Shown here: positions 1 to 64,000 of the stretch, one piece after another
Numbering within the stretch: position 1 is the stretch's first letter
How the letters are laid out: each line of letters opens with the position of its first letter
Assembly: GCF_024623785.1 (NCBI RefSeq)
Contig: NZ_JANKBZ010000003.1
Coordinates: 310,001-374,000 of the forward strand
Direction of reading: 5' to 3'
From: Archangium lipolyticum
Lineage (GTDB): Bacteria > Myxococcota > Myxococcia > Myxococcales > Myxococcaceae
Length of the DNA stretch: 64,000 bases
Translations under genes and position numbers: made by a program
The notes under the pieces: generated by a model
Seen by the model: only the letters and a program-made list of their open reading frames with translations
What the model was told of the DNA's origin: nothing
The model's database searches: none

Positions 1-347
1 CGGCCCCCCGCCCCCTGGTCGTGAACCTCACCGACATCGCAGGGGAGCGCGCCGAGAGCCACTATGCCCACTATTCCGCCAGCAAGGCGGGGCTGATCAT
101 GCTCACCCGGGCGCTGGCCGTGGAGCTCGCGCCCCAGGTGCGGGTCAATGCCGTCTCGCCGGGGACGGTGATCTTCCCGGAGCACTTCGACGAGGCCGCC
201 CGCCAGGCCTACCTCTCCCGAATCCCCTTCGGCCGGGAGGGCTCCCCCGAGGACGTGGCCCGGGTGGTGGTCTTCCTGGCGCGCGAGGCGCCCTATATCT
301 CCGGACAGGTGATCGCCGTGGATGGAGCCCGGAGCGTCCAGCTATGA
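1..347 (+). CDS. SDR-family pteridine reductase-like protein, 5' truncated by window edge
   Basis: C-terminal part of a classical short-chain dehydrogenase/reductase; the open frame runs in from the left edge (first full codon at base 3), so the Rossmann nucleotide-binding half is missing. The active-site YxxxK is present (YSASK), followed by the RVNAVSPG strand and the C-terminal SGQVIAVDGARS segment. The spacing and the VSPGTVIFPE stretch resemble bacterial pteridine reductases and FolM, which reduce dihydropterins with NADPH. The stop overlaps the start of the next gene (ATGA at 344-347), so the two are probably translationally coupled. The FolB-type neighbour supports a pterin role. Substrate is inferred. 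Confidence 0.8.
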   Translation, partial: APRPLVVNLTDIAGERAESHYAHYSASKAGLIMLTRALAVELAPQVRVNAVSPGTVIFPEHFDEAARQAYLSRIPFGREGSPEDVARVVVFLAREAPYISGQVIAVDGARSVQL

Positions 348-1180
348 ATCGCCCTCTCACCGACGACTTCCCGATCACTCCGCGAGACGCCCGGGGCCGC
401 CCGCTGGATGTGATCGATCTGCGCCTGCTCCCCGTCCAGTGCATCGTCGGGGTGTACCCCGCCGAGCGCGGCACGCCGCAACCGCTGGAGCTCGACGTGG
501 CCCTCTACCTGGACACCCGGAAGGCCGCCACGGAGGGCCGCCTCCGCGACACGGTGGACTACGCGCGGCTGTCCGGGGAGCTGCGCTTCCTCCTGGAGAC
601 GGCCGACTTCCGCGTGCTGGAGACGGCCGCCGAGGCCCTCTGCCGCTACATCCTGGCCCCTCCCACCGAGGACATGGCGCGAGCCCAGGTGCGGGCCGTC
701 ACCCTGCGGCTGTCCAAGCCGGAGGCACTGGGGCGCTCCGGGCTCGCCTCGCTGCGGGTGCACCGCTCCGCGGACGAGTACCAGTACGAGATGGAGGAGA
801 AGCCCTTCGGGCGGGTGGACATCGTCTTCCAGGATCAGCACGTCGGCATCTACCGGCTGCGTGTCGCCCCGGGCCGCACCATCCCCACGCACGAGCACCG
901 GGTGATGAACGAGGCGGAGCTGGTGCTGGGTCACGGGCTGCTGCTGCAGGGCAAGCCGGTGCTGGCGGGAACGGGCTTCCGGTGGCCGAGACACTTCCCC
1001 CACCGCTACGACAACCCGCGGCCGATCGAGCAGACGGTGCTGTGCGTGGACCGCCCGGCCTTCATGCCCCATGACGAGGTGGAGGTCCCCGAGCCCACGA
1101 GCGGGCTGGCGCCCATCGAGGGCCGCGCCTACTACCCGGCGGCGGCGAGCGCCCCCGAGGCCGAGGGCGAGCGATGGTGA
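344..1180 (+). CDS. Dihydroneopterin aldolase (FolB)-cupin fusion protein
   Basis: 278 residues with two parts. Residues about 20-125 match the FolB/FolX fold: a GVYPAERGTPQ segment where FolB has its conserved Glu, a TVDYA segment, an ETAAEALCRYI helix and a C-terminal SKPEAL carrying the expected Lys. FolB enzymes cleave or epimerise dihydroneopterin. Residues about 140-260 look like a cupin barrel (THEH motif near 185, PRHFPHRYDN later). FolB is normally about 120 residues and free-standing, so the fusion is unusual. Start ATG overlaps the upstream SDR stop, and the stop overlaps the downstream SDR start. Whether it makes folate, tetrahydromonapterin or another pterin cannot be told from sequence. 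Confidence 0.75.
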   Translation: MNRPLTDDFPITPRDARGRPLDVIDLRLLPVQCIVGVYPAERGTPQPLELDVALYLDTRKAATEGRLRDTVDYARLSGELRFLLETADFRVLETAAEALCRYILAPPTEDMARAQVRAVTLRLSKPEALGRSGLASLRVHRSADEYQYEMEEKPFGRVDIVFQDQHVGIYRLRVAPGRTIPTHEHRVMNEAELVLGHGLLLQGKPVLAGTGFRWPRHFPHRYDNPRPIEQTVLCVDRPAFMPHDEVEVPEPTSGLAPIEGRAYYPAAASAPEAEGERW

Positions 1181-1962
1181 GCACTCCCCCGATGGGAACC
1201 CGGAAGGTGCTGGTGACCGGAGGGGGAAGCGGCATGGGGCTCGCCGTGGCCGAGGCGCTGCTGCGAGCGGGAGGCCGGGTGGCGGTGACGGGGCGCCGGG
1301 CGGATCGGCTGGAGGCGGTGGTGCGCGCGTGGCCCGGTCAGGCAGTGGCCCTGCCCTGCGATCTGTCCTCCCCTTCCGAGCGCGAGGGGCTGCTCGCACG
1401 GGCCCGAGCGGCGCTGGGCGGGCTGGACGGACTGGTCCACTCGGCGGGGGTGGTGGAGCACCAACCCGTGGGCCACATCTCCGAGGACGCACTGCGGGCC
1501 CAGCTCGAGATCAACCTGGTGGCCCCGCTGCGCCTGGGCGAGGAAGCCCTGTCGGTCCTGGAGGACGGAGGGGGCATGGTGTTCATCTCCTCCACCCTGG
1601 CCCTGCGGCCCCTGCCCACCAGCGCGGTCTACAGCGCGGCCAAGGCGGGGATGCTGGCGGCCATGCGCTCTCTGGCCCTGGCCGGCGCCGCGCGGCGCAT
1701 CCGGGCCAACGCCGTCTGTCCGGGAGTGGTGGACACGGAGATGGTCCGGGCCCCGCGATTGAGCCCCGGTGAGACGCCTCCCACGGGAGAGGAGCTCGAA
1801 CGCAGGATCTCCGCCCAGCTGTCCACGCTGGGGGCACTGCACCCGCTGAGACGGCTCGGGAAGGCCGAGGAGGTGGCCGAGGCGGTGGTGCACCTGCTGT
1901 CGGCCCCGTGGACCACCGGGAGCGAGCTGGTCATCGACGGCGGGCTGATGCTCCGGGAGTGA
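1174..1962 (+). CDS. Short-chain dehydrogenase/reductase (SDR)
   Basis: 262 residues, a full-length classical SDR. TGGGSGMG near the N-terminus is the dinucleotide-binding glycine motif, the usual NNAG position reads HSAG, Ser of the catalytic set lies in FISST, and YSAAK supplies Tyr and Lys. The C-terminus has the usual ELVIDGG. It is the last gene of a three-gene plus-strand unit with a pteridine reductase-like SDR and FolB-cupin; ATG lies inside the preceding stop region (ATGGTGA). Context suggests pterin reduction, but SDR substrate cannot be read from sequence and any NAD(P)H-linked carbonyl reduction is possible. Confidence 0.85.
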   Translation: MVSTPPMGTRKVLVTGGGSGMGLAVAEALLRAGGRVAVTGRRADRLEAVVRAWPGQAVALPCDLSSPSEREGLLARARAALGGLDGLVHSAGVVEHQPVGHISEDALRAQLEINLVAPLRLGEEALSVLEDGGGMVFISSTLALRPLPTSAVYSAAKAGMLAAMRSLALAGAARRIRANAVCPGVVDTEMVRAPRLSPGETPPTGEELERRISAQLSTLGALHPLRRLGKAEEVAEAVVHLLSAPWTTGSELVIDGGLMLRE

Positions 1963-1965
1963 GCG

Positions 1966-2328
1966 TCAGCTGTCCTCGCCCTGGTAGATGCAGCCCGAGG
2001 TGCAGGTCTCGCGCACCATCACCTTGCTCAACTGGGGAAGACGAGGCCGCACGCGCTGCCAGATCCACCGGGCCAGGTTCTCGCTGGTGGGGTTGGACAG
2101 CCCTTCGATCTCATTGAGGTAGTAGTGATCGAGCTGGGCCTGGATGGGCTTGAAGGCCTCGGTGAGGTCGGCGAAGTCCATCACCCACCCCGAGTCCGCG
2201 CCGACGGGCCCCTGGACATGGAGGGTCACGCGGTAGGAGTGGCCGTGCAACCGGGCGCACTTGTGCCCCGGGGGGACGTTCGGGAGGCGATGGGCCGCCT
2301 CGAAGGTGAACTCCTTGAAGATCTCCAA
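1966..2328 (-). CDS. queD: 6-carboxy-5,6,7,8-tetrahydropterin synthase (QueD/PTPS family)
   Basis: 120 residues, the normal QueD length. The N-terminal FEAAHRL gives the first zinc His, and CARLHGHSY supplies the other two His together with the CxxxHGH Cys that typifies QueD-type enzymes making 6-carboxytetrahydropterin from dihydroneopterin triphosphate for queuosine. [13 protein letters not shown] and the C-terminal VRETCTSG are family hallmarks. The start is a TTG at 2326-2328 with AGGAG seven bases upstream; no ATG or GTG is better placed. It converges on the pterin SDR operon with 3 bp between stops, so a shared pterin pool is plausible. Confidence 0.9.
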
Positions 2329-2355
2329 AACAGACTCCTGTGTGCCGCCAGCGGC

Positions 2356-3645
2356 TTACGCGGGCAGCTCGAAAGACATGACGGATTCCACGTGGTGCGT
2401 CTGGGGGAACATGTCCACCACCTGGAGCGCCAGCGGCTTATAGCCAGCTTCCACCAGCCCCGCCGCGTCCCGGGCCAACGAGCCCGGATCGCACGCCACA
2501 TACACCACCCGCCGCACGCCCAGCGTCTTCAGCCACCGGGCGAGCCCCGGCGCCCCGGTCCGCGGCGGATCCGCCAGCGCCAGGTCGAACCGCTTCCCCT
2601 CGCGGATGAGGCCCTCGCACACCTTCCGGGCATCGCCCTGGACGAAGCGCACGTTGGTCACCCCACCCTCGCGGGCACCGCGCTGCGCCGAGTCCACCGA
2701 CGCCGGAGAGGACTCCACGCCCAGCACCGAGGCGGCGCTCGCGGCGATCGGGAACGTGAAGTTGCCGTTGCCCGAGTACAGCTCCAGCACCGAATCCGTC
2801 TCACGGGGGGCCAGCTCGTACAGGGCGGACGTCACCAGCCCCACGTTGGCCTCGGCATGGGCCTGGGAGAAGGCATCGGGACGCAGATACAGCGGCACCT
2901 CCGGGCGCAGCGGTGACAGCGAGCGCAGCACCGGCTTGCCGATGAACCGGGGCGAGCCCTCCTTCGGCACCAGCACCGCGCCCTCCAGCCGCAACTTGCG
3001 CACCGCCGTCTCGCACGCCTCCACGTGCCGGGGTGTCACCTGGCCCTTGAGCATCACCGCGAAGGCCGCCTTGTCGCCCTCGGCGAGCAGGTGCAGCTCC
3101 TCCGCGTCCCGGGACACCGGCTTGAGCAGCGGCGCCAACTTCCCGGGCAGCCCGGCGAGCGGCTCCACCAGCGCGGGGCACTCGAGCACCGCCACCCGGT
3201 CATGGCTGCGCCGCCCGAAGTAGACCAGCTCGTCCTTGAGGAAGTGCAGCACCGCGCGCCGCCGGTAGCCGAAGTTCCTCGGGGCGATCAGCACGGGCCG
3301 CACCGCGAAGGTGTCCCGCTTCAGCCGGCCCAGGTGCTCCAGGGCGGAGAGGACGATCTCCTGCTTCGCGGCGCGCTGGGCGGACTCGGACAGCTCCAGC
3401 CAGTCGCACCCGCCGCACCGGGCACTCAGGGCACAGGGTGAGGGCCTCCGATCGGGGCTCGGAGTCACCACGTCACCCAGCAGGTGGCCGCGCACCACCT
3501 TGCCCTCCTGCTCCAGACGCACGCGGACGCGCTCGCCGGGGAAGGTGCCGGGCACGAAGACGGTGCGGCCCTCGAAGGAGGCCACTCCCTCTCCGAGCTG
3601 CCCGAGGCGCTCGATGGTCAATTCAATGGGGGTATCCGGAAGCAT
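2356..3645 (-). CDS. 23S rRNA (uracil-5)-methyltransferase, RlmD/TrmA family
   Basis: 429 residues in the RumA/RlmD/TrmA family, which methylates C5 of uridine in rRNA or tRNA using SAM. Domains: N-terminal TRAM (residues 1-60), a cysteine cluster CALSARCGGCDW (about 71-82) that would bind a 4Fe-4S cluster, then the Rossmann methyltransferase with LELYSGNGNF (SAM loop), ADPPRTG and VACDPGS, the last containing the catalytic nucleophile Cys. The iron-sulfur cysteines favour RlmD-type over TrmA. AAGGA five bases before the ATG supports the start. Which uridine is modified cannot be told. Confidence 0.88.
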   Translation of the reverse strand: MLPDTPIELTIERLGQLGEGVASFEGRTVFVPGTFPGERVRVRLEQEGKVVRGHLLGDVVTPSPDRRPSPCALSARCGGCDWLELSESAQRAAKQEIVLSALEHLGRLKRDTFAVRPVLIAPRNFGYRRRAVLHFLKDELVYFGRRSHDRVAVLECPALVEPLAGLPGKLAPLLKPVSRDAEELHLLAEGDKAAFAVMLKGQVTPRHVEACETAVRKLRLEGAVLVPKEGSPRFIGKPVLRSLSPLRPEVPLYLRPDAFSQAHAEANVGLVTSALYELAPRETDSVLELYSGNGNFTFPIAASAASVLGVESSPASVDSAQRGAREGGVTNVRFVQGDARKVCEGLIREGKRFDLALADPPRTGAPGLARWLKTLGVRRVVYVACDPGSLARDAAGLVEAGYKPLALQVVDMFPQTHHVESVMSFELPA

Positions 3646-3682
3646 GGGATCCTTATTCGACCTCCGCTCCGGCGTGGGTATT

Positions 3683-3716
3683 CCGCCGCGGCCCCGGGGG
3701 GACGAGACCGCGGCGG
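3683..3716 (-). terminator. GC hairpin downstream of the CoA-transferase operon
   Basis: Nine-base arms CCGCCGCGG (3683-3691) and CCGCGGCGG (3708-3716) can pair around a 16-base loop, starting about 25 bp after the scoB-like stop on the minus strand. No T tract follows, so this is at most a weak or Rho-assisted terminator, or an RNA-stabilising hairpin. Confidence 0.35.
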
Positions 3717-3741
3717 GTACGACGAAGAGCCGGCGGAGCGG

Positions 3742-4398
3742 CTAGATGCTCATCTCACGCACGTTGGGGGCGATCTTGAGCTTGGGCTCGGTGATGGCCT
3801 GCACCTGCTCCACGGTCACGCCGGGGGCCAGCTCGCGCAGCACGAGGCCCTCGGGCGTCACGTCCATCAGGGCGTACTCGGTGACGATGTGGTTGACGCA
3901 CTTGAGGCCGGTGATGGGCAGGGAGCACTTCTTGAGGATCTTCGGCTTCCCCTCCTTGTTGACGTGCTCCATGGTCACGAAGACGCGCTTGGCGCCCACC
4001 GCGAGGTCCATGGCGCCACCGGGCCCCTTCACCATCTTGCCGGGGATCATCCAGTTGGCCAGGTCACCCTCCTCGCTGACCTCCATGGCGCCGAGCACGG
4101 CCAGGTCCACATGGCCGCCGCGGATCATCCCGAAGGACAGCGCCGAGTCGAAGAAGGCGGCGCCCTTCACCACCGTCACCGTCTCCTTGCCGGCGTTGAT
4201 GAGATCCGGATCCTCCTCGCCTTCCATGGGCCAGGGGCCCATGCCGAGGATGCCGTTCTCCGACTGCAACATGATGTCGATGCCCTTCGGAATGTAGTTG
4301 GCAACCAGCGTGGGGATGCCGATTCCGAGGTTCACGTAATAGCCATCGCGCAGCTCCTGGGCGATGCGCTGGGCAATCTGCTCACGGGTCAGGGGCAT
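3742..4398 (-). CDS. 3-oxoacid CoA-transferase subunit B
   Basis: 218 residues, normal for the beta subunit of family I CoA-transferases (ScoB/AtoA/PcaJ). The N-terminal [13 protein letters not shown] and the [10 protein letters not shown] stretch, whose Glu forms the covalent CoA thioester, are both intact. With subunit A immediately upstream (9 bp gap) it would move CoA from succinyl-CoA or acetyl-CoA to acetoacetate or a similar 3-oxoacid. A strong GAGAGGA site precedes the ATG. The thiolase gene further upstream is transcribed the same way, giving acetoacetate to acetoacetyl-CoA to acetyl-CoA. Confidence 0.92.
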
Positions 4399-4407
4399 GG
4401 CGTCCTC

Positions 4408-5106
4408 TCAGGCCTTCTTCTGCACGGTGCGGCGCTCGATCCACTTCTGGAGATCCTTCGCCTGGATGATGCGCTGCACGAAGATGCCGGGCAGGTGCAC
4501 CTGATCCGGGTCGATCTCACCGGCGGGCACGATGTGCTCGGCCTCGACGATGGTGATCCTTCCCGCCATGCACATCATCGGCGAGAAGTTGCGGGCCGTC
4601 TTGCGGAACACCAGGTTGCCCCAGGTGTCCGCCTTCCAGGCGCGCACGATGGTGAAGTCCGCCTTGAGCGGCGTCTCCAGCACGTGCAGCCGCCCGTCGA
4701 TCATGCGCGTCTCCTTGCCCTTGGTGAGCTCGGTGCCCGCGCCCGACGGCGTGAAGAAGCCCGCGATGCCGCAGCCACCCGCGCGGATGCGCTCGGCCAG
4801 CGTGCCCTGCGGGTTGAGCTCCACCTCGAGCTGCCCGGAGAGCATCTGCTGCTCGAAGACCTTGTTCTCGCCCACGTAGCTGGCGACGATCTTCTTCACC
4901 TGGTTGGCCTTGAGGAGAATCCCCAGGCCCAGCTCGGTGGTGCCGCAGTTGTTGGAGATGATGGTCAGCCCCTTGGTCCCCTTGCGGTGCAGCGCCGCGA
5001 TGAGGTTCTCGGGGTTACCGCACAGCCCGAAGCCGCCGCTCATCAGCGTGGCGCCATCCGGGATGTCGCGGACGGCCTCGTCCGCGCTCGCGAAGATCTT
5101 GTTCAT
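4408..5106 (-). CDS. 3-oxoacid CoA-transferase subunit A
   Basis: 232 residues, alpha subunit of a family I CoA-transferase (ScoA/AtoD/PcaI). The N-terminal IPDGATLMSGGFGLCGNPE and the later SNNCGTTELGLG are the CoA-binding signatures. It pairs with the beta subunit nine bases downstream. GGAGG lies six to seven bases before the ATG. Substrate choice among acetoacetate, 3-oxoadipate and short-chain acids is not decided by sequence; the adjacent acetyl-CoA acetyltransferase favours acetoacetate. Confidence 0.92.
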   Translation of the reverse strand: MNKIFASADEAVRDIPDGATLMSGGFGLCGNPENLIAALHRKGTKGLTIISNNCGTTELGLGILLKANQVKKIVASYVGENKVFEQQMLSGQLEVELNPQGTLAERIRAGGCGIAGFFTPSGAGTELTKGKETRMIDGRLHVLETPLKADFTIVRAWKADTWGNLVFRKTARNFSPMMCMAGRITIVEAEHIVPAGEIDPDQVHLPGIFVQRIIQAKDLQKWIERRTVQKKA

Positions 5107-5146
5107 GAACCCCTCCTACGAGAACGGGGCGAGGGCCCTCTAGAAG

Positions 5147-5180
5147 ACCCTCACCCCGCCCCTCTCCCAGGGGGAGAGGG
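5147..5180. repeat. Dispersed palindromic repeat, copy 1
   Basis: Copy 1 of an intergenic element: ACCCTCACCCC, a short joint, then CCCTCTCCC and GGGAGAGGG arms around an AG-centred loop. It sits between the thiolase and CoA-transferase A genes, where it could form an RNA hairpin in their transcript. Four more copies occur at 9353, 9414, 15377 and 19087. Confidence 0.7.
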
Positions 5181-5203
5181 AGTGTTCGTTACCCGCGCCT
5201 GGA

Positions 5204-6382
<1,179 letters not shown>

Positions 6383-6435
6383 GAACTGCCTCCTTGGGGT
6401 GCTGGGGATGACCTTGGATAACCCCCGGGAGCGCC

Positions 6436-6464
6436 CTTATCACCACGCCTTGTGGGAGGGTCAA
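6436..6464 (-). promoter_or_regulatory. Sigma-70-type promoter of the thiolase/CoA-transferase operon
   Basis: Read on the minus strand: TTGACC (6459-6464), a 17-base spacer, then GATAAG (6436-6441). The -35 matches consensus in five of six positions and the spacing is optimal. It lies 54-82 bp upstream of the thiolase ATG, leaving a leader of about 50 bases. Confidence 0.5.
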
Positions 6465-6555
6465 GCCTCCTTGCCTGCTCCCGGGGTCAGAGCGTCCACT
6501 GGAGCGAGAGAAGAGCTTCTTGCTCCGAGGATCAGGCGGAATCAACGCGGGACGC

Positions 6556-9249
6556 TCAGCGGATGACGCGCCACGTCAGGAGCGCGGTATCCGCGCCGCA
6601 GGTGCTCAGGGAGTCCGCCAGGGGTGCCCAGGACACACCGAGTGCCGCGCCCTGGTGCGCCGTGGCCTGGGAGGAGACGAGGGTCCGCGAGCGCGTGTCC
6701 CAGACCTCGAGGGAGCCATCCTGCCGGGTGCCCGCGAGCAGGAAGCTCTCGGGGTTCCAGGCGAGCGACGTGAGGGCGGCGGCCCGCCCGGGGAGCACTG
6801 CCAGGAGTGCCCCCGTGGTGGCGTTCCAGAGCCGGAGGTTCTCCGACTCGAACTCCGGCGCTCCGGCGGTGGCCAGCATCGAGCCATCGGGACTCCAGGC
6901 GACGGCGCCCACCGCCGCCGTCTGGGCCTGGGGCATCGTCCAGGTCCGGGCGCCCGTCGTCACGTTCCAGATGGAGGCGCTCTTGTCCTCACCGCCCGTG
7001 AGCAGACGGACGCCATCACGGTTCCAGGCGAGCCCCCGGAGGGCACCCCGGTGGGCCTGGAACGTGGTCAGGACGTCACCCGTCCTGGCGTTCCACACCG
7101 TCACGAGTCCCTGCTCGTCCCCCGCGGCGACGAGCAGGCCATCCGGTCCCCAGGCGACCCGGTTCACCCGGCTCTTCAGGCGCCACTCGGGGGAAGCCTC
7201 CTCGCCGGTCTCGGCGCGCCAGCGGCGCACGGTGCCGTCCTCGGCCCCGGCCACGAGCCAGGTGCCCGTGGGATCCCACGCCACCGAGGTCAGCTTCGCG
7301 CCACTGCCGGGGAACGTGCGCAGCCATTGTCCCTCCGCGCTCCAGAACCAGAGGCGTCCGTCCCCGCTCGCCGTGGCGAGCTTCGTGCCGTCCGGGCTCC
7401 AGGCCGCCGCCACGGGCCTGGACTGGTAGGGGGCGAGCGTGCGCTCCAACACGAGCCCTTCCGCGGCATGGAGCGAGATCGTCCCGGACTCGGGGTCCGA
7501 GGAGAGCAGCGTCGGGCGGCTCGGATGGAAGGCCAGGTCGCGAGCGCGAAGGGGCGTGAGCGGGCCACCCACGGTCTTGTCGGTGCTGGCATCCAGGACG
7601 ACCAGCCGGCCCATGTCGCTCGCGGCGATGTACCGGCCCTCCGCGCTCCAGGCCGTCGAGAAGATCGCGTTCACGAACCTACCGCCTTCCAGGCCGCGCA
7701 CGTACACGCCCGTCGCCGCCTGATTGACGTTGATGGTGGATCCACTTCCGCTCGTGTAGACATCACCCTTCGGGCTCCACGCGAGTCCCTGGCCGACCAG
7801 CGTCTGCGCCAGCTCGCCGTTGGCCTTGTAGATGGCGGACGTGCTCGAGATGGGCTCGGACCACCAACTCTCGGCGGCGAACATCGTCCCGTCGGGACTC
7901 CACGCCAGCCGATCGACGGCATCGATGGAACCCGCGGAGATCCACTCTCCCGTGGCGAGGTCGTAGATCCGCATTCCCAGGGAGAGACCACTGATCAGGG
8001 TCCTGCCATCGGGGCTCCAGGCCAGGGAGCGCGCGCCACTGCGGGTCTGCGCCTGGAATGTGCGCACCAACTCTCCCGTGTGGGTGTTCCACAAGCGGAC
8101 GCTCCCCATCCCATCGCCGGTGGCGAGCTGCGTCCCGTCCGGGCTCCACGTTACCGACAGCACCGCTTCCGGGTGGGCGGGGAGGACGCTGTGCAACGCT
8201 CCCGTGCTGGCGTCCCAGATGGCCACGGAGCCGCCATCTCCGAGCGCCGCCGCGATCCGTGTCCCATCCGGGCTCCACACCGTGGAGACGGGCCCGCTCG
8301 TGCCCACGCGGCGCCAGGCCTGCTCGAAGCGGACGGCGGGGACGAAGCGGGCCGTGCACTCGAGGTTGGCCTGGGTGAGGGTGACCTGGGCGGTTCCCTC
8401 CTTCCCCGAGCACATGCCGCTCCACCTGTCGAAACTCCAACCAGCCGCGGGCTGCGCGCTCAAGCTCACGGTGCTCCCCGAGGGGAAGGCCACGCTGCAG
8501 GTGTCCGGGCAGTTCAATCCGGCCGGCGTGCTCGTCACCGTGCCCTCCCCTTCCTTCTTCATGTGGAAGAAGAAGGTGGGCGGGGTGAGCGAGAAGCGAG
8601 CCGTGCACGTGGCATCGGCGGAGAGATCCACCACGGTCTGCGGCTCCGCACCCGCGCAGCTTCCCGTCCAGCCCACGAAGAACCAGTTCGTGGCGGGCTG
8701 GGCGATCAGGGTGACGCGCGTGCCCGTGTCGAACGTCGCGCCGCACTGCTTCCCGCAGTCGAGCCCCTCCGGGTTGCTGCGCACCGAGCCCTCCCCTTCC
8801 ACGCTCAGGGTCAGCGTGTGCTGCTTCGTGGGACGCGGCGAGATGGTGACCGTGAAGGGCTCGGACCAGGCGCCCATCGCGTTGCCCGTGTTGCGCGCCA
8901 CGCAGCGCACCGCGTAGCTGCCGGTCTTCTCGAAGACGTGCTCCTGTTCTCCCACCTGCCCATCCGCCAGCGGCCCCGTCCATTCGGTGGGCTCGCTCGG
9001 GCTGATGGGCCCCCCCGTGTCTCCCCAGTCGAAGGCGTATGTGAGCTCCAGGCGGCGCGGATCCCTCGCGATGCACCCGACGCGCAGGGGCTCTCCCGCG
9101 ATGCCTTGCGCCTGCCCGGCCTCGACGCTCGCCCTGCCGGGTGGATCCACCTGCTCGAAGGGATTCTTCTCACAGGCGCTCAGGGTCAACAGCGTGCCCA
9201 CGAGCAGGTGGACGGAGAGGGGGTGGAGGCGTCGCTTGGATTCGTGCAC
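6556..9249 (-). CDS. WD40-repeat lipoprotein with PKD-like and InlB-type repeat domains
   Basis: 897 residues from a GTG at 9249, chosen because GGAAGG precedes it and the product opens with a lipoprotein signal ending in LTLSAC. The longer upstream frame runs through palindromic repeats and is unlikely to be coding. Domain order: signal/lipobox (1-25), a PKD-like domain with FDWGD (about 40-135), two Cys-containing InlB/GEGxV-type repeats with VGWTGSC and DRWSGMC (about 140-290), then about a dozen WD40 blades recognisable by recurring VAWSPDGT units (310-897). Probably an outer-membrane or periplasmic scaffold; no enzyme motif. Monocistronic between the thiolase promoter and the rpsA terminator. 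Confidence 0.85.
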   Translation of the reverse strand: MHESKRRLHPLSVHLLVGTLLTLSACEKNPFEQVDPPGRASVEAGQAQGIAGEPLRVGCIARDPRRLELTYAFDWGDTGGPISPSEPTEWTGPLADGQVGEQEHVFEKTGSYAVRCVARNTGNAMGAWSEPFTVTISPRPTKQHTLTLSVEGEGSVRSNPEGLDCGKQCGATFDTGTRVTLIAQPATNWFFVGWTGSCAGAEPQTVVDLSADATCTARFSLTPPTFFFHMKKEGEGTVTSTPAGLNCPDTCSVAFPSGSTVSLSAQPAAGWSFDRWSGMCSGKEGTAQVTLTQANLECTARFVPAVRFEQAWRRVGTSGPVSTVWSPDGTRIAAALGDGGSVAIWDASTGALHSVLPAHPEAVLSVTWSPDGTQLATGDGMGSVRLWNTHTGELVRTFQAQTRSGARSLAWSPDGRTLISGLSLGMRIYDLATGEWISAGSIDAVDRLAWSPDGTMFAAESWWSEPISSTSAIYKANGELAQTLVGQGLAWSPKGDVYTSGSGSTINVNQAATGVYVRGLEGGRFVNAIFSTAWSAEGRYIAASDMGRLVVLDASTDKTVGGPLTPLRARDLAFHPSRPTLLSSDPESGTISLHAAEGLVLERTLAPYQSRPVAAAWSPDGTKLATASGDGRLWFWSAEGQWLRTFPGSGAKLTSVAWDPTGTWLVAGAEDGTVRRWRAETGEEASPEWRLKSRVNRVAWGPDGLLVAAGDEQGLVTVWNARTGDVLTTFQAHRGALRGLAWNRDGVRLLTGGEDKSASIWNVTTGARTWTMPQAQTAAVGAVAWSPDGSMLATAGAPEFESENLRLWNATTGALLAVLPGRAAALTSLAWNPESFLLAGTRQDGSLEVWDTRSRTLVSSQATAHQGAALGVSWAPLADSLSTCGADTALLTWRVIR

Positions 9250-9352
9250 TGCACGTCCTTCCGCACGGATGTTTGGGGGCCCAAGGGCTAATACCCGGAA
9301 GGATGTGGAGTCAATGCGCGCGCACGGTAGGCACGGATCACCGGTGCTCGAT

Positions 9353-9387
9353 ACCCTCACCCCAGCCCTCTCCCAGAGGGAGAGGGG
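9353..9387. repeat. Dispersed palindromic repeat, copy 2
   Basis: Same orientation as copy 1: ACCCTCACCCC then CCCTCTCCC and GGGAGAGGG arms. With copy 3 it forms an inverted pair about 26 bp apart in the gap upstream of the WD40 gene. Confidence 0.7.
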
Positions 9388-9413
9388 GCATCGCACGGTG
9401 AGGAACCTGGTCA

Positions 9414-9450
9414 GACCCTCTCCCCCTGGGAGAGGGACGGGGTGAGGGTA
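9414..9450. repeat. Dispersed palindromic repeat, copy 3 (inverted)
   Basis: Opposite orientation to copy 2: CCCTCTCCC and GGGAGAGGG arms come first, then GGGGTGAGGGT. The pair resembles paired REP units that flank genes. Confidence 0.7.
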
Positions 9451-9483
9451 TGGGAAGGACTCGGGTTCCACCCCTTCTGTCCC

Positions 9484-9523
9484 GAAAAACAGACGGCCGG
9501 ATTCCCTCTCGGGAACCCGGCCG
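9484..9523 (-). terminator. Intrinsic terminator of rpsA
   Basis: On the minus strand a 12-base near-perfect stem (GGCCGGGTTCCC pairing with GGGAATCCGGCC around GAGA) is followed by GTCTGTTTTT. It starts about 30 bp after the rpsA stop codon. This is a textbook Rho-independent terminator and the clearest in the window. Confidence 0.85.
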
Positions 9524-9554
9524 CCTTGTGTCTCTCTCGTGAGAGGCGAACCGC

Positions 9555-11264
<1,710 letters not shown>

Positions 11265-11628
11265 GAGATTGGGAATCCTAACTGGGTACAGCTGCCCCCG
11301 GTTGTTGACGACAGCCACTCGCGGGGAGCTACGAGTGACCCGCGATCCAGTCCCACAATGGAACTGAATCGAAGCCGCGCACCCTAGACACCGGTTACAC
11401 CGGCAGTCAAGCGAGCGCGGGATCCTTGTTCACAGTCCTGATAATGCGGCCCCAGGTGGGAGAACACCCCCCATGGTCCAGGGCCCTCGTCCGGCAGGCA
11501 GGCGCTCCGGGGTTCCGGGGGTCGGTCTGCCGCGGATGGAAAGTTGATAACCCCTCCCGGCCCGCGCCATCACCCCGGAGCATGAGGGGCGCCCGGGTCC
11601 GTGGGACCTCGGCCAGGGAGGCGGGCGG
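11265..11628. other. Long intergenic region carrying the rpsA leader and promoter
   Basis: 364 bp between acyl-CoA dehydrogenase 1 and rpsA, both on the minus strand. It holds the rpsA leader and promoter at 11381-11410. The remaining part, 11411-11628, is GC-rich and shows no convincing gene; a small plus-strand open frame there has no family resemblance or ribosome-binding site. Confidence 0.6.
11381..11410 (-). promoter_or_regulatory. rpsA promoter with palindrome in the spacer
   Basis: Minus strand: TTGACT (11405-11410), 18-base spacer, TAGGGT (11381-11386). The spacer contains the perfect inverted repeat CCGGT-GTA-ACCGG (11391-11403), exactly where a repressor or activator would contact RNA polymerase. 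The leader to the S1 ATG is about 110 bases, long enough for feedback control by S1 itself. Confidence 0.5.
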
Positions 11629-12774
11629 TCAGTCGAGCAGCTTGAACGTCTCGCGGGCGATCACCAGGCGCTGCACCTCGCTGGTGCCCTCGTAGATGGT
11701 CTGCACGCGGGCGTCGCGGAAGTAGCGCTCCACCGGGAACTCGTCGATGTAGCCGTACCCGCCATGGATCTGCACCGCCTTGTCCACCGCGCGGTTGGAC
11801 ATCTCGCTGGCGTACAGCTTCGCCATCGAGGCCTCGCGGGTGAACGGCTGGCCCTGCTCCTTGAGGTGCGCCGCCCGGAGTGTCAGCAGCTCCGCCGCCT
11901 GCAGCTCGGTGGCCATGTTGGCCAGCATGAAGCGCAGCGCCTGGAACTCGCCGATGGGCTGGCCGAACGCCTTGCGGTCCTTCGCGTACCGGATGGAGGC
12001 CTCCAGCGCCGCCCGCGCCACGCCGCACGCCTGCGAGGCGATGCCGATGCGTCCACCGTCCAGCGCGATCATCGCCAGCTTGAAGCCGTCCCCCTCCTTG
12101 CCCAGGAGGTTCTCCGCGGGGATCTCCATGTCCTCGAAGGTGAGGCCCACGGTGTTGGACGAGCGCAGGCCCATCTTGTCCTCATGCTTGCCGACGATGA
12201 GGCCCCGCGTCCCGCCCTCCACGATGAAGGCGGAGATGCCCTTGTTCCCCTGCCCTCCCGTCAGCGCCCACACCACCATCACCCCCGCATAGGCACCGGA
12301 GGTGATCCACTGCTTGCTGCCGTTGAGGACCCACTTGTCCCCGCGCCGCACGGCCGTGGTGCGCATGGCGCGCGGATCCGAGCCCGCATGCGCCTCGGAG
12401 AGCGCGAACGAGCCCACCACCGCCTCACCCGACGTCAGCCGCGTCACGTACTTCTCGCGCTGCGCGTCGGTGCCGAACTTCTGGATGAGCTCGGCGCACA
12501 TGTTCGTCACGGCCATGGCCACCGAGGTGGAGGCACACGCCGCCGCCATCTCCATCATCGCCAGCGAGTACGAGACGACGCCCGCCTCGGCGCCGCCGTA
12601 CTGGGCGGGGATGTTGACTCCCATGAGGCCCAGGGAGGCCAGCTCCTTGAAGAGCTCGGTGGGGAAATACTCCTCCTTGTCGAAGCGGCGGGCCTGGGGG
12701 GCGACACGCTCGCGGGCGAACTTGCGCGCGGTGTCGCGGATGAGCGTCTGCGTCTCGGTGAGCTCGAGGTTCAC
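11629..12774 (-). CDS. Acyl-CoA dehydrogenase (short-chain type), copy 1
   Basis: 381 residues from a GTG at 12774 (the product begins VNLELTETQ; the longer frame upstream overlaps the preceding gene in another frame). Full acyl-CoA dehydrogenase with FAD-binding FALSEAHAGSD, the middle WITSG beta segment, and IYEGTSEVQR near the C-terminus containing the Glu that serves as catalytic base in short-chain enzymes. It oxidises acyl-CoA to 2-enoyl-CoA and passes electrons to ETF. It starts 12 bp after the AgmX-like stop, so it is likely cotranscribed, and it is a clear paralogue of the enzyme at 13304-14446. Confidence 0.92.
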   Translation of the reverse strand: MNLELTETQTLIRDTARKFARERVAPQARRFDKEEYFPTELFKELASLGLMGVNIPAQYGGAEAGVVSYSLAMMEMAAACASTSVAMAVTNMCAELIQKFGTDAQREKYVTRLTSGEAVVGSFALSEAHAGSDPRAMRTTAVRRGDKWVLNGSKQWITSGAYAGVMVVWALTGGQGNKGISAFIVEGGTRGLIVGKHEDKMGLRSSNTVGLTFEDMEIPAENLLGKEGDGFKLAMIALDGGRIGIASQACGVARAALEASIRYAKDRKAFGQPIGEFQALRFMLANMATELQAAELLTLRAAHLKEQGQPFTREASMAKLYASEMSNRAVDKAVQIHGGYGYIDEFPVERYFRDARVQTIYEGTSEVQRLVIARETFKLLD

Positions 12775-12785
12775 GGGAGCGGGTC

Positions 12786-13289
12786 CTACTTGAGGGCCTT
12801 GAGGTTGAACGGATACTCGATGGGGTACTCGCGCTTGTCCGGCGTCGGCGGGAACGTGATGCTGGAGATCACGTTCACCACGCACTCGTGCAGGCGCGTG
12901 TTCTTCAGCGTCGTGCCCGACTTGGCCACCTTGGCGTTGCGCACGAAGCCGTCCGGAGTGATCGTGAAGGTCGTCAGGATGCGGCCCTCCTCCACGTTGC
13001 TGCCCTTCGTCGCGAGGATCTCCTCGTAGCATTCCTGGATGTCGCGCGAGTAGTACTGCATCACCTCGCGGATGGTGTCCGGGGTGAAGGGCATGCGGTT
13101 GATGTCCGGAGGAGGAGGCCGTGCCGGCGCGGCCGTCTTCTTCTCCTGCGCGGGGGCGGCGCCGGGGTCCGGATTCGTTGCCTTGGCGGACGAGCCGCTC
13201 TTGGCGGACGAGCCTTGCTTGTTGGACGAGCCTTGCGCGAACGCCAGGCCCGCCCCGAGCACCACCACCGCGAACAGGGAGCGCTTCAT
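12786..13289 (-). CDS. AgmX/PglI C-terminal domain-like exported protein
   Basis: 167 residues. The first 19 residues form a signal peptide (KRSLFAVVVLGAGLAFAQ), followed by an SSxKxGSSAK low-complexity linker and a Pro-rich stretch to about residue 65. The rest (about 70-160) has the TonB-like fold seen at the C-terminus of myxobacterial AgmX/PglI: IQECYEEIL, GRILTTFTITPDGFV, and a final TFPPTPDKREYPIEYPF. Such domains occur in gliding motility and cell-envelope proteins. It lies between two acyl-CoA dehydrogenases in the same direction, 12 bp before one and 14 bp after the other, an odd partner for beta-oxidation genes. Confidence 0.75.
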   Translation of the reverse strand: MKRSLFAVVVLGAGLAFAQGSSNKQGSSAKSGSSAKATNPDPGAAPAQEKKTAAPARPPPPDINRMPFTPDTIREVMQYYSRDIQECYEEILATKGSNVEEGRILTTFTITPDGFVRNAKVAKSGTTLKNTRLHECVVNVISSITFPPTPDKREYPIEYPFNLKALK

Positions 13290-13303
13290 ACGGCCTTACT
13301 CCT

Positions 13304-14446
<1,143 letters not shown>

Positions 14447-14514
14447 GGCACTCCTGGGGTAAGGGCGCAGAGGTACATAGTACGGGGCAGGATCGTCGGG
14501 AACAGCGGTTGCAA

Positions 14515-14575
14515 GAGGGGCGGGCAAGTGCTGGTTGCCGCGCCCATTAGCCAGCACGGGCTCGCCCCGCCCCTC
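14515..14575 (-). other. Two-part 61-nt inverted repeat in an operon gap
   Basis: Outer arms GAGGGGCGGG (14515-14524) and CCCGCCCCTC (14566-14575) plus inner arms GTGCTGG (14528-14534) and CCAGCAC (14551-14557) would form one long hairpin with a small internal bulge. It lies in the 139-bp gap between the crotonase and acyl-CoA dehydrogenase 2 genes, about 11 bp after the crotonase stop. No T tract follows, so a processing or mRNA-stability element is as likely as termination. Confidence 0.55.
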
Positions 14576-14585
14576 GTGTCCCGGC

Positions 14586-15362
<777 letters not shown>

Positions 15363-15376
15363 GTGTGTGAGCTCCT

Positions 15377-15410
15377 CCCTCTCCCACTGGGAGAGGGTCG
15401 GGGTGAGGGT
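15377..15410. repeat. Dispersed palindromic repeat, copy 4 (inverted)
   Basis: CCCTCTCCC and GGGAGAGGG arms followed by CGGGGTGAGGGT, in the short gap between Hbd and crotonase genes. Orientation matches copy 3. Confidence 0.7.
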
Positions 15411-15424
15411 ACGTGTGCCTGCGC

Positions 15425-16273
<849 letters not shown>

Positions 16274-16341
16274 GGCGTTCGAGACCCCTTGCTCGGTAAA
16301 CGAGGAACCGGGCGGCGCTATAGCCCTGGCCCCCCTACCGG

Positions 16342-16746
16342 TCAACGTCCCTCGGGTACTCGGAGCCCGCGCTCGATGCGCACGTCTTCGTCGCCCACTG
16401 TCAGCCGCTCCACACGCGGCGGCCGGGAAGGTCCACTTTCACCCCGAGCGAACACCCACACCTCGTACACCCCCGAGGGCAGGGCTGTCTTCTCGGTGAC
16501 GGAGTCCGGCGCGCCCCTCTGGAAGGAGTGCACCTGACGCTTCACCAGCTCGCCGTCCGCGTTCTTCACCTGGAACTCGACGGTCCGGATCTCACTCCAG
16601 CCGGGGCCCACCAGCCGCCACACCAGCTCGCGCTCGGGCACGTCCGAGCCCTTCCACAGCCACAGACCCATCGCCACCAGCATCAGGATCGGCAGCCGCT
16701 TCGCCAGGGGATGCTGGCGCCAGTTGCGCCGCTCGCCATCCTGCAC
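16342..16746 (-). CDS. Membrane-anchored protein of unknown function
   Basis: 134 residues from a GTG with AAGGAG seven bases upstream. One hydrophobic segment (about 19-32, ILMLVAMGLWLW) near the N-terminus would anchor it, leaving an extracytoplasmic beta-rich tail (WRLVGPGWSEIRTVEFQV, GVYEVWVFARG). No family recognised. It follows the gene at 16751-17224 with a 4-bp gap and probably shares its transcript. Confidence 0.7.
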   Translation of the reverse strand: MQDGERRNWRQHPLAKRLPILMLVAMGLWLWKGSDVPERELVWRLVGPGWSEIRTVEFQVKNADGELVKRQVHSFQRGAPDSVTEKTALPSGVYEVWVFARGESGPSRPPRVERLTVGDEDVRIERGLRVPEGR

Positions 16747-16750
16747 GCCG

Positions 16751-17224
16751 TCACTCCTTCTTCGCGGAAGCCTTCTTGCCGCCGCGGCGCGTGTTCAGCT
16801 CGGTGACCACCACCTTGGTCCGCCGAGGGGCCTCCTCCTGCTCCTGCTCGTCGCGGTCCTCGGCATGAGGCACCAGGCGGATCTGCGCCTTCACCTCGAT
16901 GGTCATCCCCGAGACCAGCTTGAGCAGCTCGTCGCGCAGCTTCTCCGACTGGAGGAAGCGCCGCACCTCCTCGGAGACGACCCGGCCCACCTCGTCCTTC
17001 GTCTTCTCCGCCTGCCCGAGGATGTGGCCGAGCATCTCCTTGGGCAGCTTGAGCTGGCCGGCCAGCGAGCGGATGCCCTCCTCCGTCATGAAGAGGGCGC
17101 CCAGCCCCGCCACGGCCACCTTGCGCACGAACTCCGGCACGAAGCCCGGGCGAGCCCCCTCCCGCTCCGGCTCTTCTCCGAGCAGCGGATCGAAGTCGTT
17201 GTCGGAGTCCTTGCCATGCGCCAT
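16751..17224 (-). CDS. Conserved hypothetical protein, helical
   Basis: 157 residues, acidic N-terminus, then VRKVAVAGLGALFMTEEGI, a hydrophobic helix followed by charged amphipathic helices (to about 110) and a basic tail rich in Lys and Arg. The helical middle part vaguely recalls phasin-like or polymer-associated proteins, but no motif allows a firm call. GAGGA precedes the ATG. It lies between the Mrp ATPase and the membrane-anchored orphan in one direction. Confidence 0.7.
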   Translation of the reverse strand: MAHGKDSDNDFDPLLGEEPEREGARPGFVPEFVRKVAVAGLGALFMTEEGIRSLAGQLKLPKEMLGHILGQAEKTKDEVGRVVSEEVRRFLQSEKLRDELLKLVSGMTIEVKAQIRLVPHAEDRDEQEQEEAPRRTKVVVTELNTRRGGKKASAKKE

Positions 17225-17251
17225 GGGGGTCCTCGGGGGTGTCGGGGGCCG

Positions 17252-18340
17252 CTAGCGTACCACCGGCAGCTTCACCGCCACCCGCATGTTCTCGGTGGAG
17301 ACGCGGCCCGCGATGTTGCGCGCCATCGCCATGAAGGCCTGGGCCTCGGGGCTGTCCGGCGCGCTCAGCACCACCGGCACGCCCGCGTCACCCGACTCGC
17401 GGATCTTCAGATCCAGGGGGATTTCGCCCAGGAACGGGATGCTGAACATCTCCGCCGCCTTGTGGCCGCCGCCCCGGTTGAAGATGGGCGTGGCCTTCGA
17501 GCAGTGCGGGCACACGAACTGGCTCATGTTCTCCACGATGCCCAGCACGGGGATGTGCACCTTGTCGAACATCTGCTTGGCGCGCACCACGTCCGCCAGC
17601 GCCACGTCCTGCGGCGTCGTCACCAGCACCGAGCCCGCCGCCCTCACCGACTGCGACAGCGACAGCGCCACGTCACCCGTCCCGGGCGGCAGGTCGAGGA
17701 TGAGGTAGTCCAGCTCGCCCCAGCGCACGTCCCGCACCAGCTGCATCAGCGCTCCGTGCAGCATGGGCCCGCGCCAGATGAGCGCCTGATCCGCCTCCAC
17801 CAGGAAGCCGATCGACATCACCTTCAGCCCGTGCTTCTCCAGCGGCAGCAGCGTCTTGCCATCCGGGCTCACCGGCTTCTCGGTGATGCCCGTCATCAGC
17901 GGCACCGAGGGACCGTAGAAGTCCGCGTCCAGCAGGCCCACCTTCGCGCCCTCGCGCGCCAGCGCCGCCGCCAGGTTCACCGACACCGTGCTCTTGCCCA
18001 CGCCACCCTTGCCGGCGCCGACGAGGATCACGTTCTTCACCTGCGGCAGGATCGCCTGCCCCTGCTGACCGGCCATCCCCGCCGGCGCCGAGCGCACCTG
18101 CGCGCCCCACTCGATGTCGAACGTCTTCAGCCCCGGCACCTGCTTCAGCGCCGCCTCGGCGTCCGCCTGGATCTTCCCCTTCAGCGGACAGGCCGGCGTC
18201 GTCAGCTCGATCTTGAGCTTCGCCTTGTCGCCGTCCACGCGGATGTCCTTCACCATCCCGGCCTTCACCAGATCGATGTGCAGCTCGGGATCCATCACCT
18301 TCGACATCGCCGCGAGGATGTCGCGCTCGGAAACGCTCAT
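17252..18340 (-). CDS. Mrp/NBP35 (ApbC) family iron-sulfur cluster carrier ATPase
   Basis: 362 residues. An N-terminal MIP18/DUF59 domain (residues 1-95) precedes the P-loop ATPase: GAGKGGVGKSTVSVNLA is the deviant Walker A, LLDADFYGPSVP a conserved follow-on, and DLPPGTGDVALS the Walker B region. FVCPHCSK near the C-terminus is the CxxC that binds a bridging Fe-S cluster. The family loads Fe-S clusters onto apo-proteins. Start ATG has AGGT upstream. Confidence 0.92.
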   Translation of the reverse strand: MSVSERDILAAMSKVMDPELHIDLVKAGMVKDIRVDGDKAKLKIELTTPACPLKGKIQADAEAALKQVPGLKTFDIEWGAQVRSAPAGMAGQQGQAILPQVKNVILVGAGKGGVGKSTVSVNLAAALAREGAKVGLLDADFYGPSVPLMTGITEKPVSPDGKTLLPLEKHGLKVMSIGFLVEADQALIWRGPMLHGALMQLVRDVRWGELDYLILDLPPGTGDVALSLSQSVRAAGSVLVTTPQDVALADVVRAKQMFDKVHIPVLGIVENMSQFVCPHCSKATPIFNRGGGHKAAEMFSIPFLGEIPLDLKIRESGDAGVPVVLSAPDSPEAQAFMAMARNIAGRVSTENMRVAVKLPVVR

Positions 18341-18444
18341 CTTGGAGTACCTGAATCCTTTTGAATCCGGGGGGTTGGGGGCCCCCCCTCGGAAGGGCGC
18401 GGAATAGCCAGCGGCCCCCCTGGTGTCAACCTCCTCTAACCCCG

Positions 18445-19065
18445 CTACTCGATGGCCGCCACCTTGTACTCGCCCGCCTCCCGGACGAGCCGCACCGACC
18501 GCTCCTTGCCCAGCGGGAACTCCGCCCCCACCCCCGTCACCTTCACCTCCCCCTTCAGCGCCAGCCTCGCACGGCGGACGCGCTCGGCCGACAGGGGCTC
18601 GCGCTTGAAGTCCTCGCGCAGGCGCTCGGGCGTGTAGCGGGCTCGCAGCGGATCGCTCAGGAGCGACCAGGCCGTGGCCCAGTCGCCCGCCTCCACCGCG
18701 TCCAGGAAGCGGCCCAGTACCGCCCGGGGCGCGTCCGCCGGTTTCTCCTCGACGACCCGCCAGCCCTCGGGTGTTTGAAGCAGCGTGAGCGCTGGCGCCC
18801 TCGCCTGGAGCTCCGGGAGGGCCGCTCGCACCTCCTCGGCCCGTGCCTTGCGCACCGATGCGTCCGCGTAGTGCTCGGCGAAGGCCTGCTGCTCCTCCGG
18901 TGGGACGCTCGTCAGGGCGCGGGCCTCCGCGAGGCGCTCCTCCTCCAGGGCCCGGGCGTAGGCGGATGCCACCTCCTTGGGCCCGGGCGTGTGAGCACAG
19001 CCCGTGGCCGCCAGGGCGGCCGCGAGGGACAGCGAGTGGAGGACGTGGGAGACGGTGGAGGACAT
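18445..19065 (-). CDS. Lipoprotein of unknown function
   Basis: 206 residues from the ATG at 19065. The signal segment ends in LAAALAATGC, a lipobox, so the mature protein is membrane-anchored. Two similar alpha/beta stretches follow (LLQTPEGWRVVEE and LVREAGEYKVAAIE), each ending in a strand typical of DUF4878/NTF2-like lipoproteins, so a tandem NTF2-like fold is possible. No catalytic residues identified. A longer start at 19095 would run into a palindromic repeat. Confidence 0.7.
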   Translation of the reverse strand: MSSTVSHVLHSLSLAAALAATGCAHTPGPKEVASAYARALEEERLAEARALTSVPPEEQQAFAEHYADASVRKARAEEVRAALPELQARAPALTLLQTPEGWRVVEEKPADAPRAVLGRFLDAVEAGDWATAWSLLSDPLRARYTPERLREDFKREPLSAERVRRARLALKGEVKVTGVGAEFPLGKERSVRLVREAGEYKVAAIE

Positions 19066-19086
19066 GGGAACGCGGGACCCTGGGAT

Positions 19087-19121
19087 GACCCTCACCCTAG
19101 CCCTCTCCCAGAGGGAGAGGG
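19087..19121. repeat. Dispersed palindromic repeat, copy 5
   Basis: ACCCTCACCC, short joint, CCCTCTCCC and GGGAGAGGG arms, in the gap between the PHP-domain and lipoprotein genes. Orientation matches copies 1 and 2. Confidence 0.7.
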
Positions 19122-19143
19122 GACATACACGGGCGGAAACCCC

Positions 19144-19884
19144 TTAGCGGCGGCGGCGCCCACCGCCTCCGCCCCCCCCGCCGCCACGGCGCTTGCCACC
19201 CCCGCGGGAGGCCTGGGCCTCACCGGGGCGCGTGAGCCGGGGCAACTCACCGGCCATGACCGGAAAAAAATCACCGGCCAGCAGGGCGGCGACCAGCTGC
19301 TCCTGGGTCTGCATGGGCTTCTTGAAGAAGGTGGCGCCATAACCCACCTCATCGAGCGAACCCCGGGCGTCACTCCCACCCGTACAGGGCAGCTTGAGCA
19401 CCTCGGCGGCCTCGACGGCCAGGTCATTGGACGTCTGCTTGACGCGGGCGTTGTAGCCCTCGACGGCGCACAGCAGGCCCCCCAGGGAGCGGACATAATC
19501 CATGGCCGGGTTGGGAGTGTCCCGATCGTACGGCCGAGCGGCCACGATGGCGGCGCCCAGCGAGCGGACCTTCGGGAGACACTCGGCGGCGCTCCACGGC
19601 TTCTCGCGGTTGCTGCCCCACATCTGCACGGGCTCGGGAGCCAGCTCCGGCTTCGGGAAGAAGCACAGGTACTGCCCCCGGTCGGTGATGAGCTCCAGAC
19701 CGACGAAGACCTTGACCTTGGACTTCGCGCCGATCTCGAACAGCTCGTCACAGCCGTCCTGGGTGTTGGTCTCGGTGAAGGCCACGCCGTCCAGACCGAA
19801 CAGCGCGGCACGGTCGAGGACCGCGCGCGGATCCAGGTCGCAACCCTTGGACAGGTAGGAATGCGCGTGCAGATCGATGAGCAT
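19144..19884 (-). CDS. PHP-domain phosphoesterase-like protein with Gly/Arg-rich tail
   Basis: 246 residues. DLHAHSYLS at the very N-terminus and GSDARG near 170 are metal-binding PHP motifs, with GLELITDRG and FTETNT between. PHP proteins are metal-dependent phosphoesterases that act on nucleotides or sugar phosphates. The last 25 residues are a run of Gly and Arg (RGGGKRRGGGGGG...), which may bind nucleic acid; this tail is not part of the domain. Substrate unknown. Confidence 0.85.
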   Translation of the reverse strand: MLIDLHAHSYLSKGCDLDPRAVLDRAALFGLDGVAFTETNTQDGCDELFEIGAKSKVKVFVGLELITDRGQYLCFFPKPELAPEPVQMWGSNREKPWSAAECLPKVRSLGAAIVAARPYDRDTPNPAMDYVRSLGGLLCAVEGYNARVKQTSNDLAVEAAEVLKLPCTGGSDARGSLDEVGYGATFFKKPMQTQEQLVAALLAGDFFPVMAGELPRLTRPGEAQASRGGGKRRGGGGGGGGGRRRR

Positions 19885-19949
19885 GGGCGCCGCTCCCTAA
19901 CAGGCTCCCGTGGGAGCTGTCGAGCCTCGGCGCACCCTGCCGCCCGGAA

Positions 19950-20231
19950 TCAGGCGAAAGCGTAGCCCTGGAGGCCCGTCTGCTTCGTCTGGGAGTTGCG
20001 CTCCTCGTGGGTGCGGATGAGGTAGCCCATCAGCATCAGGGAGGAGGTGTTCTCGAGGACCCGGGAGGGGTCCTTGGAGATGAGGTTGGCGCTGTAGTTG
20101 AGGAAGAACTGGGCGAGGTCCTCGCCGGCCTCCTTGACGATCAGCGCGTTGAGCGCGGCGGGATCCATCGTGCGGATCTCGTTGATGAAGTCCACCGCCA
20201 GGTCCTTCTTGGTCTTCACGTCCACGGCCAT
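19950..20231 (-). CDS. Small conserved hypothetical protein
   Basis: 93 residues, mostly helical (VDFINEIRTMDPAALNALIVKEA, NTSSLMLMGYLIRTHEERN). No signal peptide or known motif. The codon pattern fits a real gene, and GAAGGGGG lies directly before the ATG. It is divergent from the 63-residue gene at 20438. No function assigned. Confidence 0.65.
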   Translation of the reverse strand: MAVDVKTKKDLAVDFINEIRTMDPAALNALIVKEAGEDLAQFFLNYSANLISKDPSRVLENTSSLMLMGYLIRTHEERNSQTKQTGLQGYAFA

Positions 20232-20360
20232 CCCCCTTCACCCTTCCCCATTGCCGGGGGCCCTTCCCCCGGGCTCCTGATCCAGCGACCCCCGAAATCT
20301 AGGCACGTCCCCCCGGGTGGGAAGTGCGGGCCCCCACCCGGTGGCCGGAGGTAAGGTTTT

Positions 20361-20389
20361 TTGACACCTGCGAATAGCGCGCGATAACC
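20361..20389 (+). promoter_or_regulatory. Sigma-70-type promoter
   Basis: A perfect TTGACA (20361-20366), 17-base spacer, then ATAACC (20384-20389), 49 bp before the small gene at 20438. It is the best -35 match in the window. Confidence 0.6.
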
Positions 20390-20437
20390 TTCCCCCAGAC
20401 ACTCAGTACAAAAACTCAGTGCAAGGAGTGGAAGGCG

Positions 20438-20629
20438 ATGTTCACGGGCGTGAAGGTGTTCTCCGCGACGAAGGCCAAGGAGCGTGAGGAGCTGGGTGAG
20501 AATGTCACCCGCTGGATGAAGAGCAACTCGGATCTGGAGATCGTCGACCGGGTGGTGTGCCAGTCCAGCGACAACGAGTTCCACTGCTACACGCTGGTCC
20601 TCTTCTACAAGCACAAGTCGCAGCCGTAG
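20438..20629 (+). CDS. Small conserved hypothetical protein
   Basis: 63 residues with a strong promoter and an AAGGAG site upstream, both signs of a real, well-expressed gene. The first half is a charged helix (SATKAKEREELGENVTRWM); the second half looks beta-rich with two Cys (DRVVCQSSDNEFHCYTLVLFY). The shape recalls small sporulation or dodecin-like proteins but no family can be named. Confidence 0.7.
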   Translation: MFTGVKVFSATKAKEREELGENVTRWMKSNSDLEIVDRVVCQSSDNEFHCYTLVLFYKHKSQP

Positions 20630-20809
20630 AGCCGGGTTCCGCCCCGGCCCCGAGGGCTGGAGTCGCCCCCAGGCCGTTTTCCCCTGAGCCGCGATTTTCG
20701 CCAGGGGTGTTTCTTGTTTTCCCTTCACCGCACCCACTGCCGCCAGTCGAGCGGGTCCGTGCCTTCTTGCCCGCCGGACCTCACGAAGCGGCACAGTCGC
20801 TCCCCCACC

Positions 20810-21017
20810 CTACGGTTCGAGGGACCGGGGCAGGTCGAGCCGACCCTCCCGGATGTATTCGCGCTGCTCCCGGACGAAGGGCCGTGATGTCCTTGATGTC
20901 CACGAGCCACTCCTTCGAGTAGCGCCGGAGCGCCTCACCCTGCAGCCCGAGCTGGATGGCGCGCCGCTCCAGGGAACCCCCCGTGGGACCATGGTCGGGA
21001 TCCCACTGCAGCCGCAT
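20810..21017 (-). pseudogene. Frameshifted small gene of unknown family
   Basis: Reading from the ATG at 21017 (AGGA eight bases upstream) the frame gives MRLQWDPDHGPTGGSLERR and a helical stretch to IKDIT, then breaks. Removing one C from a CCC run near 20878 restores AFVREQREYIREGRL and a stop at 20810, for an intact product of about 68 residues. Both halves look protein-like and hydrophilic, so a recent one-base insertion (or a sequencing error) is the likely explanation. Function unknown. Confidence 0.5.
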
Positions 21018-21039
21018 GTCGGAAGTCCTATCAATCGCC

Positions 21040-21354
21040 ATGAGCAATCAAGACTGGCGCCCTCGCCTCACGACCATCGATGACCCGATCGCAGACGATC
21101 GGTGGTCCCACACCACCCAAGCGGGAGAAACGAGGGTCTCCAGGATCGTCGTTGGCCGACCGCAGCCACTTCCAGGTGAAGCGGATAGAGCCTGGTACTG
21201 CCCGCTCTCCATCGAGGGCTACCTCCCGGGCATCAAGTGCGTCATGGGGGTCGGCCCTGTTGATGCGCTCATGAATGCGATGACGCTCGTGCGGAGGTTC
21301 TTCGAAGAGCACTCCGATGTCACGCCCAGAGCGGGAGAGCATTGCAGGCCTTGA
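21040..21354 (+). CDS. DUF6968-like small protein
   Basis: 104 residues from the ATG at 21040. The core VSRIVVGRPQPLPGEADRAW followed by YCPLSIEGYLPGI and PVDALMNAMTLVRRFFEE resembles small single-domain proteins grouped under DUF6968, common in myxobacteria and of unknown role. Its start region lies head-to-head with the frameshifted gene, and its 3' end overlaps the convergent small secreted peptide gene by 35 bp. Family call is from memory of the motif pattern. Confidence 0.6.
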   Translation: MSNQDWRPRLTTIDDPIADDRWSHTTQAGETRVSRIVVGRPQPLPGEADRAWYCPLSIEGYLPGIKCVMGVGPVDALMNAMTLVRRFFEEHSDVTPRAGEHCRP

Positions 21355-21481
21355 GGCACTCGAAGACGTTCTTCATCTCGATAGGTCCACTGCCCGGCGG
21401 ATTCTCCTTCGGCTCATCCGCCAGTCCCCATGTCGGGCTCAAGAGCAGCCCTGCGACCAGCATCGACGTCCACCTCTGCAT
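21320..21481 (-). CDS. Small secreted peptide
   Basis: 53 residues from the ATG at 21481, preceded by GGGAG at good spacing. The N-terminal 21 residues are a clear signal peptide (MLVAGLLLSPTWGLA, cleavage after GLA), leaving a mature peptide of about 32 residues with two Cys (FECLKACNALPLWA) that could pair. It may be a truncated remnant of a larger exported protein. No family recognised. Confidence 0.45.
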   Translation of the reverse strand: MQRWTSMLVAGLLLSPTWGLADEPKENPPGSGPIEMKNVFECLKACNALPLWA

Positions 21482-21782
21482 CACCGAGGATCTCCCGACA
21501 TGTCCGGGCCCACTGTACCTCCTCGCCCGACCGGACAGCAGGCAGCCTGTGCTCCGGGCTCCACCCCCCGCGAGCCCCTGGCCCCCTCCCCCGCCCGCCC
21601 GTCTGCCCGGCATGGAAGCCGGTCGAGGGAGCGGCCATTTCCGGCGGGTGTGCACCGCGCGGAGCCATTCCTAAGGTTGTCGGGCCAACAAACCGGACGC
21701 CTGGAGCGTTCGGAATCAACGCACGGTGAAAGACAGCGCCGGGGCATCGTGGCGCGCGACCTATAAGGGGCCGCCTTCATTT
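21482..21782. other. Intergenic region upstream of glgE
   Basis: About 300 bp between the divergent secreted peptide gene and glgE. It must hold the promoters of both. A TATAAG at 21760-21765 is a possible -10 close to glgE, but no -35 element fits it. No convincing coding sequence seen. Confidence 0.4.
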
Positions 21783-23783
21783 ATGAGCGAGCGAATCGGA
21801 AGCACGGTCATCGAGAACGTCCGGCCGGAACTGGACGCGGGCCGTTGGGCCGTGAAGCGGGTCGAGGGTGAGACCCTCAAAGTCCAGGCCGACATCTTCA
21901 AGGAGGGCCACGACATCCTCGTGGCCGTGGTGCGCTGGAGGCAGTCCGCGCCGAAGGACAAGGCGACGGACTGGACCGAGACGCCCATGGTCTCCAAGGG
22001 GAACGATCTCTGGGAGGGCGAGTTCCTCCTGGCGCGCAACGGCCGTTACGAGTTCACGGTCGAGGCCTGGCCGGACCTCTTCGCCACCTGGGTCACGGAA
22101 GTGAAACGCAAGGTGGACGTGGGCCGGGACGTGCGCAGCGAGCTGCTCGAGGGCGCCGCCATGCTCCGCGCCCATGCCGAGCGCGCCCAGAAGGCCGGCA
22201 GCGCCGACGAGGCCCGGCGCATGGTCGAGGCCGCCGCCCTCTTCGAGAAGGGCATGAGCGCCAACGCCATCGCCGCGGCCATGGATCCGGGGCTCACCCT
22301 GGTGGCCTCCAAGTACGCGGACCGCTCCATCGCCACCCGCTACGACCGCGTCCTCGAGGTCTTCGTGGACCGGGAGAAGGCACGCTTCGGCTCCTGGTAC
22401 GAGTTCTTCCCGCGCTCGGCGCTGCGCGACGGCCGCACGCACGGCACCTTCCGCGACGCCGAGAAGTGGCTGCCCTACGTGCAGTCGCTGGGCTTCGACA
22501 TCATCTACCTGCCGCCCATCCACCCCATCGGCCGCAAGGCGCGCAAGGGCAAGAACAACAGCCTCACCGCCACCCCCGAGGACGTGGGCAGCCCGTGGGC
22601 CATCGGCGGCCCCGAGGGCGGTCACAAGGCCGTCAATCCCCTGCTCGGCACGCTGGAGGACTTCCGCGGCTTCGTGAAGGCCGCCAACGCGCTGGGCATC
22701 GAGATCGCCCTGGACATCGCCTTCCAGTGCTCGCCGGACCACCCCTACGTGAAGGACCACCCGGAGTGGTTCCAGCACCGGCCGGACGGCACCATCAAGA
22801 CGGCCGAGAACCCGCCCAAGCGCTACGAGGACATCGTCAACTTCGACTGGCTGGGCCCCGGCCGCGCCACGCTGTGGCCCGAGCTCAAGTCCGTGGTGCT
22901 CCACTGGGTGGAACAGGGCGTGCGCATCTTCCGCGTGGACAACCCGCACACCAAGCCGCTCCAGTTCTGGGCCTGGCTCATCCGCGAGGTGCAGACCGTC
23001 CATCCGGACACCGTCTTCCTCTCCGAGGCCTTCACCCGGCCCAAGGTGATGAAGCACCTGGCCAAGGCGGGCTTCCAGCAGTCGTACACCTACTTCACCT
23101 GGCGCAACTTCAAGCAGGAGATGGAGGAGTACCTGGAGGAGATCACCTCCCCGCCCGTGTCCGACTACATGCGCGGCAACCTCTGGCCCAACACGCCGGA
23201 CATCCTCCCCGAGTTCCTCCAGCGCAGCGGGCCCGGTGGCTTCCGCCTGCGCGCCGCCATGGCCGCCACCCTCTCCAGCTCCTGGGGCATGTACTGCGGC
23301 TACGAGCTGTGCGAGGGCACGCCCATCAAGCCCGGCAAGGAGGAGTACCTCGACTCGGAGAAGTACGAGCTCAAGGCGTGGGACCTGGACCGGCCGGGCA
23401 ACATCCGCGACTACATCTCGCGGCTCAACGCCATCCGCCGCGAGCACCGCGCCTTCCAGCTCTACGGCAACCTGCGCTTCTTCCAGTCGGAGAACGAGCA
23501 GGTCATGTTCTACCTGAAGCGCACGCCGGACGGCTCCAGCCAGGTGCTGGTGGCGGTGAGCTTCGATCCCTTCCAGCCCCAGGAGTCCGTGCTGCACGTG
23601 CCCCTGGCGGAGCTGGGCATCCAGCCCGACGAGACTTACCAGGTGCACGAGCTGATGACGGACCAGCGGAGCCTCTGGCAAGGGCCCACCGCGCACGTGC
23701 GCCTCACGCCCGAACAGCCCGCGGCCATCTGGGCGGTCTACCGCTTCCGTCGCAGTGAACAGGCGTTCGACTACTACGAATAG
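21783..23783 (+). CDS. glgE: Alpha-1,4-glucan:maltose-1-phosphate maltosyltransferase
   Basis: 666 residues, GH13_3 enzyme that extends glucan with maltose-1-phosphate. An N-terminal beta-sandwich (to about 110) and helical insert precede the (beta/alpha)8 barrel. Family signature segments include DIIYLPPIHPIG, GRKARKGKNN, WFQHRPDGTIKTAENPPKRY and DIVNFDW; the nucleophile is the Asp in IFRVDNPHTKP and the acid/base is the Glu in FLSEAFTRP. The ATG at 21783 begins MSERIGSTV; an in-frame start 57 bp upstream adds non-conserved sequence. First gene of a complete glgE-treS-mak-glgB operon. Confidence 0.95.
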   Translation: MSERIGSTVIENVRPELDAGRWAVKRVEGETLKVQADIFKEGHDILVAVVRWRQSAPKDKATDWTETPMVSKGNDLWEGEFLLARNGRYEFTVEAWPDLFATWVTEVKRKVDVGRDVRSELLEGAAMLRAHAERAQKAGSADEARRMVEAAALFEKGMSANAIAAAMDPGLTLVASKYADRSIATRYDRVLEVFVDREKARFGSWYEFFPRSALRDGRTHGTFRDAEKWLPYVQSLGFDIIYLPPIHPIGRKARKGKNNSLTATPEDVGSPWAIGGPEGGHKAVNPLLGTLEDFRGFVKAANALGIEIALDIAFQCSPDHPYVKDHPEWFQHRPDGTIKTAENPPKRYEDIVNFDWLGPGRATLWPELKSVVLHWVEQGVRIFRVDNPHTKPLQFWAWLIREVQTVHPDTVFLSEAFTRPKVMKHLAKAGFQQSYTYFTWRNFKQEMEEYLEEITSPPVSDYMRGNLWPNTPDILPEFLQRSGPGGFRLRAAMAATLSSSWGMYCGYELCEGTPIKPGKEEYLDSEKYELKAWDLDRPGNIRDYISRLNAIRREHRAFQLYGNLRFFQSENEQVMFYLKRTPDGSSQVLVAVSFDPFQPQESVLHVPLAELGIQPDETYQVHELMTDQRSLWQGPTAHVRLTPEQPAAIWAVYRFRRSEQAFDYYE

Positions 23784-23798
23784 ACACCCTCGCCCTTT

Positions 23799-25456
<1,658 letters not shown>

Positions 25457-25460
<4 letters not shown>

Positions 25461-26794
25461 CGACGCCGATCGATCTGACCAAGCTCCCCGACTACCTCCG
25501 CAACCAGCGCTGGTTCGCGGGCAAGGCCTGGCCCATCAAGTCGGTCTCCGTGGTGGACCACGTCAGCCTGGACCTGCCCGGCGGACGCGCCTTCACCCTC
25601 GCCGTGGTGGAGGTCCACTACGAGCTGGGCAGCCCCACCCGCTACCTGCTCCCCGTGCTCGCCTCGGACGAGGGCGTGCAGGACGCCTTCGAGGACGTGG
25701 AGGTGCTGCGCGCCTTCTTCCAGCTCATCCGCGAGAAGCGGGAGATCCCCAGCGCCTCGGGCAGGCTCGTGGGCGAGTGGCTGGACACCCCCGAGGGGTT
25801 GATGGCCCTGCCCTCCCCCCTGCCCGTGCGGCGGCTGCAGGTGGAGCAGAGCAACACCTCCGTGGTGGTGGCCGAGAAGGTCATCCTCAAGGTCATCCGC
25901 AAGCTGGAGGCCGGCATCAACCCCGAGTACGAGGTGGGCCGCTACCTGGCGACGAAGACGTCCTTCCGCGCCACCCCCACCCTGCTCGGAGCGCTCCAGT
26001 CCGAGGGCCCCGCGGGCGCCACCCTCGCCGTGGTGCACCGCTACGTCCCCAACGCCACCGACGGCTGGCGCTACACGTTGGATCATTTCCGCCGCGCTCC
26101 CCGCCTGACGCAGGACTTCCTCGGGGAGCTGCGCGGGCTGGGCCAGCGGCTGGGCGAGCTGCACCGCGCGTTCGGCTCCAGCACCGATGAGCCGGCCTTC
26201 AGCCCGGAGCCCATCCAGACGGAGGATCTGCAACGCTGGAGCGCCTCCATGGTGGGCGAGCTGGGCGTCACCATCAACGAGGCCCTGCGCCAGTTCCCCG
26301 AGCTGGAGGGCAAACGCGAGAGCCTCATCGAGCACGCGAAGCGGCTGGCGCACGTATCCCCTTCAGGGCAGAAAATCCGCATTCACGGAGATCTGCACCT
26401 CGGACAGGTGCTCCGGTCGGAGGGGGACTGGCTCATCTTCGACTTCGAGGGCGAGCCGGGACGCAGCTTCACCCAGCGGCGGGAGAAGTACTCGCCCCTG
26501 AGGGACGTGGCGGGGATGTTGCGCTCCTTCGACTACGCGGAGGCCACGGTGCAGCTGGAGGGACAGGCCGCCGGCGAGCGCGTGGGACCGGCGCGCCAGG
26601 CCTTCCTGGACGGTTACCGCGGCGTCACACGAGGGGCCGCGTTCCTCCCGCAGGACGACGCGACCTTCAACACGATGCTTGACGCCTTCGAGCTGGAGAA
26701 GATGCTCTACGAAGTGCGTTACGAGCTACAGAACCGGCCGGACTGGGTGCGCATCCCCGTCCAGGCGCTCTTGAGGATGGAGGTTCGCAAGTGA
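25457..26794 (+). CDS. mak: Maltokinase (Pep2-type)
   Basis: 445 residues from a GTG that overlaps the treS stop. It phosphorylates maltose to maltose-1-phosphate with ATP, the substrate of GlgE. An N-terminal cap domain contains [11 protein letters not shown]; the kinase-like lobe has EQSNTSVVV, then [12 protein letters not shown] with the catalytic Asp and [12 protein letters not shown] with the metal-binding Asp, followed by [13 protein letters not shown]. These are the standard Mak/aminoglycoside-phosphotransferase-like motifs. The stop overlaps the glgB GTG. Confidence 0.93.
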
Positions 26795-28989
26795 AGAAGC
26801 CGATGGATCGGCAGCAGGTGGACGCGGAGTTGCAGCAGGTGGTGGAGTTGCGGCACCCCGAGCCCCACCGCGTGCTGGGCATCCACCCTGACGGGGATGG
26901 AATGGTGGTGCGGGCCTATCGCCCGGACGCGGTCTCCATCCACGTGGTGCCGGAGTTCGGCGGGCGCATCCCCATGACGCACCGGCAGGGGGGTGTCTTC
27001 GAGGCCCGGCTCAATGGCAAGACGGAGGCCTTCAACTACCTGCTCGAGGTGGAGTACCCCGGCAACAAGACGTTCACCCTGCGCGACCCGTACAGCTTCC
27101 TGCCCACGCTGGGAGACATGGATCTGTACTTCGCGGGCGAGGGCCGGCACGAGCAGCTCTGGAAGCGCATGGGGGCGCACCCCATCCACCACCACGGCAT
27201 CAACGGCGTGGCCTTCGCGGTGTGGGCCCCCACGGCCGCGGGCGTGTCCGTGGTGGGGGACTTCAACAGCTGGGACGGCCGGCTGCACGCGATGCGGCGC
27301 ATGGGCGCCTCGGGCATCTGGGAGCTCTTCGTCCCCGAGGTCGGCGAGGGCACGCGCTACAAGTTCGAGATCCGCCCGGGCGCCGGTGGGCGCCTCTTGA
27401 AGTCGGATCCGTACGCCTTCCGCACGGAGGTGCCTCCGGCCACCGCGTCGGTGGTGCACGACCTGAACCACTTCCAGTGGACGGACGAGCAGTGGATGAC
27501 GGGCCGCACCACCAAGAACGTGCACCACGAGCCGTGGAGCGTCTACGAGGTGCACCTGGCCTCGTGGCGGCGCGTCATCGAGGACGGAGACCGCTCCCTG
27601 TCGTACCGGGAGATGGCGCCCGCGCTCGCGGACTACGTGAAGCGGATGGGCTTCACGCACGTGGAGCTGATGCCGGTGGCGGAGCACCCCTTCGGAGGCT
27701 CCTGGGGCTACCAGGTGGGCAACTACTACGCGCCCACCGCGCGCTTCGGACACCCGGATGACTTCCGGTACCTCGTCAACTACCTGCACGAGCAGGGCAT
27801 CGGCGTGCTCCTGGACTGGGTGCCGGGACACTTCCCCCGGGACGCGCACGCGCTGGGCCAGTTCGACGGCACGGCCCTCTACGAGCACGCGGACCCGCGT
27901 CAGGGCACGCAGCCGGATTGGGGCACCTACGTCTTCAACTTCGGCCGCAACGAGGTGCGCAACTTCCTCATCGCCAACGCCCTCTTCTGGTTGGAGGAGT
28001 ACCACATCGACGGTCTGCGCGTGGACGCGGTGGCGTCGATGCTCTACCTCGACTACAGCCGCAAGCACGGCGAGTGGGTCCCCAACCGCTGGGGCGGCCG
28101 GGAGAACGAGGAGGCCATCTCCTTCCTGCGCGAGCTCAACGACACCGTGAACCGCAAGTTCCCGGGCGCGGTGATGATCGCCGAGGAATCCACCGCGTGG
28201 CCCAAGGTGAGCCAGCCCACCAGCGAGGGGGGCCTCGGCTTCCACTTCAAGTGGAACATGGGCTGGATGCACGACACGCTGACGTACTACTCGAAGGATC
28301 CGATCTACCGGCAGCACCACCACAACCAGCTCACCTTCGGTCTGCTGTATGCCTTCAGCGAGCACTTCATGCTGCCGCTGAGCCATGACGAGGTGGTGCA
28401 CGGCAAGGGGTCGCTGTACGGGAAGATGCCGGGAGACGCGTGGCAGAAGCGCGCGAACCTGAGGGCGCTGTTGGCGTGGATGTGGGCGCACCCGGGCAAG
28501 AAGCTGCTCTTCATGGGCGGCGAGTTCGGCCAGCCCGCCGAGTGGAACAATGACCGGAGCCTGGACTGGCACCTGCTGGGGGATCCGGGCCATGCGGGCA
28601 TCCAGGCGATGATGGCGGACCTGAACAGGCTCTACCGGAGCCACCCGGCGCTGTACGACGCGGACAGCGAGCCGGTGGGCTTCCAGTGGTTGCAGCCGGA
28701 CTCGGCGGCGGCGAACGTGCTGGCCTTCGTGCGGCGTTCGAGACAGCCGGGAGGCCACGTGGTGTGCATCGCCAACCTGTCGCCCGTGCCCCGCGAGAAC
28801 TACCGCGTCGGCTTCCCCCGGCACGGCAGCTACGTGGAGCTGTTGAACACGGATGCCCAGGACTACGGCGGCTCCGGCATCGGCAACAAGGGGCGCATCC
28901 ACACCGAGCCCCAGGGCTGGGACGGCCAGGATGCCTCGGCCGTGCTGACGCTGCCCCCGCTGTCCGTGCTCTGGTTCACCCCGGGGTAG
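26791..28989 (+). CDS. glgB: 1,4-alpha-glucan branching enzyme
   Basis: 732 residues, full-length GH13_9. Two N-terminal CBM48-type domains (to about 225; WAPTAAGVSVVGDFN is the CBM48 signature), then the barrel with DGLRVDAVASMLYLDYSR (nucleophile), MIAEESTAWP (acid/base) and LPLSHDEVVHGKGSL (transition-state Asp), and a C-terminal beta domain. It adds alpha-1,6 branches to the GlgE-made glucan. The GTG overlaps the mak stop and has GGAGGT upstream. Its 3' end overlaps the convergent gene at 28976 by 14 bp. Confidence 0.96.
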   Translation: MKKPMDRQQVDAELQQVVELRHPEPHRVLGIHPDGDGMVVRAYRPDAVSIHVVPEFGGRIPMTHRQGGVFEARLNGKTEAFNYLLEVEYPGNKTFTLRDPYSFLPTLGDMDLYFAGEGRHEQLWKRMGAHPIHHHGINGVAFAVWAPTAAGVSVVGDFNSWDGRLHAMRRMGASGIWELFVPEVGEGTRYKFEIRPGAGGRLLKSDPYAFRTEVPPATASVVHDLNHFQWTDEQWMTGRTTKNVHHEPWSVYEVHLASWRRVIEDGDRSLSYREMAPALADYVKRMGFTHVELMPVAEHPFGGSWGYQVGNYYAPTARFGHPDDFRYLVNYLHEQGIGVLLDWVPGHFPRDAHALGQFDGTALYEHADPRQGTQPDWGTYVFNFGRNEVRNFLIANALFWLEEYHIDGLRVDAVASMLYLDYSRKHGEWVPNRWGGRENEEAISFLRELNDTVNRKFPGAVMIAEESTAWPKVSQPTSEGGLGFHFKWNMGWMHDTLTYYSKDPIYRQHHHNQLTFGLLYAFSEHFMLPLSHDEVVHGKGSLYGKMPGDAWQKRANLRALLAWMWAHPGKKLLFMGGEFGQPAEWNNDRSLDWHLLGDPGHAGIQAMMADLNRLYRSHPALYDADSEPVGFQWLQPDSAAANVLAFVRRSRQPGGHVVCIANLSPVPRENYRVGFPRHGSYVELLNTDAQDYGGSGIGNKGRIHTEPQGWDGQDASAVLTLPPLSVLWFTPG

Positions 28990-29389
28990 GCCAGCCCTCG
29001 AAGGCAGCCCATCCGCCTGGAGGCTCGGCGATTCCGAGAGCCTCCAGGCACTCTCGAGCCAGCGAAGTCCAGGCGGGCTCGAATGGCCGCGTGGGCTCAG
29101 CCCGGGCAACCATCTCGGCGAAGGCTCGCACCCGAGGAGCCGCGTTCCGGAAGCGCTCCGCGTCCGCGCTTCCCCAGGTTTTTTCGCAGAAAGCCGCGAG
29201 CGTCTCCAAGCGCGAACTCAACACCGAGTGCAACTCGGACGGAGACGCCTGTGTACACCATTGCGAATAGAGACGCGGAGCAGCCAGCACGTAGAGGAGG
29301 TTGAGCGCTTCGGCGACCTTCGCGGCCTCCTGTACGAACGCTTCCTCAACCACAGTAGGGCCCCAGGCGAACGTTCTCCTCACCGGCAT
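28976..29389 (-). CDS. Hypothetical protein downstream of patatin
   Basis: 137 residues from an ATG at 29389 that overlaps the patatin stop by 10 bp, indicating coupled translation. Mostly helical (VEEAFVQEAAKVAEALNLLY, SRLETLAAFCEKTWGSAD, WTSLARECLEALG). No signal peptide and no known motif. Only this last third of the longer minus-strand frame is real; the rest is the antiphase shadow of the patatin gene. Confidence 0.65.
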   Translation of the reverse strand: MPVRRTFAWGPTVVEEAFVQEAAKVAEALNLLYVLAAPRLYSQWCTQASPSELHSVLSSRLETLAAFCEKTWGSADAERFRNAAPRVRAFAEMVARAEPTRPFEPAWTSLARECLEALGIAEPPGGWAAFEGWPTPG

Positions 29390-31221
29390 TTGCGCTTCTC
29401 CGGCTTGTTCGCCACGCACTGCCGCATGGGCGCGAACGTCTCCTCGGCCTGCTTCAGGACCTCCTCGGCAGGCCTCGCGCACTCGCTGACGGCGAGGGTC
29501 CCCCGGATCTCGAAGAGCCGGAGGATCTCCTGGCACCGGGACTGGAAGGTGCTCACCCCCTGGAGGAAGAGCGGCCGCATCACCTCGGGCGTGAAGGCAT
29601 ACCCCGAGGCGGTCGCCAGGGTCGCCTCGGGTCGGTACATCCACGAGCTGCGCCAGCTCGACGCCACCTGCTCGAAACGCGCCGGCCCCACCCAGGGGCT
29701 GGTGGCGACCTCGAAGCCCGGTGCCAGCGCGGGCGGCGTGAAGCCCTCCCCCGTGCGGTTGCAGAACTTCGTCGCGTTCGCCCGCGAGGCGACCCCCGCC
29801 AGCCGATCCATGCAGAGGTTGTACTCGGTGAAGCGCCGCGCGACGGCCGCCATCTCCCCCTGCTGGACCTCTCCCACCCTCGGTTGCGCGACGAACAAGT
29901 CGAGCGTCCGCATCAGCACGCCAAAGGCATGCGGCGGGTTGGGGATCGGCTCCGGCTCCAGCCCCGCGGTGGAGATGATCAGCACGCGCTCGGCGCCACG
30001 CTGCACCGCCTGGAGCAGGGGCAGCCCCGAGCGCACCCCTCCATCCACGAACGTTCCCCGCGTCCTGCCGGACTTCGAGGGCACCCAGTCCACCGGCTCC
30101 GCGAGCACCGGCTCGACGATGGAGGCCATGATCGCCTGGATGAGGCCCTCCACGCGCTCCGACTCGCTCGCGGTGGCGGAGAAGTCCGAGGGATCCTGAT
30201 CGCTGATGCCGTAGATGGCACCCGTGGCGTAGTCCACCGAGACGGAGACGAGCTCCGTGTGGTTGGTGAGCATGGCGGGGGTGATGGCGTCCTTCAGCTT
30301 GTTCTGGATGCCGTCGAAGCGCACCAGCCCGCGGACATCGTCCACGAGCTCCCAATCCCACGCGGAATTGACGCAGTACAGGTCCGACTCCACCGAGCAC
30401 GTGTAGTTGCTCACGAGCAGCTCGCGCGCGGCGCGCTCCTGTCCCGGCGTGTGGAACTTGTCGATCAACGCTCCGATGAGCGTCCCCGTGCTGGCCCCGG
30501 CCACCAGATCGATCCCCGCGTCGCCACAGCCCTCGGGAGCGGCCTTTCCCCGGCACTGCTCGAGGATGCCCAGCAGCCGCCAGAGCGCCCCGGCGGTGAA
30601 GGCCCCGTTGGCCGCTCCACCACTCAGCACGAGCGCGGTGGAGGGACGCTGAAGCGCGCGGTGCCACCGGCGGGCATGGATGTACTGCGCGGCGGCCTCG
30701 GCGCCCTCCTGGATGCCCTTCTCGAGCTCCTCCTTGCCGAGCGGCTTGCCCACGGCCAGCTGAAGCGCCGCCAGCGAGGGGGCGATCGAGATGGCGTTCG
30801 CCAGGAAGCGGGCCGCGTCGATCTCCGTCGCATCGGGAGCGGAGGGATCCACCGTGCTGGGGGCCTTGGGCAGGCCCCAGGGCGACTTCGTCCCTGCGTC
30901 ACGGAACTCCTGGTAGCAGGGGCCGGTGTCGGCGCCCGCCGCGTTGGACAGGCAGCCCACCAGGGTGACGAGGGGCGCGGGTGACCTGCCCAGCTCGGAC
31001 ATCCAGCCCGCGACCGTGGCCGGCGCGAGGTACGCGTCGGCCAGGTGATCGCGCGTCAGCCGTCCCACCCTCTCGGTCACCGTCACCGTGGGAGCCTGGC
31101 TGGGGTCGCCCTTCTCCGCGGGTTTGTTCAGCGTCTCGAGGATGAAGTCGGTCCTCGCGAAGTGGCAGGAACAGGCCGTGAGGGCCACCAGCGCGAGGAA
31201 CCAGGAGAACGGCCGTGTCAT
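29380..31221 (-). CDS. Patatin-like phospholipase lipoprotein
   Basis: 613 residues. Lipoprotein signal (FLALVALTAC) with GAGGAG five bases before the ATG. After a 170-residue N-terminal region the patatin domain begins: ALVLSGGAANGAFTAGAL (oxyanion-hole glycines), GASTGTLIGAL (GxSxG nucleophile Ser) and TFVDGGVRSGLPL (DGG catalytic Asp), so the Ser-Asp dyad is intact. It would hydrolyse acyl ester bonds of lipids from the periplasmic or outer face of a membrane. Third gene of a probable minus-strand operon after the kinase and FAD oxidase. Confidence 0.9.
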   Translation of the reverse strand: MTRPFSWFLALVALTACSCHFARTDFILETLNKPAEKGDPSQAPTVTVTERVGRLTRDHLADAYLAPATVAGWMSELGRSPAPLVTLVGCLSNAAGADTGPCYQEFRDAGTKSPWGLPKAPSTVDPSAPDATEIDAARFLANAISIAPSLAALQLAVGKPLGKEELEKGIQEGAEAAAQYIHARRWHRALQRPSTALVLSGGAANGAFTAGALWRLLGILEQCRGKAAPEGCGDAGIDLVAGASTGTLIGALIDKFHTPGQERAARELLVSNYTCSVESDLYCVNSAWDWELVDDVRGLVRFDGIQNKLKDAITPAMLTNHTELVSVSVDYATGAIYGISDQDPSDFSATASESERVEGLIQAIMASIVEPVLAEPVDWVPSKSGRTRGTFVDGGVRSGLPLLQAVQRGAERVLIISTAGLEPEPIPNPPHAFGVLMRTLDLFVAQPRVGEVQQGEMAAVARRFTEYNLCMDRLAGVASRANATKFCNRTGEGFTPPALAPGFEVATSPWVGPARFEQVASSWRSSWMYRPEATLATASGYAFTPEVMRPLFLQGVSTFQSRCQEILRLFEIRGTLAVSECARPAEEVLKQAEETFAPMRQCVANKPEKRKCR

Positions 31222-31230
31222 GCGGACTCC

Positions 31231-33246
31231 TCAAGAGCGAGAGGAGGCGATACTACCCACGGGCGTGGTGCGCGCCAGGGACGGCGCGATGCCAAGGTGC
31301 TCCTTCCAATACCCGCTCAGGAAGACGCCATCCGGATCCATGCGCTGGCGCACCTCCATGAACCTGTCCCACATGGGGTATTGCCGGCGCAGGTAGTCGG
31401 TGCCCGTCAGGGAGTCCGGTCTGGGCAGGTACTTGCCCCAGTGCAGGCGGAAGCCGAACGGCGCGAGCAGCTCCCAGAACCGCTCGTAGAAGTTCTGCCG
31501 GACGTGCTCCTTGTCCGTGCGGAACCAGAACACGTCCACCCGGATGGAGTGCCGCCCCTGGCTGGGGCTCATCCAGAAGGGGCTCGCGGCGCCCGCGTAG
31601 ATCTCGAATGCATACGCGCCGGTGCGCCCCATTCCCCTCGCCTCCCCGGCCCCCTGCGTGTCCGAGGGGTCGGGATTGAAATAGCCATCCAGGAGCTTCA
31701 TCACCTCCGCGGACCGCGCGATGTCGATGAAGAGCTCGGTGAAGTCCGTGGGCAACAGCTCGTCCGAGACGCCATCGTCCATTGGCAGGATCTCGTGCCA
31801 GGGGCCCCGGAACTCCTTCGTCTCCTTGGAGGGCACGAAGGCATTCAGGACGAGCCGCACCACCCTCTCGGTCAGCGGACCGTAGGGCGGATCATCGTGC
31901 GCGATGAAGTTGTAGAACTGATTGACGAAGATCTGGAAGACGCGAGGGATCGCGACGAAGGGTCTGCGGGTGAGCGCGCGGCGGTAGGTCTTCGACTCCG
32001 GGCTCGTCTCTCGGCGCGCCCGCCAGAGCTGCACCTTGTCGACACCCCGCTGGGGCCACCAGAGCAGCCGGGCATAGGTGTCGTCATCCGTCTCGAGGAA
32101 ATGCCGCAAGCCTCCCTCCCCAGGCTCGAACAACGCGACGGCGCACTGGCTGGTGCGGCTGGAGACCTGCTTGCCGACGACGTCGTAGCGCGGCTCGCAC
32201 TGGAAGGTCACCGTGGAGATGATGCCCAGCAGTCCCATGGAGACGCCCGCGGCGTAGAAGTCCTCGTTCCCGGGTGTGAGCTCGTGCACCCGGCCCGTCC
32301 CATCGATGAGGCGGATGCCCACGATGGACGCGCCCAGCTCGTGACGTGTCGTGCCCCCCATCGAGCCCGTGGACAGGAATCCGCCCACTGTCTGATGGGT
32401 GATGCCGCCGAGGTCCGGCAGCGCCCAGCCGCGCGCCTCCAGCTGGTGCAGGAGGCTGTTGTCCTCGTTGGACAGGGGATCGGTCGGATCCACTCCCAGG
32501 TGGCAACCCGCCTGGACGGTGACGCGCATCGCCCGCTCGTCCCAGTGGACGACCCGCGTGTACCGGTCGAGCTGCACGTTGATGTGCTGTCCGCTGTCGT
32601 CGGTGTAGATGCCCCCGGGCACGCAGTGGGTCGCGCCGCGCGTCCGGATCTGGACGCCCTGGGCCCGTGCGCGCTTGATGAGCTGGACGAGTTCCTCCTC
32701 CGTCTGCGGATGGACGAACCTCGGATCCAGTGCCGGGTGGAAGTAGTCATGCACCCCGAGCCGGACCCAGAGGCCCACGCCCACGCCGGTCAGCAGCAGC
32801 AGCGAGCCCGCGACATAGGTGAGCTTCTCCTCCGTGCCCGCCCCCCGGGGGAAGCTGCCGATGAGGGCGGCGCTCTCGAACCCGAAGAACGTCAGCTTCA
32901 CCGCGTTGGACAGTCCGACGAGCTCCGAGAACCGGTGGACGGTCGTGCGGTCGAGCCGGCGCAGCGCGTAAAGCGCCACGGAGCAGATGCAGCCCATCAT
33001 GGGCACCTCGATGAAGTGCAGGGCCCAGGCCGCGCCCCTGCTCCGGCTCAGGGTGGTCCGCGCCCGGCCGAAGAGCCGAGGGTGTGACAGGAACACGCTC
33101 CCCACGAGCGACCCCGTCAGGCTCAGCCAGCCGTAGACCTTCGCCCGCTTCCTCAGGGTCCGCCACCTCGCCTCCTCGGCCCGGGACGGGGCTACCTCCC
33201 TTGCAGAAGAAGTCTCGAGTGCTGGATGTTGTCGCAGGGGTGGCAT
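31231..33246 (-). CDS. Membrane-anchored FAD-linked oxidase (aldonolactone oxidase type)
   Basis: 671 residues from the ATG at 33246 (MPPLRQHPAL). The first 190 residues hold about four hydrophobic helices (for example LSLTGSLVGSVFLS and VAGSLLLLTGVGVGLW), an extension absent from classical enzymes. The rest is a FAD_binding_4 plus ALO-type oxidase: RTRGATHCVPGGIYTDD and GGITHQTVGGFLSTGSMGG bind FAD, and the C-terminal LHWGKYLPRP and MDPDGVFLSGYW are ALO signatures. Relatives oxidise aldonolactones or sugar alcohols. It sits 9 bp before the patatin gene. Substrate unknown. Confidence 0.85.
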   Translation of the reverse strand: MPPLRQHPALETSSAREVAPSRAEEARWRTLRKRAKVYGWLSLTGSLVGSVFLSHPRLFGRARTTLSRSRGAAWALHFIEVPMMGCICSVALYALRRLDRTTVHRFSELVGLSNAVKLTFFGFESAALIGSFPRGAGTEEKLTYVAGSLLLLTGVGVGLWVRLGVHDYFHPALDPRFVHPQTEEELVQLIKRARAQGVQIRTRGATHCVPGGIYTDDSGQHINVQLDRYTRVVHWDERAMRVTVQAGCHLGVDPTDPLSNEDNSLLHQLEARGWALPDLGGITHQTVGGFLSTGSMGGTTRHELGASIVGIRLIDGTGRVHELTPGNEDFYAAGVSMGLLGIISTVTFQCEPRYDVVGKQVSSRTSQCAVALFEPGEGGLRHFLETDDDTYARLLWWPQRGVDKVQLWRARRETSPESKTYRRALTRRPFVAIPRVFQIFVNQFYNFIAHDDPPYGPLTERVVRLVLNAFVPSKETKEFRGPWHEILPMDDGVSDELLPTDFTELFIDIARSAEVMKLLDGYFNPDPSDTQGAGEARGMGRTGAYAFEIYAGAASPFWMSPSQGRHSIRVDVFWFRTDKEHVRQNFYERFWELLAPFGFRLHWGKYLPRPDSLTGTDYLRRQYPMWDRFMEVRQRMDPDGVFLSGYWKEHLGIAPSLARTTPVGSIASSRS

Positions 33247-33333
33247 GGGCTTGCTCCAGGTCGAAGACTCGAGTCTCGGGACAAGACTCGAGCACCCGAG
33301 GCGGCGAGCCCCGCAACAGCGGTGGCCCACACC

Positions 33334-36300
33334 TCAGAGTGGTTCCATGAAAGTTGGAGAAGACCCTTCGCGGATGTGACCGATCTCCCAGGGGGCGGCG
33401 GACAGGAGCCGATCCAGCGCGTGCTCCTCGACGTGCTCGTGCTGGAGTGCGTCGAGCAGCGCCCTCGCGACGTGGAGCTCGGGCGACTCGAGGCCGGGAG
33501 GCAGAGGGTCGAGGACCTCCCTCAGCAACCGCTCCGCGTTCCAGAGCCGGCCCTGCTCCCGCTGTAGCTGGAACAGCCGCAAGGAGGCCCGAAGCTCGAT
33601 GCACCGGGCGCCGGATCGCCGGGCGCACTGGAGGGACTCCTGGAATTCGTTCAGCGCCCTGGCGGTCTCGCCCCCGAGCAGCAGGAGCTCGCCCCGCAGC
33701 CGGTACAGCTCGGCCGCCTCGAGGTGCTGTCCCGTCCGCGCGCCCCAGGCCAACCCTTCCGCCACCGTCGTCAGGCCCTCGGAGATCAAGCCCAGCCTCG
33801 CGCGCGCATCCGCGAGCAGGCTCAGCAGGTAGGGCCAACCCGTCTCCGCTTGCATCTGCCGCAGATGATCAAGTCCCTCGAGCATCAGGGTGTAACCCTC
33901 GTCCCGCCGCGGGCCCAGCAGCACGAGCGCCCATCCCCGCAGGACGGGCATCCACGACTCCACGCGCAGCGACGGGTTCTGCTCGTAGACGAGGCTCTCC
34001 CGCTCCGTCACCGCGAGCACCCGCCACGCGTCGAACCGTGTCTGGTACAGCGCATTGGTCACGGTGCTGACCAGGACGAAGGTGTAGGGGTGGCCCAGCT
34101 GCTCGGCGCGGCGCAGCGCGCGATCACTGAGCCGCTGCCCCTCCCGCTGCTCGCAACGCAGGGTCAGGGCCAGGGCCGAATAGGCCAGGGCCATGGCCAA
34201 CGGATCGGGCTCGAGCATGCCGAGCGTCCGTCGTGGTGCCCGCTCCACGCCCGAAGCCCCCAGGGCCACGGCCTCGTGGAGCAGGGGCTCCGCCACGAGG
34301 ATCTCTCCCTGGATCAGGCGGATCGATCCCTCCATCAACCGGCCGATCACCACCAGTTGGGGCTCGTGGACGCGCTGGCCCAGGGAGACGATCTGCCCGG
34401 CCAGCTCGCAGGCCAGCGGGAAGTTCAACCGCATCAGGTTGCGGTTGAAGAGCCCCATGCTGGCCGCGACGAGGATGGGCTCGTTCCTCACGTCATGGAA
34501 GAGCTGCGCGATGCGCTCGTAGAGCTGCTCCACCTCGGGAGCCGAGTAGTTCCGGGCGGCGATCAGGGCCTGGCCGAGGAGCACCAGCAGCCGGAGCTCC
34601 TCCTCGACCCGGCGGGCCACTCCCGGCAGGCGTTTGAACAACCGCAGGGCCTGCTCCAGGTGGCTGATGGACTCCTCGAACGCCGAACGATTCAGGGCCA
34701 GCTCCCCGGCCAGGGCCCAGTACCGGATGGCGGGGAGCAGCTCCCCGGCCCGGGTGTAGTGGTGGGCGATCAGCTCGGGCGGAGCGCTGGGGGCTCCCGT
34801 CAGCGGGTGCTCCAGGAGCGTGGCGACCTGGTGGTGGTACTGCCGCCTGCGAGGCTTCACCAGGGACTCGTAGGCGGCCTCCTGGATGAGCGCATGCCTG
34901 AACTCGTAGCGGCGCTCCGGCTCCTCCCCGGTGCGCAGGAGCAATCCCGCCTCGACCAGCTCCTCGAGATCCCTCCTCAGGGTGGGGCCACCGCGCTCCG
35001 AGAGGGCCGCCAGCTGCTCCTCCGTGAAGCCGCGGCCAATCACGGCCCCCTTCCACGCCAGCTCCTTCTGCTCGGGAGGGAGCGGATCCAACCGGGCCAG
35101 GAGCAGCTCCTGCAAGGTGATGGGAAGCGCGCCCGCCGGAGTGCCGGAGGTGCCGCGCGTGAGCACCATGCGCGTCATCTCCTCGACGAAGAGCGGGATG
35201 CCCTCCGTCTTGCGCACCAGGAGCTCGATCGTCTCCGCCGGCAGAGGGAGCCGGCCCCCCGTGAGCCGCCGCACCATCTCGGCGGTCTCGTCCGCCCCGA
35301 GCCGGTCGAGCACGAGCAGGTGGAAGCCGGGATGCGAACGCCAGGAGAACCGCAGCTCGGGGCGGGCGCTCAGCAGCAGGAACAACCCGGTGCCATCGAT
35401 GAGCTCTCCCAGGCGCGAGAGGAGCCGCAACGTGGAAGGATCCGCCCAGTGCAGATCCTCGAGGACGAGGAGCAGTGGACCCTGTCCGCGCGTCCCGGGG
35501 AGCCGCGCCGGCAGCCGCAGCAGCAAGGTGGTCAGCGTCTCCAGGGTCTGGACCCGTTGCTGCTCGGGAGACAGCAACAGCGGGGGCAGCTCCTCGTGAG
35601 GAGGCAGGCCCAGGAGCTGTCCGAGCAGCAGCAGGCTCTCCGGCAGGGGCATGTCGAGGGAGCGCAGCACCTCCTCCAGGTGGTCCCTCCGCCGCTCGGG
35701 AGACGCCTCTGGCTCCAGCGCGGCCAGGTGCGTCACCCACTCGAGCACCGGATGGAAGGCGCTGCGGCTGAGCTGCGGCCAGCACTGGCTGGACACGAGG
35801 TGGCCTCCCTCGCGGCCCACGTGCTCGCTCAGCTCCTGGATGAGCCGGGACTTGCCGATTCCCGCCTCGCCGCTGAGCAGCACCACCGTGCCCTGTCCCC
35901 GCCGGGCCTCCTCCCACCAGCCGAAGAGCTGGCGGAGCTCCGTGCTCCGGCCCACCAGCGGCGTGAGGCCCCGGGCCAGCGCCCGTTCGAAGCGGGTGGT
36001 CTCCGGCCTCTCGGCCCTCAACCGGTGGACCCCCACCCGCATCGGCCCCAGCGACGACTGGAAGAACCGCTGGCCCAGGGGCTCCGTCACGAAGTTTCCC
36101 CGCGCGCCCTGCCAGGTATTCTCACTGAGATCCACCGTGTGGGGTTCCGCCTGCCTCGCCAGCCATCTCGCCAGGTGGGGCGCCTCGCTCCGGATGGAGG
36201 GCGGATGTCCTCTCGGCGTGGAGGGATCGGACGCGTCCAGCACCACCAGATCCGTATGCACGCCCACCTGGACCGCGAGCCCGGCCTGGAAGGCCCCCGG

Positions 36301-37527
36301 CAACTCCTCCACCATCCGCGTGAGGGCGAGCGCGGCACGCACCGCGCACACGACGTCATCCTCCCGGACCAGGGGATAGCCGAAGCAGCCCAGCACCTCG
36401 TCGCCCATGCGGAGCGCGACCCAGCCCCCGTGCCGCTCGAGGATGCGCGAGCAGACCTGGTGGAACGCCGCCTGCACGTCGCTCAGGTCCTCCGGATCCA
36501 GGGACGCCAGGTGCCCCACGAGCCGGACGCACACCAGCGTCAGCTGCCGGCGGTGGGGCGTGAAGCGCGGAGGCGGCGCCTCGTCCGAGGGGGCCAAGCT
36601 CCACTCCAACACCCGCAGCCGCTCATGCATCTCCAGCGCGCTCTGGAAGCGCCGGGAGGGAGCCTTGGCCAGCGCCCGTGCCAGGAACCGGTCCACCGTC
36701 TCGGGCAGATCCGGGCGGCGGATGCGCACCGACGGCACGGGCTCGGCCGAGAGCACGCCCTTGCGGAGCGTCCGGAGGTTCCCCGGGGAATAGGGCAGCT
36801 CCCCGGTGAGCATCTGGTACAGCAACAGCCCGGCCGCCCAGGTGTCGGTGCGCATGTCCTGCGGCTGCCCCCGCCATTGCTCCGGAGCCATGAAGGCGGG
36901 CGTGCCCGATTTCAACAGGTCGAACCCGAGCGAGGAGGCCAACCCACCCAGGCCGAAGTCGAGGAGCTTCACCCGCCCATCCGGCAGGAGGAAGACATTG
37001 CTCGGCTTGAGATCCCGATGGAGGACCTGACGCGAGTGGGCATGCGCCAGCCCGGCCGTGACGTCGCTCAGGATGTGCAGGGCCCGCCGAGGCTCCAGCG
37101 CGCCGCGCCGCAGCAGTGTGTCGAGCGACTGTCCCTCCAGGTACTCCATGATGAGGAAGGGAGTGCCCTTCCACTCGGAGACATCGAAGATGCGGACGAT
37201 GTTCTCGTGATCCAGCTGGGCGACGAGCCGGGCCTCCTCCTGGATCAGCCGGTCCAGCGACTCCTGGGTGAGCTCCCGGCCCGAGGAGATGAACTTGAGC
37301 GCCACGATGCGCTGCAGCAGCTCGTCACGGGCACGGAAGACCAGCCCCATGCCCCCCTTGCCGAGCTTCCCGAGGATCTCGAACCGCCTGCCATCCCGTC
37401 CTCCGAGGCGCTCTCCTGACCGGGGAGCCGGCAGGGACAGGGAGAAGCGGCTCACCTCGCGCAGGAAGGGGTCCTCGAAGTCGGACTCCAACGGGCTCCC
37501 CTGGCTGTCCTTGTCGTGCCGGGTCAT
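33334..37527 (-). CDS. Ser/Thr kinase - cyclase-like - STAND ATPase - TPR regulator
   Basis: 1397 residues from the ATG at 37527 (GAGG upstream). Domain order: Hanks-type kinase (about 48-310) with GKGGMG, ALKF, HRDLKPSN and DFG all intact; a class III cyclase-like domain (about 325-520) keeping RMGDEVLGCFGYP but with CVRLVG where the first metal-binding Asp of active cyclases is expected; an AAA/STAND ATPase with Walker A LLSGEAGIGKS (about 560); and a long helical TPR-like tail. This layout is known from bacterial kinase/cyclase fusion regulators. Probably a cytoplasmic signalling hub. First gene of the minus-strand unit containing the FAD oxidase and patatin. Confidence 0.88.
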   Translation of the reverse strand: MTRHDKDSQGSPLESDFEDPFLREVSRFSLSLPAPRSGERLGGRDGRRFEILGKLGKGGMGLVFRARDELLQRIVALKFISSGRELTQESLDRLIQEEARLVAQLDHENIVRIFDVSEWKGTPFLIMEYLEGQSLDTLLRRGALEPRRALHILSDVTAGLAHAHSRQVLHRDLKPSNVFLLPDGRVKLLDFGLGGLASSLGFDLLKSGTPAFMAPEQWRGQPQDMRTDTWAAGLLLYQMLTGELPYSPGNLRTLRKGVLSAEPVPSVRIRRPDLPETVDRFLARALAKAPSRRFQSALEMHERLRVLEWSLAPSDEAPPPRFTPHRRQLTLVCVRLVGHLASLDPEDLSDVQAAFHQVCSRILERHGGWVALRMGDEVLGCFGYPLVREDDVVCAVRAALALTRMVEELPGAFQAGLAVQVGVHTDLVVLDASDPSTPRGHPPSIRSEAPHLARWLARQAEPHTVDLSENTWQGARGNFVTEPLGQRFFQSSLGPMRVGVHRLRAERPETTRFERALARGLTPLVGRSTELRQLFGWWEEARRGQGTVVLLSGEAGIGKSRLIQELSEHVGREGGHLVSSQCWPQLSRSAFHPVLEWVTHLAALEPEASPERRRDHLEEVLRSLDMPLPESLLLLGQLLGLPPHEELPPLLLSPEQQRVQTLETLTTLLLRLPARLPGTRGQGPLLLVLEDLHWADPSTLRLLSRLGELIDGTGLFLLLSARPELRFSWRSHPGFHLLVLDRLGADETAEMVRRLTGGRLPLPAETIELLVRKTEGIPLFVEEMTRMVLTRGTSGTPAGALPITLQELLLARLDPLPPEQKELAWKGAVIGRGFTEEQLAALSERGGPTLRRDLEELVEAGLLLRTGEEPERRYEFRHALIQEAAYESLVKPRRRQYHHQVATLLEHPLTGAPSAPPELIAHHYTRAGELLPAIRYWALAGELALNRSAFEESISHLEQALRLFKRLPGVARRVEEELRLLVLLGQALIAARNYSAPEVEQLYERIAQLFHDVRNEPILVAASMGLFNRNLMRLNFPLACELAGQIVSLGQRVHEPQLVVIGRLMEGSIRLIQGEILVAEPLLHEAVALGASGVERAPRRTLGMLEPDPLAMALAYSALALTLRCEQREGQRLSDRALRRAEQLGHPYTFVLVSTVTNALYQTRFDAWRVLAVTERESLVYEQNPSLRVESWMPVLRGWALVLLGPRRDEGYTLMLEGLDHLRQMQAETGWPYLLSLLADARARLGLISEGLTTVAEGLAWGARTGQHLEAAELYRLRGELLLLGGETARALNEFQESLQCARRSGARCIELRASLRLFQLQREQGRLWNAERLLREVLDPLPPGLESPELHVARALLDALQHEHVEEHALDRLLSAAPWEIGHIREGSSPTFMEPL

Positions 37528-37651
37528 GGCCACCCTCAGGGAAATACGATGAGGACCCCCGGCCCGGATGACACACTCCGAGCGAGGCCCCTCACCGCCC
37601 TTCCCACGGGAGGGACTCCGAGCGCCCGCTCCCCTGCCCGCGCACCTGGGC

Positions 37652-38680
37652 TCAGGCCACGTTCGCCAGCGCCGAGCACCGGCGCCGTGAACCCAGCTCG
37701 GACAGCGTGCGCAGCGTGCCCGGCATCTCCTGGCCGGGCGCCCTGCCCCGCCGCAGCGAGACGAGCGTCGTCCCGCGCCGTCCCGCCCGCTCCATGCACG
37801 ACTCCAGCGAGTGCTTCACCAGCGGGTGCGGGCTGACCTCCAGGAAGACGTCGTGCCCCGCACCGAGCAGCACATCCACCGCCTCGCGGAACAGCACCGG
37901 CTCGGCCAGGTTGCGCACCCAGTAGTCCGCATCGAAGCGCTCTCCCGGGAGCCCACCGCCCGTCACCGTCGAGATCACCGGCAGCAGCCCCGGGCCGGGG
38001 CGCAGCTCCCCGAGCAGCCCGCGCAGCTCACCCCGGAGCGGATCCACCTTCGGCCAGTGCGCCGCCACCTCCGAGTCGACACGCCGGGCGGGCACGCCCT
38101 CGCGCCGCAGCACCACCAGCACCTGTTCCAAAACCTCCGGCTCCGCGGCCAGCACCGTCCACTCGGGGCTCGCGTGGATGGCCCGCCACACCCGGCCCTC
38201 GAACCCGGGCAGCGCCTCGCCGGCCCGCGCCCACGGCACGCCCACCACCGCCATGGCCCCCTGCCCCCGCAGGCGCCCGATGGTGCGGCCCTGGTGGCAG
38301 ATGACGCGCATCGCATCCTCCAACGAGAGCACCCCCGCCACGTGCGCCGCCGCCACCTCGCCGATGCTGTGCCCCACCACCGCCGCCGGCTCCACGCCCC
38401 ACGAGCGCCACAGCGCCGCCAGCGCGATCTCCACCGCCACGATGGCCGGGCAGCTCACCTCGATGTCGCCCAGGCGCGCTCCCTCCGCCGTCAGCGCCTC
38501 CCGCAGGGACCAGCCCATGTGCCGCCGCACCTCGGCCTCGCAGGCCTCCAGCACCGGGGCGCACACGGGAGACTCCCACAGCGCCCGCCCCATGCCCGTC
38601 CACTGCGAGCCCTGGCCGGAGAAGACGAAGACCGGCCGGCACGGGCCCTCGTCCCGGTCCGTCTGATCCTCGTGACGCAT
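37652..38680 (-). CDS. Stand-alone polyketide-synthase-type acyltransferase
   Basis: 342 residues from the ATG at 38680, preceded by GAGGAG seven bases upstream (an in-frame ATG at 38707 lacks such a site). The whole protein is one FabD/AT fold: FSGQGSQWTGMGR, GHSIGEVAAAHVAG with nucleophile Ser105, and AAHWPKVDPL with catalytic His208. The Arg that normally binds the extender-unit carboxylate (R-S/G after the VIC stretch) is Gln130 here. The residues before His208 read VAA, unlike the common malonyl (HAFH) or methylmalonyl (YASH) patterns. No PKS modules lie nearby, so it would have to act in trans. Confidence 0.85.
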   Translation of the reverse strand: MRHEDQTDRDEGPCRPVFVFSGQGSQWTGMGRALWESPVCAPVLEACEAEVRRHMGWSLREALTAEGARLGDIEVSCPAIVAVEIALAALWRSWGVEPAAVVGHSIGEVAAAHVAGVLSLEDAMRVICHQGRTIGRLRGQGAMAVVGVPWARAGEALPGFEGRVWRAIHASPEWTVLAAEPEVLEQVLVVLRREGVPARRVDSEVAAHWPKVDPLRGELRGLLGELRPGPGLLPVISTVTGGGLPGERFDADYWVRNLAEPVLFREAVDVLLGAGHDVFLEVSPHPLVKHSLESCMERAGRRGTTLVSLRRGRAPGQEMPGTLRTLSELGSRRRCSALANVA

Positions 38681-38778
38681 CAGGGACTCCTCGACGGTCC
38701 GCCGCATGCCCCACTCCCGCGCTGGGACTCGTCCTGCCCCGCACCCGAGCGGTCTCGGACAGTCCCGTCAAATCTCTA

Positions 38779-38815
38779 CAACACTGTTGGACATACTAAC
38801 CGTTTTTTCCTGAGA
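38779..38815 (-). promoter_or_regulatory. Putative acyltransferase promoter/operator region
   Basis: In the divergent gap upstream of the acyltransferase, the perfect inverted repeat CAACA-C-TGTTG (38779-38789) lies just downstream of a possible minus-strand -10 TAGTAT preceded by TTCACT at 16-bp spacing. The region is AT-rich compared with its surroundings (a TTTTTT run nearby). The palindrome could be a repressor site; the promoter match is weak. Confidence 0.3.
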
Positions 38816-38897
38816 GTGAAGCGGAACCCCGGGCAACGGATTAAGTCCCTCTTTGGAGACCCCCGACTGGCGACGGGAGGGGTGAACGTCCTAGCAT

Positions 38898-40958
38898 GTG
38901 CGCCATCTCATGCCCCCGGTTCGTCATCATCTGCTCGGTCCCCTCGTCCCGGGTGAAGGCTCCCGCCCGTTCCTCGCGCTGGCCCTCGAGGAGGGTAGAC
39001 CTCCCCTTCCCGTCGTCCTCGTCTGGGCCCCACCGGAGGTCACGCGGGATCCGGTACTGCTGACCAAGCTCGAGCGGGAGACGCAGCGCGCCACGATCTT
39101 CGATCACCCCAACATCCTCCGGGTGCACGGGCTGGTGACGCTGGAGAGCCGGATCGCCCGGGTGACGGAGTACGCGGACGGAGAGCCCCTTCGCAAGGTG
39201 TTGGAGGTGGCCCATCGCCTGCCGGCCCCCTTCGCCGCGCTCGTGGTCGCCGACGTGGCGATGGGGGTGCATTACGCCCACGTCGCGGGGAGCGATGACG
39301 GCACCCCGCTGATCCACGGAGACTTGCGCCCGGAGACGGTGATGGTCTCCTTCAGCGGCGTGTGCAAGGTGTCTGGCTATGGGGCGCTGAGCGTGGCGCC
39401 GCAGGAGCGCAACATCCTGCGCAAGCGTAACCAGCGCCTCTACAGCGCCCCCGAGCAGCTCATGGGAGGCCGGGCGGCCTCCTCGGTGCTGACGGATGTG
39501 TTCCTGCTCGGCTTGCTGCTGTACGAGTGCCTCTCGGGGCGCAGGCCGTTCCAGGACTCGCTGGAGCCGGACAAGGCCATCCTCAACCGCCCGCTGCCGC
39601 CCCTGCCGGTGGAAGTGCCGGCCGTGCTCAATGACGTGGTGCGCCGCGCCACGGCGAAGCGCGCCGATCAGCGCTACCCGAGCGCCCATGCCTTCCGCGA
39701 GGCCCTGGTGGCCGCCAGCGGCGCGCTGCCCACCCCCGCCGCGTTCGCGGAGATGCTCGCGAAACTGCTGCCTCCCGACGGCGAGGCCCGGCTCGCCCGG
39801 AAGAAGCTGCTCGAGAAGGGACTGGCGGGGGGACCCATCACCCAGCCCGTGCCCGTTCCTGTGGCCGAGCGCATCACCCAGCCCGTGCCTGTCCCGGTGA
39901 GCGAGCGCATCACCCAGCCCGTTCCCGTTCCGGTGGGCGAGCGCATCACCCAGCCCGTTCCCGTTCCGGTGGGCGAGCGCATCACCCAGCCCGTTCCCGT
40001 TCCCGTTCCGGTGCTCGAGCGTGTCACCCAGCCGATGCGCGCCGTCCCCGCCGAGCGCGTCACCCAGCCCACGCCGGCCGTCGCGGACACGTCCCTCGTC
40101 GAGACCGAACGTGCCGTCCCGATCGCCGCCGCCCAGCCTCCGCCGGCCGTCGCGGACACGTCCCTCGTCGAGACCGAGCGCGCCATCCCGATCGCGGCCG
40201 GAGCGCCGCCGTCTCCAGGAGCGCCCGGGGCCGAGGCGGCCACCACCTCCTCGCGCGTGACGCAGCCCGCCGAAGCGGTGCCGCCCGCCGCGGCGACCCG
40301 GGCCGAGCGGACCGCCGCGCCCGTGCGCCCGCCGCGCGCGATGGGGCGCATCGCCATCGCCATCGGGGCCCTGCTGCTGCTGAGCGGAATTGGCGCCATC
40401 TGGAGCACCCGGCACAAGCCGGAGGTGCTCGAGGACGCGAACATCCCGGACCTCAAACCCTCCGTGATGCTCACCGCGGAGCCCGAGGCCCCGAGGGATG
40501 CCGGGGTGCGCGTGCCGAGCAAGGCCCCGGCGCCCGCGCCCGCGACCCCCTCGGTGACCGAGCTCTTCGTGAACCCCGACGTGGAGGTGTCCATCAACGG
40601 CCGGGCGATCGGCCGCACGCCGCTGACGGTTCCCCTCCCCCTCGGCCGTCACACGCTGACGTTCACCGATCCGTCGAAGAACCTGCGGACGGCCCGGATG
40701 ATCGACATCACCCACGACGGCACGTCGACGTTCCACATCCGCCTGGGCATGGGCTCGGTCCTGGTCCAGGCGCCCGCGGGGGCCCGCATCACCCTCGATG
40801 GGAGGGACGTGGGGACGGCGCCGCTCGCCGAGATGACGCTGTTCGAGGGTGTGTACGATCTGCGCGTCACCTTGAACGGGGACGTCTGGGAGAAGTCCTT
40901 CCAGCTGATGGGGGACCAGCGCCTGGTCTTCTTCCCCGAGTTCGACCCGGCGCAGTGA
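38898..40958 (+). CDS. PEGA-domain membrane pseudokinase with tandem-repeat linker
   Basis: 686 residues from a GTG (an ATG at 38910 would give 682; no ribosome-binding site decides). The N-terminal 275 residues follow a protein kinase fold, with IFDHPNILRVHG, LIHGDLRPETVMV, LYSAPEQLMGG and TDVFLLGLLLYECLSGRRPF, but the glycine loop is absent, the beta-3 Lys position reads VVLVWAP, HRD is HGD and DFG is SGYG. Catalysis is therefore improbable. Then come a repeat region (12-residue ITQPVPVPVxER units), a transmembrane helix (about 485-502) and two PEGA-type domains (VSINGRAIGRTPL, ITLDGRDVGTAPL) outside the membrane. Confidence 0.85.
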   Translation: MRHLMPPVRHHLLGPLVPGEGSRPFLALALEEGRPPLPVVLVWAPPEVTRDPVLLTKLERETQRATIFDHPNILRVHGLVTLESRIARVTEYADGEPLRKVLEVAHRLPAPFAALVVADVAMGVHYAHVAGSDDGTPLIHGDLRPETVMVSFSGVCKVSGYGALSVAPQERNILRKRNQRLYSAPEQLMGGRAASSVLTDVFLLGLLLYECLSGRRPFQDSLEPDKAILNRPLPPLPVEVPAVLNDVVRRATAKRADQRYPSAHAFREALVAASGALPTPAAFAEMLAKLLPPDGEARLARKKLLEKGLAGGPITQPVPVPVAERITQPVPVPVSERITQPVPVPVGERITQPVPVPVGERITQPVPVPVPVLERVTQPMRAVPAERVTQPTPAVADTSLVETERAVPIAAAQPPPAVADTSLVETERAIPIAAGAPPSPGAPGAEAATTSSRVTQPAEAVPPAAATRAERTAAPVRPPRAMGRIAIAIGALLLLSGIGAIWSTRHKPEVLEDANIPDLKPSVMLTAEPEAPRDAGVRVPSKAPAPAPATPSVTELFVNPDVEVSINGRAIGRTPLTVPLPLGRHTLTFTDPSKNLRTARMIDITHDGTSTFHIRLGMGSVLVQAPAGARITLDGRDVGTAPLAEMTLFEGVYDLRVTLNGDVWEKSFQLMGDQRLVFFPEFDPAQ
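39837..40022 (+). repeat. In-frame 36-bp tandem repeat
   Basis: Five consecutive units encoding ITQPVPVPVxER (x is A, S, G, G, and PVL in the longer fifth unit), with a degenerate sixth unit reading VTQPMRAVPAER. It forms the Pro/Val linker of the pseudokinase. Two units are identical at the protein level, suggesting slippage or recombination. A second duplication, PAVADTSLVETER, follows at about 40074-40130 and 40143-40199. Confidence 0.85.
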
Positions 40959-41018
40959 GTCAGGGATTGAGCGCCTGACAGACGAGACTGTGCGGCCTGG
41001 TTGGATACAGTCCGCTCA

Positions 41019-42236
41019 ATGTCTCGGAAAACGAACCCCCAGGTCGTCATCGTTGGTGCTGGTCCCGCTGGAATGCTGCTCGCCTACCAGCTGGTGACGA
41101 ATGGCGTCCCCGTACGGGTGCTCGAGCGGCATCCCGACTTCGAGCGTGAGTTCCGCGGCGAGCTGCTCCAACCCTCGGCGCTCGCTCCACTGGAGCAGCT
41201 CGGTATCCTGCCGCTGCTCGTGGAGAAGAAGCTGGCGCTCCCGAACGTCGAGCGGCGGCTGTTCGTCGGGCGGACCCGGCGGGTGATGGTCCCGGGCGGC
41301 AAGGAGCGGGGCTCGCTGGTCTCCCAGGCGGGGCTCCTCCAACTCCTGCACGAGCTGTGCGGCCGTCATCCCCATTACCAGTTGGACTTCGGCACCACGG
41401 CCCTCCAGACGATTCGCGAGAATGGCCGGGTGGTGGCGCTGAAGACGCGGCGGGAAGGCGCCGAGGGCCGCGTCGAGGGAGATCTCTTCGTGGACTGTAG
41501 CGGCCGGAACAGCGGGCTGCGCAGGGACGTGGGGCTCCAGGTCCAGACGACGCAGGTTCCCGCGGACGTGGTGTGGCTGCGCTTCGATCTCTCGGACGCG
41601 CCCGAGGCGCTGCCGGAGAGCGTCGACGTGCACATGTTCGGCAAGGGCGTGGTGGTCGTCTTCGTCCCGACGACGCGGTCTCGGCTGCAGGTGGCCTACA
41701 GCGCGCCCGGGGATCTCGGCGGCCTGCGAAAGGATGTCCCCGAGCTGCGCCGTCGGCTGCTGCCGACGGTGCCCGAGAAGCTGCGGCCCCACATCGAGGC
41801 GAAGCTCGACGAGCGCACCGAGTCCCAATTCCTTCGGGTGGTGGTCGATCGCGTCGAGCGCTGGCATGCACCCGGAATCCTGTTCCTGGGCGATGCCGCG
41901 CACACGATGTCTCCCTCGGGAGGACTGGGATTGAACCTGGCGATCCGCGACAGCCTCGTGGCCGCCAATCACCTGCTCGATGCGATCCGCGCGGAGCAGC
42001 CGCTCGATGAGCGGGTCTTCCAGAAGATCGAGGACGAGCGCCGGCCCGAGACGGACATGATCCAGGGCATGCAGACGCGGGTGCACCGGATGGTGATGGC
42101 GCCGATGTTCGTCGAGCACATCATGTTCACCCTGCTCGGCCTGGTGCTGCGGCTCATGAAGAAGGCGGATCAGAGCAGCCGGGGCGTCACCCCGGTGGAG
42201 ATGCGCTACGGCGTCCCGGTGTCCCGGCTCCCGTGA
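41019..42236 (+). CDS. FAD-dependent monooxygenase (PHBH/UbiH-like)
   Basis: 405 residues from the ATG at 41019. VVIVGAGPAGMLLAYQL is the Rossmann FAD motif, DLFVDCSGRNSGLRR matches the DG-type motif of group A flavin monooxygenases, and ILFLGDAAHTMSPSGGLGLN is the second FAD-binding GD motif. Such enzymes hydroxylate aromatic or polyketide substrates with NAD(P)H and O2. Single-gene unit after the pseudokinase. Substrate unknown; the acyltransferase 2.3 kb away is the only nearby hint of secondary metabolism. Confidence 0.88.
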   Translation: MSRKTNPQVVIVGAGPAGMLLAYQLVTNGVPVRVLERHPDFEREFRGELLQPSALAPLEQLGILPLLVEKKLALPNVERRLFVGRTRRVMVPGGKERGSLVSQAGLLQLLHELCGRHPHYQLDFGTTALQTIRENGRVVALKTRREGAEGRVEGDLFVDCSGRNSGLRRDVGLQVQTTQVPADVVWLRFDLSDAPEALPESVDVHMFGKGVVVVFVPTTRSRLQVAYSAPGDLGGLRKDVPELRRRLLPTVPEKLRPHIEAKLDERTESQFLRVVVDRVERWHAPGILFLGDAAHTMSPSGGLGLNLAIRDSLVAANHLLDAIRAEQPLDERVFQKIEDERRPETDMIQGMQTRVHRMVMAPMFVEHIMFTLLGLVLRLMKKADQSSRGVTPVEMRYGVPVSRLP

Positions 42237-42393
42237 CACATCCTACTCCGGCCGGTTGGCCCGGAGGGATGACCTACCCGGTAAGGCGGCTTCCAATCCT
42301 CCGCCCTTCTGTGTTACCTGTCGGAGTGGAACGCTGGTAACCAATGAGAGCGCCCTCCTCCTCTCACGGGCGCTACCGCGCACAGGAGAACAC

Positions 42394-42807
42394 ATGCCCA
42401 TGACGGAAAACAAAGAGAGGACTCGGCTGGCCATGCACCTGGGAGAGACGCTCCGCGAGGCACGCAAGAGGGCGGAGATGACCCAGGTCGATGTCGCGGA
42501 GCGCGTCGAGCTGGCGACCGAGGTCCTCGGCCGGATCGAGCGAGGGAACATGCTCCCGAGCGTGCCGACCCTGCGCAAGCTGTGCCGCACGCTGCACGTG
42601 GACGCCAACGCCATGTTGGGGCTCGACGCCGAGACGACCTTCTCGTGGCCGGAGGAGCCCGCTCGAGAAGAGGAGGACACCCCGGAGCTGCGCCGGGTGA
42701 TGCGGACGCTTCGCCGGATGGACGCCGCTCAGCTCTCGGTGGTGGGCAGCATGGCCAGCGCCTTGTTGAAATACACGGGACAACGGCCAGAGGACTCCTC
42801 CGAGTGA
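42394..42807 (+). CDS. XRE-family transcriptional regulator, paralogue 1
   Basis: 137 residues from the ATG at 42394 with CAGGAG upstream. N-terminal helix-turn-helix: LREARKRAEMTQVDVAERV, then LGRIERGNMLPSVPTL and LCRTLHVDANAMLGL. The C-terminal half is a short helical region (TPELRRVMRTLRRM) that may dimerise. It converges on a paralogue with 19 bp between stops. Targets unknown. Confidence 0.88.
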   Translation: MPMTENKERTRLAMHLGETLREARKRAEMTQVDVAERVELATEVLGRIERGNMLPSVPTLRKLCRTLHVDANAMLGLDAETTFSWPEEPAREEEDTPELRRVMRTLRRMDAAQLSVVGSMASALLKYTGQRPEDSSE

Positions 42808-42826
42808 GAGGAGCGCGCGGTCTGGC

Positions 42827-43216
42827 TCAGTCCTCGGACTCGGCGGCGATCAAGGTCAGGACCCTGCTGAGCACCTTCAACCGCTTCACCGGCCAGGCCC
42901 GAAGTTGATGAAGGACGCGCCGCAGCTCGGGGGGGAGCTTCTCCTCGGGAGGAGCTTCGTCCACCTTCGCGGCGACTCGCGAAGGGTCCAACCCCAGCAG
43001 TGCATCGGAGGAGATGCCGAGAACGCGGCAGATCCGATGGAGGGTCGGCACACTAGGCATCATGTCCCCGCGCTCGATGCGTCCGTAGACGCCTGGAACG
43101 AGGCCCACCTTGTTGGCGACCTGGGTCTGCGTAAGACCCAGCCGCTCGCGGGCTTCACGAGCCACCTCGCCCAGTGCTGGCTGAATGTCCGTGTCCATGG
43201 AGAGGGCGTCTACCAT
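42827..43216 (-). CDS. XRE-family transcriptional regulator, paralogue 2
   Basis: 129 residues. Helix-turn-helix EARERLGLTQTQVANKVGL, then YGRIERGDMMPSVPTL and ICRVLGISSDALLGLD, and a tail PPELRRVLHQLRAW matching paralogue 1 in order and spacing. The start could be 43216 or an internal ATG at 43198; neither has a clear ribosome-binding site. The convergent arrangement with paralogue 1 suggests an inverted duplication. Confidence 0.85.
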   Translation of the reverse strand: MVDALSMDTDIQPALGEVAREARERLGLTQTQVANKVGLVPGVYGRIERGDMMPSVPTLHRICRVLGISSDALLGLDPSRVAAKVDEAPPEEKLPPELRRVLHQLRAWPVKRLKVLSRVLTLIAAESED

Positions 43217-43382
43217 AAAGCTGGTCGCAGTCGACCCGCTCTGATAAGTCGTGCTGCGCTATGTGGATTGTCCTACTTCGCCGGTCTACCTGGCTTCTTT
43301 TCCTCGTGTCGTCCGTGGCCATGGCCACGGACCGTGAGCCCAACGAAAGGAACATCTACCTCTCGCGCCCTTCATGGCTCCT

Positions 43383-43865
43383 ATGCGTTCACTGATTCCC
43401 GCTTCCATCCTGCTGTTTTGCGTGTCCTCCAGTTGCACGACCACTGGAGGCGTCTCCCTTCGCCCGGACGGCACCCCCGGACCGGAAACGTGCCCGGAAA
43501 AGGCGCTCGAAACCATGCGGCGTCTTGGATTGACCGTCGGGGACGCTTCGGATGTCGAGCTTGACGTGAACCAGACCGACACCAGCCCCGTCACCCTGTA
43601 CGACGGTCCCGTGGAGAGCATGTTGAACAGCCCCCTCGGGATTCTTCCGGCGGTAACCCGTCTCTATGGACGCGTCTGGACAGGTGGCCCACAGGTCGTC
43701 ATCCGTTATTACGAGGCGCACGTACCGGACGAAGAACCCATTCCCATTTGCGCCGTGGCTCGGCTCGCACGCGGTCAACTCAAGAAGAAACCCGAGTCCA
43801 AGCCGGGGACAGCCATCCTCGAATTCTCCAGCGCGGGGCTCTACATCGTGAACTCGTTCCGGTGA
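43383..43865 (+). CDS. Lipoprotein of unknown function
   Basis: 160 residues from the ATG at 43383. Signal peptide ending in LLFCVSSSC (lipobox), then a mature domain with two Cys (ETCPEKALETM, PIPICAVARLARGQ) and a beta-rich middle (GRVWTGGPQVVIRYYEAHV). Resembles small myxobacterial lipoproteins found near kinases, but no named family can be assigned. Monocistronic. Confidence 0.7.
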   Translation: MRSLIPASILLFCVSSSCTTTGGVSLRPDGTPGPETCPEKALETMRRLGLTVGDASDVELDVNQTDTSPVTLYDGPVESMLNSPLGILPAVTRLYGRVWTGGPQVVIRYYEAHVPDEEPIPICAVARLARGQLKKKPESKPGTAILEFSSAGLYIVNSFR

Positions 43866-44018
43866 ACCACCGCACGCGCTGAAGCGACCTGGCAACGAAG
43901 GTCAGGTGCGTGCGGCGCCTACTCTTGCGCCCCCTTCCGCCGAGCAAGCTCAGAACACCCGAACGCCCGTTGAGTACGTTATAAAGCCGTCCCTGTTGTC
44001 TTCCTCGATGGAGACGCC

Positions 44019-44717
44019 ATGACGGACCCGAAGCAAACCCCCCCGGACGAGCTGGCAACCCAGGAGGCTCTCGCGGACGAGGCCCCGGGAGCCACCCGCC
44101 GTGAATTCCTCGTCACCGCCACCGCGGCCACGGTCGGCAGTGCCATCCTGTTGGAGGCCTGCGGCCACGTGGCTCCCGCCACGGAGGGCTCCGCGCCCGC
44201 CGCCACCCCGCCCGCCGCCGGCGCCCCCGCCACTCCGGCCTCCGAGGTGGAGGTGGCCCTGAAGATCAACGGCCAGCAGCGCACGCTGAAGGTGGATCCG
44301 CGCACCAGCCTGCTGGACGCGCTGCGCGAGCGCATGCAGCTCACCGGCACCAAGAAGGGCTGTGATCACGGCCAGTGCGGTGCCTGCACGGTGCTGGTGG
44401 ATGGCCGGCGAGAGCTGAGCTGTCTGTCGCTCGCCGTCATGCAGCAGGGCGCGGAGGTCGTCACGGTGGAGGGCCTGGCCAAGGGCGACACGCTGCACCC
44501 TCTGCAACAGGCCTTCCTCGAGAACGATGCCTTCCAGTGTGGTTACTGCACCCCCGGCCAGCTCATGAGCGCGGTCGGCCTCATGTCCGAGCCCTGTGGT
44601 CCCTCGGACACGGACGTGCGCGAGTGCATGAGCGGCAACCTCTGCCGCTGCAGCGCCTACCCCAACATCGTCGCCGCCATCCAGCAGGTGCGGCAGATCT
44701 CCAAGCCCAAGCTGTAG
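44019..44717 (+). CDS. Tat-exported 2Fe-2S subunit of molybdenum aldehyde oxidoreductase (PaoA-like)
   Basis: 232 residues. N-terminal twin-arginine signal (ATRREFLVTATAA, Arg27-Arg28) ending near a LLEAC lipobox-like site. Two iron-sulfur modules follow: a plant-type ferredoxin cluster (CDHGQCGACTVLVDG plus a later Cys) and the four-helix 2Fe-2S domain (CGYCTPGQ and CMSGNLCRC). It carries electrons from the molybdenum centre to an acceptor and takes the complex to the periplasm. First gene of a five-gene operon with FAD and molybdenum subunits, XdhC and a MocA-like protein. Confidence 0.92.
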   Translation: MTDPKQTPPDELATQEALADEAPGATRREFLVTATAATVGSAILLEACGHVAPATEGSAPAATPPAAGAPATPASEVEVALKINGQQRTLKVDPRTSLLDALRERMQLTGTKKGCDHGQCGACTVLVDGRRELSCLSLAVMQQGAEVVTVEGLAKGDTLHPLQQAFLENDAFQCGYCTPGQLMSAVGLMSEPCGPSDTDVRECMSGNLCRCSAYPNIVAAIQQVRQISKPKL

Positions 44718-44732
44718 CCCCAGGTCCCGAGC

Positions 44733-45719
44733 ATGAATCCCTTCAACTACGTGCAGTCGCTGGAGGTGGACTCCAGCGTCGACAGCGTCAGCCGTGCGCC
44801 CGAGGCCACCTTCCTGGCCGGCGGAACGGGCCTGTTGGACTTGATGAAGCTGGGGGTGGAGAACCCCGCCTCGCTGGTGGACGTGCGCAAGCTGCCCCTG
44901 GCGAAGATCGAGGAGCTCCCCGATGGCGGCATCCGCCTCGGCGCCCTCGCGCGCAACAGTGACGTGGCCCACCACCCGCTCATCCGCGAGCGCTATCCGT
45001 TGCTCTCCCAGGCCCTGCTCGCGGGTGCCTCGGGGCAGATCCGCAACATGGCCACCGTGGGCGGCAACATCCTGCAGCGCACGCGCTGCTCCTACTTCCG
45101 CGACACGGCCACCCCCTGCAACAAGCGCGAGCCCGGCTCGGGCTGCTCCGCGCTCGGGGGCATCAACCGCGGGCACGCGGTGCTGGGCACCAGTGACGCG
45201 TGCATCGCCACCCACCCCTCGGACATGTGCGTGCCCCTGGCGGCCCTGGGCGCCACCGTGCGCGTCAAGGGACCCAAGGGCGAGCGCACCCTCCCCTTCA
45301 CCGAGCTGCACCTGCTGCCGGGCAACACGCCCCACCGCGAGACGGCCCTGGAGCACGGCGAGCTGGTGCTCTCGGTGGATCTCCCGGCGCTGACGGCCGC
45401 TCGCCGCTCGCTGTACATGAAGGTGCGTGATCGCGCCTCCTACGCCTTCGCCCTGGCCTCGGTGGCCGCGGTGCTGGACGTGGAGGGGGGACGCATCCGC
45501 GAGGCCCGGCTGGCGCTGGGCGGCGTGGGCACCAAGCCGTGGCGCGCCCTGGGCGCCGAGCAGAAGCTGAAAGGCCAGGCCCCCTCGCCCGAGGTGTTCC
45601 AGGCGGCGGCGGAGGCGGCGCTCGAGGGCGCCCGTCCCCGCGAGCACAATGGTTTCAAGGTGGAGCTGGCGCGGCGGCTGGTCGTGCGCGCCCTGACGAC
45701 GCTGGGAGGTCGCTCATGA
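44733..45719 (+). CDS. FAD-binding subunit of molybdenum aldehyde oxidoreductase (PaoB-like)
   Basis: 328 residues. FLAGGTGLLDLMKLG is the FAD pyrophosphate-binding loop and TVGGNILQRTRC the second FAD loop. The segment CSYFRDTATPCNKREPGSGC with a further CIATHPSDMC carries the extra cysteines that bind a 4Fe-4S cluster in PaoB-type subunits, absent from xanthine dehydrogenase. The stop overlaps the molybdenum subunit start. Confidence 0.92.
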   Translation: MNPFNYVQSLEVDSSVDSVSRAPEATFLAGGTGLLDLMKLGVENPASLVDVRKLPLAKIEELPDGGIRLGALARNSDVAHHPLIRERYPLLSQALLAGASGQIRNMATVGGNILQRTRCSYFRDTATPCNKREPGSGCSALGGINRGHAVLGTSDACIATHPSDMCVPLAALGATVRVKGPKGERTLPFTELHLLPGNTPHRETALEHGELVLSVDLPALTAARRSLYMKVRDRASYAFALASVAAVLDVEGGRIREARLALGGVGTKPWRALGAEQKLKGQAPSPEVFQAAAEAALEGARPREHNGFKVELARRLVVRALTTLGGRS

Positions 45720-47929
45720 GTGACAAGGTCATCGGCCAGCCCCTGGATCGGGTGGACGGCCGGCTGAAGGTGATGGGCCAGGCGCAGTACGCCGCGGAGT
45801 TCAACCCGCCCAACATGGTCTACGCCGTCATCGTGCAGAGCACGGTGCCGCGCGGCAGCGTGCTGCGCATGCAGACGGCGGAGGCGGAGAAGGCCCCGGG
45901 CGTGCTCTCGGTGCTCACCCCGCGCAACGCGCCCAAGCTGCCGGGCCTGGACAAGTTCTCCGCCGTGCCCATCCTCCCCCGGCTCACGGTGATGCAGGAC
46001 AGCGAGGTGCTCTACAACGGCCAGCCCATCGCCCTGGTGGTGGCCGACACGCTCGAGCGCGCCACGCACGCCGCCTCGCTGGTGCGCACCTCCTACGTGG
46101 ACAAGCCCGCGAAGCTGGACATGGAGGCGGAGCTGGGGAACGCGCAGCCGGCCCCGGCCCAGTTCGGCCCGCCGCCGGGCCACACCCGAGGGGACGTGGA
46201 GGCCGCGCTGAAGGCGGCCGCCGTGCGCGTGGAGGCCTCCTACAGCACCCCCACCGAGCACCACAACCCCATGGAGCCCCACGCCTCCATCGCGGTGTGG
46301 GACGACCCCGAGCACCTCACCCTGTACGACTCCAACCAGGGTGTCTTCTTCACGCGTCAGTTCATCTCCGGCCTCATCGGACTGCCGCAGGAGAACGTGC
46401 GCATCATCTCGCGCTACGTGGGTGGAGGCTTCGGGTGCAAGGCGCTGCCCTGGTCCCACCTCATCCTGAGCATCATGGCCGCCAAGGCCGTGAGCCGGCC
46501 GGTGAAGCTGGTGCTCAGCCGCCGGCAGATGTTCACCCTCGTGGGCTACCGGCCCAAGACGCTCCAGAAGTTGGAGCTGGCCGCGGACGCCAAGGGCAAG
46601 CTCACCGCCATCCGCCACACGGGCTACTCGGAGACGTCCGAGAACGACGGCTTCAACGAGCCCTTCTCCAACACCAGCGGCATGCTGTACGCGTGCCCCA
46701 ACGTCACCTCGTCCCAGAAGATCGTCCGGCTGAGCGCGAGCACCCCCACCTTCATGCGAGGCCCGGGTGAGGCGCCGGGCACCTATGCGCTCGAGAGCGC
46801 CATGGACGAGCTGGCGTACGCGCTGAAGATGGATCCGCTGGAGCTGCGGCGCATCAACCACGCGGACAAGAATCCCGAGGACGGCCGCCCCTGGTCCAGC
46901 AAGTCGCTGCTGGAGTGCTACCGCTGGGGTGCCGAGCGCTTCGGCTGGAAGAAGCGCCCGCTGCAGCCGCGCTCGATGCGCGACGGGGACGTGCTCGTCG
47001 GCTGGGGCATGGGCACAGCCACCTTCCCCGCCTACCGCAGCCCGGCCTCCGTGCTGGCGCGGGTGATGGCGGATGGCAACGCGGTGGTGCAGTGCGGCGC
47101 CGCGGACCTGGGCACCGGCGCCTACACCGTCTTCACCCAGGTGGCCGCCGAGGAGCTGGGGCTGCCGCCGGAGAAGGTGCGCATGGAGATGGGTGACACG
47201 GTGCTGCCGCCCGGCCCGCTGGCGGGTGGCTCCTCCACCACCGCCTCCGTGTCCCCCGCCGTCCGCGACGCCGCCACCCAGGCGCGCCGCAAGCTGGTGC
47301 AGCTGGCCGTGGCGGACAAGGCCTCGCCGCTGCACGGGCTGGCCGAGAAGGACGTGGAGGTCGCGGGCGGACGCCTCTTCTCGCGCAAGGACAAGGGCCG
47401 GGGCGAGACGTTCGCCCAGCTGCTCGCGCGCCAGGGCCTGCCCCACGTGGAGGCCAAGGCCGACGCGGCGCCCCTTCCGGAGGAGCGCAAGTACTCCTCG
47501 TTTGCCTTCGGCGCCCACTTCGTCGAGGTGCGCGTGGACGAGGCGCTGGGCATCGTGCGCGTCAGCCGCATCGTGTCCGCGATGGGAGCGGGCCGCATCC
47601 TCAACCCCAAGACGGCGCGCAGCCAGATCATCGGCGGCGTCATCTTCGGCCTGGGCATGGCGCTCACCGAGGAGACGCTGCGCGATCCGAAGATGGGACG
47701 GGTGATGACGGCGGATCTGGCCGACTACCACGTGCCCGTGCAAGCGGACGTGCCCGACATCGACGTGCACTTCGTCGACGAGAAGGATCCGTACATCAAC
47801 CCCATGGGTGTGAAGGGCATTGGAGAGATTGGCGCCACGGGCGTCGCCGGCGCGGTGGCCAACGCCGTCTTCCATGCCACTGGCAAGCGCGTGCGGGATC
47901 TGCCCATCACCCTGGACAAGCTGCTGTGA
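45716..47929 (+). CDS. Molybdenum-binding subunit of aldehyde oxidoreductase (PaoC-like)
   Basis: 737 residues from the ATG at 45716 (GGGAGG upstream). Xanthine oxidase family large subunit: N-terminal GQPLDRVDGRLKVMGQAQYA, molybdopterin-cytosine-dinucleotide contacts in GGGFGCKALPW, MRGPGEAPGTYALE and AGGSSTTASV, and the catalytic Glu in MGVKGIGEIGATG near the C-terminus. It hydroxylates aldehydes or heterocycles to acids with water as oxygen source. No export signal of its own; it would travel with the Tat-bearing small subunit. Confidence 0.93.
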   Translation: MSDKVIGQPLDRVDGRLKVMGQAQYAAEFNPPNMVYAVIVQSTVPRGSVLRMQTAEAEKAPGVLSVLTPRNAPKLPGLDKFSAVPILPRLTVMQDSEVLYNGQPIALVVADTLERATHAASLVRTSYVDKPAKLDMEAELGNAQPAPAQFGPPPGHTRGDVEAALKAAAVRVEASYSTPTEHHNPMEPHASIAVWDDPEHLTLYDSNQGVFFTRQFISGLIGLPQENVRIISRYVGGGFGCKALPWSHLILSIMAAKAVSRPVKLVLSRRQMFTLVGYRPKTLQKLELAADAKGKLTAIRHTGYSETSENDGFNEPFSNTSGMLYACPNVTSSQKIVRLSASTPTFMRGPGEAPGTYALESAMDELAYALKMDPLELRRINHADKNPEDGRPWSSKSLLECYRWGAERFGWKKRPLQPRSMRDGDVLVGWGMGTATFPAYRSPASVLARVMADGNAVVQCGAADLGTGAYTVFTQVAAEELGLPPEKVRMEMGDTVLPPGPLAGGSSTTASVSPAVRDAATQARRKLVQLAVADKASPLHGLAEKDVEVAGGRLFSRKDKGRGETFAQLLARQGLPHVEAKADAAPLPEERKYSSFAFGAHFVEVRVDEALGIVRVSRIVSAMGAGRILNPKTARSQIIGGVIFGLGMALTEETLRDPKMGRVMTADLADYHVPVQADVPDIDVHFVDEKDPYINPMGVKGIGEIGATGVAGAVANAVFHATGKRVRDLPITLDKLL

Positions 47930-49059
47930 AGGAATCGCGAGCCCTGATGGAGTCGTGGGAGGCCCTGCGCACGCAGGGCACTCCCTGTGTGCTGGCCACG
48001 GTGGTCGGAGTCACTGGCTCGGCGTACCGGCGCCCCGGGGCTCGCATGTTGATGACGGAGGAGCACTGGCACGCGGGCAGTGTCAGCGGCGGCTGCCTGG
48101 AGCGGGAGCTGCTGCGCAAGGCCTTCTGGCTCACCTCCGAGGGACGGCCGGCGCGCCTCGTCTTCGACTCGCTGTCCGAGGACGAGGCGGTGTTCCTGCG
48201 CACCGGGTGTGGAGGCCGGGTGGAGCTGCTGCTGGAGCGGCTGCGGCCGGACGACGCCCTCAACCCGGTGGAGTTCGTCTCCGGCTGCGTGCGGCGGCGC
48301 CAGGCGGGACTGATGGCCACGGTGCTGCACACCGAGGGCACCTCCCCAGTGGAGCTCGCGGCGCGGATGCTGTTGGACGCGGAGGGCCAGGTCCGGGCCA
48401 CGCCGGGGCTGAGGGAGGTCGTGCCGGGACTGGAGGCGGACGCGAGGGCCGTGCTGGCCGAGGGCGGCTCGCGCGTGCGCACCTACGAAGTGGACGGAGG
48501 GAAGCTGGAGATCTTCCTCGAGGTGGTGCAGCCCCCGCAGCCGCTGGTGGTGTTCGGGAGCGGGCATGACGTGGTGCCGCTGGTGGAGGCGGCGCGAGCG
48601 GTGGGCTGGCACGTGACGGTGGTGTCGCGCCGGCCGCAGGAGCTGAGCGCGCGGCTGTCGGGCCGGGCGGACGCGGTGGTGGGCAGCCCTCCCGAGACGG
48701 CGCTCTCGGCGCTGGAGCTGGGCCCGCGCACGGCGGCCGTCATCATGAGCCACGGCTACGAGACGGATAGGACGCTGCTGGAGGCGCTGCTGCACTCGCC
48801 GGTGCGCTACATCGGCGTGCTGGGTCCGCGCAGCCGCACCGAGCGCATGCTGGGGGAACTGGCTCGCGAAGGACGGGCGGGCACCGAAGCCCAGCGAGCG
48901 CGGGTGTACGGGCCGGCCGGGCTGGACGTGGGCGCCGAGGGCCCGGAGGAGATCGCCGTCTCCATCATCGCCGAGGTGCGCGCCATCATGGCGGGACGGA
49001 GTGGCGGCTTCCTCAAGGATCGCAAGGGCCCCATCCACGGCGGGCCCTCGGGAAGCTGA
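47926..49059 (+). CDS. XdhC/CoxI-family maturation factor (PaoD-like)
   Basis: 377 residues from a GTG that overlaps the molybdenum-subunit stop. N-terminal XdhC domain with ATVVGVTGSAYRRPGARM and GSVSGGCLERELL, and a C-terminal Rossmann domain with LVVFGSGHDVVPLVEAA and YIGVLGPRSRTERML. The family binds molybdenum cofactor and inserts the sulfurated form into the target enzyme, so it is the dedicated chaperone for the preceding complex. Confidence 0.9.
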   Translation: MKESRALMESWEALRTQGTPCVLATVVGVTGSAYRRPGARMLMTEEHWHAGSVSGGCLERELLRKAFWLTSEGRPARLVFDSLSEDEAVFLRTGCGGRVELLLERLRPDDALNPVEFVSGCVRRRQAGLMATVLHTEGTSPVELAARMLLDAEGQVRATPGLREVVPGLEADARAVLAEGGSRVRTYEVDGGKLEIFLEVVQPPQPLVVFGSGHDVVPLVEAARAVGWHVTVVSRRPQELSARLSGRADAVVGSPPETALSALELGPRTAAVIMSHGYETDRTLLEALLHSPVRYIGVLGPRSRTERMLGELAREGRAGTEAQRARVYGPAGLDVGAEGPEEIAVSIIAEVRAIMAGRSGGFLKDRKGPIHGGPSGS

Positions 49060-49063
49060 GACA

Positions 49064-49651
49064 ATGGCCACCACGGGATTGGTGTTGCTGGCGGCTGGAG
49101 GCTCCACGCGGCTGGGGCACTCCAAGCAGTTGCTGCGCTGGAACGGCAGGAGCCTGCTGAGGCGCGCGGCCGAGACGGCACTGGCCTCGGGCTGTCACCC
49201 GGTGGTGGTGGTGCTGGGAGCCGAGGCCGACGCCCACCGCGCGGAGCTGGCGGGCCTGTCCGTGCGCGACGTGGAGAACACGCGCTGGCGGGAGGGCATG
49301 GGCGGCTCGCTGCGCCTGGGGATGGAGGCGCTGAGGGAAACACCGTCGCTGGAGGCGGTGGTGCTGATGGTGTGCGATCAGCCCGCGGTGACGGCCGAGC
49401 ACCTGATGGCGCTGAGGCGGACCCACCAGGAGCGGGGCCAGCCCATCGTCGCCTCGGGGTACGCGGGGACGGTGGGAGTGCCCGCGCTCTTCGACCGGAG
49501 CCTCTTCGCCGAGCTGGAGGCGCTCCCGGCCAGCGCGGGGGCACGGCCGCTGCTCGCGAAGGATCCGGGCCGGGTGGCCGTGGTGCCGCTGCCCGGAGGC
49601 GAGCTGGACGTGGACACTCCCGAGGACGTCGAGCGCCTGCTCCGGACGTGA
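49064..49651 (+). CDS. Molybdenum cofactor cytidylyltransferase-like nucleotidyltransferase (MocA family)
   Basis: 195 residues from the ATG at 49064. LLAAGGSTRLGHSKQLL is the nucleotidyltransferase signature, VVVVLGAEAD and VLMVCDQPAVT (metal-binding Asp) follow, and PGGELDVDTPEDVERL closes the fold. MocA adds CMP to molybdopterin, giving the MCD form used by PaoC-type enzymes, which fits its place at the end of this operon. MobA-type GMP transfer is less likely. Confidence 0.88.
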   Translation: MATTGLVLLAAGGSTRLGHSKQLLRWNGRSLLRRAAETALASGCHPVVVVLGAEADAHRAELAGLSVRDVENTRWREGMGGSLRLGMEALRETPSLEAVVLMVCDQPAVTAEHLMALRRTHQERGQPIVASGYAGTVGVPALFDRSLFAELEALPASAGARPLLAKDPGRVAVVPLPGGELDVDTPEDVERLLRT

Positions 49652-49661
49652 GCGGGCGCGC

Positions 49662-51179
49662 TCAAGCGTCCTCGTGGGCCTGCAACCGGCCGCCGCGCAC
49701 CGCCTTCTGGAAGGCGGCGAAGTCCCGCTCGGTCTGGTCGGCGTAGGCCCGCGCGAAGCGGCACAGGGCCTGATCGAACACCTCTCCCCGGCCGAGATAG
49801 CCCCGCAGCATGGCCGCGTCTCCCCCGCGCGCATGGGCCCGCGCCAGCGCCCAACCACACAGCGACGCGTACTCACGCAGCCCGCGGGGTGACAGGCGCT
49901 CCACGTCGATGGAGCCCTTCATGTCGCGCAACTGGCGCACGTAGAAGTACCGCGTGCCCACCTGGCACCAGCCGAGGAAGATGTCGCTGGCGGCCTGCAT
50001 CAACCGCTGCCCCTCCACCACCCGCTGCCCGGGATGGTCGTAGGCACTCTTGCCGGCGAAGGGCTCCAGCACGGACGGCCCCGCCTCCTTCACCTGGAGG
50101 AAGAGCGGATCCTCCGCGTGCGCGCCGAGCAGCAGCGCGATGTAGCAACGCGTCCCCACGCTGCCCACGCCGACGACCTTGTGGGCCACGTCCACCGTCT
50201 GGTAGCGCCGCACCAGCGTGCCGCGGTCCCCCTGCAGGGAGGACAGGTAACCTCCGCCCATCACCTGGAGCACCTCGGCCAGCGTCTCCGCGTGATCGCG
50301 CGGGGTGCGCACGATGAGGGGCGGCTCGTGGATGATGCAGCGGCGGCCCTCGCGCAGCTCGGTGAGCTTGGGCAGGGTGGCCAGCTGGGTGCGCCGGCGC
50401 GCCTGGGCGAGCGTCTTCTCCGCGCTCCCCCGCTCCTGCTGGTCGATCATCTCCAACAGGTCCTCCGCGTTCACGCGCGCGTACCACACGTCGAGGAAGG
50501 ACCAATGGGACATCCGGCGCATCCAGCGGCGGTAGCTGCGCACGCAGGCGGCCACGGCCTCCTCGCACCCGGCATCCGTGGCACCACAGGAGCAGCGGCC
50601 CGCGACCCAGATGCTCGCCACCAGCCGCTTGAGATCCCACTCCCAGGGCGCGGGGAGCGTCTCGTCGAAGTCGTTGACGTCGAAGACGACGTTGCGCTCG
50701 GGGGTGGCGTACATGCCGAAGTTGGCCAGGTGCGCGTCGCCGCAGGCCTGCACCTTGATGCCCGTATGGGGCGTGTGCGCCAGGTCGTTCGCCATGATGA
50801 CGGCCGAGCCGCGCAGGAAGGCGAACGGATCCTCGAGCATGCGCGCGTGGCGGATGGGCACGAGCGAGGGGATCCGTCCGCTGTTGCTGGCCTCCAGCAG
50901 CGCGATGGGATCCGGCCGGTCCGCCGGTGGCTGCCACCGGGCGTGCGCCTCCCGCGGCGTCTTGTCCCGGAGGACACGGCCCTGGCGCTTGCGCTCCCCG
51001 CGATCGGGGACGTGTTCGGGCACGAGCGGTGGGCCGGGCTCGGGCTCGGTCAGGTCATGGCGCACCACGACCTGGGGCTTGCGGCGGGAACGGAGGGACG
51101 CGGTCCGGCGCGCCCCGGCACGTGTCTTGGAACGGACGGCCATCGCCGGAAAGCTAGGCATCGCGAACGGATCGGTCAC
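49662..51179 (-). CDS. DUF2252 family protein
   Basis: 505 residues from a GTG; ATGs at 51161 or 51143 are also possible because the first 30 residues are basic and poorly conserved in kind. Core signatures are FLRGSAVIMANDLAH, VQACGDAHLANFGMYATPE, VVFDVNDFDETLPAPWEWD and RVVEGQRLMQAASDIFLGW. The GDxHxxN and DFDE motifs recall kinase-fold phosphotransferases, so DUF2252 proteins are suspected small-molecule kinases; the activity is not established. It converges on the MocA-like gene with 10 bp between. Confidence 0.88.
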   Translation of the reverse strand: MTDPFAMPSFPAMAVRSKTRAGARRTASLRSRRKPQVVVRHDLTEPEPGPPLVPEHVPDRGERKRQGRVLRDKTPREAHARWQPPADRPDPIALLEASNSGRIPSLVPIRHARMLEDPFAFLRGSAVIMANDLAHTPHTGIKVQACGDAHLANFGMYATPERNVVFDVNDFDETLPAPWEWDLKRLVASIWVAGRCSCGATDAGCEEAVAACVRSYRRWMRRMSHWSFLDVWYARVNAEDLLEMIDQQERGSAEKTLAQARRRTQLATLPKLTELREGRRCIIHEPPLIVRTPRDHAETLAEVLQVMGGGYLSSLQGDRGTLVRRYQTVDVAHKVVGVGSVGTRCYIALLLGAHAEDPLFLQVKEAGPSVLEPFAGKSAYDHPGQRVVEGQRLMQAASDIFLGWCQVGTRYFYVRQLRDMKGSIDVERLSPRGLREYASLCGWALARAHARGGDAAMLRGYLGRGEVFDQALCRFARAYADQTERDFAAFQKAVRGGRLQAHEDA

Positions 51180-51214
51180 CCCGTGGGGCGGGCAACGCCC
51201 TACGCTCCCCTCCC

Positions 51215-51793
51215 ATGCACCTCCCCCCCATCGCGGGCAGCGTCGTCTGGTACGCCATCGGACGCTTCTACGAATCCCAGGACGGCAGGTTGAGGGATCT
51301 GGGCTACTTCGCCCACCTCGGCGGCATCGAGCCCCTGTTCGCGGGCCCGCCGGGCGAGTCCACGGCCTTCTTCACCTTCCGGGCCGAGCCCTTCACCAGC
51401 CAGACGCTCCAGAACGGAGACCTCTCGGTGTCGCTCGAGGCCCGGGGCGGCTTCACGCTGTACCTCAACCGGGAGCCACGCGGAGACTTCTCGAAACCGG
51501 ACACGTTCTCCCAGGGGGAGCCCATCGCCACGTTCGAGCGCCTCTCTCTCGTGGTGGGGACGACGGTGGGACCGGTCGTGAACAACCTGTTCTCGGCGGC
51601 GCTGCGCTCCAGCGCCGACTTCACGTTCGGGGGCAGGACCTGGAACCTGGCGAACCTCATTCCCCAGGGAATCACCCAGATGGGGACGGCCAGCACCACG
51701 GAGATTCCTCCACCGTCCGGATACACGAAGGTGCTCCCCTTCGTCGGCTCGGCGATGGCGCTCGGGCGCGAGCCTCGCCAGGCTGGCAGGTGA
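51215..51793 (+). CDS. Hypothetical protein
   Basis: 192 residues, starting 35 bp after the divergent DUF2252 start and ending 25 bp before the kinase at 51819, so probably cotranscribed with that kinase. Beta-rich (AFFTFRAEPFTSQTL, SVSLEARGGFTLYLN), with no signal peptide. The middle resembles no family I can name. Confidence 0.65.
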   Translation: MHLPPIAGSVVWYAIGRFYESQDGRLRDLGYFAHLGGIEPLFAGPPGESTAFFTFRAEPFTSQTLQNGDLSVSLEARGGFTLYLNREPRGDFSKPDTFSQGEPIATFERLSLVVGTTVGPVVNNLFSAALRSSADFTFGGRTWNLANLIPQGITQMGTASTTEIPPPSGYTKVLPFVGSAMALGREPRQAGR

Positions 51794-51818
51794 GCGGAAG
51801 TCCGGCAAGGAGTAGAAC

Positions 51819-54800
51819 GTGGACTCCATGACGCTCGAAGGCACACGCATCGGTCCCTACCGGCTGAAACATCTGGTGGGCAGCGGTGGGATGGGACAGG
51901 TCTTCGCCGCGGTAAATGAGCGCATCGAGCAGGAGGTCGCGCTCAAGCTCCTCTCCCCTGAGGCGGCGAGGGATCCCCAGCTCGTCGCGCGTTTCCTCCA
52001 GGAGGGGCGAGCCCTGGCACGGCTCCAGCACCCGGGGGTCGTGCGCATCCACCATTGCGATCAGCGCGACGATGGCACGGTGTACCTCGCCATGGAGCTG
52101 CTCCAGGGCCTCTCCTTGCGCGAGTGGATGCGAAGTCACCCGGGACCCGCGCCACGCGACGAGGCCCTGGCGATCGGACGGCGGATCGCGGAGGTGATGA
52201 CCGACATCCACACGAAGGGGATCGTCCACCGCGATCTCAAGCCCGAGAACGTCTTCCTGTGTTCCGACACGAGCCTTGCTCCGGAGCACCGGCTCAAGCT
52301 CCTGGACTTCGGCATCGCCAAGGTACCACCCGCCGTGAGTGGCAACCTGGTCGACACCCAGGTCCAGACCCTGGCGCCGGCCTTCCTCGGCACCGCGAGG
52401 TACATGGCCCCCGAACAGTTCCGCAACGCGGCGACGGTGGATGGCGCCGCGGACGTCTATGCACTCGGGGTCTTGCTCTTCGAGCTCCTGGCCGGGAGAC
52501 CGCCTTTCGATTCGAGCGATCTGATCGAGGTGATCTCCATGCACGTCCAGGGGGAGCCTCCGCCGCTGCGGGAGTTCGCGCCGGCAATCCCCGGGATGCT
52601 CTCCACCTTCATCGCCTCCATGCTCGCGAAGAATCCGGCGGAGCGGCCCACCATGCTCCGGTGCCAGGACATGCTGGGCCGTTCCTGGGAGGAGATGCAG
52701 GACAGGTGTCCCCTCCCCGGGCTCTCGCCCTTCACGGAGGCGCAGGCCGAGCTCTTCTTCGGCCGGCGGACGGAGATCGACGAGGTGCTCGGCCTGATCG
52801 AGGAATCGCACACGGGCCGGCGGCGCTGGGTGCAGCTCGAAGGGCCCAGCGGCATCGGCAAGTCCTCCCTGGTCCAGGCAGGGCTCCTCCCGCGGTTGAA
52901 GGAGCAGCGGACCGGAGACACGCCGCGATGGCTCATCGTCAACCCGCGGCCCTCCCATGCTCCGCTGCGCGGCCTCGCGCTGGCGCTCCACGCCACGTAC
53001 GCGGACGAGGGCCTCGCGCGCTCCCCGGAGGAGCTCGAGGCGATGCTGCTCGGAGATCCCCAGGCGCTCCGAACCCTGGTGACGGCCCATACGCCCCCCG
53101 GGTGCTGTCTCCTGCTGGTGCTCGAACAACTGGAGGAGCTGTTCACGCTCGGAGAGACGGAGCGGCGGCACCTGGACGGGCTGGTGTCGGCCGCGCTCGC
53201 CGCCCCCGACTCTCCGCTGCGGCTGCTCACCACCCTGCGCAGCGACTTCATCCACCAGTTCGAGCAATGGCCCCGCCTCGCCCAACAGCTCAACGAGGCG
53301 GTACGCCACTACCTTCGAGGCATGGACGAGGGGGCACTGACCCAGGTGATCCAGGGCATGGCGCAGCGCGCCGGGCTGAGGCTCTCCGAGGGGCTCCCGG
53401 AGCGGATGGTCCGTGATGCCACGAGCGTAGGCAGCCGGCTCTCCCTGATCGGCCATACGCTGCGGGGACTCTGGGCGCAGCGCAGCGGCACGCTCCTGAC
53501 CCATGAACGTTACGAGCAGCTCGGCGGCGTGGGCGGCGCGCTGGTGCGCCAGGCCGAACAGCTCCTCGATGGGCTCGGAGTGGAGAAACGGGAGCGCGCG
53601 AAGTGGCTGCTGCTCGATCTGGTACAGGTCAACCGTGGCAGCTCCGTCATCCGCCGTTCCCGTTCGAGACAGGAGGTATTGCTGGCGGCGGGAGGCGACG
53701 CGCTGGCCGAGGAGGTGTTGCGCCAGCTGTCCGGAATGCGCTCCGGGTCCGTGAACCCAGAGGAACAGGCCCCGCGGCTCATCGTGGTCTCGGAGGAAGC
53801 GGACCCGTCCCAGCAGCGCGTCGATCTGATCCACGAAACCCTGCTCCAGCTGGTGCCCTCCATCGCTGGCTGGATCGAGAAGGAACGCACACGGCTCGAA
53901 CGGCATGCGGAGCTGGAGGCCTCCGCGCACACCTGGGAACAGGAGCCAGGGTATGGACTGCCCACGGGCACCCTGCTCGAGCACTATCTCCAGACAGTTG
54001 GCTCCTCCTCACCGGGGCTCGCCGTCCGGAAGGCCAGCGAGACAGCGATGCGCTTCCTCGAAGCCGCGCGGCGGCTCGAGCGGCGACGCACCTGGATCCG
54101 CAGAGCGGCCCTCTTCGCCTCCGTCGCGGCGGTGTTGGCCATCACCCTCAGTGCCGTCCAGGCCATCCGGGAGCGGCTGCTCGCCCAAGCCACGCTCCAA
54201 GAGATCCTCGACCTCACGAATGGTTTCGTTTCGAATACGGACTGGGAGCTCAGCAGGCGTTCCTTCACGCTCCCGGTGCGCCAGCAACTCCTCGAGAAAC
54301 TCGACGAACGGCTCGCGAATCTCCCTGAGCAGTACCGTGATACTTCCGAGGTACGCTTGGCCACCATCGAGACACGGCAAAGGCGTGCCGATCTTGCCTT
54401 CCATGACGGGACGCTTGCCCAGGCCATTGCCTTCCTGGACACCTCGCTGAAGTCGCTCCAGCAGGGCCTCCGTGAGCAGCCGGAGAACACGGGCTTCCTG
54501 TTCCTGCTCGGACTGGAATATTCGAAGAGGGGAAAGATCGTGCAGGCACTTGGACACCCCGAGGCGCGCTTGTACTTCACCCAGGCCATCAAGCTCTTCG
54601 AGCGACAGCACCCGAAGGATGAGCCCAACGACAGACGAACGCGAGCGACGAGCTACTCCGAGCTGGCCGATCTGGAGCTCGCGACCGGCCGGCCTGACAT
54701 AGCCATGAAACTGTACGATCGAGCCCTCCCGCTCCTGGAGAAGAACAAGAACAAGGGCGTCTATGACCAGTCGCTCCTGGCGGAGACGCTCGGCTCTCGC

Positions 54801-55217
54801 GCCAAGGCAGCCCACCTGGCGGGAGCCCCGGATGCGAAGGCGTTCTTCGTTCGAGCGCTGGACCTGGGACGCTCCGTCAAAAATGCCGAGCCAGAGAACA
54901 CGTACTCCCTCTGGGTACTGGCAGGGATTCTCGTCAAGAAGGCGGAGTTCGAGATGGCCCGTGGAGAGCACGGTGCCGCAGCCGAGCACTACCAGGAGGC
55001 CCAGGAACTGGGACGCGAGCTTCACGAAGGTGAAAAACCCAACAAGCGCTATGCGCTGGTCCTGGGCGAGAGCCTGCTCGGAGAAGAGAATCTGGCGCAC
55101 TTTCGTGGGGATTGCGGTCTCGCCACACGCCTGCGCGATGAACGATGTGCGCTGATAGTCGGCTTCCGGCGCAAGGACCCGGAGGATGTTCGCTTCCGGC
55201 CTCTGGCCTGCGATTGA
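51819..55217 (+). CDS. Ser/Thr kinase with STAND-type ATPase, transmembrane helix and TPR-like tail
   Basis: 1132 residues from a GTG with AAGGAG six bases upstream (51819; an ATG at 51828 is the alternative). The kinase domain (about 10-285) is intact: GSGGMGQVF, ALKLL, IVHRDLKPENV, LLDFGIAKV and TARYMAPEQF. Then LFFGRRTEIDEVLGLIEES and EGPSGIGKSSLVQAGLLPRL (Walker A near 345) mark an nSTAND-type NTPase. A hydrophobic helix (about 757-775) is followed by a helical tail with TPR-like periodicity (about 880-1110). STAND kinases of this shape are proposed stress or phage sensors; here the role is unknown. It lies 100 bp upstream of the CBASS-like pair. Confidence 0.88.
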   Translation: MDSMTLEGTRIGPYRLKHLVGSGGMGQVFAAVNERIEQEVALKLLSPEAARDPQLVARFLQEGRALARLQHPGVVRIHHCDQRDDGTVYLAMELLQGLSLREWMRSHPGPAPRDEALAIGRRIAEVMTDIHTKGIVHRDLKPENVFLCSDTSLAPEHRLKLLDFGIAKVPPAVSGNLVDTQVQTLAPAFLGTARYMAPEQFRNAATVDGAADVYALGVLLFELLAGRPPFDSSDLIEVISMHVQGEPPPLREFAPAIPGMLSTFIASMLAKNPAERPTMLRCQDMLGRSWEEMQDRCPLPGLSPFTEAQAELFFGRRTEIDEVLGLIEESHTGRRRWVQLEGPSGIGKSSLVQAGLLPRLKEQRTGDTPRWLIVNPRPSHAPLRGLALALHATYADEGLARSPEELEAMLLGDPQALRTLVTAHTPPGCCLLLVLEQLEELFTLGETERRHLDGLVSAALAAPDSPLRLLTTLRSDFIHQFEQWPRLAQQLNEAVRHYLRGMDEGALTQVIQGMAQRAGLRLSEGLPERMVRDATSVGSRLSLIGHTLRGLWAQRSGTLLTHERYEQLGGVGGALVRQAEQLLDGLGVEKRERAKWLLLDLVQVNRGSSVIRRSRSRQEVLLAAGGDALAEEVLRQLSGMRSGSVNPEEQAPRLIVVSEEADPSQQRVDLIHETLLQLVPSIAGWIEKERTRLERHAELEASAHTWEQEPGYGLPTGTLLEHYLQTVGSSSPGLAVRKASETAMRFLEAARRLERRRTWIRRAALFASVAAVLAITLSAVQAIRERLLAQATLQEILDLTNGFVSNTDWELSRRSFTLPVRQQLLEKLDERLANLPEQYRDTSEVRLATIETRQRRADLAFHDGTLAQAIAFLDTSLKSLQQGLREQPENTGFLFLLGLEYSKRGKIVQALGHPEARLYFTQAIKLFERQHPKDEPNDRRTRATSYSELADLELATGRPDIAMKLYDRALPLLEKNKNKGVYDQSLLAETLGSRAKAAHLAGAPDAKAFFVRALDLGRSVKNAEPENTYSLWVLAGILVKKAEFEMARGEHGAAAEHYQEAQELGRELHEGEKPNKRYALVLGESLLGEENLAHFRGDCGLATRLRDERCALIVGFRRKDPEDVRFRPLACD

Positions 55218-55317
55218 ACCGGGGCCCGAAAAAATAAAAAGAAATCTCCGCGCTCGATCCTTTCGCGGATGGCGTCCATGGAGATCAGGAACCCGATTCC
55301 TCCTGGACCGGAACTCC

Positions 55318-57126
55318 ATGATCGAGCCGAACGACATGCCCCCGAGCGGGCTCATCCTCCTGTCACAACCCGCACAGCTCGGCATCACGCCGAGGGACAT
55401 GGCTGGCGCGCTGCCCGAATCCTACAAGGCCCTACCCCGGCTGGATGTTGAGCTGGACATGACGGAGCTTGCCTCACACGCACTCCGTTCGCGCGACTGG
55501 GGCGAGGCCCAGCGAGCGCTCGAGGACCTGTTCCGCGCGAAGCTCGCTCCGATCCGGGAGAAGCACCCCGACTACCGGCTCGTGTACTTCGGCTCCTCCC
55601 CCATCCCCCTCGCCATCTACCTGGGCTCCCTGATCTCCACCTGGCAGCAGGTGGAGGTCATCCCGCACCACCACGTGAGACGGGCCTGGGGATGGTTCCC
55701 CGAGCCCGGAAGACCCCCTGCCCGCCTCGCGCGGGTCCACCTGCCGGAGCACTGGGAGCGATCCTCGGGTGATGCGGTCATCCGGGTCTCGACGTCGCAC
55801 CGCGTCGACCGGCACATGACGGAGCGGGTGATTCCCCAGCCCCTGGTGGAGATCGACATCGCGCTGGAGTCGCCGGCGGAGGACGCCTTCACCCGCATGG
55901 AGCAGATGCAGGAGGTCGCCCACGCGTTCCGGGAAGCCCTGGACATCATTGGCACCCGGTTCCCAGGCATCCAATGCGTCCACCTGTTCGCCTCGGTCCA
56001 ACCGGGAATGGCGCTCCTGCTCGGCGCCCAGATCAACCGGACGATGCACCCACCCGTGCAGACGTACCAGTACGCGCGGCACGAGGAGAACGAGCCGTAT
56101 CACCAGCGGGCCTTGCTCGTGAACGCCCCGAGCCTCCCCGAGCCCCTGCCCCTGACCGAGGAAGAGCGGGCCCTGGCTGATGGCGATCGCGGGAACCTGC
56201 TGCGGGACCTCGAAGGGATGAAGGAGTTCACCCGGCGGGAGCACGAGCCCTCCGCGCGAAACTGGCTCGCGGGTCTCCTGTCGAGCCCGGGAGGGCATCC
56301 GGAGTTCTCCGGCCATTGGCTGCACCTGCCGGCCCTGCGCGACACGCTGTTGTTCGAAACGACGGTGGATGTCGAGCGGCGGACCGTCACGGACAGCTTC
56401 CTTCTCGACTCCTCCAGCAATGCCTGGCAGGTGGACGCGCACTGGCTGGCGCGGCTCGCGCGGAGGATCCCCGAGGAGGTGCGGAGACAGCGCGCCCTGC
56501 GCATGCTCGTATTGCACGAGCTGGCGCATCGTGGGCCTCAGGGACTCACCAGCAGATCGAGCAGGGAGATCGGGCGCTTCCCCAAGGTGCTCGAGGAGAT
56601 CGATTATCACGCGGACGTCTGGGCGATGTTGCACGAGTATGCGCTCGCGCGGGCAAGGGACCCGGGCGAGGTCGCCGATCCACGAAGGTTCTTCATGGAT
56701 CTGGTCCGGATCGCGACCGAGACCATGTGGGCCTTCGATGACGGCGGTCCGCCGCTGCGGGAGATCCAGATCCGCCGCCTCAACCGGTATCTCATCTGGT
56801 ACTGGCAGTACCTGCTCCTGGAGCGCGGCGCCGGACGGGGACACAAGACGACGCTCGAGTTCCTCCTGTCGATCCTCGCGCAGCGCCCCCTCATCGAGCT
56901 GGCGGGCCCCACCGTGGTCGCCCATGACGAGCGCGTCTACTTCGCCCTCGACACCGCGCGGGTGAAGGTGCCCGAGCTCGGGCTCTACCACGAGGGGCGC
57001 CTCCATCGGCACGGGGCCCGGTCCGACTTCGAGCTCCACGCGCTGCTCGAGGGAGCGCGGAATCGCGACGGGAACGGGATTCTCGAGGTCCTGCGATCGG
57101 CCTTCGACCTGACGGTGCGGCGTTGA
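55318..57126 (+). CDS. Candidate CBASS effector: SAVED domain fused to HExxH metallopeptidase-like domain
   Basis: 602 residues from the ATG at 55318. Residues about 85-270 look like a SAVED domain, the nucleotide-sensing fold of CBASS effectors: RLVYFGSSPIPLAIYLG, then CVHLFASVQPGMALLLGAQI (220-239), PPVQTYQYARH and YHQRALLV. Residues about 330-600 form a separate region with HELAH at 400-404, a zinc-metallopeptidase HExxH, and EEIDYHADVWAM (426-437), where D429 or E427 is placed to be the third ligand in an ExxAD-like motif. No nuclease, TIR or transmembrane effector motif is visible. It is followed 11 bp later by the CD-NTase. SAVED is a confident fold guess; the protease call rests on one motif pair. 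Confidence 0.75.
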   Translation: MIEPNDMPPSGLILLSQPAQLGITPRDMAGALPESYKALPRLDVELDMTELASHALRSRDWGEAQRALEDLFRAKLAPIREKHPDYRLVYFGSSPIPLAIYLGSLISTWQQVEVIPHHHVRRAWGWFPEPGRPPARLARVHLPEHWERSSGDAVIRVSTSHRVDRHMTERVIPQPLVEIDIALESPAEDAFTRMEQMQEVAHAFREALDIIGTRFPGIQCVHLFASVQPGMALLLGAQINRTMHPPVQTYQYARHEENEPYHQRALLVNAPSLPEPLPLTEEERALADGDRGNLLRDLEGMKEFTRREHEPSARNWLAGLLSSPGGHPEFSGHWLHLPALRDTLLFETTVDVERRTVTDSFLLDSSSNAWQVDAHWLARLARRIPEEVRRQRALRMLVLHELAHRGPQGLTSRSSREIGRFPKVLEEIDYHADVWAMLHEYALARARDPGEVADPRRFFMDLVRIATETMWAFDDGGPPLREIQIRRLNRYLIWYWQYLLLERGAGRGHKTTLEFLLSILAQRPLIELAGPTVVAHDERVYFALDTARVKVPELGLYHEGRLHRHGARSDFELHALLEGARNRDGNGILEVLRSAFDLTVRR

Positions 57127-57137
57127 GAGGAGCCCCC

Positions 57138-58049
57138 ATGTCCTTCCAACCCCTGTTCCGGCGGTTCCACGAGACCATTCAACTGAAGCGGCACGGAGAG
57201 ACCGCGGAGCTCATCCAGAAGAGCGAACGCATCTTCAAGCGGCTTCGGGACAACCTGCCCGTCTCCTTCCGACCCTTCTACCAAGGCAGCTACGTCATGG
57301 GGACGGGCATCAAGCCGCTCAACGGCCATTACGACCTCGACGTCGGGCTCGAGTTCGATCTGGACCCTCGGACGAACGATCCCGTCAAGGTGAAGGAGTG
57401 GGTCTACAAGGCCGTGAGCGAGCACACCACCAAGGTGGAATGGCGCCGCCCGTGCATCACGGTGTACTACCAGGAGGCTCGCGAGATCCGTTACCACATC
57501 GACCTCGCCATCTTGGCGAGGGCGCCGTCCACCGGCACGTTGTACCTGGCGCTCGGCAAGCAGAACGCGCTCCCGGAACAGCGCAAGTGGCAGCCCGACG
57601 ATCGCAAAGGCTTCATGGAAGCCCTCGAGCGCAGGTTCACGGGTGAGGACGCCGGGCAGTTCTGCCGGGTCATCCGCTACCTGAAGCGCTGGAAGGACGT
57701 GCACTTCCCCAGCGAGGGGCGAGCGGCCCCCACGGGACTCGGCCTCACGGTCGCCGCGTACCACTGGTTCCAGCCCGTGAGGAACGGCCGGCAGCAGCCC
57801 GCCGACTACGATGACCTGGCGGCGACCACCGTCCTAGTGCGTTCGATGCGTCAACGCTTCGGCTCGCGCCTCTCCCTCCAGTTCCCCAGAGCGCCTCAGG
57901 ATGACGTGTTCGCACGCATGAACGACCAGCAGATGAAGGAGTTCCGTGAGCGCCTCGACAAACTGCACGGATGGCTGGAGGAGGCGGCGAGGACCCAATC
58001 CGTCGCACCGCTTCAGCGGGCCTTTGGTGGGCACTTTCCCCCGAAATAA
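57138..58049 (+). CDS. CD-NTase (cGAS/DncV-like nucleotidyltransferase)
   Basis: 303 residues from the ATG at 57138 with GAGAGGAG upstream. The nucleotidyltransferase core is complete: FYQGSYVMGTG (GS motif at 50-51), YDLDVGLEFD with Asp66 and Asp68, and YHIDLAIL with the third metal-binding Asp122. VIRYLKRWKDVHF belongs to the helical C-terminal domain shared with OAS-like enzymes. It should make a cyclic or linear oligonucleotide signal from NTPs after phage sensing and switch on the SAVED protein encoded just upstream. No Cap2/Cap3 ubiquitin-like genes are adjacent, so the pair is a minimal (type I-like) CBASS. Confidence 0.88.
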   Translation: MSFQPLFRRFHETIQLKRHGETAELIQKSERIFKRLRDNLPVSFRPFYQGSYVMGTGIKPLNGHYDLDVGLEFDLDPRTNDPVKVKEWVYKAVSEHTTKVEWRRPCITVYYQEAREIRYHIDLAILARAPSTGTLYLALGKQNALPEQRKWQPDDRKGFMEALERRFTGEDAGQFCRVIRYLKRWKDVHFPSEGRAAPTGLGLTVAAYHWFQPVRNGRQQPADYDDLAATTVLVRSMRQRFGSRLSLQFPRAPQDDVFARMNDQQMKEFRERLDKLHGWLEEAARTQSVAPLQRAFGGHFPPK

Positions 58050-58068
58050 GGACATCGGACGTCAGCAC

Positions 58069-58881
58069 ATGGACCACGAAGCCATGCCGGAGGTGTCCTT
58101 CGAGGAGCTGCTCCGCCGTGCGCGTGCCGGGGACGAGAGAGCGCGCGCGGCGCTCTTCAAACGGTACGAGCCGATGCTCGGGAAATGGGCCATGGGGACA
58201 CTTGCCCGTGTGCCGCCGGGCGTTGCCCACCCTTCGGACATCACGCAGGACACGGTGGAGCGCGCGTTCAGCCGTTTCTCTTCCTTCAAGGGCGCCACGG
58301 AGGCCGAGTGGATCGGCTGGCTCAAGAGCATCCTCCGCAACCGGGCGGTGCAGTCCGTGCGGGAGGCGCGGCGACAGAAGCGCGGCCCATCTAGCACCGT
58401 CCCCCTGGACAGCCCCGAGGCCCTGACTGCGGCCGCACGGCAGCAGAGCCCGAGCCAGGCCGCCGCCGTCCAAGAGGATTGGCGGATGCTCCTCGCGCTC
58501 CTCTTTCAACTCCCGGATGACCAGCGCCAGGCCATCTGGCTCTGCCACCTCAAGGATCTCCCGGTCGCAGAGGCCGCCCGGCACATGGGAAGGACGGAGC
58601 CCTCCGTCGCGGGACTCCAGCAGCGGGGATTGGAGGCGCTGCGCGCGCGCAGGGCGGAGAGCCTGGGCCTGAAGCCCGGGGAGCCGTCCACCGTCACCAA
58701 CACGGTGAATGACGCGGCGGCCGCCCTGCTGACCTATCTGCGGCGACGCGATGCGAGAGAGAAGGTGGAGCCGGCCTCGTTCCTCGCCGAGCACCCGGAC
58801 TGCGCGGACGAGCTGCGCGACATGCTCGATTGGATCGAACGTCTCCAGGCCCTGCGGCCGGCGACCCCCCCACGGAAGTGA
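58069..58881 (+). CDS. ECF-type RNA polymerase sigma factor
   Basis: 270 residues from the ATG at 58069, 19 bp after the CD-NTase stop. Sigma region 2: ALFKRYEPML, ITQDTVERAFSRFSSFKG and WLKSILRNRAVQSVREAR. Region 4: LLFQLPDDQRQAIWLCHLKD followed by the helix-turn-helix VAEAARHMGRTEPSVAGLQQ. A C-terminal extension (about 190-270) ending in FLAEHPDCADELRDML resembles extensions of ECF factors paired with Ser/Thr kinases rather than anti-sigma factors. The next gene is such a kinase. Confidence 0.87.
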   Translation: MDHEAMPEVSFEELLRRARAGDERARAALFKRYEPMLGKWAMGTLARVPPGVAHPSDITQDTVERAFSRFSSFKGATEAEWIGWLKSILRNRAVQSVREARRQKRGPSSTVPLDSPEALTAAARQQSPSQAAAVQEDWRMLLALLFQLPDDQRQAIWLCHLKDLPVAEAARHMGRTEPSVAGLQQRGLEALRARRAESLGLKPGEPSTVTNTVNDAAAALLTYLRRRDAREKVEPASFLAEHPDCADELRDMLDWIERLQALRPATPPRK

Positions 58882-58902
58882 ACCGGAAGACGGGAGTGAG
58901 AG

Positions 58903-59763
58903 GTGCCCATGCTTTCACCCGGGTTGCGTATTGGAGAGCACGTGCTGGTCCGCCGCGTGGCGATTGGCGCCATGAGCGAGGTGTACGAGGGCCGCCATGA
59001 GACCCTTGGGCATCCGGTCGCGGTGAAGGTCCTGTTCCCCGAGTGGTGCGCCCACGAGGAGGTAGTTGCCCGCTTCCTCAACGAGGCGCGTGCGCTCCAA
59101 CTCCTGCGGCACGCACGCATCGTGACAGCCTTCGAGTATGGGACCCTACCCGGGGGAACGCCCTTCATGGTCCTGGAGTGGCTGCCCGTGGACCTCCACC
59201 GGGTGCTCACACGAGCAGGCGGACCGCTCCCCCCTCGGGACGCGGTCCGCGTCACCACGCAGCTGGCCGAGGCGCTGACCGCGTTGCACGAGCGCGGCAT
59301 CGTCCATCGCGATCTGAAGCCAGCCAACGTGCTGCTGGCGCGGGAGGAGCCCTCGGCGCTGGAGGTCAAGCTGGCCGACCTCGGCCTCGCCAAGATGCCT
59401 CCCAGCGAGGTCGAGGCTCGCGCGGAAGAGCCCACCCTCCCCGTCTCGACGGGCGGCGGCGCGTTGCTGGGGACGTGGGACTACATGGCCCCGGAGCAGT
59501 GGGTCCAATCCAAGAGCGTCGACCCGAAGGCGGATGTCTATGCGCTCGGGGTGCTCCTGTTCCAGATGCTGACGGGCCAGCTGCCCTTCCCCGCAGAGCA
59601 GCAGAAGGACCTGATGTACTTCCACCTGCTGGAGCCACCCCCGCTCGACCTGCTCGAGGGCCGCGTGCCCCCGACCATCCGCGATCTCGTCGCGGAAATG
59701 TTGGGCAAGAAGCCCGCGCAACGCCCGGCGATGCGCGACGTGATGGAGCGGCTCGCCGTCTGA
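58903..59763 (+). CDS. Soluble Ser/Thr protein kinase
   Basis: 286 residues; GTG at 58903 or ATG at 58909, both near a GGAG/GAGAGG site. A bare Hanks-type kinase domain without membrane segment or accessory domain. VAVKVLF, IVHRDLKPANVLL and GTWDYMAPEQW are intact; the metal-binding DFG is DLG (KLADLGLAKM), an accepted variant, and the glycine loop is degenerate (VAIGAMSEVY). It probably phosphorylates the sigma factor encoded 21 bp upstream, by analogy with kinase-linked ECF groups. Confidence 0.87.
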   Translation: MPMLSPGLRIGEHVLVRRVAIGAMSEVYEGRHETLGHPVAVKVLFPEWCAHEEVVARFLNEARALQLLRHARIVTAFEYGTLPGGTPFMVLEWLPVDLHRVLTRAGGPLPPRDAVRVTTQLAEALTALHERGIVHRDLKPANVLLAREEPSALEVKLADLGLAKMPPSEVEARAEEPTLPVSTGGGALLGTWDYMAPEQWVQSKSVDPKADVYALGVLLFQMLTGQLPFPAEQQKDLMYFHLLEPPPLDLLEGRVPPTIRDLVAEMLGKKPAQRPAMRDVMERLAV

Positions 59764-59791
59764 CACTTTCACAACGAACCAAGGCACGGAC

Positions 59792-60022
59792 ATGTCGCTG
59801 GTGGATTTGAATGGTTGGTGGAGGAGACGTTCCCGTCAGGTCTGGGAGGGCTTGCGTCCCCCTCCGCTCGGGCTCACCGAGCTGTGGAGGGATCTGTCCT
59901 GGCACCGGGCGCTCTACGCCGAGGACGGACTGCCCCTGCGCGACCAGCTCGCGTTCCTCGGGCTGCGGGTCGTACAGCGCGTCTCCTACAACCTGGGTTG
60001 GCACCTCGGAGGGCGGCGATGA
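59792..60022 (+). CDS. 76-residue peptide of unknown function, translationally coupled to a radical SAM enzyme
   Basis: 76 residues, strongly basic and Trp-rich (NGWWRRRSRQVWEG, ELWRDLSWHRALY), with an amphipathic second half (LRDQLAFLGLRVVQRVSYNLG). Its TGA overlaps the next gene's ATG (60019-60022), so both are made from one transcript. It could be a substrate peptide, a small adaptor or an antitoxin-like partner. No Cys cluster or GG leader typical of sactipeptides or bacteriocins is seen. Confidence 0.6.
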   Translation: MSLVDLNGWWRRRSRQVWEGLRPPPLGLTELWRDLSWHRALYAEDGLPLRDQLAFLGLRVVQRVSYNLGWHLGGRR

Positions 60023-61086
60023 GCGCACTGCCCCCCGAGTCCCACGCCCTGGTCCTCGCCCAGCGCAACTTCGAGGCCCTGCCAGAGGCGGAACGCGTTC
60101 ATTGGAGCAGCCGTTTCCAGAAGGTGCGGCGTGCACCGGAGGATCTCCCCTGGCCCGAGCGCGTCATCATCGAGCTCGCCAACACCTGCAACCTCGACTG
60201 CCCCATGTGCCGGGTGGGCGCCAATGGGGTGAATCTGGCGCGGGTCATGCCCCTCGGCGCCTTCCGGGAGCTGGCCACGCAGCTCTTTCCACATGTCCGG
60301 GAGGTCCGGCTCAACGGCCTGGGGGAGAGCACGCTCATTCCGGACTTCGGCGCGTACCTCGACGTGCTCGGGGAGTATCCCCTCCAGGTGGAGCTCATCA
60401 CCAACGGGACGGGAGCCGTGCCGCTCTACACACGCATGGTGGACGAGGGCGCCACCCTGCTCTTCTCCTGGGATGCCGCCCACCCCGCGCTGTTCGAGCG
60501 GTTGCGGCGTCCCGCGCGCTGGGACGTGCTCGAGGCAACCCTCCGGGCCGTGGCGAAGCATGCCCGGCTCGCGCACCGCGAACGGCAGCTCTTCCTGCTC
60601 TTCACGCTCCAGGGAGCCAACCGCACCGAGCTGCCCGCCCTCGTGGATCGGGCAGCGGAGTGGGGCATCCCCCACCTCCTCGTCAACGTGGTGAAGCAGC
60701 GCAGTGACACCTGGATCCAGCCCTGCATGGAACAGCTCATCGCCGTCTTCGCGGAGGCGGAGACACGGGCCCAGCGCTCGGGGGTCCGGCTCTTCCTTCC
60801 GGACACCCTCGCGGGGCACCGCGTCCCGCTGGCCTCCGCTTCCCGCACGGCGGGCTCGGGTTGCGATCGTCCCTGGAAGGAGGCCGTCATCCGCTGGGAC
60901 CTCGATGTGCAGGTCTGCAACATGTTCAACCCGTACACCTACGGGAACCTGTCGCTGCGCCCGTTCGAGCACATCTGGCGCGGGGCCTTCGCGCAGCTCT
61001 TCCGGGAGAACCTCAACACCCCTCGATGCCACCCCTACTGCCGGGGCTGCTACTACCTGAAGGACGTCCATGTCCGGAAGGACTGA
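60019..61086 (+). CDS. Radical SAM/SPASM-type protein, first of two
   Basis: 355 residues from the ATG at 60019, overlapping the upstream stop, with GGAGG before it. The core motif CNLDCPMC (about 56-63) binds the 4Fe-4S cluster that cleaves SAM; LNGLGESTL and ELITNGTG are radical SAM barrel motifs. The C-terminal third has SPASM-like cysteines (GCDRPW, VQVCNMFNP, CHPYCRGCYY) for auxiliary clusters. SPASM enzymes modify peptides or sugars. The next gene starts 17 bp before this stop. Confidence 0.87.
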   Translation: MSALPPESHALVLAQRNFEALPEAERVHWSSRFQKVRRAPEDLPWPERVIIELANTCNLDCPMCRVGANGVNLARVMPLGAFRELATQLFPHVREVRLNGLGESTLIPDFGAYLDVLGEYPLQVELITNGTGAVPLYTRMVDEGATLLFSWDAAHPALFERLRRPARWDVLEATLRAVAKHARLAHRERQLFLLFTLQGANRTELPALVDRAAEWGIPHLLVNVVKQRSDTWIQPCMEQLIAVFAEAETRAQRSGVRLFLPDTLAGHRVPLASASRTAGSGCDRPWKEAVIRWDLDVQVCNMFNPYTYGNLSLRPFEHIWRGAFAQLFRENLNTPRCHPYCRGCYYLKDVHVRKD

Positions 61087-62107
61087 GCACCCACCGGACC
61101 GGGCACTCGCGATGCCATCCGCTCCGCCCCGCACCCTCTTCATCGAGGTGACGACCGAGTGCAACCTGCGGTGCCGGCAGTGCCACATGTGGCGCTCGCG
61201 GGAGCCAGCCACGGCCCTGCGCACGGAGGAGAAGACGGCGCTGATCCACCCGTTCGCCACCTGGTCACCCGGCGCCACCGTGGTGCTCACGGGAGGCGAG
61301 CCCCTGCACAAGAAGGACGAGTTCTTCTCGCTCACGCGCACCTGCCGGCGGAGCGCCTTGCCCGTGGCGGCGAACACCAATGGCACCCTCTGGGATGACG
61401 TCACCCTGGACCGGCTCCTCGCCGAGGGGCCTCGCTACCTGATTGTCTCCCTCGACTCCCATCGGCCGGAGCTGCACGACTGGATACGTGGGGTGCCGGG
61501 GACCTACGACCGGGCGGTCTCGATGATCCGCCGGCTGCTCGCCCGGCGTCGCGAGTCCTTCCGGGACTCGGACCTGCGGCTCCTCACCAACACCATCCTC
61601 TTCGACGGGAACGTCGATAGGTTGGAGGCATACGTGGAATTCGCGCGGGCGCTCGGCGTGGATGGAATGACGTTCCAGATGCTCTCCCGGACATTCATGA
61701 GGGCCTCCCGCCGGGACACCTTCTTCGAGCGGCATTTCCCGAGAGAGGTCTCTCGTGTGGACGCCGCGATCGACCGGCTCCTCGGACTGAAGGAGTCCGG
61801 AGCCCCCGTGGCCACGTCCGAGAACGATCTGCGCTGGATGAAGCTCTACGCCAGGGATCCGGACTTCATCGGCGAGCAGGTATGCGGTAGCGCCGAGCGC
61901 AACATGATGGTGGACCAGCACGGAAACGCGCAGCTCTGCTTCTTCATGCGCGAGCTCCTGGACGGGCGGGTGATTGGCAACGTCCGCCAGTCGGGCCTGC
62001 GCGAGCTGTGGGAATCGGACCTCGCGGCCCAGGCCCGGGACGTGATGGCCGGGTGCCGGAAGAACTGCGGAATGCTGAACTGTCACCGGAAGCAGGAGGC
62101 ATCATGA
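61070..62107 (+). CDS. Radical SAM/SPASM-type protein, second of two
   Basis: 345 residues; ATG at 61070 inside the first radical SAM gene. TTECNLRCRQCHMW (about 30-43) holds the CxxxCxxC cluster, VVLTGGEPL and VSLDSHRPELHDWIRGVPGTYD are typical barrel segments, and the C-terminus has VCGSAERNMMVDQHGNAQLC and CRKNCGMLNC, a SPASM/twitch-like cysteine set. The stop overlaps the GT2 start (ATGA). Substrate unknown. Confidence 0.88.
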   Translation: MSGRTEHPPDRALAMPSAPPRTLFIEVTTECNLRCRQCHMWRSREPATALRTEEKTALIHPFATWSPGATVVLTGGEPLHKKDEFFSLTRTCRRSALPVAANTNGTLWDDVTLDRLLAEGPRYLIVSLDSHRPELHDWIRGVPGTYDRAVSMIRRLLARRRESFRDSDLRLLTNTILFDGNVDRLEAYVEFARALGVDGMTFQMLSRTFMRASRRDTFFERHFPREVSRVDAAIDRLLGLKESGAPVATSENDLRWMKLYARDPDFIGEQVCGSAERNMMVDQHGNAQLCFFMRELLDGRVIGNVRQSGLRELWESDLAAQARDVMAGCRKNCGMLNCHRKQEAS

Positions 62108-62895
62108 GCCAGACAACACGAGGTCGTACGCTCCCCCTGTCCGTTGTCGTCCCCTGCTACGGCCGGCTGGATCTCACCCGGCGGTTGTTGTCCTCCCTGG
62201 CGGCCGCGCCGGAACACTTCCAGGTGCTCCTGGTCGACGACGCCTCGCCCGAGCCTGTCGCGCGGGTCCTGGACGGCTTCGACTCCCATCTGGACATCGA
62301 GTGTCTCCGCCAGCCACGAAGGCAAGGTCCCGCCGCGGCGAGGAACCGCGGCATCGCGGCGGCCCGGCATCCCTTCATCGCCTTCACGGACAACGACTGT
62401 GTCGTGCGGCCTGGGTGGGCCAGGGAGTTCGCGACCCATCTTCAGGATGCCTCGCCCAAGGTCGCGGGCGTGGGGGGCCGGACGCTCGCGGTCGGCGACG
62501 ACGTGTTCAGCCGCTATTACAGCTACCACAAGCTGCTCGATCCCTACCTGAACCAGGGCCGCTACCTGTATGTCGTCACGGCGAACAGTGCATTCCGGCG
62601 GAGTGCCCTGGAAGAGGCAGGCGGGTTCGACGAGGACCTTCGCGAGCCCGGCGGAGAAGACCCTGGGTTGTGCTTCAAGCTCCTGGAGCGCGGCTTCGTG
62701 CTGAACTACCGGCCGGAGGCGGTCGTCCACCACCATTACCGCCCCGGCCTCGTCGACTTCGCCCGGACGCTGTTCCGTTATGGCAAGGGCTGTCGGCTGC
62801 AGACCGACCGTTACGTCTCGAGCCTCAATCGGCCACCCACCACCGCACCGGTGGAGATGCATTTCGGAAACCTGCCGGATGCGGAGTCAGCCTGA
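62104..62895 (+). CDS. Family 2 glycosyltransferase
   Basis: 263 residues from the ATG at 62104. GT-A fold: LSVVVPCYGRLDLTRRLL, VLLVDDASPE (nucleotide-sugar Asp), GPAAARNRGIAAAR, IAFTDNDCVVRPGW (metal-binding DxD-like DND), and a later GGFDEDLREPGGEDPGLCF with the catalytic Glu-Asp pair. No transmembrane helices. It transfers a sugar from a nucleotide donor and probably acts with the radical SAM pair. Confidence 0.9.
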   Translation: MSQTTRGRTLPLSVVVPCYGRLDLTRRLLSSLAAAPEHFQVLLVDDASPEPVARVLDGFDSHLDIECLRQPRRQGPAAARNRGIAAARHPFIAFTDNDCVVRPGWAREFATHLQDASPKVAGVGGRTLAVGDDVFSRYYSYHKLLDPYLNQGRYLYVVTANSAFRRSALEEAGGFDEDLREPGGEDPGLCFKLLERGFVLNYRPEAVVHHHYRPGLVDFARTLFRYGKGCRLQTDRYVSSLNRPPTTAPVEMHFGNLPDAESA

Positions 62896-62974
62896 AGACC
62901 CCACCGAGCCACCCATTCCGTAGAGAGCTGTACCCGCCGCCCGATGATGGGCGGACCAACCCGAGGAGAAGGCC

Positions 62975-63151
62975 ATGGCAGACAAGGACAACACGAGGAA
63001 GCCCAACGACGAGCGGTCCGACACCCTCAATCCGAACAATCCGAAGCACCAGTCCGCGCTCGACGAGCACTCGCGCCGCAAGAACCCCCAGGAGCCGGCC
63101 AACACACCTGGCACGACCCGGCCGTCCAACCCGCCGGGCAAGGGCAGATAG
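62975..63151 (+). CDS. Small Asn/Pro-rich hydrophilic protein
   Basis: 58 residues, ATG at 62975 with CGAGGAG upstream. Composition is extreme: many Asn, Pro, Lys, Asp and Arg, no hydrophobic core (LNPNNPKHQSALDEHSRRK). LNPNN-containing small proteins of this type are widespread and may be intrinsically disordered stress proteins; function unknown. A small hairpin (CCGCCC and GGGCGG at 62937-62954) lies just upstream. Too short to stand out among six-frame frames but has a good start site. Confidence 0.6.
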   Translation: MADKDNTRKPNDERSDTLNPNNPKHQSALDEHSRRKNPQEPANTPGTTRPSNPPGKGR

Positions 63152-63160
63152 GCCCCTGAC

Positions 63161-63784
63161 TCACCCGGACCAGACGAGCGCCAGCTCGAGCTCGATGGCC
63201 TCGAAGGGTTCGGCGCGGACCGTCTCCTCTCCGGAGAAGGCATGGACGAGGACCCACTGGCCCTCCGTGAGCCGGAAGATGTCGAGCGAGCGCGCGAGCG
63301 GGTCCACGTGCCACACGTGCCGCACCCCTTCGCGGGCAAAGATGCGCATCTTCTGGCCCTTGTCCCTGTTGCGCGTGCGCGCGGAGAGGACCTCGCAGAC
63401 CCAGTCCGGGGCGAGGTCGTAATGCGCCGGGGCATCCTCCCCTCCGACCGCATGGGGCAGGCGCTCGCGCCTCCACCCGGCGAGGTCCGGCACCACCTTG
63501 TCCGGGCGGGGACCGAGGTGCAGCTCTGGCTCACCGATGATGACCCACCCACCCGGACCTCCCCTGCCGAACTTGAAGGGTGCCAGGAGGATGCCGCCCA
63601 GGTTCGACGCCACGTTGGCATGGGGGCGAGCCGGTCGAGGGCTGACGTACAACTCCCCGTCGAGGATCTCCGCCACCATCTCTGGCGGAACCGCCTGGAA
63701 GGCCGCCTCGACGGACGGGGCGTTGCGCTCGGTGGACCCATTCTCGGGAGATCGACGGGTGCTCATGAGAGGAGATTTCAGCAT
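63161..63784 (-). CDS. Uma2/DUF820 family protein (PD-(D/E)xK-like nuclease fold)
   Basis: 207 residues from the ATG at 63784 (an ATG at 63766 also fits). ILDGELYVSPRPARPHANVA, EPELHLGPRPDKVVPDLAGW and YDLAPDWVCEVLSARTRNRD followed by KMRIFAREGVRHVWHVDP reproduce the Uma2 pattern, in which the VPDLAGW Asp and the downstream Glu and Lys mimic a restriction-nuclease active site. Nuclease activity is unproven for the family. It converges on the Asn/Pro-rich gene with 9 bp between. Confidence 0.85.
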   Translation of the reverse strand: MLKSPLMSTRRSPENGSTERNAPSVEAAFQAVPPEMVAEILDGELYVSPRPARPHANVASNLGGILLAPFKFGRGGPGGWVIIGEPELHLGPRPDKVVPDLAGWRRERLPHAVGGEDAPAHYDLAPDWVCEVLSARTRNRDKGQKMRIFAREGVRHVWHVDPLARSLDIFRLTEGQWVLVHAFSGEETVRAEPFEAIELELALVWSG

Positions 63785-63860
63785 GACCCTCGATCAGAGC
63801 AATCCCGAGGCCAGGGCCGGTGCACCCCGGTCCAGAATTCGAGACGGTGGAGCGCGAGGC

Positions 63861-64000
63861 TCAGGCGGGCTTCGGCCTGGAGCGCAGGAGCCGGGTGAGC
63901 TCGCGGTCCAGGGTGGCGGCGAACTGCTGGCGATCCTGGGCGGAGAAACCACCGGGGCCGCCGGTCATCACACCGCTGTCGCGCAGCTCCTGCATGAAGT
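63861..64000 (-). CDS. YaiI/YqxD (UPF0178) family protein, truncated by window edge
   Basis: Only the last 46 codons are inside the window. FMQELRDSGVMTGGPGGFSA followed by QDRQQFAATLDRELTRLL and a basic tail matches the C-terminus of UPF0178 proteins, predicted PIN-like nucleases. The TGA is at 63861-63863. The start and catalytic core are beyond the right edge. Confidence 0.65.
   Translation of the reverse strand, partial: FMQELRDSGVMTGGPGGFSAQDRQQFAATLDRELTRLLRSRPKPA

Follow-up and report, generated by a model that had tools for sequence, protein, structure and literature searches.

The window analysed here is a stretch of 64 kb (contig C3, positions 310001-374000, of genome G000, which measures 12.6 Mb in 75 contigs), and it carries a lone PKS-type acyltransferase (AT) gene on the minus strand at 37652-38707. 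The earlier note had proposed such a gene at 37652-38680, and we find it to be real: the frame running from 38707 to 37652 has a GC3 of 0.95, stands alone in a frame of 371 codons and encodes 351 aa from its first ATG, or 342 aa from 38680, its second in-frame ATG. On the plus strand, 37652-38680 holds an unrelated frame with one internal stop. The start at 38680 (342 aa) is probably the true one, because GAGGAG, a probable Shine-Dalgarno sequence at 38687-38692 on the minus strand, ends 6 bases upstream of that ATG, and because the two residues that it encodes in the longer frame, E7-S8, hardly vary among orthologues while most residues before M10 do. Residues are numbered below on the 351 aa form, in which S114, Q139 and H217 correspond to Ser105, Gln130 and His208 of the 342 aa form.

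The sole Pfam match of the protein is PF00698 (Acyl_transf_1), at 244 bits over residues 26-320 against a curated cut-off of 32.7, which together with the catalytic Ser and His places it in that superfamily. Scores against the FabD equivalog TIGR00128 (103.7, cut-off 260.9) and against MdcH, TIGR03131 (82.9, cut-off 297.9), are far under the thresholds. The gene is also documented by at least nine stand-alone orthologues and by a structural model. Aligned beside AT domains of three related modules (the first ATs of G117, G118 and G130), the C-terminal stretch from S317 (37655-37759, minus strand) appears to resemble the post-AT linker of a PKS module.

The codon of the catalytic Ser114, in the motif GHSIGE, lies at 38366-38368, that of Gln139 at 38291-38293 and the VAAH specificity motif with the catalytic His217 (residues 214-217) at 38057-38068, all on the minus strand; all 10 lone ATs share Ser, Gln, His and VAAH without exception. 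The earlier note's description of the active site, with Ser105 and His208 intact, Gln130 in place of the arginine that holds the malonyl carboxylate and VAA before His, was thus correct in each respect. In alignments with four PKS ATs of solved structure (DEBS AT5, DEBS AT3, a spinosad-PKS AT and the mycocerosic acid synthase (MAS) AT), gap-free between GHSIGE and the next helix, Q139 falls onto their Arg, and no other Arg takes the carboxylate position, a possibility that the earlier note had raised. The spacing from S114 to Q139 is 25 residues, the same as from S92 to R117 in E. coli FabD in the relevant passage of PMC11775670. Opposite the nearby R141, the DEBS and MAS domains have the second basic residue of RSR/RSK and the spinosad AT has D, so that R141 is no stand-in for the carboxylate Arg. 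Gln for Arg in all ten proteins, together with the low FabD score, sets the lone AT apart from malonyl-specific ATs of the FabD and trans-AT kinds.

According to the earlier note, known ATs in which this Arg is replaced tend to accept non-carboxylated acyl-CoAs. Precedent comes from the eurocidin loading ATs (motif GAAH), which according to passages of PMC12843615 use short acyl-CoAs and not malonyl- or methylmalonyl-CoA; by analogy the lone AT may do the same. The Gln would also fit an editing enzyme, a stand-alone PedC/PksD-like acyl hydrolase that clears acetyl or wrong acyl groups off carrier proteins, one of the options in the earlier note: absence of the Arg is called diagnostic of trans-AT acyl hydrolases, which usually have Gln or His there (PMC11775670, in part). 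We consider such a role rather unlikely for the lone AT, in which the strictly conserved hydrolase Phe before His (same source, in part) is Ala216 in 10 of 10 and the nucleophile motif is GHS, hydrolases often having another residue before Ser. Moreover, an Arg to Gln variant of PedD took up acetyl and showed no hydrolysis in the part of PMC11775670 concerned, the lone ATs group with cis starter ATs in the tree described below, and the 64 kb hold no trans-AT PKS cluster, no KS or ACP having been matched there. The editing option is accordingly weakened by the Ala, while its fit with Gln stands.

The surroundings of the gene do not form a biosynthetic cluster. The absence of a PKS gene from the window, already reported from its open reading frames, extends to profile matches, since no KS, ACP or other AT was matched over 64 kb; neither a six-frame ACP-motif scan nor PF00550 gave a carrier protein in the window, and no carrier protein or acyl-CoA supply gene was found near the lone AT. 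An intergenic stretch (38708-38897) separates the AT from a divergent gene on the plus strand (38898-40958) that encodes a kinase-like protein with a PEGA domain, by Pfam; it adjoins the AT in this divergent arrangement in 10 of 10 genomes. The protein seems to be without the ATP-binding Lys and the DFG Asp and is presumably a pseudokinase. As an obligate partner of the lone AT it was rejected, being present without the AT in eight of the nine other genomes scanned. On the other side, a protein of 1399 aa (33334-37533, minus strand) has intact-looking Ser/Thr kinase, AAA and TPR regions and scores 554 bits with NCBIfam TOMM_kin_cyc, under the cut-off of 706; it adjoins the lone AT in 4 of 10 cases (G000, G001, G003 and G004, in 20 kb stretches). 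Glucan genes at 21726-28989 on the plus strand (by Pfam GlgE, a maltogenic amylase/TreS-like protein, a maltokinase-like protein and GlgB) also lie near the AT locus in several relatives.

Such a setting leaves room for a starter-type AT recruited to an acceptor outside PKSs; this might be AcpP, with branched-chain fatty acids or lipids as products, or else a protein, and the divergent kinase-like gene might exert control. The constant adjacency of that gene and the non-biosynthetic neighbourhood speak for this role; the many AT-free copies of the kinase-like gene, which make the pair non-obligate, and the lack of an acceptor candidate in the window by PF00550 and the motif scan speak against it, and we regard it as unlikely.

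The matches listed include stand-alone orthologues from 10 of 96 family genomes (2 of 26 genera) and from 10 of 195 phylum genomes (2 of 90 genera), the lists being bounded by E-value limits beyond which a more divergent lone AT could fall. The carriers are all six Archangium genomes and all four of a second genus. The orthologous frames have 366-392 codons and score above 630 bits; next in the list comes a PKS domain with 429 bits. Two peptide patterns were run over named genomes, a scan that possibly left out very near ones, and of the best matches at 79 loci the one in A. lansinium alone is stand-alone. Pairwise dN/dS of the lone ATs is 0.18-0.74 (Nei-Gojobori, 45 pairs), and these are upper-side estimates because a GC3 near 0.95 holds dS down. 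Moderate ratios of this kind might suggest an evolutionary leftover, a freed domain under weak constraint that has no present catalytic role; an intact frame and catalytic residues that are invariant in 10 of 10 proteins over two genera make this quite improbable.

The relatives of the lone AT are found in tandem AT-AT modules of myxobacterial PKS genes. Thirteen such pairs were compared, and the second AT carries the Arg in 13 of 13, the first in 0 of 13; rows with fewer than 200 aligned positions were left out of this motif survey and of the named-genome comparison. The site is Q in seven first ATs, Y in two, E, W and L in one each, and broken in one. The first ATs of L055, L060, L061, L063 and L064 have W, Y, E, Y and L there, respectively, and these variants offer a natural series for starter specificity.

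A FastTree phylogeny was calculated for 88 chosen ATs (chosen loci, with PKS domains of less than 65% identity and more than 240 aligned positions; SH-like supports). A clade of support 1.0 unites the ten lone ATs with 12 first ATs that belong to tandem modules and have Q, Y or E at the Arg site; Sorangium contributes two of the 12. Four first ATs (the ones with W and L, the Tyr-bearing one of G117 and the dead one) lie outside this clade. The tree places closest to the lone ATs two S. cellulosum first ATs, from So0157-2 (61% identity) and So ce26 (59%), both with Q and VAAH; the exact grouping of the lone ATs with these two has a support of only 0.24. The lone AT thus shares with starter ATs of the tandem type the non-Arg residue and the grouping with first ATs, and differs from them in not being a PKS domain beside an extender AT and a loading ACP. 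Genes for starter supply, sought by Pfam beside the relatives in order to name the acyl group, gave none that was informative: the near genes encode a metalloprotease and an rRNA methyltransferase (So ce26), a methyltransferase (So0157-2), and GGDEF and RHS proteins (C28).

An AlphaFold2 model of the lone AT (38 sequences, mean pLDDT 89.2, pTM 0.88) matches PKS AT domains, including the avermectin loading AT (PDB 4rl1) over the whole 318-residue chain with a TMt of 0.93, at rank 24. The top Foldseek matches are extender ATs, and therefore the fold alone cannot separate starter from extender. Because the lone ATs group with Arg-less first ATs while the second ATs keep the Arg, we read the protein, by its sequence, as a starter-type AT and not an extender AT, an editing hydrolase being less likely.

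In the single-contig genome G002, the AT matches listed (n = 17) comprise the lone AT, 12 further ATs whose nucleophile is intact and 4 fragments that derive from three broken ATs. All 12, FabD included, carry the Arg, so that of 13 intact ATs the lone AT alone is without it and, to judge by this residue, is the only starter-type AT of G002 among these matches. A candidate client was found at a distance, in the PKS of G000 contig C20 (111757-131578; genes g22, g23 and g24). Domain maps, drawn by motif and by eye and not by profile, read KS-AT°-AT-DH-ER-KR-ACP for g22 (C20 111757-119529), KS-AT-KR-ACP-KS-AT°-KR-ACP for g23 and KS-AT° for g24. The AT° of g22 has GHGVGE at the nucleophile (Ser to Gly), and about 76 residues are deleted between a point behind the Arg helix and one beyond the His, which is thereby lost. 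With this region as the query, 11 of 96 genomes scored more than 500 bits, namely the ten lone-AT genomes and G008, with 217 bits as the next best score; all 11 copies are dead in the same way (ten GHG, one GQG), and g20 to g24 are clustered in all ten lone-AT genomes. A related module in G117, G118 and G130, of another genus, has a first AT that is intact (GHSLGE and VAAH, with Tyr at the Arg site), and no lone AT was found in these three genomes among the matches listed. The G117 module has an N-terminal ACP that is absent from g22; G117 also retains its third-module AT and differs from C20 in downstream architecture, and therefore only module 1 is clearly comparable.

The later modules of the C20 PKS have truncated ATs that are without the catalytic Ser (L041/L042, G000:C20:124900-131578). 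Its last KS reads GYPEAA where GHxEAA is usual, and upstream of the PKS there is a gene for a CoA-transferase of family III. Elsewhere in G000, a genome-wide scan gave a protein of 2995 aa (L239:3457-12444, minus strand, contig C23) in which a KS and two ACPs were matched but no AT, possibly an AT-less module. Excision of the lone AT from the C20 PKS itself was rejected, since the dead domain groups with the G117 first AT and not with the lone ATs; the lone AT has 41% identity to it, against 58-61% to the closest other first ATs.

Modules with dead ATs would need loading in trans, and those of the C20 PKS could be invoked for a malonyl or methylmalonyl trans-AT that works despite the Gln. This is very improbable in view of an invariant Gln with no substitute Arg in the alignments, of Gln-bearing relatives that are first ATs of tandem modules, and of Arg in the other 12 intact-nucleophile ATs that G002 has, FabD included, among the matches listed. 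As a starter-type enzyme, the lone AT could tentatively be assigned the C20-type PKS as its client, from the dead starter AT and the shared genomes. Several observations count against the pairing. The two genera are related, so the ten co-occurrences may amount to one event, and other clade-specific genes would share the pattern. G008 has the dead AT and, among the matches listed, no lone AT; its draft, counted as a separate genus, is 86% complete in about 1050 contigs, and since it is so fragmentary and the kinase-like neighbour was also not found, its lone-AT locus may be unassembled. The C20 PKS has no N-terminal ACP and has further dead ATs, and therefore may be decaying or primed otherwise.

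Loading of a remote synthase in trans, as the earlier note had suggested, has thus gained a candidate (the PKS whose starter AT is dead, shared by the ten lone-AT genomes), its client role being tentative, and the tree and motifs favour a starter AT acting in trans among the three options that the note had offered. We consider it fairly likely that the protein is a free-standing starter-unit AT acting in trans on a carrier protein. What the sequence gives directly is the fold family, the catalytic residues, the Gln, the conservation, the placement among starter ATs and the dead PKS domain; we infer the activity, the acyl-CoA class, the transfer in trans and the client. The gene's ancestor would have been the starter AT, the first of the two, in a tandem AT-AT loading module of a myxobacterium, and the gene would now be a separate one in two related genera. 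His217 would activate Ser114, which would accept from acyl-CoA a short or branched acyl group that is not carboxylated, in a neutral, roomy pocket formed by Gln139 and the small residues of VAAH; the group would then be handed to the phosphopantetheine of a carrier protein whose gene lies elsewhere, the most likely client being the conserved C20 PKS with its dead starter AT. It is conceivable, at a similarly tentative level, that a PKS with a dead built-in loading AT is primed by a free-standing starter AT from elsewhere in the genome, a step from a cis-AT to a 'trans-starter-AT' line in which the gutted AT perhaps serves as a scaffold.

If the pairing is true, it would be a natural case in which a separate protein has taken over starter loading from a domain within the PKS, would illustrate how cis-AT synthases may start to lose their ATs, and would be useful for swapping the starter units of assembly lines without rebuilding them. 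A single-gene deletion could then tie the orphan PKS of two myxobacterial genera to a product.

Among the known systems compared, FabD (TIGR00128) and MdcH (TIGR03131) are likewise discrete ATs of the same superfamily, from which the lone AT differs by its low scores and the absence of the Arg. With the trans-AT acyl hydrolases PedC and PksD, in the passages of PMC11775670 that deal with them, it shares a stand-alone AT fold and Gln at the Arg site; it differs in Ala for Phe before His, in its GHS motif and in its cis-AT ancestry. Titles and abstract openings of the literature searched describe no stand-alone starter AT in myxobacteria. HedF is itself a free-standing AT gene whose relative, AT1-1 of Kid13, belongs to a dual-AT loading module. 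It speaks against a starter role in trans, as passages of PMC10646177 report HedF without a part in chain initiation; unlike the lone AT, HedF sits in the hedamycin cluster and has the QAFH motif common to AT1-1 (PMC10646177, in part). The loading ATs of eurocidin and rimocidin, as far as the passages of PMC12843615 describe them, are starter ATs for acyl-CoAs and not for malonyl-CoA, and the eurocidin GAAH resembles the VAAH of the lone AT, whereas they act in cis in polyene PKSs and stem from a clade of extender ATs. With the avermectin loading AT (4rl1, its loading function taken from the entry title), the lone AT shares the AT fold over the whole chain at 35% identity; the avermectin AT, unlike the lone AT, forms part of a loading didomain of an actinomycete. 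For ajudazol, aurafuron, chondramide and gulmirecin, parts of PMC10646177 describe loading modules with two ATs and an N-terminal ACP. The first ATs of myxobacterial tandem modules share with the lone AT a non-Arg residue at the site, a VAxH motif, 46-61% identity and membership of one clade; they are PKS domains with an N-terminal ACP, whereas the lone AT is a separate gene far from any PKS.
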